Positions 1 to 64,000 of a stretch of DNA of 64,000 nucleotides are shown here, in pieces. Every line of letters starts with the position of its first letter. Within the stretch, counting starts at the first letter, position 1. A model generated the notes under the pieces. The model was not told the DNA's origin. It was given only the letters and a program-made list of their open reading frames with translations, and ran no database searches. This DNA comes from Astrocystis sublimbata (taxonomy: Eukaryota; Ascomycota; Sordariomycetes; Xylariales; Xylariaceae). The position numbers were made by a program, and so were the translations under genes. The DNA is taken from the NCBI GenBank assembly GCA_022453515.1, contig JAJNNY010000055.1, positions 186,001-250,000 on the forward strand, written 5' to 3'.

Positions 1-895
1 CGAGCAGAGAGAGGTTGGAGAAGAAGAGTAAATGACGTTGAAAAGAATGCGGGAGGTATGACTAACCAGAACTAAATTAGGTACTCGAGCCCACGCAGCC
101 CACGCAAGCGTATACGAGAAGCTAATGTGGCCAGCATGGCCTGATTATAATAATGCAATAGATGCATGGAGTGCATATATGGATGTGGCATGACATCAGG
201 TAGCTAGAAAAACGAAGATAGAAAAACGAAGATAGAAGGATGAAGATAGAAGTATGAAGATAGAAAGATGAAGATAGAAGGATGAAGATAGAAGGATAAA
301 GATAGAAGGATAAAGATAAAAGGATAAAGATAAAAGGATGCCGGGAATAGTCACAAAAAGACGGTAAAAACTGGATTGATGGTGTACTTCTGATTGATGA
401 AAAGTAAACAAACCTTTCAGCAGAAGATCTATAGAAAACTACCTAGCTATTTGTGGAGATATTGTGTATGTCTACGTCATTACGAGATCTTGGCTAACAG
501 CAGGTGCCTCCAGACTCTGGCAGGGAATTTGGGCTGCTATCTATTTACCTAGACACATGGCACCCCTTGAAAGGTGCTATCAGCATATGTACGAAATAGA
601 AGCGCACGTGCGAATTCAAAGGTACGCAAATATACGAAATATAAGGTTCATAGGTATACGCTGGCGTGTGCCCGTATGTGCGAATAAAGAAATTAAAGGG
701 CATATGACACAAAAGAAAACATTACCTAAGCAATAGGCCACCGTATACCTCTTCAACACGTATTACTCACAAACCTCCAACTTCCCGGTCTGCCAGGTAT
801 GCTTATTTCAACACAACCCTCAGGACTCAGATTGGCGATTAGATCCTAAACCACAACGACTTATTTGACAATCATTCTTATCGCAGTCAATCATC
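1..895. other. Left-edge non-coding region
   Basis: No convincing gene was found before 896. The short open frames here (for example 464-736) have no recognisable domain and an amino-acid make-up typical of chance frames. The one clear structure is the purine-rich minisatellite at 205-340. The last 100 bases are presumably the promoter and 5' leader of the gene starting at 896. Confidence 0.5.
205..340. repeat. Polypurine minisatellite, about 14-bp period
   Basis: About ten imperfect copies of a 14-base unit (consensus GAAGATAGAAGGAT) stand head to tail. Copies drift from GATGAAGATAGAAG towards GATAAAGATAAAAG at the right end. One strand is almost purely purine. The reverse frame through it gives a meaningless Ser/Phe/Leu/Ile-rich peptide, so I treat it as non-coding. 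Confidence 0.85.
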
Positions 896-2026
896 ATGGC
901 TTCCTCTCTTGATAAGGAATCTACCAATCCCGAAATGCCTACACTGCTTACCCTGGACACCAAATCTAGTCGGACGCGCACCTCGAAAACCCGTCGCGCC
1001 ATCCTCATTCTCCTGTCCCTCGCCGCTGCCGCCTTCTACTTCTACCGAAACGGCATTCCCTTCTACCAAACACCCACCTCTACACTTATTGTGCCTGAAT
1101 GGCCTGAAGACCCAATAGAGCGTCAGCCATTTGAGCCTCTCATGCGCTACAGCCTCGGCTACGGCAAGGCCGCTTGCTGGCAGAACGGTGGGGTGTGGAT
1201 CAAAGACCTCACGCCCGTGGAGCTGTCTGCCCTAGGTATCAATCGCTTCGAGGACACGCCCCGCGCGCTCGAACAGGCGGACGAGGACGCATTTTGCAAG
1301 CGCCTTCGCATGTACGGCGCAAGTTTCTGGCAGCTGCCGCCACAATGGTCCGAGGGTACCTTATGGTGCCCAGCTATAGATTATTGTGCTCAGCCGACGA
1401 AGAATATGAGGCTCAGCGTGGGCTTTCCGACTAGCGGTGGTGTGTGGACGCTCAATATGGACCATGATTTGGAAGCGCTGTATTACCCGCAGATTAGGGG
1501 CCTCCAAAACGCGCTCACGATGGACGAGAGGTGCGAGGTTATCAAGGATCTAGGCGGCCGTTTCTGTGAAGATATCCAGACGTGCCCAGAGATGGCTCCT
1601 TTATTGGAACCGTATGCAGGGCCTTTCAGCGACAGCCAGACAGAGGGTGTTTCTAAGATACTTTCTCATCTTGCAGGGTCTACAGGCGACGGCCAGGCAG
1701 AGGCGGTTACTAAGATACTTTCTTATCTTACAGGGCCTATAGGCGACGACCAGGCAGAAATCGTTGCTAAGATACTTTCTCATCTTGCAGGGCCTTTCAG
1801 CGACAGTCAGGCAGAAGGCATTGCTCAGATACTTTCTTATTTTGCATGGCTTATAGGCGACGACCAGGCAAAAATCCTTGCTAATCTACTTTTTCATCTT
1901 GCAGAGCCTCTAGGCGACGGCCAGGCAAAAATCCTTGCTAAAATGCTTTTTTATCTTATAGAGTATAGAGGCGACCGCCAGGCAGAAAGTGTTGCTGAGA
2001 TGTTTTCTCGTCTTGGAGTCGTATAG
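896..2026 (+). CDS. Single-pass membrane protein with seven C-terminal 19-residue repeats, unknown function
   Basis: An uninterrupted 376-residue frame. Residues about 33-52 form one hydrophobic segment after a basic stretch, suggesting a type II membrane protein. Residues about 80-240 are Cys- and Trp-containing and probably lumenal. From residue 242 to 374 there are seven head-to-tail 19-residue units of the pattern G-[PS]-x-[SG]-D-x-Q-[AT]-E-x-[VI]-x-K-[IM]-L-[SF]. The HxxHC pair of UstYa proteins is absent, and the repeats have no Lys-Arg sites, so this is neither an oxidase of that family nor an obvious RiPP precursor. It is the first of a row of + strand genes leading into the tyrosinase and UstYa genes, so a role in that cluster is possible. 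I do not recognise the family. Confidence 0.7.
   Translation: MASSLDKESTNPEMPTLLTLDTKSSRTRTSKTRRAILILLSLAAAAFYFYRNGIPFYQTPTSTLIVPEWPEDPIERQPFEPLMRYSLGYGKAACWQNGGVWIKDLTPVELSALGINRFEDTPRALEQADEDAFCKRLRMYGASFWQLPPQWSEGTLWCPAIDYCAQPTKNMRLSVGFPTSGGVWTLNMDHDLEALYYPQIRGLQNALTMDERCEVIKDLGGRFCEDIQTCPEMAPLLEPYAGPFSDSQTEGVSKILSHLAGSTGDGQAEAVTKILSYLTGPIGDDQAEIVAKILSHLAGPFSDSQAEGIAQILSYFAWLIGDDQAKILANLLFHLAEPLGDGQAKILAKMLFYLIEYRGDRQAESVAEMFSRLGVV
1619..2017 (+). repeat. Coding minisatellite, 7 x 57 bp
   Basis: Seven in-frame tandem units of 57 bases inside the preceding gene. Each unit contains a GGCGAC-(x)-GCCAGGCAG-like segment and ends near ACTTTCTCATCTTGCA. Units 1 and 4 are the most alike (both begin GGGCCTTTCAGCGACAG), pointing to duplication of multi-unit blocks. 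Confidence 0.9.
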
Positions 2027-3361
2027 TAACAGGTAGATGAGAATGCTACAATTTGATTTAGACTACGGCGCACTCCTCTCATTACATTACCCGCAAGGCT
2101 CACAGTAGGGCTGAGGGCGCGAGTGCAGCGCATCCTGGTTGTTCTCCTCGGCTATACTCCTCGTCTTTCTGTTGCCGTACGACTCTATGTAATAGTGGTA
2201 TGCTGAGCCTTCAAGGTACCTTATACAGCTGAAGTAGAAAATGGACGCTGCAAATACACCCGCATCACTACCGAATCGAAGCAAGTCTCTTTTTTAAATG
2301 GCTGTAGGAATATCGGGCCAACATGTCTTGGAGTGCAGTGTTAGTGTGACATCCCAGCGCAACGACGCTTCAAATTTCGATGAGTTGGCATTGCCGAAGA
2401 GCAGTCTGCCTCCAAGCTTTCAGTCTTGGTTCCTATAAATTGCGAATTTCCTTGTTCGCAGAAGCAGCCCGTCTTTCTCTTGTTTCAGTCATCCCCGTAA
2501 GCAAAAGCCTTCTAGATATATATTTACCATACCTTGTGTGTGCACCTGCTGCATCGAGCCATCCCATTAAGCTCTTCTAATCTTACCCCAGTAACACCAC
2601 CTGCCTGTCCAACGCACAGGCAGACGTCTCGTACGCCTCCTCGCACGGCGCCCGGCTTCCAGAGCGTCAACCTCGTCCCGAATGGCGAGTACAAATGCGC
2701 CGGCGCACCCAGCGCCAAAGTCGCAAGCATAAGTCCCACTGCGGTGTTACGTCTTTTCGACGGCATGATGTGCTCGGACAGGGCGCCCGATTAGAAAAGG
2801 GGTGGAAGCTCAGGGTGTGTCGTTGAGGCAGCGTCGGGGGCTGGGTGGATGAGTTTCGGGGTTGATATCGTGTAAGAAGGATGGCTAAATCGGGACTATA
2901 CAAGCCACAGCAGGCAATCAAAATGAATGGGATGAAGCAACTCCCATTCACTTTGTTTCTTTTCCTTGAGTGTCTTCAAACATATAAATCTTGACTTCGA
3001 AAGTTCTTGTTCAACGTGATCGGACCTCTAAAGTTGCGTACTCGCTACCCCAAATATTCCGAGCACATGAATTTATATCAACATCTCCCACCTGGGTGGG
3101 TAATGACTTACTTAAGCAAAATCCCACACTGTGACGACGTCTACAGCCAGCCGCCGTATCTTGTGTACATTCGTACCACCTAATCTCATCAATGCTCATT
3201 CCTTCTTATTACTTCCCACTGATAATGTCATAACAGGTCTCCGTGCTTGTTTTCATCGGCAAAACCGAGCTACGTAGCGATTATATTACTTCTGCATCTT
3301 ACATCGAGGCATCGTCAATGAGATTATCTTTGTCCTCTTCACGGGCTCTGATTCGAAAATT
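2027..3361. other. Intergenic region
   Basis: About 1.3 kb with only short frames lacking recognisable motifs on both strands. I see nothing assignable. The 3' side should hold the tyrosinase promoter. Confidence 0.5.
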
Positions 3362-4601
3362 ATGTTTTCATCAGTCAAATATGAATGCGACAATGGGGAA
3401 TCCAGTGCCGAGCCTCTCTTAGAGAAAATTGAAAGAAGAGTTTTGCCCTCATTCTTGCGCAAGCATTGTGTCACGATATCCATCGCTGCTATCACGTTTG
3501 TTGTCCTTTCGGCCGCTATCTGGACTTTGAGGGGCCATGCATTCTGGACCAGCACCAGAGACGGCTCATGTATGCTAGCGGCTGCTCGTCGCGAATGGCG
3601 GTCGCTGAACAGTCGTCAGCGCCTGGAGTACCTTCGTGCAGTCAAGTGTCTCTCGACAATCCCCTCAAACATCTGCAACGGAACTTTGCACGACGAGTTC
3701 GCATACATACACCGCAACATTGGAGACTATTGTACGTTTTTATGTTTCCAGTGCCCCCATTTTGAATTCTGCTGATGGTTCACAGCTCATGAAGCAGCCC
3801 CGTTCTTGCCATGGCATCGGTACTTCATACACATCTATGAGCAAACCTTGAAAGAGCGCTGCCATTATACCGGAACTCTTCCGTGAGTACCATTGCCTCC
3901 GGCCTGAGTTGAACTGACACTTGACTAGGTACTGGGATTGGACACAAGATTGGGCGAATCTTACCCAGGCGCCTATTTGGAGCGCTGTGGAGGGATTCGG
4001 GGGAAACGGTGACTCGGACCACCCTGCTCCTGTTGGTGGCGGCTATTGCGTTCAAGATGGACCGTTTGCAGGGCTGCAAGTCCAATATTACAACGAGGAC
4101 TGGAGGCCGCACTGTCTATCACGAGGTTTTCTAGCAGCAGAGAGCTATCTCGAACATTTCGGAGCACATCGATTGAATAGCAGTGCCATAGCCAGCGTGC
4201 TGGATATACCCGATTATTTCAGGTTTCTCTTAATGCTGGAAGATGGTCCACACTCCGCAATTCCAATTATCGTCCGCGGGGATTTTTCGCGCTTCACTGC
4301 TCCTAACGGTACGTTGAAACCCATTTTCTCATCTTTTTATCGTCTCCCTCGAACTCTATTGATTGTGCACCTAGACCCGATCTTCTTTCTTCACCACGCG
4401 CAGCTTGATCGACTCTGGTGGCAATGGCAAAGTGCACACCCCGATCGTACCCTGGCCTACCATGGCCCATCCCGCCATAATTCAACCAAAGCGGCGCAGC
4501 TCACAGACCTCATTGAAATGGCCGGGCTTGCCCCCAACGTCCAGGTCAGTTCGGTAATGGCTACGAACAGCAGGCTGCTATGCTATGAGTATCAGGATTA
4601 A
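3362..4601 (+). CDS. Membrane-anchored tyrosinase, UstQ-like
   Basis: Four exons (3362-3731, 3786-3882, 3929-4308, 4375-4601) encode 357 residues. The three introns are canonical and restore the family motifs exactly at the joints. A hydrophobic segment at residues about 36-58 anchors the protein. The CuA site is visible as a His in YIH, then SHEAAPFLPWHRYF, and the C-x-Y-x-G-x-LPYWDW block follows. The CuB site contains GPH and DPIFFLHHAQLDRLWW. The canonical HNxxH of CuB is only partly present (GPHSAIP), as I recall for fungal tyrosinases of RiPP clusters. The family hydroxylates or oxidises tyrosine; UstQ is the ustiloxin-cluster homologue. Its place beside two UstYa genes and a Tyr-containing precursor suggests action on the core peptide. 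Confidence 0.9.
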
Positions 4602-5581
4602 ATGGTGTGTAGCATTCTGTGTTTCTGCATGGATGGAAATTCTTGGGATATTAGAGTGTGATATATTTCCAGATATGTATATGAAGGCACCGCGGTGGAT
4701 CGGAAACCTTGTCATGTAAGCTGCATATGAGTACCCTGCATATGCTTCCTTTTAAATACCTTGTTTTCTTGGATACTCGAGATACTGTAACCTAAGCTGC
4801 GTATCTAGTCGCCCTATATGGTGTACGAGTTGGAGAAAAAGCTTGCGAGGCTTCTGCGAGGTCGAGTGAGGCAGCTTTGATATTGTAAAGAATTTCCAAT
4901 CGAGCAAATCAGGCTGGATTACCTATCACCACGTTATGCGCTTACATGTAAGGTATGATTCTCTACTCACGATTAGCTCCTACGAGCCGCCCCCAGCCTT
5001 AGTCCGCGACCCAATGCAAAGCTCGGCTGGTTGTTGGAGCGCGGCACAGTGTAGCCTGGAATCGGCGTTCTTAGGCGTCTACGCACATGGGCACATAGAA
5101 CTGAATCCAATATTACAACACATCTTTGAGCGAGAGCCTTTCTCTGCAAGTAGTTGGATCGCCATATATACTTCCTACAACGGTGGCCCCCACTGACAGC
5201 AAGCGCGGGACGCCCCCTCGTACATATAATCATCCCCTGTAATTCAATGCCTTACCTTACCCCGCGAGTCGCCTTATCTACTGATCCTACCCTGGGCTAT
5301 ATGCATGAGTGGAATATCGACAGGGATGAAAGAAGGTCCCTTTTGTGAAGCGTTTCAATAATGAGGGTGGGTGTTCGAATAGTGTCCTATCCTGTTACAT
5401 GCAATAATGTTCAAACTGACCGAAGCAGGCTCAGAACGCTTAATGATGAGGTGAGATATGTATTCGGAACTGTCATGGAGACAAGTATCGTCATCCTTAT
5501 TCTTCACGACCGGCCAGATCAACCAGCTGTGCTGTTTCTTCAGTCAAGCCACTTCTGTTGCGTCCCTGCTCTTCCCTGGCA
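4602..5581. other. Intergenic region
   Basis: About 1 kb between the tyrosinase stop and the next start. Short frames exist on both strands but none shows a domain. I see no RNA gene or repeat. Confidence 0.5.
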
Positions 5582-6452
5582 ATGGCTCCGTATCATCCTC
5601 TACCTCAAAGCCCTGGATCGCTCAACACTATGAACGATCTGAGTGCAGACACGCTTGCGCCCAACAAGCGACTACGAGGACGTTTGATAACATGTGGAGG
5701 AGTAGTGCTTGCCTTCGCTATCGTCTTCTGGCTGAGCCAGCGACTGTGGATGGCACAAGAATGGGTTCCACCTCAGCTGGGTACTATTCCATGCATCATA
5801 ACGCCCAGCTCATACTGACTTTATGCCAAATTAGCACGTACCAATAGACTTGATACGGTCTACAAGCGATTCTGGTGGAACACTGCGTATAGCCCAGCAA
5901 ATCGCTCTGATGCTGACCTTCTCTGGGACGAAATCAACCCGGCGCATGGTATCGTCAGCGTGGATCGGGAATGGGCAGCAACTCAAGGCTGGCCCCTGAG
6001 CCTTCACCCCCCAGGTGACAAGACGAAGGCTGTATATTTACTCGAAGCATATCACTTACTGCACTGCATAGTATGTCAGAACACATACCAACGGAGACTT
6101 CAACTGACTTGGGCAGCGTATTATGAGACTGACTTTCTGGGAGGCAATCGATGGGAAATCTTTTACATACCACCCAGGACCGCATTTAGACCATTGTTTT
6201 GATGCTTTACGGCAAAACATACAATGTAATGCGGATAATACGCCGCTGTACTCGTTTGGTGACCATACGGCTGGTGACGGACAGCTCCATCGGTGCAATG
6301 ATTGGGAACAACTGCGAACCTGGGCCGCTGCTAATACGGCATGTTATCGTGACAGTGTCGAGGACATACCGCTTAGGGAGCATTTTGGATTCTGTCGAAA
6401 TGATAGTAACGATGGTGTCAAAGATATTGAATATGGAGCTATTGTCGAATAA
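5582..6452 (+). CDS. UstYa/DUF3328-family oxidase, first copy
   Basis: Three exons (5582-5780, 5835-6070, 6117-6452) encode 256 residues. A basic N-terminus is followed by a transmembrane segment at about 36-53, then a lumenal domain. Both diagnostic HxxHC motifs are present, H-L-L-H-C at 140-144 and H-L-D-H-C at 168-172. Both introns carry CTGAC-type branch sites and the splices keep frame. UstYa-type enzymes are thought to be metal-dependent oxidases that form ether or C-C macrocyclic links or desaturations in fungal RiPPs and cyclic peptides, acting in the secretory pathway. With the second copy at 8106-8989 it brackets the precursor gene, as expected for dikaritin clusters that use a UstYa/UstYb pair. 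Confidence 0.92.
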
Positions 6453-7259
6453 GAGGCTGGTTCCATGGGGGTGTAAACATTCTTTCAAGTTCAACTTCGG
6501 TACATACATGGCTCTAAACGATCAAATTAACTAAACCATCCGGTGTTGGTTGGTTGTTTCTCATATTGGTTGATCTAGATCACGTATAATCGATTAGGAT
6601 TAATACTACTTATTAAAGTGTCTCATAAGTTGGTATACCATGGCTTCCTTTGGACTATTCAGGATCTAGCTTTAGACGCTCGATCAGAGTAGACTATTAT
6701 CGAATGATGTAAGACTTGGAGCCCGAAAAGCAGTACTACCTGGGGGCTCGACTTCGGTATGTGAATGTGATATGTAGCCAAGAAAGCAAGGAATACAAGG
6801 GTGGCTCGCGACCGAAGGTCCGACCCCTTGAACGGCGAGGTGAACGTAAAACAAACGATCATCCAGATACGACGTGAGAGCTTGAAATGCGAAGGAGGGC
6901 ACATGCAACATTGCTACGTGAAGTGCGCTTGGGCATTGGGAATATTTGACCGAAACCACGTAAGTACGGTAAGCTCTATAGACCACAATAATTAAGTGCT
7001 TTCAACAAATGTCATGTTATGATCTAAATGATTATCCATCCGAGTTCCCGTATACAAGACTGGTCTACGTCTTCGTCCAACGTGTATATAAACTAGTTGG
7101 TCCCTGCCCTTCACGTTACCCCCTCTCACCATTGAATCACGTTCCCAAGTCCGAGTAACGCGAGCCTTGAAATTTTTTGGCCTCAGAACACACCAATATT
7201 TGGCACAGCCTCTCTTCTTGATCTCAGAATCAATCTCAGCGATAATACACGCTCTCAAC
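6453..7259. other. Intergenic region upstream of the precursor gene
   Basis: About 0.8 kb without a supported gene. Only the TATA-like box at 7085-7092 stands out. It serves as promoter region and 5' leader of the precursor. Confidence 0.5.
7085..7092 (+). promoter_or_regulatory. TATA box of the precursor gene
   Basis: A perfect TATATAAA lies 168 bases before the precursor start codon. The leader after it is pyrimidine-rich (CCCTTCACG, CCCCCTCTCACC). Position and strength suit a highly expressed small secreted peptide gene. No transcript data support it. Confidence 0.45.
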
Positions 7260-7544
7260 ATGCAGCTCATGTCGACGGTGCTTTTTGGTCTTCTGGCCAG
7301 TGCTGCGCCGTTGAGCTCAAGCCGTACGAGTAGATTGCACACGTACCAATCTACACTTTTGCGCTGACAAGGTTTAGATAGCATGAATTCGGATGAGGTT
7401 GACTTCAACCTGGTGGGGGACACCTACAAACGCACAATCAAAGACCCTGGTGAGGTGGAATCTGCTCTGGTGGGTGACCTTTACAAGCGTACTGTCAATA
7501 GTGCTGAAGAGGTGAACTTCGATCGCATGGGGGACACATACTGA
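7260..7544 (+). CDS. Dikaritin-type RiPP precursor peptide with three Kex2-spaced core repeats
   Basis: Two exons (7260-7323, 7378-7544) encode 76 residues. The intron is canonical, with GTACGAG, a GCTGACA branch site and TTTAG; the alternative acceptor four bases on gives an immediate stop. Residues 1-16 form a signal peptide ending in ASA. Three units with an exact 19-residue period follow. Each has a Glu-Val pair (28-29, 47-48, 66-67) and, ten residues after the Glu, a Tyr (38, 57, 76). Cores read LVGDTY, LVGDLY and RMGDTY. Units 1 and 2 end in Lys-Arg (39-40, 58-59), the Kex2 signal; unit 3 ends at the stop codon. A signal peptide, dibasic-spaced repeats, a Tyr-containing core and flanking UstYa genes are the hallmarks of dikaritin precursors. 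The core is not ustiloxin, phomopsin, asperipin or victorin as I know them. Confidence 0.88.
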
Positions 7545-8105
7545 GGGAATAGATATTTTTCCTCCAATGGGTCGTTGGAATATGAGATCTTCGTACATGT
7601 ATGCTAGAAATATTCGAGGCACGCCAGGCCTAGGTTCGCTCATGGCCCCGGCATTGAACCTATAGCTAAATCATGATCTGACCACCCATTACTGAGCTCT
7701 GCCGGACACGGTAACATTGACGATGAGGAGCATGTAGCATTGTGAATCCTATACCACTTTGATCTGGCCTCAAGCGATGTTGCCCAGTTATGCCGTGAGC
7801 ATGCAATGCTGTGGTATTAAAAGGACTCTGCATGTGAAGCTGCTGATCTCTAGCTAACCAGGCAACTAGGCAGCCAGATGCCTATTCACATTCAGTTGGA
7901 CCGTGATCAAGATTAAACAATATATCAAAATTCGACTTATACCCCAGGGGTGTACCGTTTTCAGGCCCCGATAGACCTAGGTGGTCAAAGACTGACAACT
8001 TCTTTTTATTCATGAGACTTCTTACTCTCCGACTTGCCAAACCATCCTGTTCGCTGTTTCTAACCCATCTTCATCACTTTGTTCGGAACATCATCGTTCC
8101 AAACC
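7545..8105. other. Intergenic region
   Basis: About 560 bases between precursor and second UstYa gene. No coding signal or repeat was seen. It should contain the precursor terminator and the next promoter. Confidence 0.5.
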
Positions 8106-8989
8106 ATGTCTCGGCAGTGGCGTGGCAGCCCGTGGTACTCGAAACTCGAGACCGATACTGACGCGAGCGATAATACACCATGGACGAAAAGTATAGGGCC
8201 ATTCACAGTGCTTGCATCAATATTTTGTATTTTTGTCTTTAGCACGGGCTGGATGTTCGGGTCAGCGAGCGCACGATCAACGGCGACACTCAACAACGTC
8301 ATACCATCTTGTAAGTAGCATGCTGCTCCATCCAATGAACTGCAGAGTAATATTTTGATGCGTTGCGGCACAGTGCCTATCACAGGTCTATCGCGTCAGC
8401 GGGTGATGGCCCGCCCCGAGATGCAAGCTACACCCCCTGCCGATGGTAGCCATGAACCTGCATGGGACAAGCTCATTCCAAGTGAGTCAATCCTACGCAA
8501 ACTGGACGCCTTACTGAGCTCGATAGGCGGACTTGGCTACGTCAAGAACCTTGATCTATCACCCGACGTTTCTGTGATTGCCGTCTTTCACCAGCTTCAT
8601 TGCCTGGTAAATGCTACCCTAGAGTTTGCCGCACAAGGCGGTGCACTCACTATTATGAGAATGACTCTAACGACCGGGAATAGTACACTATTCGCCGTGC
8701 ATACTACGCTGCATATGCCGCCTCAACTGGACAAGAGTTCAATCATGCCGGCGTACGCGAGCCTGAACACATTGCCCACTGTTTCGACTATATGCAGCAG
8801 ACCCTAGTCTGCGTTGCAGACATTGGCATTGAGCCCCTGGACCAAGGACATAACCCGGATATCATATTCGAGCGACAGTGCCGCGACTTTGGTGAGATTC
8901 AGGAGTGGGCTGCGCACTGGCGTGTCATGAACGGATCAGGCTTCATTTTCGATGCTCCATTGCCTGTCACGGTGGCCAACAAGGCTTAG
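8106..8989 (+). CDS. UstYa/DUF3328-family oxidase, second copy (UstYb-like)
   Basis: Four exons (8106-8310, 8374-8481, 8527-8606, 8684-8989) encode 232 residues. The first acceptor has an in-frame alternative 12 bases downstream (8386). A transmembrane segment spans about 33-52. The HxxHC motifs are H-Q-L-H-C at 126-130 and H-I-A-H-C at 160-164, the second followed by FDYMQQTLVC. The PSGLGYV block, close to the usual PxGxGFV of the family, appears only after removing the 45-nt intron. Sequence is well diverged from the first copy, so this is an old pair rather than a recent duplication. The pair probably installs the cross-link in the precursor core. Confidence 0.9.
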
Positions 8990-9324
8990 CTACTAGAGAC
9001 AAGAGCGCGGTTGAGGCTAGATGTGTATCTCCATTTATACTAGAAAGTGTAGAGATACGAAGGTGATGAATTCGATCTGATGCTACCTCTCTGAATCTAA
9101 CATGTATAGAAGCTCTTTGTGGCCTTTCCAGGCAAAAGACTTCTCCAGACTCCCTTACTCTCACTCATTCCAGGCGTCAGGCAGCAGCCTCTAATCATAT
9201 CACGGAGAGAGACCTCACTCCGTAGACCCAAGTTTCATTCCTTCCGTTCGGAACAATCTATCCCTACCTGCTGTATTGCTACGAGCTACATCAAGCTTCA
9301 TGTTCAAAACTATTCAATACAGTC
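8990..9324. other. Short intergenic region
   Basis: About 335 bases with no gene or repeat that I can support. Confidence 0.5.
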
Positions 9325-10825
9325 ATGGCTCAGCGCATCGATCATTTGGCTGCTATAATTAGTACTGCCTGTAACACAATCGCAGGAGAGCTTGACCAAA
9401 ACAACCTTCCGCATCCATCCTTCGACGCAGAAGGGCCATTGACATTGAAGTTGTCACCACAGGCAGAGCGGGCCCGTAGTACCGCACTTGATACTCTCCA
9501 AGAACTCCTAGATCTTCTTCAAGGGCCAATCGCCTGTATGCTCCCCAAGGCATGTAAACACGGCAACCAAGCAGCCTCGCTCGTGAGGGGAGACAGCTGA
9601 CAGGACGCTAGTACAATGCCACCAGCCTCCAGGTAATCTCGCGCCGAGATATTGTCCTCAAGGTCCCGATACAAGGATCTATCTCCTTATCAGAACTTGC
9701 CGAAGCTACAGATCTCCATGTCACTAACCTTCAGCGTATCATACGATATGCCATGTCTTTTCATAGACTGTTTACAGAGCCAGAAGAAGGGTTTATAGCA
9801 CATTCAGCGGGATCTAAAAAACTTGCGACAGATGACTTTGCCCGCGCTGGGCTGGCCCAGTCGATGGATGACTTCTACCGCGCTTTTGCCAGAGTACGTC
9901 ACCCACTTCCAAGTCAAAGAACTTAACAGTGATCCACCGCTGACCCAATATAGACAGCGGACGCGCTTGACAGCTTCAAAGACTCGGAGCCCAACCACAC
10001 TGTATGTTGTATACCCTCAGAACCATCTTCGTCATTACAGCATACCAAGACATAATTACATATCAGGGATTTGCGTTAGCCCACGCCACCGACAAAAGCA
10101 TGTTTGATTTTCTTCGCTCGGAGCCTTCCAAAGCTAGTCAGTTTAGTAAAGCGATATGTTTCTTTTCAGCAGGCATTCCCGAATACTCAGAAACAAACCT
10201 CGTAGAGAGCTATGACTGGGGCTCACTCGGCGCAGGCACCGTCGTAGATGTCGGTGGCGCGGACGGGTACGTCAGTCGAGCACTCAGTAAGGCGTACCCC
10301 TTACTGGAGTTCATAGTCGAGGATCTGCCAGAAGTCGTTGCAAACACGAAACTACTTCCTGTAGCGACCAATAGTGCTCGTGTTCGGCACCAAGTCTACG
10401 ACTTCTTTTCACCACAGCCGGTGCACGCGGCAGATGTCTATTTGTTCCGTTGGGTGTTTCACGACTGGCCAGATCATTATGTTGTAAGGATTTTGCGAGA
10501 ACAGATACCTGCCTTGCGCCCAGGGGCACGGATTCTCGTGAACGAGAGCTTGAGTCCGCCGCATGGAGCCCTGCCCCTTACTTTGCAGCGTTCTGTATGG
10601 TATGTTGAAATTCACCCCTATGTCGGAATTTGACTTATAATGATTAACTGTAATAGTCACATTGACTCCATCATGATGGCAACCAACAACTCACGGCTGC
10701 GGTCAATGGCTGAATGGCAAAGCATCTTTCGCGAAGCCGATCCTCGGTTTCATACTGTTCGACGTCTCTCAGGGGCAGAGGGCGATGCTCTTGCTATACT
10801 TGAGGTTATGTGGATGGGTGAGTGA
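9325..10825 (+). CDS. SAM-dependent O-methyltransferase (COMT-like)
   Basis: Five exons (9325-9549, 9612-9893, 9954-10001, 10067-10599, 10657-10825) encode 418 residues. The N-terminal half holds the winged-helix dimerisation region (SLSELAEATDL, IIRYAM, then LFTEPEEGFIAHS). The C-terminal half has SAM motif I VVDVGGADGY and the catalytic FHDWPDH, whose His is the general base in this family. The first intron needs a GC donor (AAG|GCATGT) with a CTAG acceptor; the nearby GT donors break the frame or give a 29-nt intron. Next to the precursor and UstYa genes it may methylate a phenolic oxygen of the oxidised peptide. It could instead act on another metabolite. Confidence 0.88.
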
Positions 10826-11063
10826 TCGGTATTACCTAAGTAGTTGCGGCCATGTGCCCCTTGTAGTTAGCAACATACAATGCATCCGATGACGGAGCTT
10901 CACATTGGGTACCTTGGTAATCAGGAACTCGCCGTAGGACACGGTGGGAGCACGTGCACGGCTTACACCTACACATATTTATAATCAACGTTCAAGCTAG
11001 ACTGTTCTCAATTTCATTTTTCTTCCTTATAGAATATTGTCAAATTACACCAACTTGTCAACC

Positions 11064-12125
11064 ATGATGCAGTCTACTGGAGTACTCATGCTCGGCAGCG
11101 TCCCTGGTGTCTCATCACGGGAAGTCTTCACGCGCCTAGCTACCGCTCTCCCTGGCCGGCTCCAGGCCATTCCTGACGGCGAGACGGGCGAGCGCTGGAA
11201 CTGGATTGGGTGGCAACGGGATAGCTTCCCACCCGTAGTCCGCCGTTCATGGCAACAAGATAAGCCCTTGCCCGAACTAGGACAGTTACCAATGTTAACT
11301 CTCGAAGATATCAAACCAACAAGGTACGATGAAGTAGCAATTTCTTCATATTCGACTTTTAAGCAACTTCGCCACGAAGGTATCATCCCTTCAAACGTCC
11401 GCTTCCAAGTTGGGCTACCAACCCCATACAGCGTCATGACTGGACATTTGATACCGGAGATATCTCGGACATATGAGTCTCTATACGAGAAACGTCTAGA
11501 AGAGAGTCTCGATCGCATTACTACAGAAATTTCACACGACGATCTCATTATCCAATGGGACCTGTGCTTCGAAATGACCGCAATTGAATACGAACGGGGA
11601 CGTTTCGACGACATACGGCATAAAGCTTACTTTTCGGAATCTAAAAACGATGTCATTCAGGGGTTCCGAGACCGTCTTGTACGGCTTAGTGACCGAATTC
11701 CCCAAGACGTCAAATTAGGGTTTCACCTCTGCTACGGTGACTACAACCATCAACATTTCGTCGAGCCACAGGATACAACGCTTTTGGTGGAATTTGCCAA
11801 CGCACTACTTGCATGCGAAACACTCGGCCGGCGAGCTTCATGGCTTCATATTCCCGTGCCAAAGTCAAGAGTTGACTCCGCGTATTTGGGAGCTTTAGCG
11901 GCTCTCAAACTCACCAATGGTTCCCGCTCAGAGCCTACTCGCTTATACCTAGGTTTGGTGCATGCCGGAGACGAGACTGGAACCAAAGAACGTATCAAGA
12001 TCGCAAAGGCCTGCGTCCCCATCCCCTTCGGCGTGGCGACGGAATGCGGTTTGGGTAGGACTCCTCCTGAAGAAATTGACAGCATACTGCAGATCTGCCG
12101 AGAGGTCACCAGTGAAGGAGGATAG
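11064..12125 (+). CDS. MetE/UROD-superfamily protein (cobalamin-independent methionine-synthase-like)
   Basis: A single exon of 353 residues from the first ATG (11064); a TATA-like TATTTATAAT sits near 10976. It shows features of the UROD/MetE TIM-barrel superfamily: a GSVPG opening, IPDGETGER, a WDLCFE strand, the FHLCYGD segment and a C-terminal ATECGLGR. The His-x-Cys of FHLCYGD and the Cys of ECGLGR could correspond to the zinc ligands that activate a thiol in methionine synthase. It is far shorter than MetE (about 750 residues) and lacks its N-terminal domain. Such stand-alone fungal homologues have no well-established function known to me. Its place downstream of the OMT suggests a tailoring role with a thiol or a C1 unit, which is inference. 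Confidence 0.75.
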   Translation: MMQSTGVLMLGSVPGVSSREVFTRLATALPGRLQAIPDGETGERWNWIGWQRDSFPPVVRRSWQQDKPLPELGQLPMLTLEDIKPTRYDEVAISSYSTFKQLRHEGIIPSNVRFQVGLPTPYSVMTGHLIPEISRTYESLYEKRLEESLDRITTEISHDDLIIQWDLCFEMTAIEYERGRFDDIRHKAYFSESKNDVIQGFRDRLVRLSDRIPQDVKLGFHLCYGDYNHQHFVEPQDTTLLVEFANALLACETLGRRASWLHIPVPKSRVDSAYLGALAALKLTNGSRSEPTRLYLGLVHAGDETGTKERIKIAKACVPIPFGVATECGLGRTPPEEIDSILQICREVTSEGG

Positions 12126-13379
12126 GGGAAGCCGCGGAGGATGCGATAGGCATTATGGAGTGTCACATATACACATGCAAGCAGCGTTTCCAGTCCTATT
12201 TGCCATTGGATAAACTGAAAGACGGTGAGCGAAGCCGTTGCATAGATGCATAGCTCAATATCAGAAAGTCGACGACCATTCTATTTCCAGCATCAGGTTA
12301 CAGATGCTACTCATTCCTTGATATGCCTTTAACATACTACACTGCGTTATTCGGAGGTGGTCTACTACTACCTTCCCTTTTCGGGATTTGCTGAATTGCA
12401 CTTTCGAGCGGTGTGGAGGGGCTTGAGCTTGTTGCATACACCTACTCATGGCTACCGAATCTGGGCCACTTCTGTATTGGAGGCCGGTCATTGGATTCTG
12501 GTGTCTGAAGGGAGGCTCAGATGCTACCCAACTCTGTTTTCCATGCACTTTCTCGTCAAGTATCGTTGCAGAACATGTGGAAACACGACAGCGCGCAGCA
12601 TGCGTGGCGCACGCTTCCTACTTACTGTGTCTGTTAAGCGAGCCGCACTATCTCCAATGAAGGATTTCGATACCCTAGTAGTTGAGCAGACTCGAGGGTA
12701 AGCCTGCTATGCATTTAATGCATGCCATCGGGGCCGAAGGTGAGCCTGGTGAGGGGGAGTTTAACACAGATGCCGAATTTTCAGCGGGCAACACACAGTT
12801 GCAATACTTCGGTGAGAGGAGGGAGCGAAGTATGTGATTTCAGGTTCAAGTGTACCATCTTAATTTCCCTGTGGCTCTCGCGGAAATAAACTGGTAAACT
12901 TGAATAACCAATCTTTGAAAGGAATGTCATTGTTTTTTTTCGCTTTTCAGCGACAGCCATCTCTTTAATCTCCCCGTATCCCCTGTTATTGTAGTATTGT
13001 TCTCAAATTAACGAATCATGAGAATTTACAACCCCCAGGGATCAAGGTATTGTATGATCAGCAGCTATCAAATCTGACGATAAGAGCCTCTGACCACCCA
13101 CTCAGGCGTTTGTGACAGTGATAGAACCCATTGAGAAGAATTTTGTCGTTTAAAGTGGTCAGGCAGAGATAATTTTCACTGCCAACCATCTCGACAGGAA
13201 CCTTTTTACTTAGTCCAGTGGAAAGCATAGTAGTTCAACTTTTAGATTGATATCCAATCTCAACCTCATACACCGACAACGGATCTAGAGCCATCCCTTA
13301 CTAAGTACCCAGCTGATTACCCCCTCCACACCACATCGACGCCCTTGCGACGAGCAGTGGTTCCAATCATTAGTCGATA
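12126..13379. other. Intergenic region
   Basis: About 1.25 kb. Open frames such as 12357-12701 have no domain and no codon bias I can trust. A T-rich tract lies near 12937. No RNA gene was recognised. The right end is the promoter of the membrane-protein gene. Confidence 0.5.
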
Positions 13380-14648
13380 ATGTCGCTATCGCCAGAACAG
13401 ATTCAATATTTCAAAGAACATGCAAGCGATAGCTACGCGCCCGCCCTCACCGCAGTCCACGTCGTCGGCTTGGTCTTCGCTTTCACTCTTGTGGGGTTGC
13501 GCGTGTACGCTCGCAGAGTGGGAAAAGCCGCCTTTGCCATTGACGACTGGTTGATTGTTGCTGCACTAGTGCCACTGTCAGGCTACGTAATCGGTGGCCG
13601 TATTTTGATATCTTATGGGAATGGCAGACATATCATTTTCGTTACTAACGTGGAGGGCATCATCAAAGGCACCGTCGTCGGTATCGCGTGGTACGCACTA
13701 TGCATTGTGCTGACTAAACTCTCTATCCTCTGCTTCTATTGCCGTGTCTTCTTCCCTGCGAAGAACTTGGTTTACATATCATGGGCTTTTGGTATTTTTA
13801 TTACCGCATACAGCATAGCCCTTGTATTTGTCGCGGCATTCCAATGCATCCCATTGTCTTCGATATGGACTGGCAAGCCCGGGATGTGTATTGATACGTT
13901 GCCTCCCTATACCGCGCTCAGGTAAGTCTGCTCCTTCACTATGACTTGAAAATGTTCTCACGTACCTAGCATTATCAACTTGATCACTGATGTCGGTATA
14001 TTGGTTTTACCAATCCGATACATAATCAAGCTCCAAATGTCCCGCACACGACGTATCCAGATATGTGGCATATTCTTGTTGGGTGCTCTGGTCACCGTGT
14101 TCGGTATCATACGCATCGTCACTTTGGCACAGGCCGCACCTGGTGATCCGACCTGTAAGTGCTACCTCAGAGACTTCCTGGTTCACACCTCGCTAAGAAT
14201 GTTCCTAGATAACCAAATTCCGTCTGGTATATGGTCTTTCGCCGAGATTTCTTCGGGCATTGTCGGTGCGTGCCTGCCGACCATAGCGGTGCTGGTTACT
14301 CGATCGTATTTCTTGAAAGTATCAAATTCGTTAGCTCATCTCCTACCCATCACATTTCGTCGCTCGCGTGGCGGCGGCGGCAGCGACAACAGCACAATCA
14401 GAACGAAGTCCAGGGGTCAAACCTTGCGGCCAACACAAAGCGATGAGGATGAGTTTGTTCAGCTTGCTAAAGTATTCACTACCCAAACGCCGAGTAACGA
14501 TTCACGGGATGCATTCCAGCGTATGCCACAGGGGCGAGGTGACATGTCAACATTTGTCTCTGGCGGCATTGTTGAGAGGGGAGAGAATATTATTCAGCAG
14601 CCCGTTGGTGTTATGGTTAAGAGTGAAGTTATTCATACAGAGGAGTAG
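13380..14648 (+). CDS. Fungal rhodopsin-domain (PTH11-like) seven-helix membrane protein
   Basis: Three exons (13380-13921, 13970-14154, 14209-14648) encode 388 residues. About seven hydrophobic helices lie in residues 20-310. Family signposts are DDWLIV after the first helix, KLSILCFYCRVF, the Cys and Trp of FQCIPLSSIWTG, and NLITDVGILVLPI at the second exon start. The Glu-x(n)-CLPT block (EISSGIVGACLPTIAVL) follows the second intron. The hydrophilic C-terminal tail (about 80 residues) is Ser/Thr-rich. Proteins of this family are plasma-membrane proteins of mostly unknown ligand; some, such as Pth11, sense surfaces. There is no direct evidence linking it to either metabolite cluster. Confidence 0.85.
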
Positions 14649-15934
14649 GTTATGGATATTCTGAAATTCTGAGATCGTAGGCCGCTATTTTGAGCAGGCT
14701 TGTCGACTCGGTAGAAGCATTGGAATGATTGAATGATAGGCACAGTGGCCAAGTTCTTATTATCTAGTATTGAGCTCTACACATTATACTACACACACCC
14801 TCTCTCTACCTTAATGGGCATTTTCTTCATTATATCAGCCAGAGGATGTCTTTCCACACGCCCTTCAGACTAGATTGAATAGCAGGCTCGAACGGCAAGT
14901 GGCCGAAATGTAGACTTTAATATAATGCCAAGAAAGACTGACCATTGATTTAACAGCAAGCGTCAAAACATGAGGAGTATATAAGGTTGGACATGTGAGT
15001 TTCCAATGTGCATTACAAATCACGAAAGAGGTCAAAGTTCCCTATTGATTTGTTAATTATTAATGTACACAACAGAGTTAATTACCTAACCTAGGTTTTC
15101 TTTAGAACAATATGATTCAAACCTACCTACTGTAATACTATCGGCATTACTTTCTAGCCCGGCGATTCTACTAGGCGACCGAGGCGACTAGCATCTACCC
15201 CGCGCTAAGACCCCGCACCCAAGCTAGCTTATATCGAGACCAGCTCAAGTAACATGGCTGAATTGCCCTTGTCATCAATTGGAAACCCAGACAAGGTAGT
15301 AAAAACTGAAAATCGAAGCATCAAACTTGAAATTGGCTAAATGAGAATAAAAAATGAGTACGCTGACTTTTTTTAAGCACCTAGTAGGTACCTAGGTAGG
15401 CTTGAATCAGCGGGTTTACAGGTTGTGCATAAGTAATTAGCCCATAAGAACTAATATGGGAATGAGTCAACCGCCGATGTGCGAAATGCGGTACGGTAGC
15501 AATAGTAGTATAAGATGGCACATAAACTGTTGGTTGCTGTGAGAGACGATGTAATTACACCGTGACGCCTCTGAGACGCAGCTGGAGTTTTCACTGGCTA
15601 GCTTCGAGCAGCATGCAACGTGCGGTCGACAGTTTTTCCAAAAGAGGCATTGCCAAAGTTGGAAGTGGCCTAATCTGGACTTGTTGCTAGAGCAGGTATT
15701 ACCTTGCCCCTTACAGTCTCACCTGCAAAGATAATGCAGATACAACATTAATGGTATCTCCAGGAAACATGTATCAAGAAACTTTAGAGGCAGAGGCATG
15801 ATTTAGTCTGTATGCTCATACTGACTCTCGAACCTCATCCATTCCCCTGTAGTGGCAATCAATTGCCCCTAACGGGAGACAACAATCACTAGCGTTGTTA
15901 TCTACTCCCAAAGGCAGATCACGTCACAACCACA
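14649..15934. other. Intergenic region with CCTAGGTA-type motifs
   Basis: About 1.3 kb without a gene. At about 15380-15404 a cluster of CCTAGTAGGTACCTAGGTAGG occurs, and near 15090 ACCTAACCTAGG. This short motif family recurs in other gaps of the window. A T-run lies near 15369. Confidence 0.5.
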
Positions 15935-16604
15935 ATGGCCGCACCGATTTCAAAGACGATTGGAAATTTGAACGGGAAATGGAAATTGGTAGGTTACTGC
16001 ACCCAGTTCAATTCTCGCCAATTTGATCCCACTCTCCGCTAACATTCAGAATTTCAATCAGAGCAAGAGTCTCTCCGGCCCCGTAGATCCAGCTCTTCGG
16101 ATCCAAGGCATCGGTTGGGTGACACGCAAATTCATCAGCAACGCAACCATCACGCTAGACGTCAATCAGTACACAGACGAGAAGGGCATCGTGCACATCG
16201 AGATCTCCCAGGAAGCCTCCAGCATCACCTCATCGCACACGCACGAGCACCGCACGCTCGACTTTCAAGAGCGCGAGCTGACCGATCCGTTGTTCGGAAA
16301 GGTTAGAGGACAGTCCAAATTCGTCAGCGCCGGGGATCTTGCTGCCACGGTGCAAGATAAGGCCAAGGTAAACAGTGGCTATCTATCGGCCGACTGGATT
16401 TCCACGGACACCGAAAACACGGGGCCTGGTGGGACTTTGCACGTGTTCAACTGCGTTCACGGTGTGGATGATGGATGGACTGCGGTGCAGGTATGGGGGT
16501 TCCAGATGGTGGACGGCGAGAGACGTCATGTGCGCAACGTTGTTGTGGCCAAGGGTGGCGAGTCGCACATGTTTAAGATGATTTATGATTGGGTTTGTGA
16601 GTAA
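15935..16604 (+). CDS. Lipocalin-like small protein often found in fungal metabolite clusters
   Basis: Two exons (15935-15988, 16050-16604) encode 202 residues without signal peptide or membrane helix. The start gives NLNGKWKLNFNQS, then IQGIGWVTRKFI and a series of alternating beta-like strands, with a conserved-looking GGTLHVFNC and TAVQVWGFQMVDGERRHVR near the end. The pattern GxWxxN followed by QGIGWxxRK recalls a fungal family of about 200 residues, probably a beta-barrel, of undefined function. It is probably cytosolic and could bind a small hydrophobic ligand; that is inference. It closes the run of + strand genes. Confidence 0.7.
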
Positions 16605-17115
16605 TTGGACATTATACAAGTTTTAGGAAGGACGCATGTATCTTGATAGAGTCGCATAATTTAACGGGCGATATAGGTAGTGTATTGATACGATCGTTGA
16701 TATGATAACCGAGCCTAAAGGGCAGCGTATATTCGGTCATCTAGATGGAAGGAGGAGGTGTGGGATAGCCTCAGGTTCCTGAAGTAAGTACCTTGGCGAA
16801 ATATACCACTGCCCGTGCTGTCTGCCTTAAGATGTAATTACACCTACCTAGGCAATAAGGATACACCGGGTAACAATCCATAAAATGTGTGTACTTGTAA
16901 AATGGACCACAGTGGTAGCAACTAGTGAATGATCTGCATATCAGTCCCTATAAGTTATAACATTACATTACCAAGACAGGATGAGGCTAGTGAGTTTAAA
17001 GTTTTGACATGAATGAAATAATACTAATAGGCCTGCCTGATAGAACCGATTGCGCGAGAAGGTCTAAAATCTATGAAGGTATAGCTGAATATTGTACAAG
17101 CACGATGTTGGTGTA
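16605..17115. other. Intergenic region between convergent genes
   Basis: About 510 bases between the convergent 3' ends of the lipocalin-like gene and the FAD oxidase. Presumably 3' untranslated and terminator sequence. No hairpin or repeat stood out. Confidence 0.5.
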
Positions 17116-19210
17116 CTAGTTTCTAATCACTGGGCAAAGTTGATAGCCCCGGGTTTCCCAACGATCGTTGCCAACGCATGGATCGCACCAGAAGACATCT
17201 TCAGGATCCACCGTTCTCTTGATCTGGAGCAAACGCTTATAGTTGTCGCCCCAGAAAGATTTTGTCCAATTCGGTTCGCCGGGGTTATTCTGACAAAGAT
17301 TAGCTTTGGGCTCGGTTAGATGTGTTGACCTAAGACACATACCTCGTTCTGGTACGATCCCATGTTGGGGGCAAGCTGTCGAAGAGACTCTGTCATTTCA
17401 TTGACGAGACCTAGAGTCTCGTATTTTGCTGTAGCATTGAAAGGAAGAAAGGACTTGCCAGTGGCTGGCCAGAGTTGAGTGATCAATCAGCTAGCTGAAG
17501 TTTAATGATAACATCCGAAGACTTACTGGCATGAACATATGCGCGTCTCCATGATGGGTTCACGGCGTTACTCCCACCCCGTGGCTTGGCGTTTCTTGTT
17601 CCATTACCAGAGACCAAGAATGCCTGCCCGCGGAAGGCTTTGAAAGCCTGACCAACTGCTGTTCTATTCGAAGTCAACGCATCCTCGTCCAGAAGATGAG
17701 AACTAACCCACTCATTATAGCCCGTGGGGTCCTGGTCATAGTAAACGTCGAGCCATGATGCAAACGAGGGGTATGGGATGAGATCCACGAGTGCTACAGC
17801 ATCAGGCCATGTAGCTTTGACGTGGGCGATTATGGGGTCCCATATGGCTTGTATTTCATCTGTGTTTTCCGAGTCGAGAATCAAGAATTCGCCAGCAATA
17901 CCAGCTATTTGTACTGTAATGTTATTATTACTGCCATCAGGGACTGAGTAGTTGGATGACAATACGGAATAACCCGAGACTCCCTGAGAGTCAAGATACG
18001 GAAATTGGGAAAGAATGTAGCCGTTTAGGTCCCAAACCCAGGGTGCTGATAAATCCAAGCTACCGATAGCAAGGTTTGCGGCCACCACCTTCGGGGTTGG
18101 GTATGTTATCAACGTGACTGATGTCATGACACCAAAGGTTGATCCACCACCCTGAAGCATCATTAGTTGAGACGTTGAACAACCCAAAAGCTTCACAGGG
18201 GGGTACTGACACCTCGCATTGCCCAGAATAAGTCTTGATTTTGACACTCATTCGCAGTGACGATGTCACCTTTGGGTGTAACAAGTTCCATCTCCAAGGC
18301 CTGATCTGCCCCCAGACCGTACTTGTGTGCTAGAACAGAGTGACCCCCGCCGGTGAGATAGCCACCTATACTAACTGTTTTAGATGTCCCACCGACGATG
18401 GTTTGGTTGAGCTCATCCAAAGCCTCGACGACGGCACCAATTTGAGAGCCACCCCCTATGGTGGTAGCGGTGCTTTCAATGATGAAATCGCAACCCTTAG
18501 GTCTGAATGAATTGTGAGTCTGGAGATCCTGCATATGATGGACCCAAATAGATAGCGATCCAGGTGCCTGTGAGCGGCCAAGGTAATCGTGGCCTGTACT
18601 CTTGACGATGATACGGACATGGTGCAGTTGTGCTGCATGATTTCGATTGAAGTCAGGTCAATCAGTCGGACGCGAGACGAGGTTTTGGACCTTACCAAAA
18701 TCTATACCCTGCTTGACATCAACCGCAGTCGTGGCGTTAATGACATATGCAGGATATCCGCTGCTACTGCACGGCGCCTCCGGCTCGGGCCAGCAAGTAT
18801 CATTGTTATATTGTTGCCACATGGAAGATATTGGATCCTCTGCGTGAAAGGTATCGGTCTCCCATTCTTTAGTAACAACGGCACATTGGCTATTGCTAAA
18901 GGTTGGATGTCCCTCATGGCACACAGCGGCCGGCGGAGCTGGCGCAATAAGCTTGCCTCCTAGGGTCTGGTTGAGTTGCGCCCAGGTCGCCTGTGATGGC
19001 CACTAAACATCGCAAATCGTGTCAGTCTCTCGGTCTGTATGTAATTAAGTAACAGTGATGGATGTTGGACCGTGTAGTACTTACTGAAGAGGTGCCGGGA
19101 AACGCCTTGCATCTACTTGATTCAGAGTTATGTGGTAATCCCCTCACACAAGCGGCGTTGCCGCTGCCGACCGCCATTAGCGTCAGCCACAACATGGTAA
19201 CCTTCATCAT
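17116..19210 (-). CDS. Secreted FAD-linked oxidase, berberine-bridge-enzyme-like
   Basis: Six exons on the minus strand (19085-19210, 18696-19002, 18211-18632, 17527-18151, 17343-17464, 17116-17289) encode 591 residues. Starts at 19207 and 19231 are also in frame. A signal peptide is clear (LWLTLMAVGSGNA). The FAD_binding_4 domain shows YVINATTAVDV, VKSTGHDYLGRS, VSIGGYLTGGGHS and, across the third splice, MRGGGGSTFGV. The BBE C-terminal signature NPGEPNWTKSFWGDNYKRLLQIKRTVDPEDVFWC is present. Such enzymes perform two-electron oxidations with covalently bound flavin, often in secondary metabolism. The donor of intron three (GGT|GTCAGT) is weaker than the others. It could serve either neighbouring cluster. 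Confidence 0.9.
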
Positions 19211-20248
19211 AGAAACACACGGTATTTCCAATCGTTTCGTGTTTGGGGTAAAAAAATGAAAACCGCTGAATGTCCATGTTCAAATATAAATTGCATGCGG
19301 ATGGACTTCGTCGGAATCCGGATGTTGTCATGTTAGGTTGTTCAACTCTCGGTCTCTTGCTAGTAAAATCCACCTCATATTTGGATCCTGCATCAATTCC
19401 AAATGAATCTTTCGTCGCAAGTAGCTATGTGCTACCGGTATTTTTAGGTTGACGTATTTCCAGCTTAACCACGTCAAAACTATATTTCATGACTCTTCCC
19501 TGCTAGATCCTACTGTCCCCAGGCGTATACTAAAATAGGTAGCCAGCACCATGACTCGAATGAAACTGGATCGCTAGTCTCAACATGGTTCGCATGGGCT
19601 CCATCATGTCCCAATGTGGTCATTGCCTAAAACGGACCAGAGTTATCTTCCCCTCATGGGTTGTCGGGTCAGGCATGGATATTCAGCAACACAGAATAAT
19701 TGTCATTGCAACCAAGGAACTCAATACAGCCAAAGGAGCCGTCATGGGCCCTCGGGATTGCAGTTGGTGCTGTATGCTGTGTGCTAATTACGTGCTGTGT
19801 GTGTGCTGCGATGTCAACACGTTTAGTCCCCAACCCCTCCACCAACATCGCTATTGACTTAGTATTACCGGTACTAAGCAGCTGATGCTCGAGGATGCTT
19901 CCCGCGTGCACACATGACTGTCCGTGGTCTCATCAACATGAACTTTTCGCAATCACAAGCCCGCGACGACACTATCCACAGATCTCGAGGACTTCCTTGG
20001 CTTGTTGGATCCGCCGACCCATCACTCTTGGGGGTATCGTTCTCCATAACGAAATCAGATTCGGCATAATCTTCCTACCCTAATTATCCTTCATTAAGGA
20101 TTAAGCCCACCCCAACTGATTCTTTGTTATTCTGTCGACACATTTCAGGCAGCGCTGATTGCAGGTCAGAGATCGCGCGGTCATTGACATCGTCGACAAT
20201 CAATCAATATCACCGTCAAGTGGACATAATTAGGCCCGAAACATCATA
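19211..20248. other. Divergent intergenic region (FAD oxidase / ABC transporter)
   Basis: About 1 kb shared by the two divergent starts. Open frames inside (for example 19585-19857) lack domains. It probably holds both promoters. Confidence 0.5.
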
Positions 20249-23200
20249 ATGGCCCCCAACGAGACAGTACCGCATGAGCCATTTGACTTGTCTTACGAGA
20301 CTCTTGAGCTCGAAGAACATTCCCCCAACAACAGCTCCAAAGAAGGATTAAGCCATGGAGAACGCTCGGCATGCAAAGTCTCACCAGACACCAAATCCCC
20401 TACACTCCAAGTATCACAGCTTTCTCTTGGGGCTACTTCGGAGCCTGGAGAGAAAGTAGACGATCCGTTTCAACGCATACCCGAGCATGAGGCGGCAAAA
20501 CTGAGGATCCAAATCGTCACACCGAAAGCGAATAGTGGCATTACAGCACTTTACCGATACGCCTCCCAAAATGACATAATAATTATGATCGTCAGTGCTC
20601 TAGCAGCTATTGGTGCCGGCGCTGCCTTGCCTCTTGCAACTATCATCTTTGGTAATATTCAGAACTCGTTTCAGGGATTCTCCCTCGGCAGGACCTCGCC
20701 GAGTGAATTTATCGACCAAGTGAACTCTCTGATTCTGAGATTCGTATATCTCGCAGTTGCGGTGTTCGGCACTACTTACGTGGGCACTGTCGGCTTTATT
20801 TATACCGGCGAGCATATCAGTGCTAAAATCCGACAGCAGTATCTTCAGAGCTGTGTACGCCAGAATATCGGCTTCTTCGATAAGCTAGGTGCTGGCGAAG
20901 TAACGACTCGGATCACGGACGATATGAACTTGGTTCAAGAAGGTATCTCTGAAAGACTTAGCGTCACGCTGAGTTCTTTTGCTGCTTTTTTATCCGCGTT
21001 TATTATCGGCTTCGTTTACAACTGGAAGTTGACCTTGATATTGACCTCTGTTATTGTTGGTCTGTTTCTAGTTGTGGCTGTGGCAACTAGCTTCGTGGTT
21101 ATATACACCAAGCAATCTATCGAAGCTTATGCTTCAGGTGGGACGATTGTTGAGGAGGCGATCAGCTCGATTCGAAATTCTGTTGCTTTCGGAACAGGAC
21201 CTCGCCTTGCTGAACATTATGATCAGTATTTAAAGCGTGCTGAGTCGTTCAGCTACAGAGTATCGTCATCGGTTGCAATGATGTTTGCGGGAATCATGCT
21301 AGTGATCTACCTCAACTACGGCTTAGGTTTTTGGGTCGGTAGTAAGTATCTTATTGAGGGTTCAGTCCCATTATCTACTGTTCTCACTAGTAAGTCAACC
21401 CCAATACAGATCCAGTGTCGTTCACATTGAAGCCAAGTCAAGAAGAGGTATCATAGCTAGGGTGCTATTACTCTTTTTTCCTTCGTCGATTCCTTTAAGA
21501 TGGAAATAGTTAACTGTTGACTTTCAGTTATGCTGGCTATTGTTGTTGGCGCCTTTAACTTGGGTAACGTGGCCCCTAATTTGCAGGCCTTCGGTACCGC
21601 AGTGGCTGCCTGTGAAAACATATTCAGCACGATCGACCGGTACTCCCCTCTTGATCCTTTGAGTAACGAAGGAAAGACGCTCGATTATGTGAAAGGCACT
21701 ATACGCTTGCAAAATATTAAACATATTTACCCATCTCGCCCCGACGTTGTTGTCCTTGACAATTTTACATTGGATATACCGTCCGGCAAGACAACGGCTC
21801 TAGTTGGAACGTCGGGTTCGGGCAAGAGTACGATTGTGGGACTAGTTGAACGATTCTATACTCCTGTATCTGGGCAAATATTTCTAGATGGACACGATAT
21901 CGGTGCATTAAACCTACGTTGGTTGCGCCGACAGGTCTCCCTTGTTAGTCAGGAGCCGGTCCTTTTCGACACGACAATTTTCAATAATATTTTGTACGGG
22001 TTGCCCGAGTATAACAGCGAATGTGTGGACTCCTACGAGGAACTGGTCATCAAAGCAGCAAAAAAGGCGAATGCTCACGACTTCATCTCCACGTTGAAAG
22101 ATGGCTACCAAACAAACGTTGGCGAGCGCGGATTTCTACTTTCAGGGGGTCAAAAACAACGAATTGCCATTGCTCGTGCCATCATTTCCGACCCTAAAAG
22201 TAAGTTGATCTTGCTGGATGTGTTGCTTGGGCCCCTACTGGCACACGTCATACACCACCTGATGAGGGATCCAGCCAACGTCGGCTAGTTTTTGATATAC
22301 ACGGTTTACGGATGAACTTTGCCTTTATTTCTGTCAGTGGACGCCAGCAATTGGCTCTGCACCCCCTTTCATTCTCCACTCTTCCTTCCTCCACCCCCTC
22401 CTCACTCATTACTATAATCGATGCATACATCTTCAAAACGCATTCTAACGTAGCTGACTTCCATAAGTTCTTCTTTTAGATGAAGCAACCAGTGCACTAG
22501 ACACCGCGTCAGAAGAGATTGTGCAAGCTGCACTTGAAGCAGCCGCTGAAGGGCGAACAACTATAACCATCGCTCATCGTTTATCAACAATCAAGGACGC
22601 GGACAATATCGTGGTAATGTCAGAAGGTTCTATTATAGAACAGGGCACCCACAATGACCTACTTGCAAGGAAAGGCTCATACTACAACCTAGTCGAGGCC
22701 CAAAGTCTCGAAGTTGAAAGATCGAGATCAACGCGAAAATTCGCAACCTGGAGAGTATATTAATGATGCTGTGACTCCAAGCTGTCTCAGCGGAGCCTCC
22801 TACCATGAGTCGCATGCTAGCAGTGACTCTGCCATACTAAAGCGGTTTTCCCAGCTTTCAACTTCAAGCCCGATTTCTAGAGGCAGTAGCTCAGAGAACC
22901 TAGACACCCAATCCGCGTGCCAATCTCATCGGCTTGCCAATTGCGCTGTTACTAGCCTGGATCCTCACGATTCCGCAGGTGAGGGTCATCCTGACGGTAC
23001 CCCGCCTAAGTCCAATCAATTGCCTACTTCATCCCAGAACTCAAACGCAGACCCTCAGCATCGGCAGTTCCCTTACAAGGGAACAGAAGAAAAGGAAGTA
23101 AAGCACGGGCTTTGGACTTTAGTCAAATTCGTCGCATCTTTCAACAAGCAAGAGTGGAAGATAATGCTTTGGGGTTTATTCTGGGCCATTGTATGTGGAG

Positions 23201-24997
23201 GCGGCAACCCGGTCCATGCATTCATATTCGCCAAACAGGTTCTAGTAAGTTAAGACCATGATTTATATCGGCGCAATGAGGTTTCAACTAACTGTATCTA
23301 GATACTCAGTGTGCCTATAACCTCTGAGAACCGATACGCTATCAAAGACCACAGTGACTTCTGGAGCCTCATGTACCTAGTCTTGGCGCTAGTCATCTTC
23401 CTTGCGCAGATCGGTCAAGGTTTTGCTTTTGCTAAGTGCTCTGCCATTCTTGTTCACAAGGTTCGAGATCAAGCATTCAGAGCGATGCTGCGGCAGGAAG
23501 TTACATTCTTTGACGAGAACACAACTGGCGCGTTGGCGTCGTTTCTCTCCACAGAAGCAACACACGTGGCCGGTCTAAGCGGTGCTACTCTCGGCACCAT
23601 CCTCACGGCCACGACGACCTTAGTATCATCCATTATAGTCGCTTTGGTATTTGGGTGGAAGCTAGCCCTTGTGTGTACAGCCACTGTGCCGGTAATTATT
23701 GCGTGCGGCTTTTTCAGGTTTTATATGCTCGCCCACTTCCAGAAACGGTCGAAGAAGGTCTATGCTAGAAGTGCGTCGTATGCTTCCGAAGCAATATCCA
23801 ATATCCGGACTGTCGCTTCGTTGACGAGGGAAGCCGATGTTTTGAAGCATTATCAGAGCATCCTTAGCGAGCAGCAAAAGTCAAGTCTGAAAGCTGTTGC
23901 GAAGTCATCACTTTTATACGCCGCATCGCAATCTGGTGCGTAGGCCCCATGCCGCCGCCGCCCCCCATCCTTGGCGACGACTAACCACCAACTTTGCAGT
24001 TCTTCTGCTCGCCTTTGCTTTAGGGTTTTGGTATGGCAGTATGCTTATTGCGCGTCGCGAGTATGATCTCTTTAACTTTTTCGTCTGTTTTGTCGCTGTT
24101 ATTTACGGCGCCCAGTCAGCCGGCTCTGTCTTTTCCTTCGCCCCGGACATGGGGAAGACATACCAAGCCGCCAGCAAATTGAAAACCCTTTTTGACCGGA
24201 AATCATCGATTGACACGTCGTCGCAAGATGGCAAAGATAGGGTGCAGGCCATCGAAGGCGCCATTGAGCTCCGCGACGTACATTTCCATTACCCTACCCG
24301 ACCTGATCCAGTTCTGTCGCATGTGAACTTGTCGGTGCACCCGAACCAGTATATAGCGTTAGTTGGGCCGTCAGGCAGTGGGAAGAGCACGACTATATCA
24401 CTACTCGAACGATTCTACGACCCAACAGCGGGTGCAATCTATGTTGATGGAAAAGACATACGCACCCTGAACTTGAACGACTACCGGTCATTCCTAGCAC
24501 TCGTTTCGCAGGAGCCAACGCTTTACCAGGGAACGATTAAGGCCAATATCCTCCTAGGCACGTTGAAGGAAGTGTCGGATAAGGACGTCGAATCTGCCTG
24601 TCGCAAGGCTCATATCTATGATTTTATTGTATCGCTACCCGACGGATTCGATACGATCGTCGGGACTAAAGGTGTTCTTCTTTCGGGAGGCCAGAAACAG
24701 CGCATTGCAATTGCACGTGCGTTGGTTCGTGACCCACGGATCCTGCTGCTTGATGAAGCTACTAGTGCGCTTGATTCCGAATCTGAAAGTGTAGTTCAGG
24801 CTGCACTTGAGAATGCGTCTAGGGGAAGGACAACAATTGCGGTGGCTCACAGATTGAGTACCATCAAGCGAGCCGATATTATATATGTCTTCGATCAGGG
24901 GCAAATTGTAGAGCACGGCTCTCATGCAGGACTCATGAAGCAGAATGGTCGCTATGCTGAGCTTGTCAGGCGCCAAGGTTTAGAAGATCACTCATAG
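20249..24997 (+). CDS. Full-size ABC transporter, ABCB/MDR type (TMD-NBD)2
   Basis: Six exons (20249-21389, 21528-22199, 22468-22754, 22810-23244, 23302-23935, 24000-24997) sum to 1388 residues. NBD1 has Walker [10 protein letters not shown] at about 474, signature LSGGQKQR near 585 and Walker [13 protein letters not shown] at about 605. NBD2 has GPSGSGKST near 1179, LSGGQKQR near 1283 and [15 protein letters not shown] near 1304. Two sets of about six membrane helices precede them. Intron two is unusually long (268 nt) and splits the isoleucine codon just before Walker B; only the CATAAG acceptor restores the motif. The 55-nt intron in the linker (22755-22809) is my inference from a frame change, and an indel would explain it too. 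It likely exports one of the cluster products or gives self-resistance. Confidence 0.9.
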
Positions 24998-25823
24998 AGT
25001 TTAGACTACCTTTGGTACCTAGAGTAGGTAATTTATGAGACAGACATCCCAATCAATTTCTAAACAGCTCATATCATACATGTCAATCGATGCAGTAAAT
25101 GTCTTGTTCAGTATTTCCTCGAGACTTCAGAGGCAACGAGTACCTAGGATGCTGTGCGCCTAGTTCTAAGTCGACTGAGGAATAATACTACCCCAGTCAT
25201 ACTGTATAACGCGACAGGTCCCAAGACCATAGTGAAAGAGGGCTTTGCAACATATCTCATGCACCACTGATCTCAGAGAAAGGCCACATGTTGAAAAGGT
25301 TACTAGATTTCGTCCTCGGCCTGATCCGCGCCAACAACAGGCGTAATCGGGTTCTGACCGGCGCCATGGGCAGTGGCAGGGGATGGTGAATGCACCCCAA
25401 ATGAGGGCGGATAGATGGCAGACCAACATCAATCAGTGTTCTACGAGAGTCTGGATGTCTGGCAATTACACGGAATAGTAAGGATAAGCATAAGCGACAA
25501 CGACTGTGACACTTACTTACATCATTGCCTGTTTGAGGCAGCCAATTGATCACAGCATTGCCCGTTCGGGACGACAATTGTGCCACAAACCCAAGCTTCG
25601 TCGCAGCCTACGAGTCTCAGGCTACAACTGATTCGTTGCCTCAGTGTTGGTACAGCATTTCATATCAGTGGGAGAGTTACCTAGTATTGTTGGTGAAGGC
25701 AGTGCATGCATGTGCCTACAGCCTGCAGAGGCAAGAATCCCGCCATAATTACAAGGGCATTCATTAGTGTGGACGTGGACATGGATCTCAGAGTGGCGCT
25801 CGCTGCACAAGTACTTTGAGTAG
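24998..25823. other. Intergenic region with a possible decayed exon
   Basis: About 0.8 kb between the transporter stop and the bANK stop. On the minus strand near 25500-25600 a stretch reading KLGFVAQLSSRTGNAVINW is followed by a good GTAAGT donor, and a coding-like Pro-rich end lies near 25310-25420. I could not join them in frame or name a family, so I do not call a gene. Confidence 0.4.
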
Positions 25824-26965
25824 TCATAAAATAATTGCGGCTGGATCCGCACCATTATCTAGTAAAAACTTCACCATTGCTTCATGCCCATGCATCACAG
25901 CCTGATGTAGGGGGGTTTGCATGGCATTGTCCCGCAGCTGGAGGCATTCAGAACATGTGTTTAGAATCTCTCTCGCAACAGCAATGCTGCCGGACTGGGC
26001 GGCCATATGCATAGCTGTCTGCCCTTCGGCGTCTCTCAGCACGGCGTTGGCACCCGCCCTCAGAAGCTCCTGAACAACATCGGCATGCTCGGCCAGAGCG
26101 GCAATGTGTAGAGCAGATTGACCATCGCCGGTCAACGAGTCTACGTTCAGGTGACTTTTGGTCGCTAGCAACGCTCGGATGATGACCGCTTGCCCCTGGT
26201 GACTTGCAATGTGAAGCGTGTTGAAGCCGCGCAGACTGCTCGGCAACCCCAACCCCAACCCCTGGTCCTCCTCCGTCCACGAGGACTTACTCATCTTGCC
26301 ATCTGGTATACAGTGATCTAAATTGGTGTTATCAAATGAGGCACCACGTTGAATGTAAGAATCCGGTAGTTGCAAACTGGAGAAATTGGGGGATTCGGAC
26401 AGCAAGGAATTATCGAGTGGGTGAGGTTCAGGCGCATTGTTGGAAAGGGTGTGAAGCGCAGACGTGTTTGTTGAATCATCGAGGTTTACAGACAGCATGT
26501 CGTTGGTCCATTCCATGACTGCCAAAGCAGAGAACGGTGCCTCTTCTGTAGGACCTGGGTCTGAATGTGGGGATTGGAGTCCGAGGCTGGGGAATCGCGG
26601 AGGCTGTGTTCGTTCACGTTGCCGTGTAGGTTCTGAGCGGATGTGTGCTGTTGTTCGCGTCAGATGATGAGGGGTTCGTTTGCGGCCAGGAGGTCGCGGG
26701 ATTGTGTGGGGTTGCGTCCATGTTAATAGTTTTTTGGTCTCGCGGCTCTTGGCTGTTGAACCCATTCTCTTCATACGCTCTCCTATATGGCAAACTGTTA
26801 ATGAGAGAGATGCAGAGGTTGTAGTTAAGATCCTGGGCTGCTCGCAGGGCCTAGCCGCATTTCATAAAACTTACGGCGATTTGTCTGCGCGATGCGGTTC
26901 TGCCAGCGTCGCCAATCTTGAGGGCTGGTGATTTTGCTTACGTTGTCGTCCAAGGCGGTATTCAT
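25824..26965 (-). CDS. bANK transcription factor (bZIP-type basic region plus ankyrin repeats)
   Basis: Two minus-strand exons (26875-26965, 25824-26782) encode 349 residues. Exon one is only 91 bases and carries WRRWQNRIAQTNRR; the splice adds RERMKR, completing a basic DNA-binding region like the QNRxAQRxxRER of fungal bZIP proteins. No leucine zipper follows. After about 130 low-complexity residues come about four ankyrin repeats (from about residue 185), for example DGQSALHIAALAEHADVVQELLRAGA. This build is that of bANK regulators such as TOXE of the HC-toxin cluster, which switch on biosynthetic clusters. It lies between the transporter and the tailoring genes and is the only clear pathway-specific regulator in the window. 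Taking the 26774 ATG as start would lose half of the DNA-binding motif. Confidence 0.88.
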
Positions 26966-28343
26966 TGAAGTTCTATTGAGATGGTTGCGTACACAATAGT
27001 CGCTTGCACAACATTAGTTTTATATAGGAATTGCAAGCGAAATGGACATGACCTTCAAAATGACTTCGACGATGTCGCCACCCCTGTTTGATGGTTATCG
27101 AGCCTCGAGGAGTTGCTTGTTGTTGGCGCTAACAAGCTGACGAGCTGCAGGAGCTGATGTTGTTGGTGTCAGCAAGCTGATGAGGAATATCCCACGTGTG
27201 CGGCGTCCCATGGGGCACAGACATACAGGAATAACCATACGGGCGGGCCAACTGATAGTAGTAGCGCCCGGCTCGTTACCAGACTCATTATCCGACCGAT
27301 GGTAAGAGAGACGATGGTAGGTTTTAGGAGGCTACATAAGGGTATCTACTTGGTAGGTAGGGTTAGTGGTCCGAGCCCGCCGAGTGGGATGGATCTAAGT
27401 CCGAACCAGCCCTTGCACCCAGCTCAGCAATCAACAGCTAGGCACTTAGATAAACCTTGCTCAATTCTGGAATATCTCAATGGGACGAAGAAGATGTACA
27501 CCCATGCGCTATATAAATCCCACCTACATACCTACATAGATGTTACTATCTAACCTTCGAGGCCTATTATTAGCTTGTTTGATTCCTCACTGGCGGGGTG
27601 CTCGCTTGTTGTTGTTGGTGTAGTTGTGCCACGTAAATGCATAAGTGCAGTAGTTATCAAGGCTTGTAAATTTACAGCGATTACTTGAATAGCTGCAAAT
27701 TTTAAATCCACAATTCACGTATCTCATGTTATGGTGCGTGTGTGAATAGCTAACATATCTTTTCAAGGGCTGATCAAGCAAAGAGAGGAGGATTTGAATC
27801 TGAAAAGAAGAGCTTGCGGGTGACGTTTACGTAGCAGCGGCAACGGGGCGACTAGCTTCTGGGCCACAAGGCTTGTTCTGTGCTAAGCCTTGAGCAACTC
27901 ACTCCTGTTGACGGTCACTCACAAGAGAGGTCAGACCAACTACCTACCCAATTCATGCTCACTGTTGTCGAGGGTGCAACAAGGGTGGGGACTCGAGGCG
28001 AGGTGCCCTGCGCACTAAGAACCAACAATAGCTACATTGGGAAACTAGAACTCATGGCGATTTCTTGTTTAATATGGTAATAATGGCCTATTGTTTCCTG
28101 ACCGGCATAGCCTACTGCCATGCCCCCATGTATACTTCAATGGTCGGTATTATAAATTGTTGATATACTGGGCTGGCAGATGATCCATGCCCTTCTTCTC
28201 ATGACAATTAGGAGGTGCTGCACCTCCCTTTAGCAACTCTTTTGTTCATTTTTACTCACATATTACCAGATCGCAGATTCCAGTTCTCGTCTAGTCGTTC
28301 AACTCGAGACCTGAACCTTCGATTTAAACACCAGAAAAGGATA
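26966..28343. other. Divergent intergenic region (bANK / DUF7702-like)
   Basis: About 1.4 kb. It contains imperfect direct repeats of GCTGACGAGCTGC/AAGCTGATGAG type at about 27110-27185 and several GGTAGGTAGG stretches near 27350. Open frames such as 27299-27553 have no recognisable domain. It should include the regulator's promoter. Confidence 0.5.
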
Positions 28344-29190
28344 ATGACAGACGTTACCTTTCGCGATGCCACGGCCATCGTGCAACTACTCTTTTTTGTG
28401 CTCTACCTCGTCTGTGCACTCATATTATGCCGCAGACACGGGTGGCATCGAAGCGGTGGCTGGTCGATCATCGTAATCTTCAGTCTGCTACGCTTGATCG
28501 GAGCTTCATTCCAACTCGTAACCCTTTCCCATCCAACACGTGATATATACGCGGGGGCCTTGGTCACGGAAAGCATTGGCATCGCACCCTTAATAGGCAT
28601 TAGTGCCGGCATGTTGACGAGGCTGTGAGTCCAACACCTGTCCCCTCGAGATGCCGAATGCAGCGGCAGCTAGTCTCATCGCCTACTAATTCATTCGGAG
28701 TTTCGTGTGAAACAGGAATGACCACCTGTACAGACAGATTCATAGAATCTACTTCGTCCTGATATTTGCCGCCAGTTTGACTGGTATTGGCCTCGCCTCT
28801 GGCAGCGCGGCGATTACACCGCCGCCAAACTCGCCCTCGCCGTTCGTGGCCAACTACCTCACCAAAGCGGCTAATGTTGTTTTCGCAACTGGATTCGCTG
28901 GCATCGTAGTGATATTCTTCGTCATCCTTGCACACAAGGTTGAGCTTCCCCGGATGGAAGTTCGATTGCTTGCAGCCGTGGCCACCGCCTCGCCGTTCGT
29001 GGCTATTCGCTTGGTCTACGGTCTACTCTTCGCCTTCTCCCCAGATTTAAGATTCAACATCCTCGTGGGAAGTACCCTTATCTACTTTCTACTATCGACC
29101 ATCCCGGAGATCATTGCGGTCGGCATCAGTGTTGTGGTCGGCCTCACCCTGCCCAAAGCATCCAAAGCCACCCCAAAGGTAGATGGCTGA
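28344..29190 (+). CDS. DUF7702-like seven-helix membrane protein
   Basis: Two exons (28344-28624, 28716-29190) encode 251 residues with about seven hydrophobic helices. Motifs resembling the family are CRRHGWHRSGGW after the first helix, LLRLIGASFQL in the next, and ISAGMLTRL-N across the splice. An in-frame upstream CTG/ATG-less extension before 28344 is not needed. Members are common in Pezizomycotina, of unknown function, and often sit in or beside metabolite clusters. No catalytic motif is visible. Confidence 0.78.
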
Positions 29191-30264
29191 GAATTCCTTG
29201 GCACAACACGGGCTTCAAAGCTACGATACGGGACGAAAACTGGGCGAGAGGCTAAACGGGACTGCTGGAATTTCTCTGTGCAGAACTAGAAAATGTAATT
29301 AATGATGCATGCAATGAGGGAAAAGGATAGTACGTGTAGTAGCGAAATCAATAATATTCCATCATCTACCTATGTGTCAAACTAGCTACGCCCATGTCGC
29401 AACCTAAGTATTGCCATCCTTACTCGTCTCGTTCCAACTGACTCCGAGTTATTCGTAGCTAAGAACCCTTCAACTCAATACAAGTACCTACTGTACGTTA
29501 CCAGCAACCGCTATTTGCTTTCTGCGTATTCCGGCTCGGCTGCTGCCGGATCGCCAACTTTGGAATTCCATGAATCTTGCCTATTTGAGTCATGACAATT
29601 CTAGGCATCTAAATGGGGGACTCGCGACCTTCACCCATGATTCTGGGGCCATAATCCGGTCCCTCGGGTTCCGATCAGGTACCTTCCAGGGGTTCAGCGA
29701 AACAACAGTCCTAATTGGACCAGAGAATCTGAAGGACCCCTAACCTAACAAGAAAGCACTAACCTCTCCAGGAGGTACCTAAACTGGTGCTCGCTCACCT
29801 GCGTAACTAGAAATTACCTAGGTAGGTATCGACAAAGCCTACCACGAAAGTAACTGGGTTAGATTCTCGAACCTGAAGAGACCGTGCATTCAGAATTACA
29901 TATGGTTCATCTCGAGCATGGCGTTAAACATTTCCTTTCCCTTTCGCTTTGATTTAAAAGGTCTAGACGTAAAATTTTCCTCATTTGGCCTCCACATCGT
30001 CAACGGGAGAAGCCAATAATCAATAATATGAGTCTGGTCAAGTAGTGCCCTCCACTATCTCGAAAGGTAGGTGAATACTAGGGTAAGTGATTGCGCTCGG
30101 CTGGAATGTTACCACCTTGCCAATGTTCCTATTTTGCCATCATAACACTTAATCAGTACCTAATCTAAGGACTTAATAATGTGAAGTATTTGGACATGAA
30201 ATAAAAATATTCCAATACCTTCCTTCCACAACCATACACTTCTTTGCCCCTGACGACCTTCATC
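29191..30264. other. Intergenic region
   Basis: About 1.07 kb without a supported gene. A CCTAGGTAGGTA motif occurs at about 29816-29828, and related TACCT-type words are frequent. The right end is the promoter of the glycosyltransferase. Confidence 0.5.
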
Positions 30265-31741
30265 ATGCAAAAGACAGAGAGGACCATATTGTTCATGACG
30301 AATGTCGAACTGGGCCAGTCCTCGGTGATGCTGGCTGTGGCTAGTGAACTTACCCTCAATGAATGTTTAGACATACACATCGCTTCGTTCGCAGGCTTGG
30401 AAAACTTAGTTCCTCCACGGGCCACCTTCCATCGCCTGCAAGGAAAGTCGATGAAAAATGTGTTTACAGATAAAGGCTTGGGGTTCTTGCCTCGGCACCC
30501 AGCAAGCGTGAAGGGTGCTGTGCAGTCGTATAGCGAGCTTCTTCCTATGCTCATGGCCCCATGGGAGCCGAATGACTACCTCGCCCTTTATGACCAGTGC
30601 TTGGGACTGATTGAACGGGTGCAACCACATGCGGTGGTTTTGGATCCTTTGCTCGGCCCAGCAATCGACGCCTGCAGCGTTCTCCGCCAACGACGCATCG
30701 TCTTGAGCCCTGCAACATTCAAAGACCACGTGGTGAACTTACAGCCCCGTGGAGAAGTCTTATGGAAATACCCTGTGTGAGTACAACCTCGATCTTCTGC
30801 AGCTACACCTTTTTTTTTCTCACAATGCATCTAGCTTCTGTTCGGGGTTTCCCGTCCCTCTACCACTATCTTATGTCTTCGCCAATATATACCTCATATA
30901 CCAGCTTGTGAAGCTTGCCTACTTCAACCCAAGGGTACAAGGTCTCATCAAAGCGCGCAACGACTACGGCATCCCAGGGAAGATGACTGTCGCATACAAT
31001 CAATGTGATCCTGATATACTGCACCTCGTTCCAGCGACGAGACAAACGGACTGGCCATTCTCGGTCATACCCTCAAATTTGATCGGTTGTGGCCCAATTT
31101 TGCCGTCCTATAAGCCTCTTTCGGACGTTGATCCTGCACTAGCATCCTGGCTACAAATGCGGCCAACTGTTATTATAAACATGGGCTCGCATGTTACATA
31201 CGAGCCAGGGCAGGCAGAGGAGATAACATCCGCGATTTTTCAATGTTTGGATCGTTATCCCAACACACAGTTTCTTTGGAAATGCGGCAAGACGGCTCAG
31301 TCGGACTCACGAGTGATGGACGGCATCGTAGATTCAAGAGTCCGACTCATTTCTTGGCTGCCCTCGACGCCTGTTGCATGCCTCACGGCTTCCAGCTCAG
31401 TGTTGGCCTATGTTCACCACGGTGGCTCCAACTCGTTCCATGAAGCGCTTGCCGCCGGCGTGCCACAGGTCGTCTGTCCTGTTTGGATCGACACTTACGA
31501 GTTCGCCACGCGGGCTGAGATGCTGGGGATCGGCGTTAAAGGTAATGAGGTGGCAGCACCCAACTTGAAAGCCGACGAGCTCGTTCGTGCTCTCGATAAG
31601 GTACTCGAAGACTCTGTTGATGCCATAGGAATGAGAGAGAAGGCCAAGAGGCTGGCCGGTGACGTAGGCTATGTAGATGGTGGAAGGAAGATTGCTGCAG
31701 ATCGGATCAAAAGGCATGTGTACGAAGATGGCCAGATATAA
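30265..31741 (+). CDS. UGT-like (GT1) glycosyltransferase
   Basis: Two exons (30265-30776, 30835-31741) encode 472 residues; the ATG at 30265 is the first in frame. The C-terminal donor domain has the GT1 signature region: VRLISWLPSTPVACL, then AYVHHGGSNSFHEALAAGVPQVVCPVWIDTYEFATR. The HHGGxNS and GVPQ elements bind the nucleotide sugar in this family. The N-terminal half has the acceptor-domain opening ILFMTNVELGQSSVMLAVASEL and the SGFP-VPLP segment at the splice. A glycosyltransferase among HR-PKS tailoring genes suggests a sugar on the polyketide, or detoxification by glycosylation. The donor sugar cannot be read from sequence. Confidence 0.88.
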
Positions 31742-32042
31742 GAGACCAAGTAGGAGAAATGGATTTAATATTTTCCCAACGCATACCGAAGTCTGTTGTA
31801 TTATGTGTTTTGATTTATAGTTACTCCATGTTCAAAAGCCCCGCGATTCCACGCGATGTTACTGTGTTGCGAAGTTATTTTGTATAATTGAAATAATACT
31901 AACGGATGAGAGCCGATTTCATCAAAGTAAGAATAAAGTATGGAACTACTACAGCTGATGTGACGGCTTGTGCAATTCTCCCAAATATACGTAGCAAATA
32001 AAATCATATGGCGTCTGAAGTTACATCTCGTTCCAGGCCAGT

Positions 32043-33257
32043 CTATCCACCCTTGGACTTTGCCTTGCCACCCTTGCTTTCTCCTACTTGTATCATTCTC
32101 TCAAGCTTCTTAAGCCCGAAAATCAACCAACAAACATAATCAATCACCCATTCTCCAAAAAACATCGACCCCAACCAAACGGCCCATGCCAAGCGTCCGT
32201 GCCAGAACCAGTCAGGTCGCCCTATCCAAGACCTAAGGAACCACCACACCTCAGGCCGCACCGCCCTCCCCACCAGCGCCTCCGCGTACTCGTCGGCGCA
32301 CATCTCGGCATTTTCCTGACTAAACTGAAGCCTTTTCTCGAACACATCGGCGACGCGGCGGTAATGCGAGTCCTTCGGGAGCGTCTGACGCGTCCAATTG
32401 TTCGTGATATTGGAACGCACCGGGCCCACCATGGCGACCAGAACGCGCACCCCAAACGGTCGCAGCTCCTGTCGCAGGGTACGGCTGTAGCTCACGACGG
32501 CGCCCTTGCTCGCGCAGTAGGCGCCGCCGAACACATAAGGCACCACGGCCGATAGCGAGGCGATGTTGATGACCAGGCCCTTTGCGCTTATCAGCTGGTC
32601 TGCAAAGGCGGCCACCATGGCCATGACGCCAAAGACGTTGACCTCGAAAGTCTTGCGCACGTCGTCGATTGAGAGGTCTGTTGCCGGGTAGGTATGAGTA
32701 CGGCCGCTGCGGGAATGGGGGATGGTTGAGTTAGTTCTTCCGTTGTTTGGCGAGTGAATTTAGGCCTACACAATCCCCGCCGGGCGACGATGCATCCGAT
32801 GGATGGACACTCACGCGTTGTTCACTAAGATGTCCAACCGACCACTCGTTATACGCGCTACTTCGCGGTGACATTTGGCGATACTTTCATTGCTGGTTAA
32901 GTCTAACGGGACACTACAGATGCCCTGCGCAGACAGCTCAGACAGTACATCCGGGTTGCGTGCTGTAGCAATGGCATGGAAACCTAATTCATGGCGACGG
33001 GTCAGCGCACTTTCGAATGAGGTTGCGTAGACATTGATGCTAGATGTGAGGTTCAAAGGAAGGAGGAATAGTATCATCGAGGTAAATTCAGGTATATTTA
33101 CCTCTCTCCTTGAACTTGAGGCAGATCGAATGGCCAATACCCCCGGGTGTACAGCTACTCTCTCTCGTTACTCAAGACTCTTCATTAGATCGTCGGGCGT
33201 GCTTTGGAGAATTTACCCTGTAACTAACACGAAACGCTGTCTTTCGACAAGCGTCAT
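32043..33257 (-). CDS. Short-chain dehydrogenase/reductase (SDR, AYR1-like)
   Basis: Four minus-strand exons (33217-33257, 33102-33154, 32815-32983, 32043-32706) encode 308 residues. The two tiny first exons (41 and 53 bases) are needed to build the nucleotide site: RFVLVTG joins CTPGGIG, then HSICLKFKERG joins FHAIATARN. Further motifs are DILVNNAG across the third splice, the catalytic Ser in NIASLSAVVPY and Tyr/Lys in AYCASKG. A hydrophobic C-terminus (WAVWLGSMFFGEWVIDYVCW) suggests membrane association, as in 1-acyl-DHAP reductase-like SDRs. It likely reduces a ketone or oxidises an alcohol of the pathway product. Confidence 0.88.
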
Positions 33258-34088
33258 GGCCAGGCTATTTTAGTGGGTTAAGGGTATTCCTATCGCGTGC
33301 TTCAGTTGCTGTCAGGCTGCATCCACGTTGTAGGCTATGGCACACAGTTCATGAAAAAGTCACTTGTGTAAGTAAGTAGGTAGTTTGAGATATCATCGTC
33401 TATATTTCCTATATTTCGCTCCCAGCCTCAACACGAACGTTCACTGTCCCCACAAGTAAAAGATAGTCTGTATACGGCGTTTCTTAGTCGCGAATCATCA
33501 ATGATTGAATTCTATGTGTATTTGAATTCCCAATTGGTATCAAAAGATCGTCCAAGATTGCCAATTCGAGCATCTTCAGAATGCCTACCCGTAACCGGCA
33601 GTAGTATCTCAGCCGATGTACCTAAATGGGGAAATATGACCTGTCAGCGAGCTCTATTTCAAGGGTTTAGGCTGTGCACAGGGGCCTGCAGCCTACCTAA
33701 ATGAGTAAGTACCTAAATGAGTTAGCAGGTACTTAAGCAAGGTACCTCAGTAGGACTTGCGATCGCCTGTCGTAGAAGATCTCTCACTCACACAGGTGAG
33801 TTGGGAAACAAATTCACCCGTTCATGGTCAAGCAGCTCGTCGTTTGCCAACAGGAGGATTTTCATTGTAGTGATTCTCACGAGCCATTAAATTTCAACTC
33901 AATAGCGGAAGACTGGTTATTTGCATCCTGTGTCTAAAATTCTAATCCTGCATTCTCTCTATAATAGGTGCCGTAGAGGAGGCCGTATCACCATCTACCA
34001 TCATATGGAGCGGGAGAATCCTGTGAGCCTGTAATCGTGCATACTACTAAATAAACACTAAGACATTTTTCGCTGAATCAAGACTTTA
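33258..34088. other. Intergenic region
   Basis: About 830 bases. Contains repeated TACCTAAATGAG/GTACTTAAG words at 33694-33760, and no recognisable gene. Confidence 0.5.
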
Positions 34089-34989
34089 TCACGGCTTGAC
34101 ACTGAGGCTCTTAGCCAATTTCCTGAATAAGGAAGCAATATTCGCGGCTACCTTGGGCGAGCGTGGAACGTCATGTCCCCCTTGGTGGTCGTACATGTTC
34201 TTCTCATTCGCATGGCAGAGATACGCCATTTGAACACTTGACAACCAAATAGGGTCCATCGCGCCGTAGATATGAACCGTCTGCAACCCGGTAATGAATG
34301 CCTCCCGGGGAAACGCCGTGAAATCCAGGCCAAAGCAATCGTTCTTTGGTGGCAGACTACTAGCATCGTGAAGCAGCGCACTCGTGTCTTTCCACATGCC
34401 GGCCGTGCCTTTCGACATGAGGGTCATAACATTCGCCAGATTTTGTAAGTCATTGGTTCTGGCATGCAGTATGTTTTCTGCCGCCCGCTTGTGGCCCCGT
34501 GCTTCGTTCCCGACAGGCAACCCGTGCGCCTCCAGCAGAGTGTACTCAAGGTTGGCATTCATGAAGACGATCGACTTGAAAGGTAGTGAGATCCTTTCCT
34601 CGGGCGGTCTGAGGTTGTTGTCCAAGACGAGGGTTGTTACTATGGCGGCCGATTGTGAGAAGCAGCAGACGCAGTCATAAGGTCCGTTTTGTTCCATGTA
34701 CTGGAGAAGCCAGTGGGCTGTATCTCGAACCGATTCCACGTCCCTTTTCTCGTCAATCCACGTGAAGGCCGTTTTGAAGACCCTTTTCAAGCTGGCGGGA
34801 AGCTCGGAAGGGATGGGAGCATCAACAAAGTCAAAGGTGAACGATTTGTCTAACTTTGACCGGAATTGCCCTGAGTAGCTCGTCAATTATAATGGTCGTC
34901 TAGGGCTCATATGGTAAGGGAACCATACCTGTTTGTGCCTTGAAAATAAAGGCGCTGGTGGCATGTCCGTGAAGCATAAGAGTGTGCAT
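34089..34989 (-). CDS. FSH-family alpha/beta serine hydrolase (LovG-like)
   Basis: Two minus-strand exons (34929-34989, 34089-34870) encode 280 residues. Exon one gives MHTLMLHGHATSAFIFKAQT, the usual FSH1 opening with the oxyanion-side LHG. The nucleophile is Ser92 in C-F-S-Q-S, then Asp in VHIYGAMDPIW and His in DHQGGHDVPRSP. Both Gly of the usual G-F-S-Q-G are replaced, which is odd but leaves Ser-Asp-His complete. Related enzymes release polyketides from HR-PKSs that lack a thioesterase (LovG in lovastatin). The PKS here also ends in an ACP with no release domain, so this is the best candidate for product release; that role is inferred from context. Confidence 0.85.
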
Positions 34990-35709
34990 GGTTGTTGGAT
35001 GCCGGATGGGGTACAATACGACAACGATAAATATGACAGTACAATTAGTTTGTTAGCGATCTATAAATTTGATGTAATGGTAAAGAGGAAAAGAGCAAAC
35101 ATATGTCAAGTAAGAGCCTGGGCATTCAGTTGTAGAAAACTGTGATGTCGAATTGGGTCGCATCGCCTGTTTTGGGTGCCCTTCACTTCCATTAAGAGAC
35201 AACACCCTAAGAGATTAAGTGCCACGTAGACCGTGTCGGAGACACTGTATTTTTTCGGTGCACCAATGATATCTCGGGAATATTGGCAAAACTGCCTTAT
35301 TAGGTCATTTCACGGCACTGACTTTCCTTATTGGTAGCTAATACCGGTCTTAATACAGTGTTCGACCGCACAGTATAGGGCGCCAGAATGTTGGAAACAA
35401 AGCACCTTTCATGGCCATCTCATTCTTCGAGTTCACCTTTCGAGGTGACGGAAAAAAACACATCGCAATCATCATTGATCAAGGGGATGAAGCCCCTGAC
35501 CATTTACCTAGAGCCGAAACTGCGTGCATCATGATCCAGTTTACTCAGGACCTCATGTGTGATTCCTTGAGCTCCGCTGAGATTTGGATAGAAGTTCGAA
35601 ATTGTTAAGCTGAGCTCTAAGCTTTATCTGTTTTTCAACAACTAAAAGAGGATCGCGGCAAAACTCGCATAGAAAAAGTATATCACAGCCAGAATCGCTT
35701 GTAGCTAGC
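34990..35709. other. Intergenic region
   Basis: About 720 bases between the hydrolase start and the P450 stop. The frame at 35411-35608 has no domain. Nothing else was seen. Confidence 0.5.
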
Positions 35710-37532
35710 CTATTTTCCCACCGTAGTGTTGTTCCAAGCATCCGCCTTCTTCCATTTCACATACAAGCCTTCGAGTGGCCTTCCCGAAAAGCTACCCTTG
35801 GAGATCTTGAGCTTCTCTTCGTCTTTCATCTTGGGGTCGGCCAATTCGAAATCAAAACTCCCTACCCAGGCTGACAAGAGACAAGCCATCTCCGCCTTGG
35901 AGAAACCCTGCGCAATGCAGCTGCGTGAGCCTTGCATGAAGGACAGGCTAGCATACTTGGAGGTGACGCCGCCCGTAGAGTTGAAGGATCCGTTCGTGTT
36001 CAACCATCGTCGCGGGTTGAAGGTGTTGGCATCAGGCCCCCAGAATCTCTCTTCACGGTGGAGCCCTTTGATAGGAATGATCATCCATATCCCCTTCGGC
36101 ACCCACTGGCCATCAATAACCATGTCTTTGATCGGAACCCGCATAGTCTCCGGAATAGGGGGGTACCATCGTAGCACTTCGTTGATGAACGCCTGCATCA
36201 TCGGCATTAGCTCAACATCGGCACTGCTGACGTCCGATTCGCCTAGGGAGATGGGATCTGGAAAATGACAGCGCGCTTCCTGGCGGAGGATTTGCTGCCA
36301 TTCTGGGTGCAAGCAGAGCATGTAGATGGCCCAAGTGATAGCAACCGAGATAGTTTCGTGTCCGGCGGCAAGGAATGTTGTCATTTGGTCAATCAATGCT
36401 TCCTCATCGGCATGATTCACCTCTTGGTAGTGGAAACATAGGCTGAGGAGATCCTTTCCAGCAGGTAATAACTTGTCTGATGCGGCTTGTCGGCGTTTTC
36501 TGAGCAGGTCCCTGCACACACCACGGAAGATTGGAACATATTCGCGAGTGTTGCGATTCCAGCGGTTGGGGAGGGCATCGATCAGCCACGAGGGGAAATA
36601 CAACTTGAGCATTGCAAGGATGAGGTAACCGCGAGAGGGCTCCAGTGCTAGGCGATATGTCTTAGCAAGGCGCGAATCCTCGTCCTCGATCGCGCCAAAG
36701 TCCTCGCCCAGAGTAGCCATGGTGACGATATCAAGGGCGGCGCGGGACGCCCAGTGGCCAACCTCAAGCACAGTGTGATCCTGGTCATGTTCGGCCGAAG
36801 AAGCCTCGAGAAGGCGTGTCAGCTTTCTTGTGACTTCACACGTCTTCTGCCAGAAAATGGAATACATGTCACGAACGTGGCGGGGTGCGAAGATGGGAAG
36901 AAAAGCCCGCCGTTGTTGCTTATGCACCTCGCCTTCGGTCAACACGAGCCCGAGACCTAACAGCTTCTCGGCAAGACCCAGTATAGCGTTAGGCTTCGTG
37001 AAATTCTCAACCCTGGTACATATTTCTTCCAATGCCCTTTCAGACGTGACTATCACACGTTGTTGATTGAGGATGGAACAGTAGTAGATGAAGCCATCGT
37101 TGGGTACCTCCCGCATCCTAGTTATATAACTTGTCAGCAGAGGAGTCTGTCCCTTACATGGGTGCAGAAGAAGTCTCATACCAACGTCTTTCCACTTCGG
37201 CCGTGCCTGCACTGAATATTGTCCAAAAATGACCATTCCACCAACTTCCACCCTTCGCAGTTCTCGGTCGTCAGCATTGCTTCGTTGTATACCTCATCGA
37301 GCGGAGCGCATGTGCTTACCTTGGGTTGCGGCAGTTTCAACAAGGGACTTAACCACTTGGGGAGCAAATATCTTGCATATACCAGCCATCCAAAACTGAG
37401 AGCGAGGTAGACAAGAATAAAGACTTTGAGGAAGCTCGCGTTTATGAAAGAGCCTTGCCCACCTCGGTCCCGAACAAGAGAATAGGACGTGGCTATCGAG
37501 GTGAGCAAGTAGGATACTCTGCTAGCAGCCAT
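35710..37532 (-). CDS. Cytochrome P450 monooxygenase
   Basis: Three minus-strand exons (37320-37532, 37182-37252, 35710-37117) encode 563 residues. Splicing recovers the P450 N-terminal pattern PKGGSWWNGHF-x(n)-RRWMREVPNDGFIYY, which the unspliced frame destroys. A membrane helix lies near residues 33-52. Motifs are I-helix AAGHETISVAI, ExxR in NEVLRWYPP, FNPRRW, and heme-binding FMQGSRSCIAQGF. The heme loop is slightly unusual (Ala instead of Gly after the Cys-Ile). Probably anchored in the ER membrane and oxidising the polyketide. Substrate and subfamily cannot be fixed by eye. Confidence 0.9.
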
Positions 37533-38428
37533 GATGTAAACAAGTACGGAATCTCTCGTGTCCCCCTTGGCTATTCGTTGGTACTCTCTTGTTCACAACG
37601 TGTTACAGAGGCCGAGAGGACCCCGAGCGCTTTTTGTAGAGATTTCTGTTTGTGACCAATGCATATGCGCTGGTTCTCAACACGTCCGTACGTAATATCG
37701 TCTCACTTGAATTCATGTAAGTGAAGTGGTAAAAATAGGCATCCCATTCATTGCTTTGATAGGCAATGCTCCTTGTGGTGTGTCTGAACGTTTTCCAATT
37801 GGGGGTTAGCTTCAAGGCACCTTGCCGCTAAAAACGTACCATTATCTGCCCAGCACGGTTCGTCACAACGCTGGTTTCGAAGCATGGCATACCTCAGAAC
37901 TCACTTCACCTTACCTAAGTAAGTCGTAACCTGCCTGCCTTGAATACCTGAAGTACGCAATTTACCTAAGTGCTGGCAGTAGGGATATTGGAAGAGAAAT
38001 GGCAGCGCTATCCGTGCTAGGCGATTCGACTGCTAAATCCCCAGTCAGGATCCTGCGGCTTAGAGGGCTAATTGTGGAAGAAATCACCAGACAGAAGCGC
38101 AATGTGGGCAAGTATGTATGCCACACTGGGGAAAACAGACAGACAAGCCAACATTCATCCTATGTAAACCTGTATGTTCCAAACAGTATGAATTCAAGGA
38201 TACATTCGTGACATCGCTCGCATGCTTCCCGATCATCTCATCAAATCGAATAATGAATTAAACATCGCAGCTACGTTTTCCTGATGACGAGGGAACCGCC
38301 AATGTAGCGGAATGCAGAGACATACACGTTGATTTATGAATTAGAAAATTACCAAGCTTTTCAAAACAGAGCCCAATCGTCCAAAGAAGAAAAACAGAAA
38401 TGCCAACAAAAGCCAATTGGCTCGCTTA
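37533..38428. other. Intergenic region
   Basis: About 900 bases between the P450 start and the enoyl-reductase stop. CCTAAGTAAGT words near 37913-37925. No supported gene. Confidence 0.5.
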
Positions 38429-39688
38429 TCAGGCAAGGGGGTACACCAGTTTCTGCCCGCTGAGCCCTCCGTTCCTGAGGATCTTGACACCGTCGAGTAA
38501 GCCCGGCAGACCTCCGCCCTCGACCCTCACCGGATGCGACCGAATTTTATTTTCATTCAGGAGCCGCTGAAGCGGAGGGAAGAGTGAAAATGACAGCTCC
38601 TCCAGCGCAGGCGATGGTGCACATGCAAACGGTGGTGGCCAGGACGAGCCCGCGCCGTCAATGCGGGTAGCCAGAATCCAATCTGGCTCGATGACCTTAC
38701 GTGTGGCCAACTGCTCATTGAATGGGTTGAGCGCGACGTATTTCCCGCCCACCCGGCCCAGAGCCGCATAGCAGAAGCGCATCGATGAGTCTTCAGCGAC
38801 ACAGTCGATAGCGTACTCGAGCGTGTTGTTCGTATCGGCGCGAATCTTGGCTGCGCAATCTTGCTCCTTGTAGTCGTAAACCTCGTCTGCACCATAAGAT
38901 TTCGCAAGGTGGAAGTTATGAGGAGAACAAGTGGTGATTGTGGAAACACCACAGCTGCGTAATTATCGAATTAGGACTGACTGGCTGCACTGCCGTCGTT
39001 GTCATCGTTGTCATGGGTGGTACTTACAGGCGAAGCAATTGAAGGACCATGGTACCGCTGGACGTGCTACCGCCGTAAACTAGCACCTTGGACAGGGCCA
39101 AGGGGTTTTTCGGCGTTGCATCTAGCATGCTCAGCGGCCATCCCAGGGACCAAAACAGGATCATGCAGGCCGATGCAATGGGAGTCCCCAATGCTGCTGC
39201 GTCTTCAGTGGACATGCAATCCGGTACCTTGAAGGCCGACCTCTCTTGAAACTTGACGTATTCTGCGAATGCGCCGTGCAACGGCTTCTCTTTGTTCACT
39301 GCAAGACTCGGTTAGTTGTTACCAATGGATCAAGAGTGTTGGCGATGAGTCTTCATCATGGGTCTTCAATATAAATATTCATCATGTACTTACTACCGCT
39401 GCTACTACCGCATGCTCTGTCGCCAATCTGGAGGTCAGTCCTCTTGACGTCTTTGCCGATGGCGACAACCTCGCCGCAGCAGTCAAACCCAAAGATGCAA
39501 CCAGGCGTTACAAAGTCGCCCACCAACTTAGCATCTACAGGGTTGAGGGCAACCGCTCTCGTCCGGATGAGAATCTCTGTGGGCTCAAGGAGCGGCACCG
39601 GTGTGCATGTGGAGATCTCAAACTCCCCTGATTGTCCGGCAATGACCGCGGTCTGTGTTGGTGGTGGTGCAACATCTGTAGAAGCCAT
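38429..39688 (-). CDS. Trans-acting enoyl reductase of PKS clusters (LovC-like, MDR family)
   Basis: Three minus-strand exons (39394-39688, 39028-39298, 38429-38954) encode 363 residues. The GroES-like half has VALNPVDAKLVG and PGCIFGFDCCGEVVAIG, then HGAFAEYVKF. The Rossmann half has PLALSKVLVYGGSTSSGTMVLQLLRL, SPHNFHLAKSYGADEVYDY and AIDCVAED. Zinc-binding Cys/His sets are absent, as in LovC, ApdC and TenC, which act in trans on HR-PKSs with a dead or missing ER. The PKS in this window has no recognisable ER, so the match is functional as well as positional. It faces the second P450 across a shared promoter. Confidence 0.92.
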
Positions 39689-40509
39689 TTGGAACGTCTT
39701 GTCTGTCCTTCTTTGCTACAAATTATGATTTTCAAAGTTGGACGAAGCAGGATGCAGGTGTACGGGCACACTCGTTTTAATGTGTACCAACAAGAAGTCT
39801 CAGAGCTCTCGATACTCCAACACTATTACCAAGTTGCGAAAAGACTAATAATCTCCCTCTACGGAGCGAGTGTCATACTTTAGTTTGCTGAAGAGGATAG
39901 ATGGTGTTTTGTTACGGCTTTCACTTTCAACAAGTGACCTGTAAAACATTGATTGCCGGCGTGATATCTGAGCTGGGTAAGTACCTAGGCACCTATCCTG
40001 GAAATAGGTAGCCTAAAAATATATCGATCAGGGGAGGTTGATGATCCGTTTAGCGGATATTTCCAGTGATTGACGGCTTGGCTCAGGCGAGTCAGACACC
40101 TACATAGGTCACACCTCAGGGCCGTCGACAGTGCATAGTGACGATTACAGAGGAGTACCTGAATAGGAAATACTGAATTTGGACGAAAGGAGGACTAAAG
40201 GAGAATTCGTGATCCTTGTGACCAAATGAACCATGACCTTGGCACCTTGGTGAAATGTATGAACGGATGGCTGTAGGTTAGGATGTAAACCAATGCGAGG
40301 ATAGCATGTTAGAACACGCAAGTCAAATAAAATAATTGTGAAGAAAAAGGAAAAGAGACAGCAACATTAAGAAATAAAAAATTGAACGGTAACAGACCAA
40401 GGAAGCCCACCATTCAAAATACAGCCAACCTTGAACTTAGAGCCGCTCTAAAACATTTTTGCATAACTTTTATGAAGCCGGTAATCATCATCATTATTAT
40501 CTAGAAGCG
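39689..40509. promoter_or_regulatory. Divergent promoter region (enoyl reductase / P450)
   Basis: About 820 bases between two divergent starts, so probably a shared control region. It includes an AGGTACTTAG-type cluster near 39978-40015 and an A-rich tract at about 40328-40385 before the P450. No defined binding site could be assigned to the bANK regulator. Confidence 0.5.
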
Positions 40510-42249
40510 ATGCAAGGCCACACCGAATTGCATCCCGGCCGGCTTCTTCTTTTCTTTATCGCTATTGCTCTGACTATAGGCATTATACGAAAGTCGATTC
40601 GATATTTGGCGATAAGTCGGTTCAAGCGTAAACACCAATGTCTCCCTGCTCGACGTGTACCCCAGGTAGAGCGTCTCATAGGATTGAGAGCATATCTCGA
40701 TCTAAAGAGGGAACGGAAAGAGCGCATAAGCCTGCAAGAGACGACGCGTCGCGCTCATCAGTATGGACGAACAACCACTGGTACTGTCCTAGGCACTCGC
40801 TTCTTGTCAACATGTGATCCGGCGAACGTGAAGGCGTTGCTGGCCACCAATTTTGGAGACTTCAGTGTCGGCCCAAGGCTTCCCGTTCTTGGTCCCTTGC
40901 TAGGGAGGGGGGTTTTCACACTAGATGATGTGCCCTGGCAACATTCTCGAGTACGTCATCTGATTCCAGGAGACTCATAATTTCATGCTCGACTTACACC
41001 GCATTAGGCTCTGCTACGACCTGCCTTTACCCGCTCCCAAATTGGGGATCCTGGTAGCTTAGAAGAGCATGTGCAAAAGCTCTTCGCATGCTTGCCCTCT
41101 GTCGAGGGCACTGTAGTGGATTTACAGCCACTTTTCTTCAACCTGACAATCGATAGCTCGACGGATTTCTTACTCGGTCGCTCGGTTGGCACACAGGGAA
41201 GCCCTCCCGGTTCGGAGCCTGCGCGATTTTCTGAAGCCTTCGATTACGCCGAATCTGTATTGCAGCGTCGCACAGAGCTAGCCGGTCTGGCGTGGCTGGT
41301 ATATGACCGCCGCTTCAACGAAGCATGCCGTACCATACACGACTTCGTGGACAAGTACATATATGCAGCACTTCAGGGTGATATCAAAACAGGAGGTTAT
41401 AATCTGCTTGCTGAGCTGGCCGGCGAGTGCAAAGATCCTATTAGAATCCGCGAAGAACTACTGAACGTGCTCCTGGCGGCGCGCGACACCACCGCCAGCT
41501 TATTGAGCAGTGTATGCTATCTGCTGGCCCGGAACCCAGCGACCTGGGCGAGACTAGCCGAGGAAGTGGCGGAACTGAATGGGAGAAAACCACACTATGA
41601 GTTGCTAAAAGGTATGCGCTACCTCAAGAGCGTCTTAAGCGAGAGTAAGTAGATCCCCTTCATTCGGAGTATACATAATCCAGGTATTAATTGTTCGTTC
41701 GTGAAAGCACTACGCTTATTTCCCCCTGTACCAACCAACATGCGGTTTGCGAGGGTTGATACCACGCTTCCTCGCGGTGGCGGGCCAGATGGACTAAGTC
41801 CAGTCTTCATTCCCAAAGATAGCCGTGTATTCTACTCCACGTGGACCATGCACAGACTACCAGAGATCTGGGGTGACGATGCTGAGGAATTCCGACCCGA
41901 ACGGTGGATGAATGAAGAAGTCCATCTCAGGCCAGGCTGGGGGTATATCGTGAGTCCACCGCTACTTTTCTTGTCATTATCTGGCATGGTATGCACTGAA
42001 CTTCCGTTAACTCAGAGAAAGCCATTCAATGGAGGCCCTAGAATATGTATTGGACAGCAGAAAGCACTCTACGAGGCTAGCTATATTGTTGTCCGACTCG
42101 TGCAAACGTTTGCACGTTTAGAGCCCAGAGACTCACAGCCCTGGCAGGAGCATGTTGCCCTAACTCTCAGCAATGTGCATGGGACGAAGGTGGCGCTATG
42201 GAAGAGACCGGAAGTGGAAGAGACCCCGAAGAGCAACCCTGGTGATTAA
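40510..42249 (+). CDS. Cytochrome P450 monooxygenase, CYP52-like
   Basis: Four exons (40510-40950, 41008-41644, 41708-41949, 42016-42249) encode 517 residues. The start is the first ATG in frame, followed by a membrane helix ([16 protein letters not shown]). Motifs are [14 protein letters not shown] (C-helix), I-helix [10 protein letters not shown], ExxR in [17 protein letters not shown], and heme loop [12 protein letters not shown]. The RDTT and RPAF elements resemble CYP52/CYP539-type alkane and fatty-acid hydroxylases, suggesting oxidation of an alkyl chain such as a reduced polyketide. From position 41196 on, the gene lies in the left arm of the palindrome; its second copy starts at 62946. 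Confidence 0.92.
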
Positions 42250-43383
42250 TTTTCGGTAGATGTCTTATGTGATATCAAGTTGAGAACATCGGTATTCAAG
42301 GCTGTGTACGAATTACCATTATATGATATATAATGGTTTATCTAGCTCAACCTATCATCAGATGTCAAGATGAAATGTATAAGATATGTGTAATTTTGAT
42401 GCGACTACCCCAGTGTCAACGCAATTCCAGATATTACACTACCATATGTCGATATGTGGAAAGTACTACCCGAACGCTAACGCATACTACTCCTCTCTGA
42501 GTAAATTGAACTCGCCAAGGGAGAAATTATGTATGACAAGTTCAATGACAGGTTTCTTATGATTTCAAGTCTTCGTACTATAATCCAATCATCGCTGTTA
42601 TGTGTCCACATGTTGACTATTAAGAAAGCTATAGACTTCAACAAGAAAAAGGGCTAAAGAGCCTGCGCAGCAAAATAACAATGTGAACCACAGACAAGTG
42701 CTATACAAATCAGGAAGTCGTCACAGCCCGTATTGGACTTCATGGACAGATTATGAGCGACGCCTTTCTTGATGCGGCCATGTGAATTTGATTTACTATA
42801 TTGGGATGTCCCTTGATGAGGAAATTTGCCAGCATGTCCGCCGACTGTTAGGAATTCTGGCTGCCCGATTCGAACTCCCTCTCAGCGAAGTAGTGTTATC
42901 GTCTAATAATAGATTGTAGGGCGAAAGCTGACCAACAAAGAAAAATAGCGGCACGTGGTAATGAAGGATAAGAGACAGTCTCGATGGCACCAATAGACCA
43001 TTAAAAAGCGGCCCTGTCAAGCGAGGTTCAGCACCAAGTCTGGAATTAGCACTCAGTGGTCTTGAGTGCATGGCATCCTGGAAAGCATAATAGATCGAGT
43101 CGCAGTTGCTCCCGCATAGTACATAGTACCGGCGAGAAACAGTCTACTTCCTTTTCCCTCTTTTCAGCCCCGTATACACAGCTTGTAAACCATCGTTGGC
43201 TACAATTATTGAATATTTATCTTCATTCTAATTCTCATCAAACTACTCGCGACTTCACCAACCACGTTACTACTCTTGTCCTAGGTGTAGGCTCATCTTT
43301 AAATCCTATTATCACATAGACTTGTCAACGTGTAACTCATCGAATACTATTGCCCCAACCTGCACTTCTCCAATACGGCCAAT
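42250..43383. other. Intergenic region upstream of the PKS
   Basis: About 1.13 kb with a small inverted AT word (ATTATATGATATATAAT) at about 42320. No gene supported. The right part is the PKS promoter and leader. The same sequence is mirrored at 61813-62945. Confidence 0.5.
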
Positions 43384-46300
43384 ATGGAGGAGCCTATCGC
43401 TATTATTGGCAGCGGCTGCCGGTTTCCAGGTGGCTCTTCGTCTCCCTCGAAGCTCTCTGAACTTCTCAAAAACCCTCGCGATGTTGGCAGCAAAATCGAT
43501 AGATTTAGTGCTGATGGGTTCTATCACAAGGATGGAGCCCATCACGGCACAAGCAATGTGAAAAACTCGTATCTATTAACAGAAGACACGCGCAATTTCG
43601 ATGCCCAGCTTTTTGGAATACCGAAATCAGAAGCGGAATCCATCGATCCGCAACAACGTTTGCTGTTAGAAGTCGTCTTCGAGGCCCTCGAGAGGTCCGG
43701 CTATCAAATTGAGGAACTCTCGGGGTCGGCAACTGCTGTTTACGTCGGAGTAATGTGCAACGATTACGCCCATATCACCTACCACGACCTTGAATCCCTG
43801 CCAAAGATGGCGGCCACGGGCACGGCGCTCAGTATCTTATCCAACCGCGTGTCATACTACTTCAATTGGAACGGGCCTTCGATGACGATTGACACTGCCT
43901 GTTCTTCCAGTCTGATAGCAACGCACCAGGCCGTGCAGTCGCTCAGGAGAGGAGAGTCGAACCTGGCGGTAGCAGCCGGCGCGAATCTCATCTTTGGGCC
44001 TACCAACTTTGTTGCCGAAAGTAATGTCAACATGCTCTCCCCGACAGGTCGTAGCCAGATGTGGGACTCGAAGGCTGACGGCTATGCCCGAGGCGAGGGG
44101 GTCGCCGCAGTGTTGCTAAAACGGCTCAGCGACGCCATTAGGGACGGCGACCACATTGAATCCATTATTCGTGAGACTGGCGCCAACCAAGATGGCCGAA
44201 CACCCGGTATAACAATGCCGAGCAGCACCTCACAAAGCAATCTAATTCGTGAAACTTATGCTCGCGCCGGATTATCGCTCGAGAAGGGTGTGAATCGGTG
44301 CCAGTATTTCGAGGCTCATGGCACCGGTACCAAAGCCGGAGATCCTCAGGAGGCCGCCGCAATCCATCAGGCGTTTTTTGGAGACAGAGACGCGTCTGGT
44401 CCTGATGATATCCTATACGTCGGGTCTATCAAGACGATTATTGGGCATACCGAAGGGACAGCCGGTCTTGCGGGGCTGCTCAAGGCGTCGCTGAGTGTCC
44501 AAACTGGAACAATATTCCCTAACTTGCTATTCGAAAACTTGAATTCCGATATTGAACCATACTACGGCAATCTTCAAATTGCAACGAATGCCAAGCCGTG
44601 GCCTGAGCTACCTGCCGGAGTTCCGCGCCGCGCAAGTGTCAACAGTTTCGGTTTTGGCGGTGCCAATGCACATGCCATCATCGAGTGCTATGACCCCCAG
44701 GTACACGATGCACTCGTACGAAAAGCCCAAATCCACGAGATCATGCCTGCGACGGCTGAAATGAGTTTGTTCACTGCAATACCATTCATGTTCTCAGGAA
44801 ACTCTGAGAAGACGCTGTCCACCCAAATTGAAACATACCTGGCCTTCTTAAAGACTGCGTTGGAGGAGGAACGTTCTCTCGACATTGGTGACCTGGCATG
44901 GACGTTGTCTCGTCGGTCCGCCTTTGCTCTACGCGCGCACTGTTCTGCCACCAGTTTACAGTCCTTACACGATCAGCTCGAGGCGATGCTTGATGCCAAA
45001 AGGCATGATAATAAAAATCTTGGCGTCCGGCCGTCTCATAAAACAAAGAGTATTTTTGGAATATCCACTGGACAAGGCGCCCAATGGCCCCGTATGGGTT
45101 ACCTGTTGAACGAGATGTCCCAATTTGCAGCACGCTTATTTCAAGAGCTCGACGACTCTTTGCAGAGCCTCCCCGAGGAAGATCGCCCGTCTTGGCACAT
45201 CCAAGAGGAGTTGTCTAAGCCGGCGGACGCCTCGAGCGTTATGGAGGCAGCTTTTTCACAGCCGCTGTGCACCGCCGTGCAGGTAGTTCTCGTGCAAATG
45301 CTGGCGCACTCCGGCATTACTTTCGATGCTGTTGTTGGACATTCCAGCGGAGAGATAGCCGCTGCCTATGCCGCCGGTTTTCTCTCGGCTGGTGATGCAG
45401 TTCGTGTTGCATATTACCGCGGCTTATTCGGCAAGCTAGCCTGTGGGGTGGGAGGTGTTCCTGGTGCCATGCTTGCGGTCGGCACTTCTGAAGAAGACGC
45501 GATCGAATTGTGCGAACTATCGACAATGGAGCGATACGGTCGGATGAGTGTCGCGGCCAGTAATTCATCGGCCAGTGTAACACTATCGGGCGACAAGACC
45601 GCCATTGACCGAGCCAAGTTTGTCTTCGAGGATGAGAAAAATTTTGTGCGAGCGCTCAAGGTTGACACTGCATACCACTCTCATCATATGAAACCATGCG
45701 AACAGCCGTATATGGATGCTATGGCACGTGCTAAGGTCAGCGTACAGCAGCCCAAGAATAATTGCATGTGGTTCTCGTCGGTGCTAAAAGGGACCGTGGT
45801 GACGAAAGACATGAAGGACCAGCTCTGCGGATCATATTGGAAAGACAACCTGTTGAAGCCTGTCATGTTCTCTCAGGCTTTAGAAAGCGCTCTTGATGCC
45901 CTTGGGGCACCCGCTCTGATGCTTGAGATTGGTGCTCACCCCGCCTTGAAGGGACCGGCGAGTATGGTTGCGGAAGAAAAGACGGGCGCCCCCGTCCCGT
46001 ATTGCGGAGTTCTCGCTAGGGATTCTCATGATGCTCAAGAGTTTTCCAACGCGATAGGTGCCGTCTGGGAGAATGTAGGTTCTTCGGCACTGAATATCCG
46101 TCATGTGGACGACATGTTCAGGACGCAAGGTTCCAAGCCAACTTTACTACAAGATGTGCCGCTCTACACTTGGGATCACAGCACTCCGTATTGGACGGAA
46201 TCGCGAATGTCGCGGGCGCTACGTCTGAGACCTCACAGCCACAACGAGCTTCTGGGGGCTCGCCTAGACAGCGGAGAAAATGAACTGCGATGGCGAAACT

Positions 46301-49300
46301 TCCTGAAGCCAAGCGAGTTGACTTGGGTCAAAGGGCATCAAATTCAAGGACAGACGATATTCCCCGGTGCTGGCTTCGCTGTGATGGCTATCGAGGCATG
46401 CAAAGCGTTTGTCAACGATGGGTCTCGATACAATAGCATTGCTCTCATCGAGCTGCAGGACTTGACAATCCGTCGTGCTGTGAGTTTCCCAGACGAGAGC
46501 ATCGGTGTCGAGTCCATTGTTACTCTGAGAAACATCAAACACGACGATGATACCGGCTTTGTGCAATGTGACTTTGTATGTGAGACAAGTCTGGGGAAGG
46601 AGTCCTCCCTCGGCACCACATCAACTGCAAGCATTAAACTCCGTCTCGGTCAGGGTTCAAAGGACATGCTTCCGCCGAGGGCTCCTTTGCCGGCTGGCCA
46701 GAAGATGATTGAAGTCGATTGTGAGGTTTTCTATGACGCGCTTGCAAAGCTGGGCTACAACTATACGGACAGTTTCATGGGAATCAAACAACTCGAATGT
46801 ACCACTGAGAGGTCGGCTGGAATTATTCACATTGACCGTCCCCAAGATTATGAGACGGAGTTGCTTCTGCACCCGGCCCCTCTTGACGTCGTCTTTCAGG
46901 GAATCTTTGGCGCAATTGGCTCCCCCGGCGACGGTCAACTCTGGACGCTAATGGTACCAACAGTCATCCGCTCGCTGCGCATCAATGTTTCTGGAACCGA
47001 GGAAACGGCGTGCTTGGGTGTCGACGTAGCCTTCGATGCCACTGTGACTGCTGATCCGTCGACACACGAGGTCTACGGCGATGTAGATGTCTTCGATGCA
47101 AACGGGAACGCCATTCTACAAATCGAAGGGCTTCACGTTACGCCTGTTGTGCAAGTGACAGCCAATGACGACGCGCAGAAGATCTCGAAGCAAGTATGGG
47201 GGATTGACCGGATCGACGCCGCACGAGAATTCGTCGGCTTTTGGCATACAGCCCGAGAGCAGCTCGACATGGCGTGTTTTGTGGAAAGACTTTGCTTCTT
47301 TTACATGAAGACAATGCATGAAGTCATGCCACGTGAAAAACTCGACGAAATGGTGCCTCATATGAGAAAATACGTCAACTGGGTTGCTTCGGTTGTTAGC
47401 GAGGTGGCATTAGGAACTCACCCGACCATCCAACGAGAATGGCTACACGATAACGTCGAAGAGATGGAATCTCTCACCAAATCTTTTGCCGAGAAGAATG
47501 AGTATCTGCGTTCTATCGTGACCTTTGGCGAGAATCTAGTACAGTTTGCCCGCGGCCAAGACGAACTCGACGAGCTGTCCTACGAGTCACGACTTCCAGA
47601 TAATATCTACACTCACACCTATGGACTTCAGGAATACAATATTTATTTTGCGGGAGTTGTCGAGCAGTTAGTACACAAGACCAGACAGATGCAGATTCTG
47701 GAAGTCGGTGCCGGTGCCGGCTCAGCAACCCAGGCGATCATATCTCGCATCGGAGACAACTTTGGCTCGTACACGTACACAGATCTATCCCCAGCCTTTT
47801 TCGCGGAGGCGCATACACTCTTCTCTGAGCAGTCTGACAAGTTTGTCTTCAAGGCATACGATATTGAGCAAGACGCCTCTACTCAAGGCCTTCACGAGAA
47901 CGCATATGACCTTGTCGTCGTGTCGAACGTGCTACACGCCACAATTGATCTGAAACAGACGTTGAGAAACTTGAGAAAGACTTTGAAGCCAGGTGGTCAC
48001 TTGACACTGCTCGACTTCACTGACGCCCGCCCCGTGAGACAGCCGTTTTTCTTTGGCACTATGTCGAATTGGTGGGCTGCCCGAGATGGCGATGAAATGG
48101 TAGAAGCACGCCATCCCATCCTGTCTCAGTATGAATGGGATGGCATTTTGAAGGAGACAGGCTTCTCCGGTATCGACTCCGCTACGCCCGAGACCCGTAA
48201 CGCCATGGTTCCGTTCAGTTTGATGCTCACCCAAGCCGTGGATGTGCAAATGAAGATGATTAGGCAGCCACTTGCGCCCGAAAACAGCGTCTCCGTCCAA
48301 TTGCCTAAATTGCTTATCATTGGGGGCCAGAGCAAATCTACATCACGGCTGCAATGCGATGTTCTTGCTGCCCTCAAGCCGTTCACAACTGAGTCGGAGA
48401 TTTCAATCGTTGACCGCCTCGAGAACCTCAACGAGTCCCATTTCGGCCCCAAGCAGCTGGTGCTCAGCTTTATGGAGCTAGACACTCCAGCATTCAGTCC
48501 CTTCACCCCCGAAAGATGGACAGCAATGCAGCTGATGACGGAGAAGGCACTCAACATTCTGTGGCTGACGCGCGGTGTGTCGGGAGACAACCCCTACAGT
48601 AATATGATGGTTGGTGTATCGCGCTGTCTCGTACACGAAAAACCAGATCTTCGCTTCCAGGTCGTCGATTTTGACACCTTTGCGACTGTGAATGCGCGAT
48701 GCGTGGCCGAATTGCTCATAAGATTGCACCTCTCAAGCCTGTGGAAGGGTTTCCCGAAACCGTACGAATCAGCGTGGGTACTCGAAAGAGAGATTAGAGT
48801 CGAGGGCGACGAGTTCATTATCCCGCGATGTGTACCTAGCCGAGACCTGGATGCTCGCCATAACTCGGTGCGTCGGAAAATTACTAAACAAGTGCCACTG
48901 GATGAATCGCTGGTGGCCATCGCAGCGAGCTCGACCGGTTCTTTCGAGCTACAACACATTCAAAAGCCAGACTGGGCAGCGCGTGCTGAGGTGACTTCTG
49001 GCTCAGTGGAAATCCAAGTCCACAGATCTACACTATCCGCGCTGGAGATTCCGCATCTCGGCTCAAAATATCTTGTCATTGGCAAGAAGGTGCATGGACA
49101 ACAAAAGGTCCTGGCTTTCTCGGAAGCGCGCAGGTCTAAGGTCTACGTTCGAAAGGATTGGGTCATTGAGATCGATACACCGGACGAGCAGGACACTTAC
49201 CTCATCGTGAGCGCGATCAACACCATACTGGCCGCCAAAATTTTGTCAAAGACTTCTGGCGGCGGAGTGGTCCTTGTCCACGAACCGTCCGCCACGGCCG

Positions 49301-51338
49301 TCGCGGCGCTAACTGAACTTGCGGCCGTCGTAGGTGCTGATCTACATTTGACGACAATACATCAAGACCGACACAACGAAGATCCAAAGATGCAACTTGT
49401 TCACCCCATGGTACATAGGGCAACCATCCGCCGTCTTATCCCAGCCAACCTATCTTTGTTTTCCAATCTGGCCAAACCGGGAGACATATCAGCCCATACA
49501 GGAGAACTCATCGAAGCCCAAATCCCATCAAAGGTTCCACGCCTACATATGAGCCATACATACGACATAGAGGCCCATATGTCATCCGGAGCCAATGAAG
49601 AAGCGGCCTTGAAAATGCTTCAGAAAGCGCGAGAGATTTTCGGGGTGCACTCAGGCTTGGCTAGCGCGGAAGACTTTCAGGAGCTCGGTCTGGCGGCCAT
49701 CTCGACCTATACGCAGAAAGAAGAAGCATCGGGCTTGGCGATCATGAACTGGAACTTGCAAGATGAAGTCGCAGTCCCGCTGTCGCCACCTGAAAGAGCG
49801 GTTGAATTCCGAAATGACAGGACATACTGGCTCGCCGGATTGACAAGCGACCTGGGCCTGTCGTTGACGCGGTGGATGTCCCAACGAGGTGCTCGGTACG
49901 TTGTCATGACGTCGCGCAATCCTAAAGTTGATGACAAGTGGATTGCATCGATGGAGGCCGCCGGAACAACAGTCAAGGTGCTTCCAATGTAAGTCCGATT
50001 CATTTGCATGAACCCCTATTACCAAGATATAGGTACTCATTGATAACTTCTAGGGACCTCACGGATGCAGAGTCTGTTAAGAAGACGCACCAGATCATCA
50101 CCAGCACTCTTCCACCGATTGCCGGTGTGTGCAATGGTGCCACGGTGATGAACGACGAGCTCATGGCGAAACAGTCCTACGAAGACTTTTCTGCCACGTT
50201 GGGACCCAAGGTAGACGGTACAATCTACCTCGACGCGCTATTTCAAAAGCCAGGCGAACTCGACTTCTTCATCGTCTTTTCCTCGTTGGCTTACTCCACT
50301 GGAAACATAGGACAGACCAGTTACGCGGCTGCCAATGCTTTCATGGTCAGTATGGTAGAGGGCCGCCGGAAGCGCGGGCTCGCGGGCTCTGTGATCCATA
50401 TGGCTGGCATTTACGGCATCGGCCTAATCACTCGCCGCGAGGCAGGCATCATGGAACGTCTGGAGAAGATGGGTTACTCCAACATTTCCGAATGGGACTA
50501 TCTCCGGTTCTTCGCGGAAGCTGTGTTGGCTGGACGTCCTGACTCTCCAAACAAGACTTGGGAGATATCTTCGTCAGTGCGTCCGGGCGACGTTGATGGT
50601 GATAACCCGCCTCCATGGTTGGACGTGCCTCGGTTCTCCTACTACAAGAGAATGAAGGGACGAGTCGTCGATGATGATGACGACGCTACAGTCTCAGTCC
50701 GAGCGCAGCTCAAGAACCAGACATCGATAGAAGGTGTCCGGAGCGTACTCTACTGTAAGTTTCGCTTATGGGGAATTGGTGTCAGATATTGTAGGAACGC
50801 TATACTAATAATGATATCAGCTGGTCTGGTAGGCATTCTTTACAAGCTTCTAGGCATGAAACCGGATGACAATATCATCTCGCCTAGCACTTCGCTTATC
50901 GAGTTGGGCATCGATTCTCTTGTCGCCGTGGACATGCGCTTCTGGTTCACGCGCGAGCTCGATTTGGATCTGCCGGTACTCAAATTACTCGGCGGTGCCA
51001 CAGTAGAGGAGATGGTTGAAGATGTCGTCGATCGCCTCTCGCCTTCGCTTATCCCCAACATCAAGATCGAGAAGGCCGAAGACACATTGGCTGCCAACAG
51101 TACAAGAGAGGCGCCGGGTGACGAGCCAGCCATTGCGTCCAAACACGATACTGACCACGCCAAGACCGAGCTGCTTGACAACACAAGCGACCCTACGAGT
51201 GATGACTCTCCCGCAGGCGACGAATCGAGCGACACGGAGAAGGATGACAAATCTTCTACAGATGACAACACCGACTCCTTGTCGAGTGCAGAAGAGTTGG
51301 AGGATATGAGCGCAGCGCTGAGCCAGCTACACCTATAA
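43384..51338 (+). CDS. Highly reducing polyketide synthase, KS-AT-DH-MT-(no ER)-KR-ACP
   Basis: Three exons (43384-49988, 50054-50754, 50821-51338) encode 2607 residues. KS: Cys173 in DTACSSS, His312 in EAHGTGT, His355 in GHTEG. AT: GQGAQWPRMG and Ser654 in GHSSGE. DH: His985 in HQIQGQTIFPGAG and Asp1168 in APLDVVFQG. MT: LEVGAGAGSATQ from 1439. KR: LAGLTSDLG near 2150 and Tyr2292 in SYAAANAF. ACP: Ser2468 in LGIDSL. No ER nucleotide motif is found between MT and KR, only a degenerate stretch. The last about 80 residues are very acidic and Ser/Asp-rich, with no thioesterase, reductase or condensation domain. This layout is LovB-like without the C domain. The product is a methylated, reduced chain, with the enoyl step supplied by the separate ER. 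Confidence 0.95.
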
Positions 51339-51591
51339 GCCAATTAAATCCGTATCACCTGTAGCCCCACAGAGGCGCTGAGTTGTTACTAATTTAAATG
51401 CGGGTGACCGTAACTGAAGCTGGCCCGGCTGGTCTTGTAATGGGATGTATGGGGTGTATGTAATGCCCGCACCCAAAGGTGGGATGTAGATGGGAGTACA
51501 AACCGGGCTAAAAGGGAATGCTGAGAGTATAGATTTGAATCGTATTAACTCTATTGTTGTTATATATTAATAATTAACAAATACATATAAC

Positions 51592-53606
51592 GTTATCCAC
51601 GGGCAAGTGTTGCACACGGGCAAGTGTCGCACTTTTTTTTAACTTCTTAACTTTTAACTTTATATATATATTTCTTTATAATAATGCAATAGTTTAATAA
51701 TCTAAAAAAGCCGATCTATAGCTAGCGTTTTGAGCTAAAAACTGTAACCCTAAACTATTTTTATAGAAGCTTAGTTAAATCTATAATATTTACACCTATA
51801 TATTATAGCGAAAAATCAACGGTAATACGTTTTACTATATTACTAATATTAAATATCGAAATTTAATAATATTAGAAGAAAAAACAATTGCTAAACGTAT
51901 ATTCGAGCTAAACACGCGAGCGTTTTCTGCCCTAGTTTTGTTATGTTTAAGAAATAGCTAATATTTTTTAATGCGAATATAACGCGTCTAAAGTTAGTAT
52001 TAACTAGGCTTTAACCTTTATGTAACAACGACCTGACCTCTGAACGTGTTATAACTACTGAATCGATTACTAGCGAGCTTTTAACAAAAACCCCGAAAGT
52101 TATCGTAAGTGGTTTGGGCTTATAAAGCTCACAATCGAGAAATATCGCATACAAATGGAGGATATTTATAACTTCGACGAGATAGGGTTTCTAATAGGCA
52201 AAATAACTACTAGAGTAGTTATTACAAGCTCTAAAAAACGTGGGTAATTTAGATAAGCTAACCTGGAGGTAGGAGAATGGGTTACTATAAACCAGGCTAT
52301 TAATGCTTAAGGTTGGGCAGTGCTGCTATATATTATTTTTGTAAGCAAGGTCTACCTCGCGTTATAGTATCGTAATAACGTATTACTATACGACTGGGTT
52401 ATAGACCTTTCAGATAACGGCTGGACTAACAATAAAATAGGCGTTAGATAGGCAGAACACTTTAATAATTATACTTAAAGCTATATAAAAATAATATTGC
52501 TTTTAATTTTTAATAGTTATAAAAACTATTACATTATAGAATTCGAAAATATTACTGGTTTAATATATTATTACGTTTTATTATGCCTACTTATAGTAAT
52601 CATAAGTAGGCATATAAAACGTAATAATATTATTAAACCAGTAATATTTTTCGAATTCTATAATGTAATAGTTTCTTATAACTATTAAAAATTAAAAAGC
52701 AATAATTATTTTTTATATAGCTTTAAGTATAATTATTAAGTGTTCTGCCTATCTAACGCCTATTTTATTGTTAGTCCAGCCGTTATCTGAAAGGTCTATA
52801 ACCCAGTCGTATAGTAATACGTTATTACGATACTATAACGCGAGGTAGACCTTGCTTACAAAAATAATATATAGCAGCACTGCCCAACCTTAAGCATTAA
52901 TAGCCTGGTTTATAGTAACCCATTCTCTACCTCCAGGTTTAGCTTATCTAAATTACCCACGTTTTTTAGAGCTTGTAATAACTACTCTAGTAGTTATTTT
53001 GCCTATTAGAAACCCTATCTCGTCGAAGTTATAAATATCCTCCATTTGTATGCGATATTTCTCGATTGTGAGCTTTATAAGCCCAAACCACTTACGATAA
53101 CTTTCGGGGTTTTTGTTAAAAGCTCGCTAGTAATCGATTCAGTAGTTATAACACGTTCAGAGGTCAGGTCGTTGTTACATAAAGGTTAAAGCCTAGTTAA
53201 TACTAACTTTAGACGCGTTATATTCGCATTAAAAAATATTAGCTATTTCTTAAACATAACAAAACTAGGGCAGAAACGCTCGCGTGTTTAGCTCGAATAT
53301 ACGTTTAGCAATTGTTTTTTCTTCTAATATTATTAAATTTCGATATTTAATATTAGTAATATAGTAAAACGTATTACCGTTGATTTTTCGCTATAATATA
53401 TAGGTGTAAATATTATAGATTTAACTAAGCTTCTATAAAAATAGTTTAGGGTTACAGTTTTTAGCTCAAAACGCTAGCTATAGATCGGCTTTTTAGATTA
53501 TTAAACTATTGCATTATTATAAAGAAATATATATATAAAGTTAAAAGTTAAGAAGTTAAAAAAAAGTGCGACACTTGCCCGTGTGCAACACTTGCCCGTG
53601 GATAAC
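51592..53606. mobile_element. Two head-to-head halves of a decayed pogo/Fot1-type DNA transposon
   Basis: AT-rich island at the palindrome centre. The left half opens with two adjacent 17-bp near repeats (51598-51614, 51615-51631; CACGGGCAAGTGTTGCA and ..TCGCA), likely part of the terminal inverted repeat. Reading + through stop codons gives remnants of a DDE transposase: IAKRIFELNTRAFSA, DIYNFDEIGFLIGK, WVTINQAINA, then DNGWTNNKIG. The second catalytic block is decayed (LLIFNSYKN where LLILDGHxSH is expected). G-to-A and C-to-T changes dominate, as in RIP. The sequence breaks at the palindrome centre, so the 3' half of the element is absent and the 5' half is present twice. Confidence 0.8.
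52582..52614. repeat. Centre of the palindrome: 13-bp stem, 7-bp spacer
   Basis: TATGCCTACTTAT (52582-52594), spacer AGTAATC, then ATAAGTAGGCATA (52602-52614). In the transposase frame the left stem plus spacer reads M-P-T-Y-S-N-H, the expected MPPHSSH-like segment, so the centre lies inside the transposase coding sequence. A spacer of seven bases is close to the minimum for a foldback. Confidence 0.9.
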
Positions 53607-53859
53607 GTTATATGTATTTGTTAATTATTAATATATAACAACAATAGAGTTAATACGATTCAAATCTATACTCTCAGCATTCCCTTTTAGCCCGGTTTGT
53701 ACTCCCATCTACATCCCACCTTTGGGTGCGGGCATTACATACACCCCATACATCCCATTACAAGACCAGCCGGGCCAGCTTCAGTTACGGTCACCCGCAT
53801 TTAAATTAGTAACAACTCAGCGCCTCTGTGGGGCTACAGGTGATACGGATTTAATTGGC

Positions 53860-56800
53860 TTATAGGTGTAGCTGGCTCAGCGCTGCGCTCATATCCTCCA
53901 ACTCTTCTGCACTCGACAAGGAGTCGGTGTTGTCATCTGTAGAAGATTTGTCATCCTTCTCCGTGTCGCTCGATTCGTCGCCTGCGGGAGAGTCATCACT
54001 CGTAGGGTCGCTTGTGTTGTCAAGCAGCTCGGTCTTGGCGTGGTCAGTATCGTGTTTGGACGCAATGGCTGGCTCGTCACCCGGCGCCTCTCTTGTACTG
54101 TTGGCAGCCAATGTGTCTTCGGCCTTCTCGATCTTGATGTTGGGGATAAGCGAAGGCGAGAGGCGATCGACGACATCTTCAACCATCTCCTCTACTGTGG
54201 CACCGCCGAGTAATTTGAGTACCGGCAGATCCAAATCGAGCTCGCGCGTGAACCAGAAGCGCATGTCCACGGCGACAAGAGAATCGATGCCCAACTCGAT
54301 AAGCGAAGTGCTAGGCGAGATGATATTGTCATCCGGTTTCATGCCTAGAAGCTTGTAAAGAATGCCTACCAGACCAGCTGATATCATTATTAGTATAGCG
54401 TTCCTACAATATCTGACACCAATTCCCCATAAGCGAAACTTACAGTAGAGTACGCTCCGGACACCTTCTATCGATGTCTGGTTCTTGAGCTGCGCTCGGA
54501 CTGAGACTGTAGCGTCGTCATCATCATCGACGACTCGTCCCTTCATTCTCTTGTAGTAGGAGAACCGAGGCACGTCCAACCATGGAGGCGGGTTATCACC
54601 ATCAACGTCGCCCGGACGCACTGACGAAGATATCTCCCAAGTCTTGTTTGGAGAGTCAGGACGTCCAGCCAACACAGCTTCCGCGAAGAACCGGAGATAG
54701 TCCCATTCGGAAATGTTGGAGTAACCCATCTTCTCCAGACGTTCCATGATGCCTGCCTCGCGGCGAGTGATTAGGCCGATGCCGTAAATGCCAGCCATAT
54801 GGATCACAGAGCCCGCGAGCCCGCGCTTCCGGCGGCCCTCTACCATACTGACCATGAAAGCATTGGCAGCCGCGTAACTGGTCTGTCCTATGTTTCCAGT
54901 GGAGTAAGCCAACGAGGAAAAGACGATGAAGAAGTCGAGTTCGCCTGGCTTTTGAAATAGCGCGTCGAGGTAGATTGTACCGTCTACCTTGGGTCCCAAC
55001 GTGGCAGAAAAGTCTTCGTAGGACTGTTTCGCCATGAGCTCGTCGTTCATCACCGTGGCACCATTGCACACACCGGCAATCGGTGGAAGAGTGCTGGTGA
55101 TGATCTGGTGCGTCTTCTTAACAGACTCTGCATCCGTGAGGTCCCTAGAAGTTATCAATGAGTACCTATATCTTGGTAATAGGGGTTCATGCAAATGAAT
55201 CGGACTTACATTGGAAGCACCTTGACTGTTGTTCCGGCGGCCTCCATCGATGCAATCCACTTGTCATCAACTTTAGGATTGCGCGACGTCATGACAACGT
55301 ACCGAGCACCTCGTTGGGACATCCACCGCGTCAACGACAGGCCCAGGTCGCTTGTCAATCCGGCGAGCCAGTATGTCCTGTCATTTCGGAATTCAACCGC
55401 TCTTTCAGGTGGCGACAGCGGGACTGCGACTTCATCTTGCAAGTTCCAGTTCATGATCGCCAAGCCCGATGCTTCTTCTTTCTGCGTATAGGTCGAGATG
55501 GCCGCCAGACCGAGCTCCTGAAAGTCTTCCGCGCTAGCCAAGCCTGAGTGCACCCGAAAATCTCTCGCGCTTTCTGAAGCATTTTCAAGGCCGCTTCTTC
55601 ATTGGCTCCGGATGACATATGGGCCTCTATGTCGTATGTATGGCTCATATGTAGGCGTGGAACCTTTGATGGGATTTGGGCTTCGATGAGTTCTCCTGTA
55701 TGGGCTGATATGTCTCCCGGTTTGGCCAGATTGGAAAACAAAGATAGGTTGGCTGGGATAAGACGGCGGATGGTTGCCCTATGTACCATGGGGTGAACAA
55801 GTTGCATCTTTGGATCTTCGTTGTGTCGGTCTTGATGTATTGTCGTCAAATGTAGATCAGCACCTACGACGGCCGCAAGTTCAGTTAGCGCCGCGACGGC
55901 CGTGGCGGACGGTTCGTGGACAAGGACCACTCCGCCGCCAGAAGTCTTTGACAAAATTTTGGCGGCCAGTATGGTGTTGATCGCGCTCACGATGAGGTAA
56001 GTGTCCTGCTCGTCCGGTGTATCGATCTCAATGACCCAATCCTTTCGAACGTAGACCTTAGACCTGCGCGCTTCCGAGAAAGCCAGGACCTTTTGTTGTC
56101 CATGCACCTTCTTGCCAATGACAAGATATTTTGAGCCGAGATGCGGAATCTCCAGCGCGGATAGTGTAGATCTGTGGACTTGGATTTCCACTGAGCCAGA
56201 AGTCACCTCAGCACGCGCTGCCCAGTCTGGCTTTTGAATGTGTTGTAGCTCGAAAGAACCGGTCGAGCTCGCTGCGATGGCCACCAGCGATTCATCCAGT
56301 GGCACTTGTTTAGTAATTTTCCGACGCACCGAGTTATGGCGAGCATCCAGGTCTCGGCTAGGTACACATCGCGGGATAATGAACTCGTCGCCCTCGACTC
56401 TAATCTCTCTTTCGAGTACCCACGCTGATTCGTACGGTTTCGGGAAACCCTTCCACAGGCTTGAGAGGTGCAATCTTATGAGCAATTCGGCCACGCATCG
56501 CGCATTCACAGTCGCAAAGGTGTCAAAATCGACGACCTGGAAGCGAAGATCTGGTTTTTCGTGTACGAGACAGCGCGATACACCAACCATCATATTACTG
56601 TAGGGGTTGTCTCCCGACACACCGCGCGTCAGCCACAGAATGTTGAGTGCCTTCTCCGTCATCAGCTGCATTGCTGTCCATCTTTCGGGGGTGAAGGGAC
56701 TGAATGCTGGAGTGTCTAGCTCCATAAAGCTGAGCACCAGCTGCTTGGGGCCGAAATGGGACTCGTTGAGGTTCTCGAGGCGGTCAACGATTGAAATCTC

Positions 56801-59800
56801 CGACTCAGTTGTGAACGGCTTGAGGGCAGCAAGAACATCGCATTGCAGCCGTGATGTAGATTTGCTCTGGCCCCCAATGATAAGCAATTTAGGCAATTGG
56901 ACGGAGACGCTGTTTTCGGGCGCAAGTGGCTGCCTAATCATCTTCATTTGCACATCCACGGCTTGGGTGAGCATCAAACTGAACGGAACCATGGCGTTAC
57001 GGGTCTCGGGCGTAGCGGAGTCGATACCGGAGAAGCCTGTCTCCTTCAAAATGCCATCCCATTCATACTGAGACAGGATGGGATGGCGTGCTTCTACCAT
57101 TTCATCGCCATCTCGGGCAGCCCACCAATTCGACATAGTGCCAAAGAAAAACGGCTGTCTCACGGGGCGGGCGTCAGTGAAGTCGAGCAGTGTCAAGTGA
57201 CCACCTGGCTTCAAAGTCTTTCTCAAGTTTCTCAACGTCTGTTTCAGATCAATTGTGGCGTGTAGCACGTTCGACACGACGACAAGGTCATATGCGTTCT
57301 CGTGAAGGCCTTGAGTAGAGGCGTCTTGCTCAATATCGTATGCCTTGAAGACAAACTTGTCAGACTGCTCAGAGAAGAGTGTATGCGCCTCCGCGAAAAA
57401 GGCTGGGGATAGATCTGTGTACGTGTACGAGCCAAAGTTGTCTCCGATGCGAGATATGATCGCCTGGGTTGCTGAGCCGGCACCGGCACCGACTTCCAGA
57501 ATCTGCATCTGTCTGGTCTTGTGTACTAACTGCTCGACAACTCCCGCAAAATAAATATTGTATTCCTGAAGTCCATAGGTGTGAGTGTAGATATTATCTG
57601 GAAGTCGTGACTCGTAGGACAGCTCGTCGAGTTCGTCTTGGCCGCGGGCAAACTGTACTAGATTCTCGCCAAAGGTCACGATAGAACGCAGATACTCATT
57701 CTTCTCGGCAAAAGATTTGGTGAGAGATTCCATCTCTTCGACGTTATCGTGTAGCCATTCTCGTTGGATGGTCGGGTGAGTTCCTAATGCCACCTCGCTA
57801 ACAACCGAAGCAACCCAGTTGACGTATTTTCTCATATGAGGCACCATTTCGTCGAGTTTTTCACGTGGCATGACTTCATGCATTGTCTTCATGTAAAAGA
57901 AGCAAAGTCTTTCCACAAAACACGCCATGTCGAGCTGCTCTCGGGCTGTATGCCAAAAGCCGACGAATTCTCGTGCGGCGTCGATCCGGTCAATCCCCCA
58001 TACTTGCTTCGAGATCTTCTGCGCGTCGTCATTGGCTGTCACTTGCACAACAGGCGTAACGTGAAGCCCTTCGATTTGTAGAATGGCGTTCCCGTTTGCA
58101 TCGAAGACATCTACATCGCCGTAGACCTCGTGTGTCGACGGATCAGCAGTCACAGTGGCATCGAAGGCTACGTCGACACCCAAGCACGCCGTTTCCTCGG
58201 TTCCAGAAACATTGATGCGCAGCGAGCGGATGACTGTTGGTACCATTAGCGTCCAGAGTTGACCGTCGCCGGGGGAGCCAATTGCGCCAAAGATTCCCTG
58301 AAAGACGACGTCAAGAGGGGCCGGGTGCAGAAGCAACTCCGTCTCATAATCTTGGGGACGGTCAATGTGAATAATTCCAGCCGACCTCTCAGTGGTACAT
58401 TCGAGTTGTTTGATTCCCATGAAACTGTCCGTATAGTTGTAGCCCAGCTTTGCAAGCGCGTCATAGAAAACCTCACAATCGACTTCAATCATCTTCTGGC
58501 CAGCCGGCAAAGGAGCCCTCGGCGGAAGCATGTCCTTTGAACCCTGACCGAGACGGAGTTTAATGCTTGCAGTTGATGTGGTGCCGAGGGAGGACTCCTT
58601 CCCCAGACTTGTCTCACATACAAAGTCACATTGCACAAAGCCGGTATCATCGTCGTGTTTGATGTTTCTCAGAGTAACAATGGACTCGACACCGATGCTC
58701 TCGTCTGGGAAACTCACAGCACGACGGATTGTCAAGTCCTGCAGCTCGATGAGAGCAATGCTATTGTATCGAGACCCATCGTTGACAAACGCTTTGCATG
58801 CCTCGATAGCCATCACAGCGAAGCCAGCACCGGGGAATATCGTCTGTCCTTGAATTTGATGCCCTTTGACCCAAGTCAACTCGCTTGGCTTCAGGAAGTT
58901 TCGCCATCGCAGTTCATTTTCTCCGCTGTCTAGGCGAGCCCCCAGAAGCTCGTTGTGGCTGTGAGGTCTCAGACGTAGCGCCCGCGACATTCGCGATTCC
59001 GTCCAATACGGAGTGCTGTGATCCCAAGTGTAGAGCGGCACATCTTGTAGTAAAGTTGGCTTGGAACCTTGCGTCCTGAACATGTCGTCCACATGACGGA
59101 TATTCAGTGCCGAAGAACCTACATTCTCCCAGACGGCACCTATCGCGTTGGAAAACTCTTGAGCATCATGAGAATCCCTAGCGAGAACTCCGCAATACGG
59201 GACGGGGGCGCCCGTCTTTTCTTCCGCAACCATACTCGCCGGTCCCTTCAAGGCGGGGTGAGCACCAATCTCAAGCATCAGAGCGGGTGCCCCAAGGGCA
59301 TCAAGAGCGCTTTCTAAAGCCTGAGAGAACATGACAGGCTTCAACAGGTTGTCTTTCCAATATGATCCGCAGAGCTGGTCCTTCATGTCTTTCGTCACCA
59401 CGGTCCCTTTTAGCACCGACGAGAACCACATGCAATTATTCTTGGGCTGCTGTACGCTGACCTTAGCACGTGCCATAGCATCCATATACGGCTGTTCGCA
59501 TGGTTTCATATGATGAGAGTGGTATGCAGTGTCAACCTTGAGCGCTCGCACAAAATTTTTCTCATCCTCGAAGACAAACTTGGCTCGGTCAATGGCGGTC
59601 TTGTCGCCCGATAGTGTTACACTGGCCGATGAATTACTGGCCGCGACACTCATCCGACCGTATCGCTCCATTGTCGATAGTTCGCACAATTCGATCGCGT
59701 CTTCTTCAGAAGTGCCGACCGCAAGCATGGCACCAGGAACACCTCCCACCCCACAGGCTAGCTTGCCGAATAAGCCGCGGTAATATGCAACACGAACTGC

Positions 59801-61812
59801 ATCACCAGCCGAGAGAAAACCGGCGGCATAGGCAGCGGCTATCTCTCCGCTGGAATGTCCAACAACAGCATCGAAAGTAATGCCGGAGTGCGCCAGCATT
59901 TGCACGAGAACTACCTGCACGGCGGTGCACAGCGGCTGTGAAAAAGCTGCCTCCATAACGCTCGAGGCGTCCGCCGGCTTAGACAACTCCTCTTGGATGT
60001 GCCAAGACGGGCGATCTTCCTCGGGGAGGCTCTGCAAAGAGTCGTCGAGCTCTTGAAATAAGCGTGCTGCAAATTGGGACATCTCGTTCAACAGGTAACC
60101 CATACGGGGCCATTGGGCGCCTTGTCCAGTGGATATTCCAAAAATACTCTTTGTTTTATGAGACGGCCGGACGCCAAGATTTTTATTATCATGCCTTTTG
60201 GCATCAAGCATCGCCTCGAGCTGATCGTGTAAGGACTGTAAACTGGTGGCAGAACAGTGCGCGCGTAGAGCAAAGGCGGACCGACGAGACAACGTCCATG
60301 CCAGGTCACCAATGTCGAGAGAACGTTCCTCCTCCAACGCAGTCTTTAAGAAGGCCAGGTATGTTTCAATTTGGGTGGACAGCGTCTTCTCAGAGTTTCC
60401 TGAGAACATGAATGGTATTGCAGTGAACAAACTCATTTCAGCCGTCGCAGGCATGATCTCGTGGATTTGGGCTTTTCGTACGAGTGCATCGTGTACCTGG
60501 GGGTCATAGCACTCGATGATGGCATGTGCATTGGCACCGCCAAACCGAAACTGTTGACACTTGCGCGGCGCGGAACTCCGGCAGGTAGCTCAGGCCACGG
60601 CTTGGCATTCGTTGCAATTTGAAGATTGCCGTAGTATGGTTCAATATCGGAATTCAAGTTTTCGAATAGCAAGTTAGGGAATATTGTTCCAGTTTGGACA
60701 CTCAGCGACGCCTTGAGCAGCCCCGCAAGACCGGCTGTCCCTTCGGTATGCCCAATAATCGTCTTGATAGACCCGACGTATAGGATATCATCAGGACCAG
60801 ACGCGTCTCTGTCTCCAAAAAACGCCTGATGGATTGCGGCGGCCTCCTGAGGATCTCCGGCTTTGGTACCGGTGCCATGAGCCTCGAAATACTGGCACCG
60901 ATTCACACCCTTCTCGAGCGATAATCCGGCGCGAGCATAAGTTTCACGAATTAGATTGCTTTGTGAGGTGCTGCTCGGCATTGTTATACCGGGTGTTCGG
61001 CCATCTTGGTTGGCGCCAGTCTCACGAATAATGGATTCAATGTGGTCGCCGTCCCTAATGGCGTCGCTGAGCCGTTTTAGCAACACTGCGGCGACCCCCT
61101 CGCCTCGGGCATAGCCGTCAGCCTTCGAGTCCCACATCTGGCTACGACCTGTCGGGGAGAGCATGTTGACATTACTTTCGGCAACAAAGTTGGTAGGCCC
61201 AAAGATGAGATTCGCGCCGGCTGCTACCGCCAGGTTCGACTCTCCTCTCCTGAGCGACTGCACGGCCTGGTGCGTTGCTATCAGACTGGAAGAACAGGCA
61301 GTGTCAATCGTCATCGAAGGCCCGTTCCAATTGAAGTAGTATGACACGCGGTTGGATAAGATACTGAGCGCCGTGCCCGTGGCCGCCATCTTTGGCAGGG
61401 ATTCAAGGTCGTGGTAGGTGATATGGGCGTAATCGTTGCACATTACTCCGACGTAAACAGCAGTTGCCGACCCCGAGAGTTCCTCAATTTGATAGCCGGA
61501 CCTCTCGAGGGCCTCGAAGACGACTTCTAACAGCAAACGTTGTTGCGGATCGATGGATTCCGCTTCTGATTTCGGTATTCCAAAAAGCTGGGCATCGAAA
61601 TTGCGCGTGTCTTCTGTTAATAGATACGAGTTTTTCACATTGCTTGTGCCGTGATGGGCTCCATCCTTGTGATAGAACCCATCAGCACTAAATCTATCGA
61701 TTTTGCTGCCAACATCGCGAGGGTTTTTGAGAAGTTCAGAGAGCTTCGAGGGAGACGAAGAGCCACCTGGAAACCGGCAGCCGCTGCCAATAATAGCGAT
61801 AGGCTCCTCCAT
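53860..61812 (-). pseudogene. Right-arm copy of the PKS, two frameshifts
   Basis: Minus-strand mirror of the PKS, with both introns (54378-54443, 55145-55209) preserved. A one-base loss in a T-run (about 60543) falls in the KS end motif NSFGFGGANAH and shifts the frame after residue about 425. A second one-base loss in a G-run (about 55554) shifts the frame just before the KR region. As written, the copy could not make a working synthase. Both changes are homopolymer shortenings of the type produced by sequencing or consensus error, and everything else is identical to the left copy. So either the copy is a very young pseudogene or the two frameshifts, perhaps the whole copy, are artefacts. 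Confidence 0.85.
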
Positions 61813-62945
61813 ATTGGCCGTATTGGAGAAGTGCAGGTTGGGGCAATAGTATTCGATGAGTTACACGTTGACAAGTCTATGTGATAATAGGATTTAAAGA
61901 TGAGCCTACACCTAGGACAAGAGTAGTAACGTGGTTGGTGAAGTCGCGAGTAGTTTGATGAGAATTAGAATGAAGATAAATATTCAATAATTGTAGCCAA
62001 CGATGGTTTACAAGCTGTGTATACGGGGCTGAAAAGAGGGAAAAGGAAGTAGACTGTTTCTCGCCGGTACTATGTACTATGCGGGAGCAACTGCGACTCG
62101 ATCTATTATGCTTTCCAGGATGCCATGCACTCAAGACCACTGAGTGCTAATTCCAGACTTGGTGCTGAACCTCGCTTGACAGGGCCGCTTTTTAATGGTC
62201 TATTGGTGCCATCGAGACTGTCTCTTATCCTTCATTACCACGTGCCGCTATTTTTCTTTGTTGGTCAGCTTTCGCCCTACAATCTATTATTAGACGATAA
62301 CACTACTTCGCTGAGAGGGAGTTCGAATCGGGCAGCCAGAATTCCTAACAGTCGGCGGACATGCTGGCAAATTTCCTCATCAAGGGACATCCCAATATAG
62401 TAAATCAAATTCACATGGCCGCATCAAGAAAGGCGTCGCTCATAATCTGTCCATGAAGTCCAATACGGGCTGTGACGACTTCCTGATTTGTATAGCACTT
62501 GTCTGTGGTTCACATTGTTATTTTGCTGCGCAGGCTCTTTAGCCCTTTTTCTTGTTGAAGTCTATAGCTTTCTTAATAGTCAACATGTGGACACATAACA
62601 GCGATGATTGGATTATAGTACGAAGACTTGAAATCATAAGAAACCTGTCATTGAACTTGTCATACATAATTTCTCCCTTGGCGAGTTCAATTTACTCAGA
62701 GAGGAGTAGTATGCGTTAGCGTTCGGGTAGTACTTTCCACATATCGACATATGGTAGTGTAATATCTGGAATTGCGTTGACACTGGGTAGTCGCATCAAA
62801 ATTACACATATCTTATACATTTCATCTTGACATCTGATGATAGGTTGAGCTAGATAAACCATTATATATCATATAATGGTAATTCGTACACAGCCTTGAA
62901 TACCGATGTTCTCAACTTGATATCACATAAGACATCTACCGAAAA
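61813..62945. other. Mirrored intergenic region
   Basis: Inverted copy of 42250-43383, one base shorter because of a C4 to C3 change. It separates the PKS copy from the P450 copy. No further feature. Confidence 0.6.
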
Positions 62946-64000
62946 TTAATCACCAGGGTTGCTCTTCGGGGTCTCTTCCACTTCCGGTCTCTTCCATAGC
63001 GCCACCTTCGTCCCATGCACATTGCTGAGAGTTAGGGCAACATGCTCCTGCCAGGGCTGTGAGTCTCTGGGCTCTAAACGTGCAAACGTTTGCACGAGTC
63101 GGACAACAATATAGCTAGCCTCGTAGAGTGCTTTCTGCTGTCCAATACATATTCTAGGGCCTCCATTGAATGGCTTTCTCTGAGTTAACGGAAGTTCAGT
63201 GCATACCATGCCAGATAATGACAAGAAAAAGTAGCGGTGGACTCACGATATACCCCCAGCCTGGCCTGAGATGGACTTCTTCATTCATCCACCGTTCGGG
63301 TCGGAATTCCTCAGCATCGTCACCCCAGATCTCTGGTAGTCTGTGCATGGTCCACGTGGAGTAGAATACACGGCTATCTTTGGGAATGAAGACTGGACTT
63401 AGTCCATCTGGCCCGCCACCGCGAGGAAGCGTGGTATCAACCCTCGCAAACCGCATGTTGGTTGGTACAGGGGGAAATAAGCGTAGTGCTTTCACGAACG
63501 AACAATTAATACCTGGATTATGTATACTCCGAATGAAGGGGATCTACTTACTCTCGCTTAAGACGCTCTTGAGGTAGCGCATACCTTTTAGCAACTCATA
63601 GTGTGGTTTTCTCCCATTCAGTTCCGCCACTTCCTCGGCTAGTCTCGCCCAGGTCGCTGGGTTCCGGGCCAGCAGATAGCATACACTGCTCAATAAGCTG
63701 GCGGTGGTGTCGCGCGCCGCCAGGAGCACGTTCAGTAGTTCTTCGCGGATTCTAATAGGATCTTTGCACTCGCCGGCCAGCTCAGCAAGCAGATTATAAC
63801 CTCCTGTTTTGATATCACCCTGAAGTGCTGCATATATGTACTTGTCCACGAAGTCGTGTATGGTACGGCATGCTTCGTTGAAGCGGCGGTCATATACCAG
63901 CCACGCCAGACCGGCTAGCTCTGTGCGACGCTGCAATACAGATTCGGCGTAATCGAAGGCTTCAGAAAATCGCGCAGGCTCCGAACCGGGAGGGCTTCCC
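62946..64000 (-). CDS. Right-arm copy of the CYP52-like P450, partial (5' end beyond the window)
   Basis: Minus-strand mirror of the P450 at 40510-42249. Exons visible are 63552-64000 (incomplete), 63247-63488 and 62946-63179. The last intron is one base longer than in the left copy (T5 instead of T4), which does not affect coding. All coding sequence present is intact, including ARDTTASLL, the ExxR block, FRPERW and the heme loop. The remaining part, about 230 N-terminal residues, would lie to the right of the window if the palindrome continues. Confidence 0.88.

Follow-up and report, generated by a model that had tools for sequence, protein, structure and literature searches.

The gene at positions 7260–7544 (forward strand) of the window, by which we mean the whole 64-kb stretch of DNA analysed, very probably encodes a dikaritin-type RiPP precursor that is secreted and carries several cores. 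The window lies within a 259,493-base contig of the 42.6 Mb genome of Astrocystis sublimbata, a bamboo-dwelling fungus of the Xylariaceae, and the genome carries one copy of the precursor. Dikaritins as a kind are already known, five having been reported by 2022 according to the accessible text of PMC10512285; the present gene adds an orphan precursor with diverged repeats and a tyrosine at the C-terminus of each predicted peptide.

Exon 1 (7260–7323; 21 codons plus one nucleotide) holds a signal-like sequence and is identical to the NCBI protein. It is followed by a 54-nt intron with GT..AG borders (7324–7377), which matches the deposited protein, and by exon 2 (7378–7544), comprising three 19-residue units, two Lys-Arg sites and the stop codon TGA (7542–7544). 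Joining 7260–7323 to 7378–7544 yields 76 residues and reproduces the spliced peptide of the original prediction, with its signal-like start and three units spaced by exactly 19 residues; the tyrosines (residues 38, 57 and 76), the Glu-Val pairs (28-29, 47-48 and 66-67, with Glu ten residues ahead of each Tyr) and the Lys-Arg pairs also stand where they had been placed. Residues 1–21 are hydrophobic, with 9-mers of up to 2.3 on the Kyte-Doolittle scale, and include an A-S-A-A-P context of signal type. Eight in-frame intron alternatives (68–81 aa) vary solely in the stretch that links the signal to MNSDEV, and the 76-aa choice agrees with the deposited model at every residue. Five residues, E, V, G, D and Y, are invariant across all three units, as E-V and G-D-x-Y. 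In the translation, Lys-Arg 39-40 (7428–7433) parts units 1 and 2 and Lys-Arg 58-59 (7485–7490) parts units 2 and 3, both being putative Kex2 sites, and the protein ends in the third Tyr; a single unit is bracketed by dibasic pairs. The putative cores, with presumptive limits, are VGDTY (7413–7427, residues 34–38), VGDLY (7470–7484, residues 53–57) and MGDTY (7527–7541, residues 72–76, at the protein C-terminus).

The gene had been thought too short and interrupted for ordinary ORF calling. This was wrong, since a protein identical over all 76 aa, hypothetical protein F4808DRAFT_463717 [Astrocystis sublimbata], is in NCBI and an independent gene model therefore exists. The label "unrecognised" holds insofar as the protein is deposited as hypothetical and the peptide was not reported in the literature searched by exact strings (including GDTYKR) and keywords, a search with most subscription papers and supplements outside its scope. 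It does not extend to the kind of cluster in this order: the accessible text of PMC8403587 describes ustiloxin-like RiPP clusters in Xylariales, namely in all studied Hypomontagnella species, H. rubiginosum and H. pulicicidum. According to the accessible text of PMC10119272, free-living Xylaria have at least one RiPP sequence and Pseudoxylaria none.

The repeat pattern of the precursor is not due to chance. At an offset of 19, identity amounts to 15 residues, a value reached by none of 20,000 residue shuffles (maximum 11). A detector that scans for dibasic-phased repeats was run over the window and 19 other UstYa loci of the same genome (252 kb), and the precursor ORF (z 7.5) was the sole case with z>5 within the window. 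Twenty dinucleotide-shuffled sets of the 252 kb (5.0 Mb) gave no case of z>=7.4 against seven real ORFs, and 0.05 cases of z>5 per set against 12 real ORFs. Inspection by eye left five of these 12; the other seven (two each in L019 and L024, one each in L016 and L022, and the second frame of L013) were discarded because they were off-frame, GC-rich or of low complexity. Pairwise identity between the precursor units is 7, 7 and 8 of 19 (37–42%), and the residues common to a pair differ by 2–4 synonymous codons; given both values, the repeat looks old rather than like a recent tandem copy.

By the definition of Ding et al. given in the accessible text of PMC12048977, five kinds of gene make up a dikaritin cluster: a precursor having an N-terminal leader and repeated core/recognition motifs, multiple DUF3328 (UstYa) genes, a tyrosinase, a methyltransferase and a transporter or peptidase. 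The first of these is found here with diverged repeats (7–8/19). The tyrosinase (3362–4601, forward strand; exons 3362–3731, 3786–3882, 3929–4308 and 4375–4601) has 357 aa and an N-terminal membrane helix, and matches PF00264 with 129 bits. Two UstYa-family oxidases, both on the forward strand, match PF11807 with 76 and 79 bits (cut-off 25 bits): UstYa 1 (5630–6452, 240 aa; exons 5630–5780, 5835–6070 and 6117–6452) and UstYa 2 (8106–8989, 232 aa; exons 8106–8310, 8374 or 8386–8481, 8527–8606 and 8684–8989). Their exons are hand models; the first intron of UstYa 1 differs from the automatic models, and the intron 8482–8526 of UstYa 2 is absent from the automatic models shown. Each protein contains, as read from the sequence, two HxxHC motifs, which we take to be the hallmark of the family. 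The methyltransferase is of the O-methyltransferase family (9325–10825, forward strand, ends read from the sequence; PF00891, 80.6 bits on frame 9971–10630). The precursor is thus flanked by the two UstYa genes, with the tyrosinase and the O-methyltransferase directly outside the pair, and the Pfam matches bear out the two UstYa genes around the precursor and the nearby tyrosinase of the original prediction. An ABC transporter, a possible exporter of uncertain membership, lies about 10 kb off (20234–24997, forward strand; PF00664 and PF00005). S41 peptidases have five matches elsewhere in the genome and none on this contig.

Adjoining the O-methyltransferase is a 374-aa open frame without a Pfam family (11001–12125, forward strand), whose membership in the cluster is uncertain and which gives the impression of a metal-dependent TIM-barrel protein. 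A fungal rhodopsin-domain protein and a FAD/berberine-bridge oxidase follow further downstream. At 869–2026, a 385-aa frame without a Pfam family has a membrane helix and, by eye, degenerate C-terminal repeats of about 20 residues. Twelve open frames of >=130 aa in the 10 kb to the left of the window, read by eye, included no obvious cluster gene. Near the contig end, 42409–51708 and 53490–62787 are inverted copies of each other, each arm being about 9.3 kb long and holding a gene that resembles a PKS by eye, with its flanks. Three blocks of the arms are 100% complementary and a fourth, nearer the centre, 99%; the duplication is either an assembly hairpin or a true palindrome.

The spliced tyrosinase is identical (100%, full length) to a deposited "putative tyrosinase [Astrocystis sublimbata]", and its AlphaFold model (mean pLDDT 84) fits known structures of polyphenol and catechol oxidases from fungi. 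Among the best 120 of 2915 relatives, those 63–87% identical come from Nemania, Whalleya, Hypoxylon, Xylaria, Hypomontagnella and one Xylariomycetidae species, with Nemania diffusa at 87% and Hypomontagnella monticulosa at 67%; proteins named ustQ or phomQ1' in the same set are 41–45% identical. In a tree of 25 rows picked from these 120, the enzyme groups with Xylariales and their allies, Apiospora included, in a clade of 14 rows (support 100/100), and the protein of Nemania diffusa is the sister of the enzyme (100/100); the branching of ustQ and phomQ is without resolution in this tree. Residue 268 is Pro at what we take to be the second His of an HxxxH CuB pattern. The reading as a damaged enzyme was ruled out: among the best 120 of 2915, own gene included, the position is Pro in 98, Ser in 12, His in five, Asn and Arg in two each and a gap in one, and the Pro is therefore a family trait rather than a defect of the Astrocystis gene. 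Pro also occupies this position in phomQ1' and His in an Aspergillus ustQ, and tyrosinases of the ustQ/phomQ type possibly have an unusual copper site. Of these 120 sequences, 118 retain the His-Cys pair at residues 217-218.

The genome contains 34 UstYa matches in 20 places by our own grouping. In the 9.9 kb fetched around each of the other 19, the scan found genes with a signal and Kex2-parted repeats at four loci and none at 15, so that the presence of a UstYa gene is not by itself a sign of a precursor. All four lie beside a UstYa gene: L013 (6940–7389 of its stretch) has a 29-residue unit containing Tyr, whereas L020 (7480–7674), L021 (6469–6600) and L023 (2039–2221) have a 16-residue DG..EFD.D unit with Phe and without Tyr. 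Unit identity is 93–100% at L013, L020 and L023, and L021 is diverged, with 14 of 26 residues identical. At each of the four, the signal-like and repeat stretches are separate, as in the main precursor, and may have an intron between them. With three tyrosinases as queries (E 1e-3), no ustQ/phomQ-type tyrosinase was found in the other 19 stretches, which leaves the window locus as the sole UstYa locus of the genome at which such a tyrosinase was found.

Judged by sequence, the precursor is an orphan. Searched against 5.8 billion proteins, the 76-aa query matched one, itself, and a 188-aa tandem query aimed at longer precursors retrieved none of 7995 scored candidates at E 10. As a sign of uniqueness this is weak evidence, since protein sets may omit small two-exon genes. 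A recognisable precursor could be expected in Nemania diffusa, given its 87% identical tyrosinase, and none came up in the protein search. For the proposed new cyclic family with the cores LVGDTY, LVGDLY and RMGDTY, these searches brought up no relative, and both the cores and their cyclisation stay putative.

From the precursor anatomy and the surrounding gene set, both of which favour the dikaritin-type precursor originally proposed, we infer the core limits, the cyclisation and the product. The signal sequence would direct the precursor into the ER. A Kex2-type protease may cut after both Lys-Arg pairs, the sites being present, and a carboxypeptidase would trim these off. Unit 3 naturally ends at Tyr, so units 1 and 2 would do so after trimming, and three different peptides, each ending in ...(V/M)GD(T/L)Y, would be released. 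Tyr is the likely modification site, since no other aromatic residue recurs in every unit; judged by the gene content, the enzymes that would modify it are both UstYa oxidases together with the tyrosinase, which is membrane-anchored. UstYa 1 and 2 may join Tyr to an upstream core residue or desaturate a residue. A dehydro product is conceivable, as UstYa proteins of the phomopsin pathway also desaturate residues according to the accessible text of PMC10512285. Any ring on the Tyr side chain would have to close towards the N-terminus, because Tyr is C-terminal and nothing need follow it in unit 3. This direction would be opposite to that in ustiloxins and phomopsins, whose cores begin with the cross-linked Tyr according to the accessible text of PMC7329392. 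The O-methyltransferase may methylate the phenol, the repeated Glu-Val could serve as a recognition mark, and export of the product would follow. A possible product reported from a related fungus, cyclobiscognioxin A, was ruled out, since it consists only of Phe, Leu and Ile in the accessible text of PMC12783183.

Against the dikaritin reading we count the lack of a precursor relative, the few and diverged repeats and the missing S41 match on the contig. Alternatively, the gene could encode a linear, Kex2-processed secreted signal or pheromone-like peptide, with the neighbouring oxidases acting elsewhere. According to the accessible text of Umemura 2020 (PMC7329392), 1345 of 1461 strains together have 7878 repeat proteins processed by Kex2. 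For 22% of these a DUF3328 (UstYa) gene lies within 15 genes, mostly adjacent, and Tyr is present in 65.6% of the repeats of this group versus 38.2% of the others, figures that favour the dikaritin reading. The other 78% would agree with the linear alternative, as would the diverged units, which are compatible with a multi-peptide hormone. However, UstYa genes lie on both sides of the precursor and a tyrosinase is close by, and the repeat detector shows no second candidate precursor in the window. The same text gives a UstYa gene within 15 genes for merely 3 of 216 putative fungal pheromones. We regard a linear signal peptide as unlikely.

It is also quite improbable that the gene is a relic, that is, the three-unit remnant in decay of a former many-copy precursor. 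Related lichen clusters have no recognised repeat precursor in the accessible text of PMC12048977, and a unit identity of 37–42% stands against 93–100% at L013, L020 and L023, as would suit decay. The likewise diverged L021, however, also lies beside a UstYa gene, and in the precursor the open frame, the signal-like start, the splice sites, the Lys-Arg pairs and GD-Y are all intact. The synonymous differences among kept residues and the conserved partner tyrosinase speak against decay as well. The last alternative is a chance open frame in a cluster whose product is non-ribosomal and is tailored by the oxidases. The occurrence of UstYa proteins outside RiPP precursor pathways and the two fruitless protein searches would lend it some colour, but it is highly improbable in view of the shuffling results for both the repeat and the detector score and of the fact that no NRPS family was matched among the selected window frames given to Pfam.

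Within the dikaritin reading, we tentatively raise the possibility, which we ourselves consider rather doubtful, of a branch with reversed polarity, in which the last-residue Tyr would be tied upstream within Gly-Asp-x-Tyr, possibly to the Asp beta-carbon, to give three different rings per precursor. Such precursors may escape repeat-based surveys in clusters with a tyrosinase, an O-methyltransferase and two UstYa genes, lichens included. The rule of Umemura 2020, in the accessible text of PMC7329392, asks for at least three tandem repeats of at least eight residues between Kex2 sites with a per-residue repeat score >0.6; the present precursor may fall short of it, since one unit alone stands between two dibasic sites and the units agree with each other at 7–8/19 residues. 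Diverged repeats below the survey rule would offer a simple reason why related clusters seem free of precursors, and the window locus offers a small, nearly complete gene set and an orphan core whose masses can be predicted exactly. The computed [M+H]+ values, for the linear peptide and for the form less 2 H respectively, are 554.2457 and 552.2300 for VGDTY, 566.2820 and 564.2664 for VGDLY, 586.2177 and 584.2021 for MGDTY, 667.3297 and 665.3141 for LVGDTY, 679.3661 and 677.3505 for LVGDLY, and 742.3189 and 740.3032 for RMGDTY; forms with an added O or CH2 are also conceivable.

Among the known systems, the ustiloxin (ust) cluster of Aspergillus flavus, in the accessible text of PMC6514808, shares a signal and Kex2-parted repeats, two UstYa genes, the tyrosinase UstQ and a methyltransferase; every UstA core there has acidic and Lys-Arg motifs conserved at its borders, and the Glu-Val and Lys-Arg pairs of our precursor are similar to these. 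It differs in having 16 repeats rather than three diverged units and in a Tyr that opens the core, whereas Tyr closes the unit here. Unlike in ustiloxin, our methyltransferase belongs to the O-methyltransferase family and no PLP enzyme was matched among the selected window frames given to Pfam; an Aspergillus relative carrying the name ustQ, among the best 120 of 2915, shares 43% identity with our tyrosinase. The phomopsin (phom) cluster of Diaporthe (Phomopsis) leptostromiformis, as far as its accessible descriptions go, likewise has a signal, Lys-Arg-flanked cores, a tyrosinase and UstYa proteins. Its UstYa genes number five in the accessible text of PMC7329392, compared with two at the window locus, and Tyr is first in its core but last in our units; the tyrosinase is 41% identical to phomQ1' (best 120 of 2915). 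Asperipin-2a (apr) agrees in the Tyr at the C-terminal end of the core and in a UstYa-type cyclase, but its four genes, among them one UstYa, a transporter and a reductase, include no tyrosinase and its core is another one, according to the accessible text of PMC6514808. Likened by gene content alone, the lichen RiPP Clan R1 has two UstY homologues, a tyrosinase and an O-methyltransferase; it differs by an additional FGE-sulfatase and, in the accessible text of PMC12048977, by the absence of a recognised conserved repeat precursor. The ustiloxin-like clusters of Hypomontagnella and Hypoxylon also belong to Xylariales, and Hypomontagnella monticulosa has a tyrosinase 67% identical to ours, a candidate member of such a cluster; the clusters of that study were found through similarity to known precursors, as the accessible text of PMC8403587 has it.
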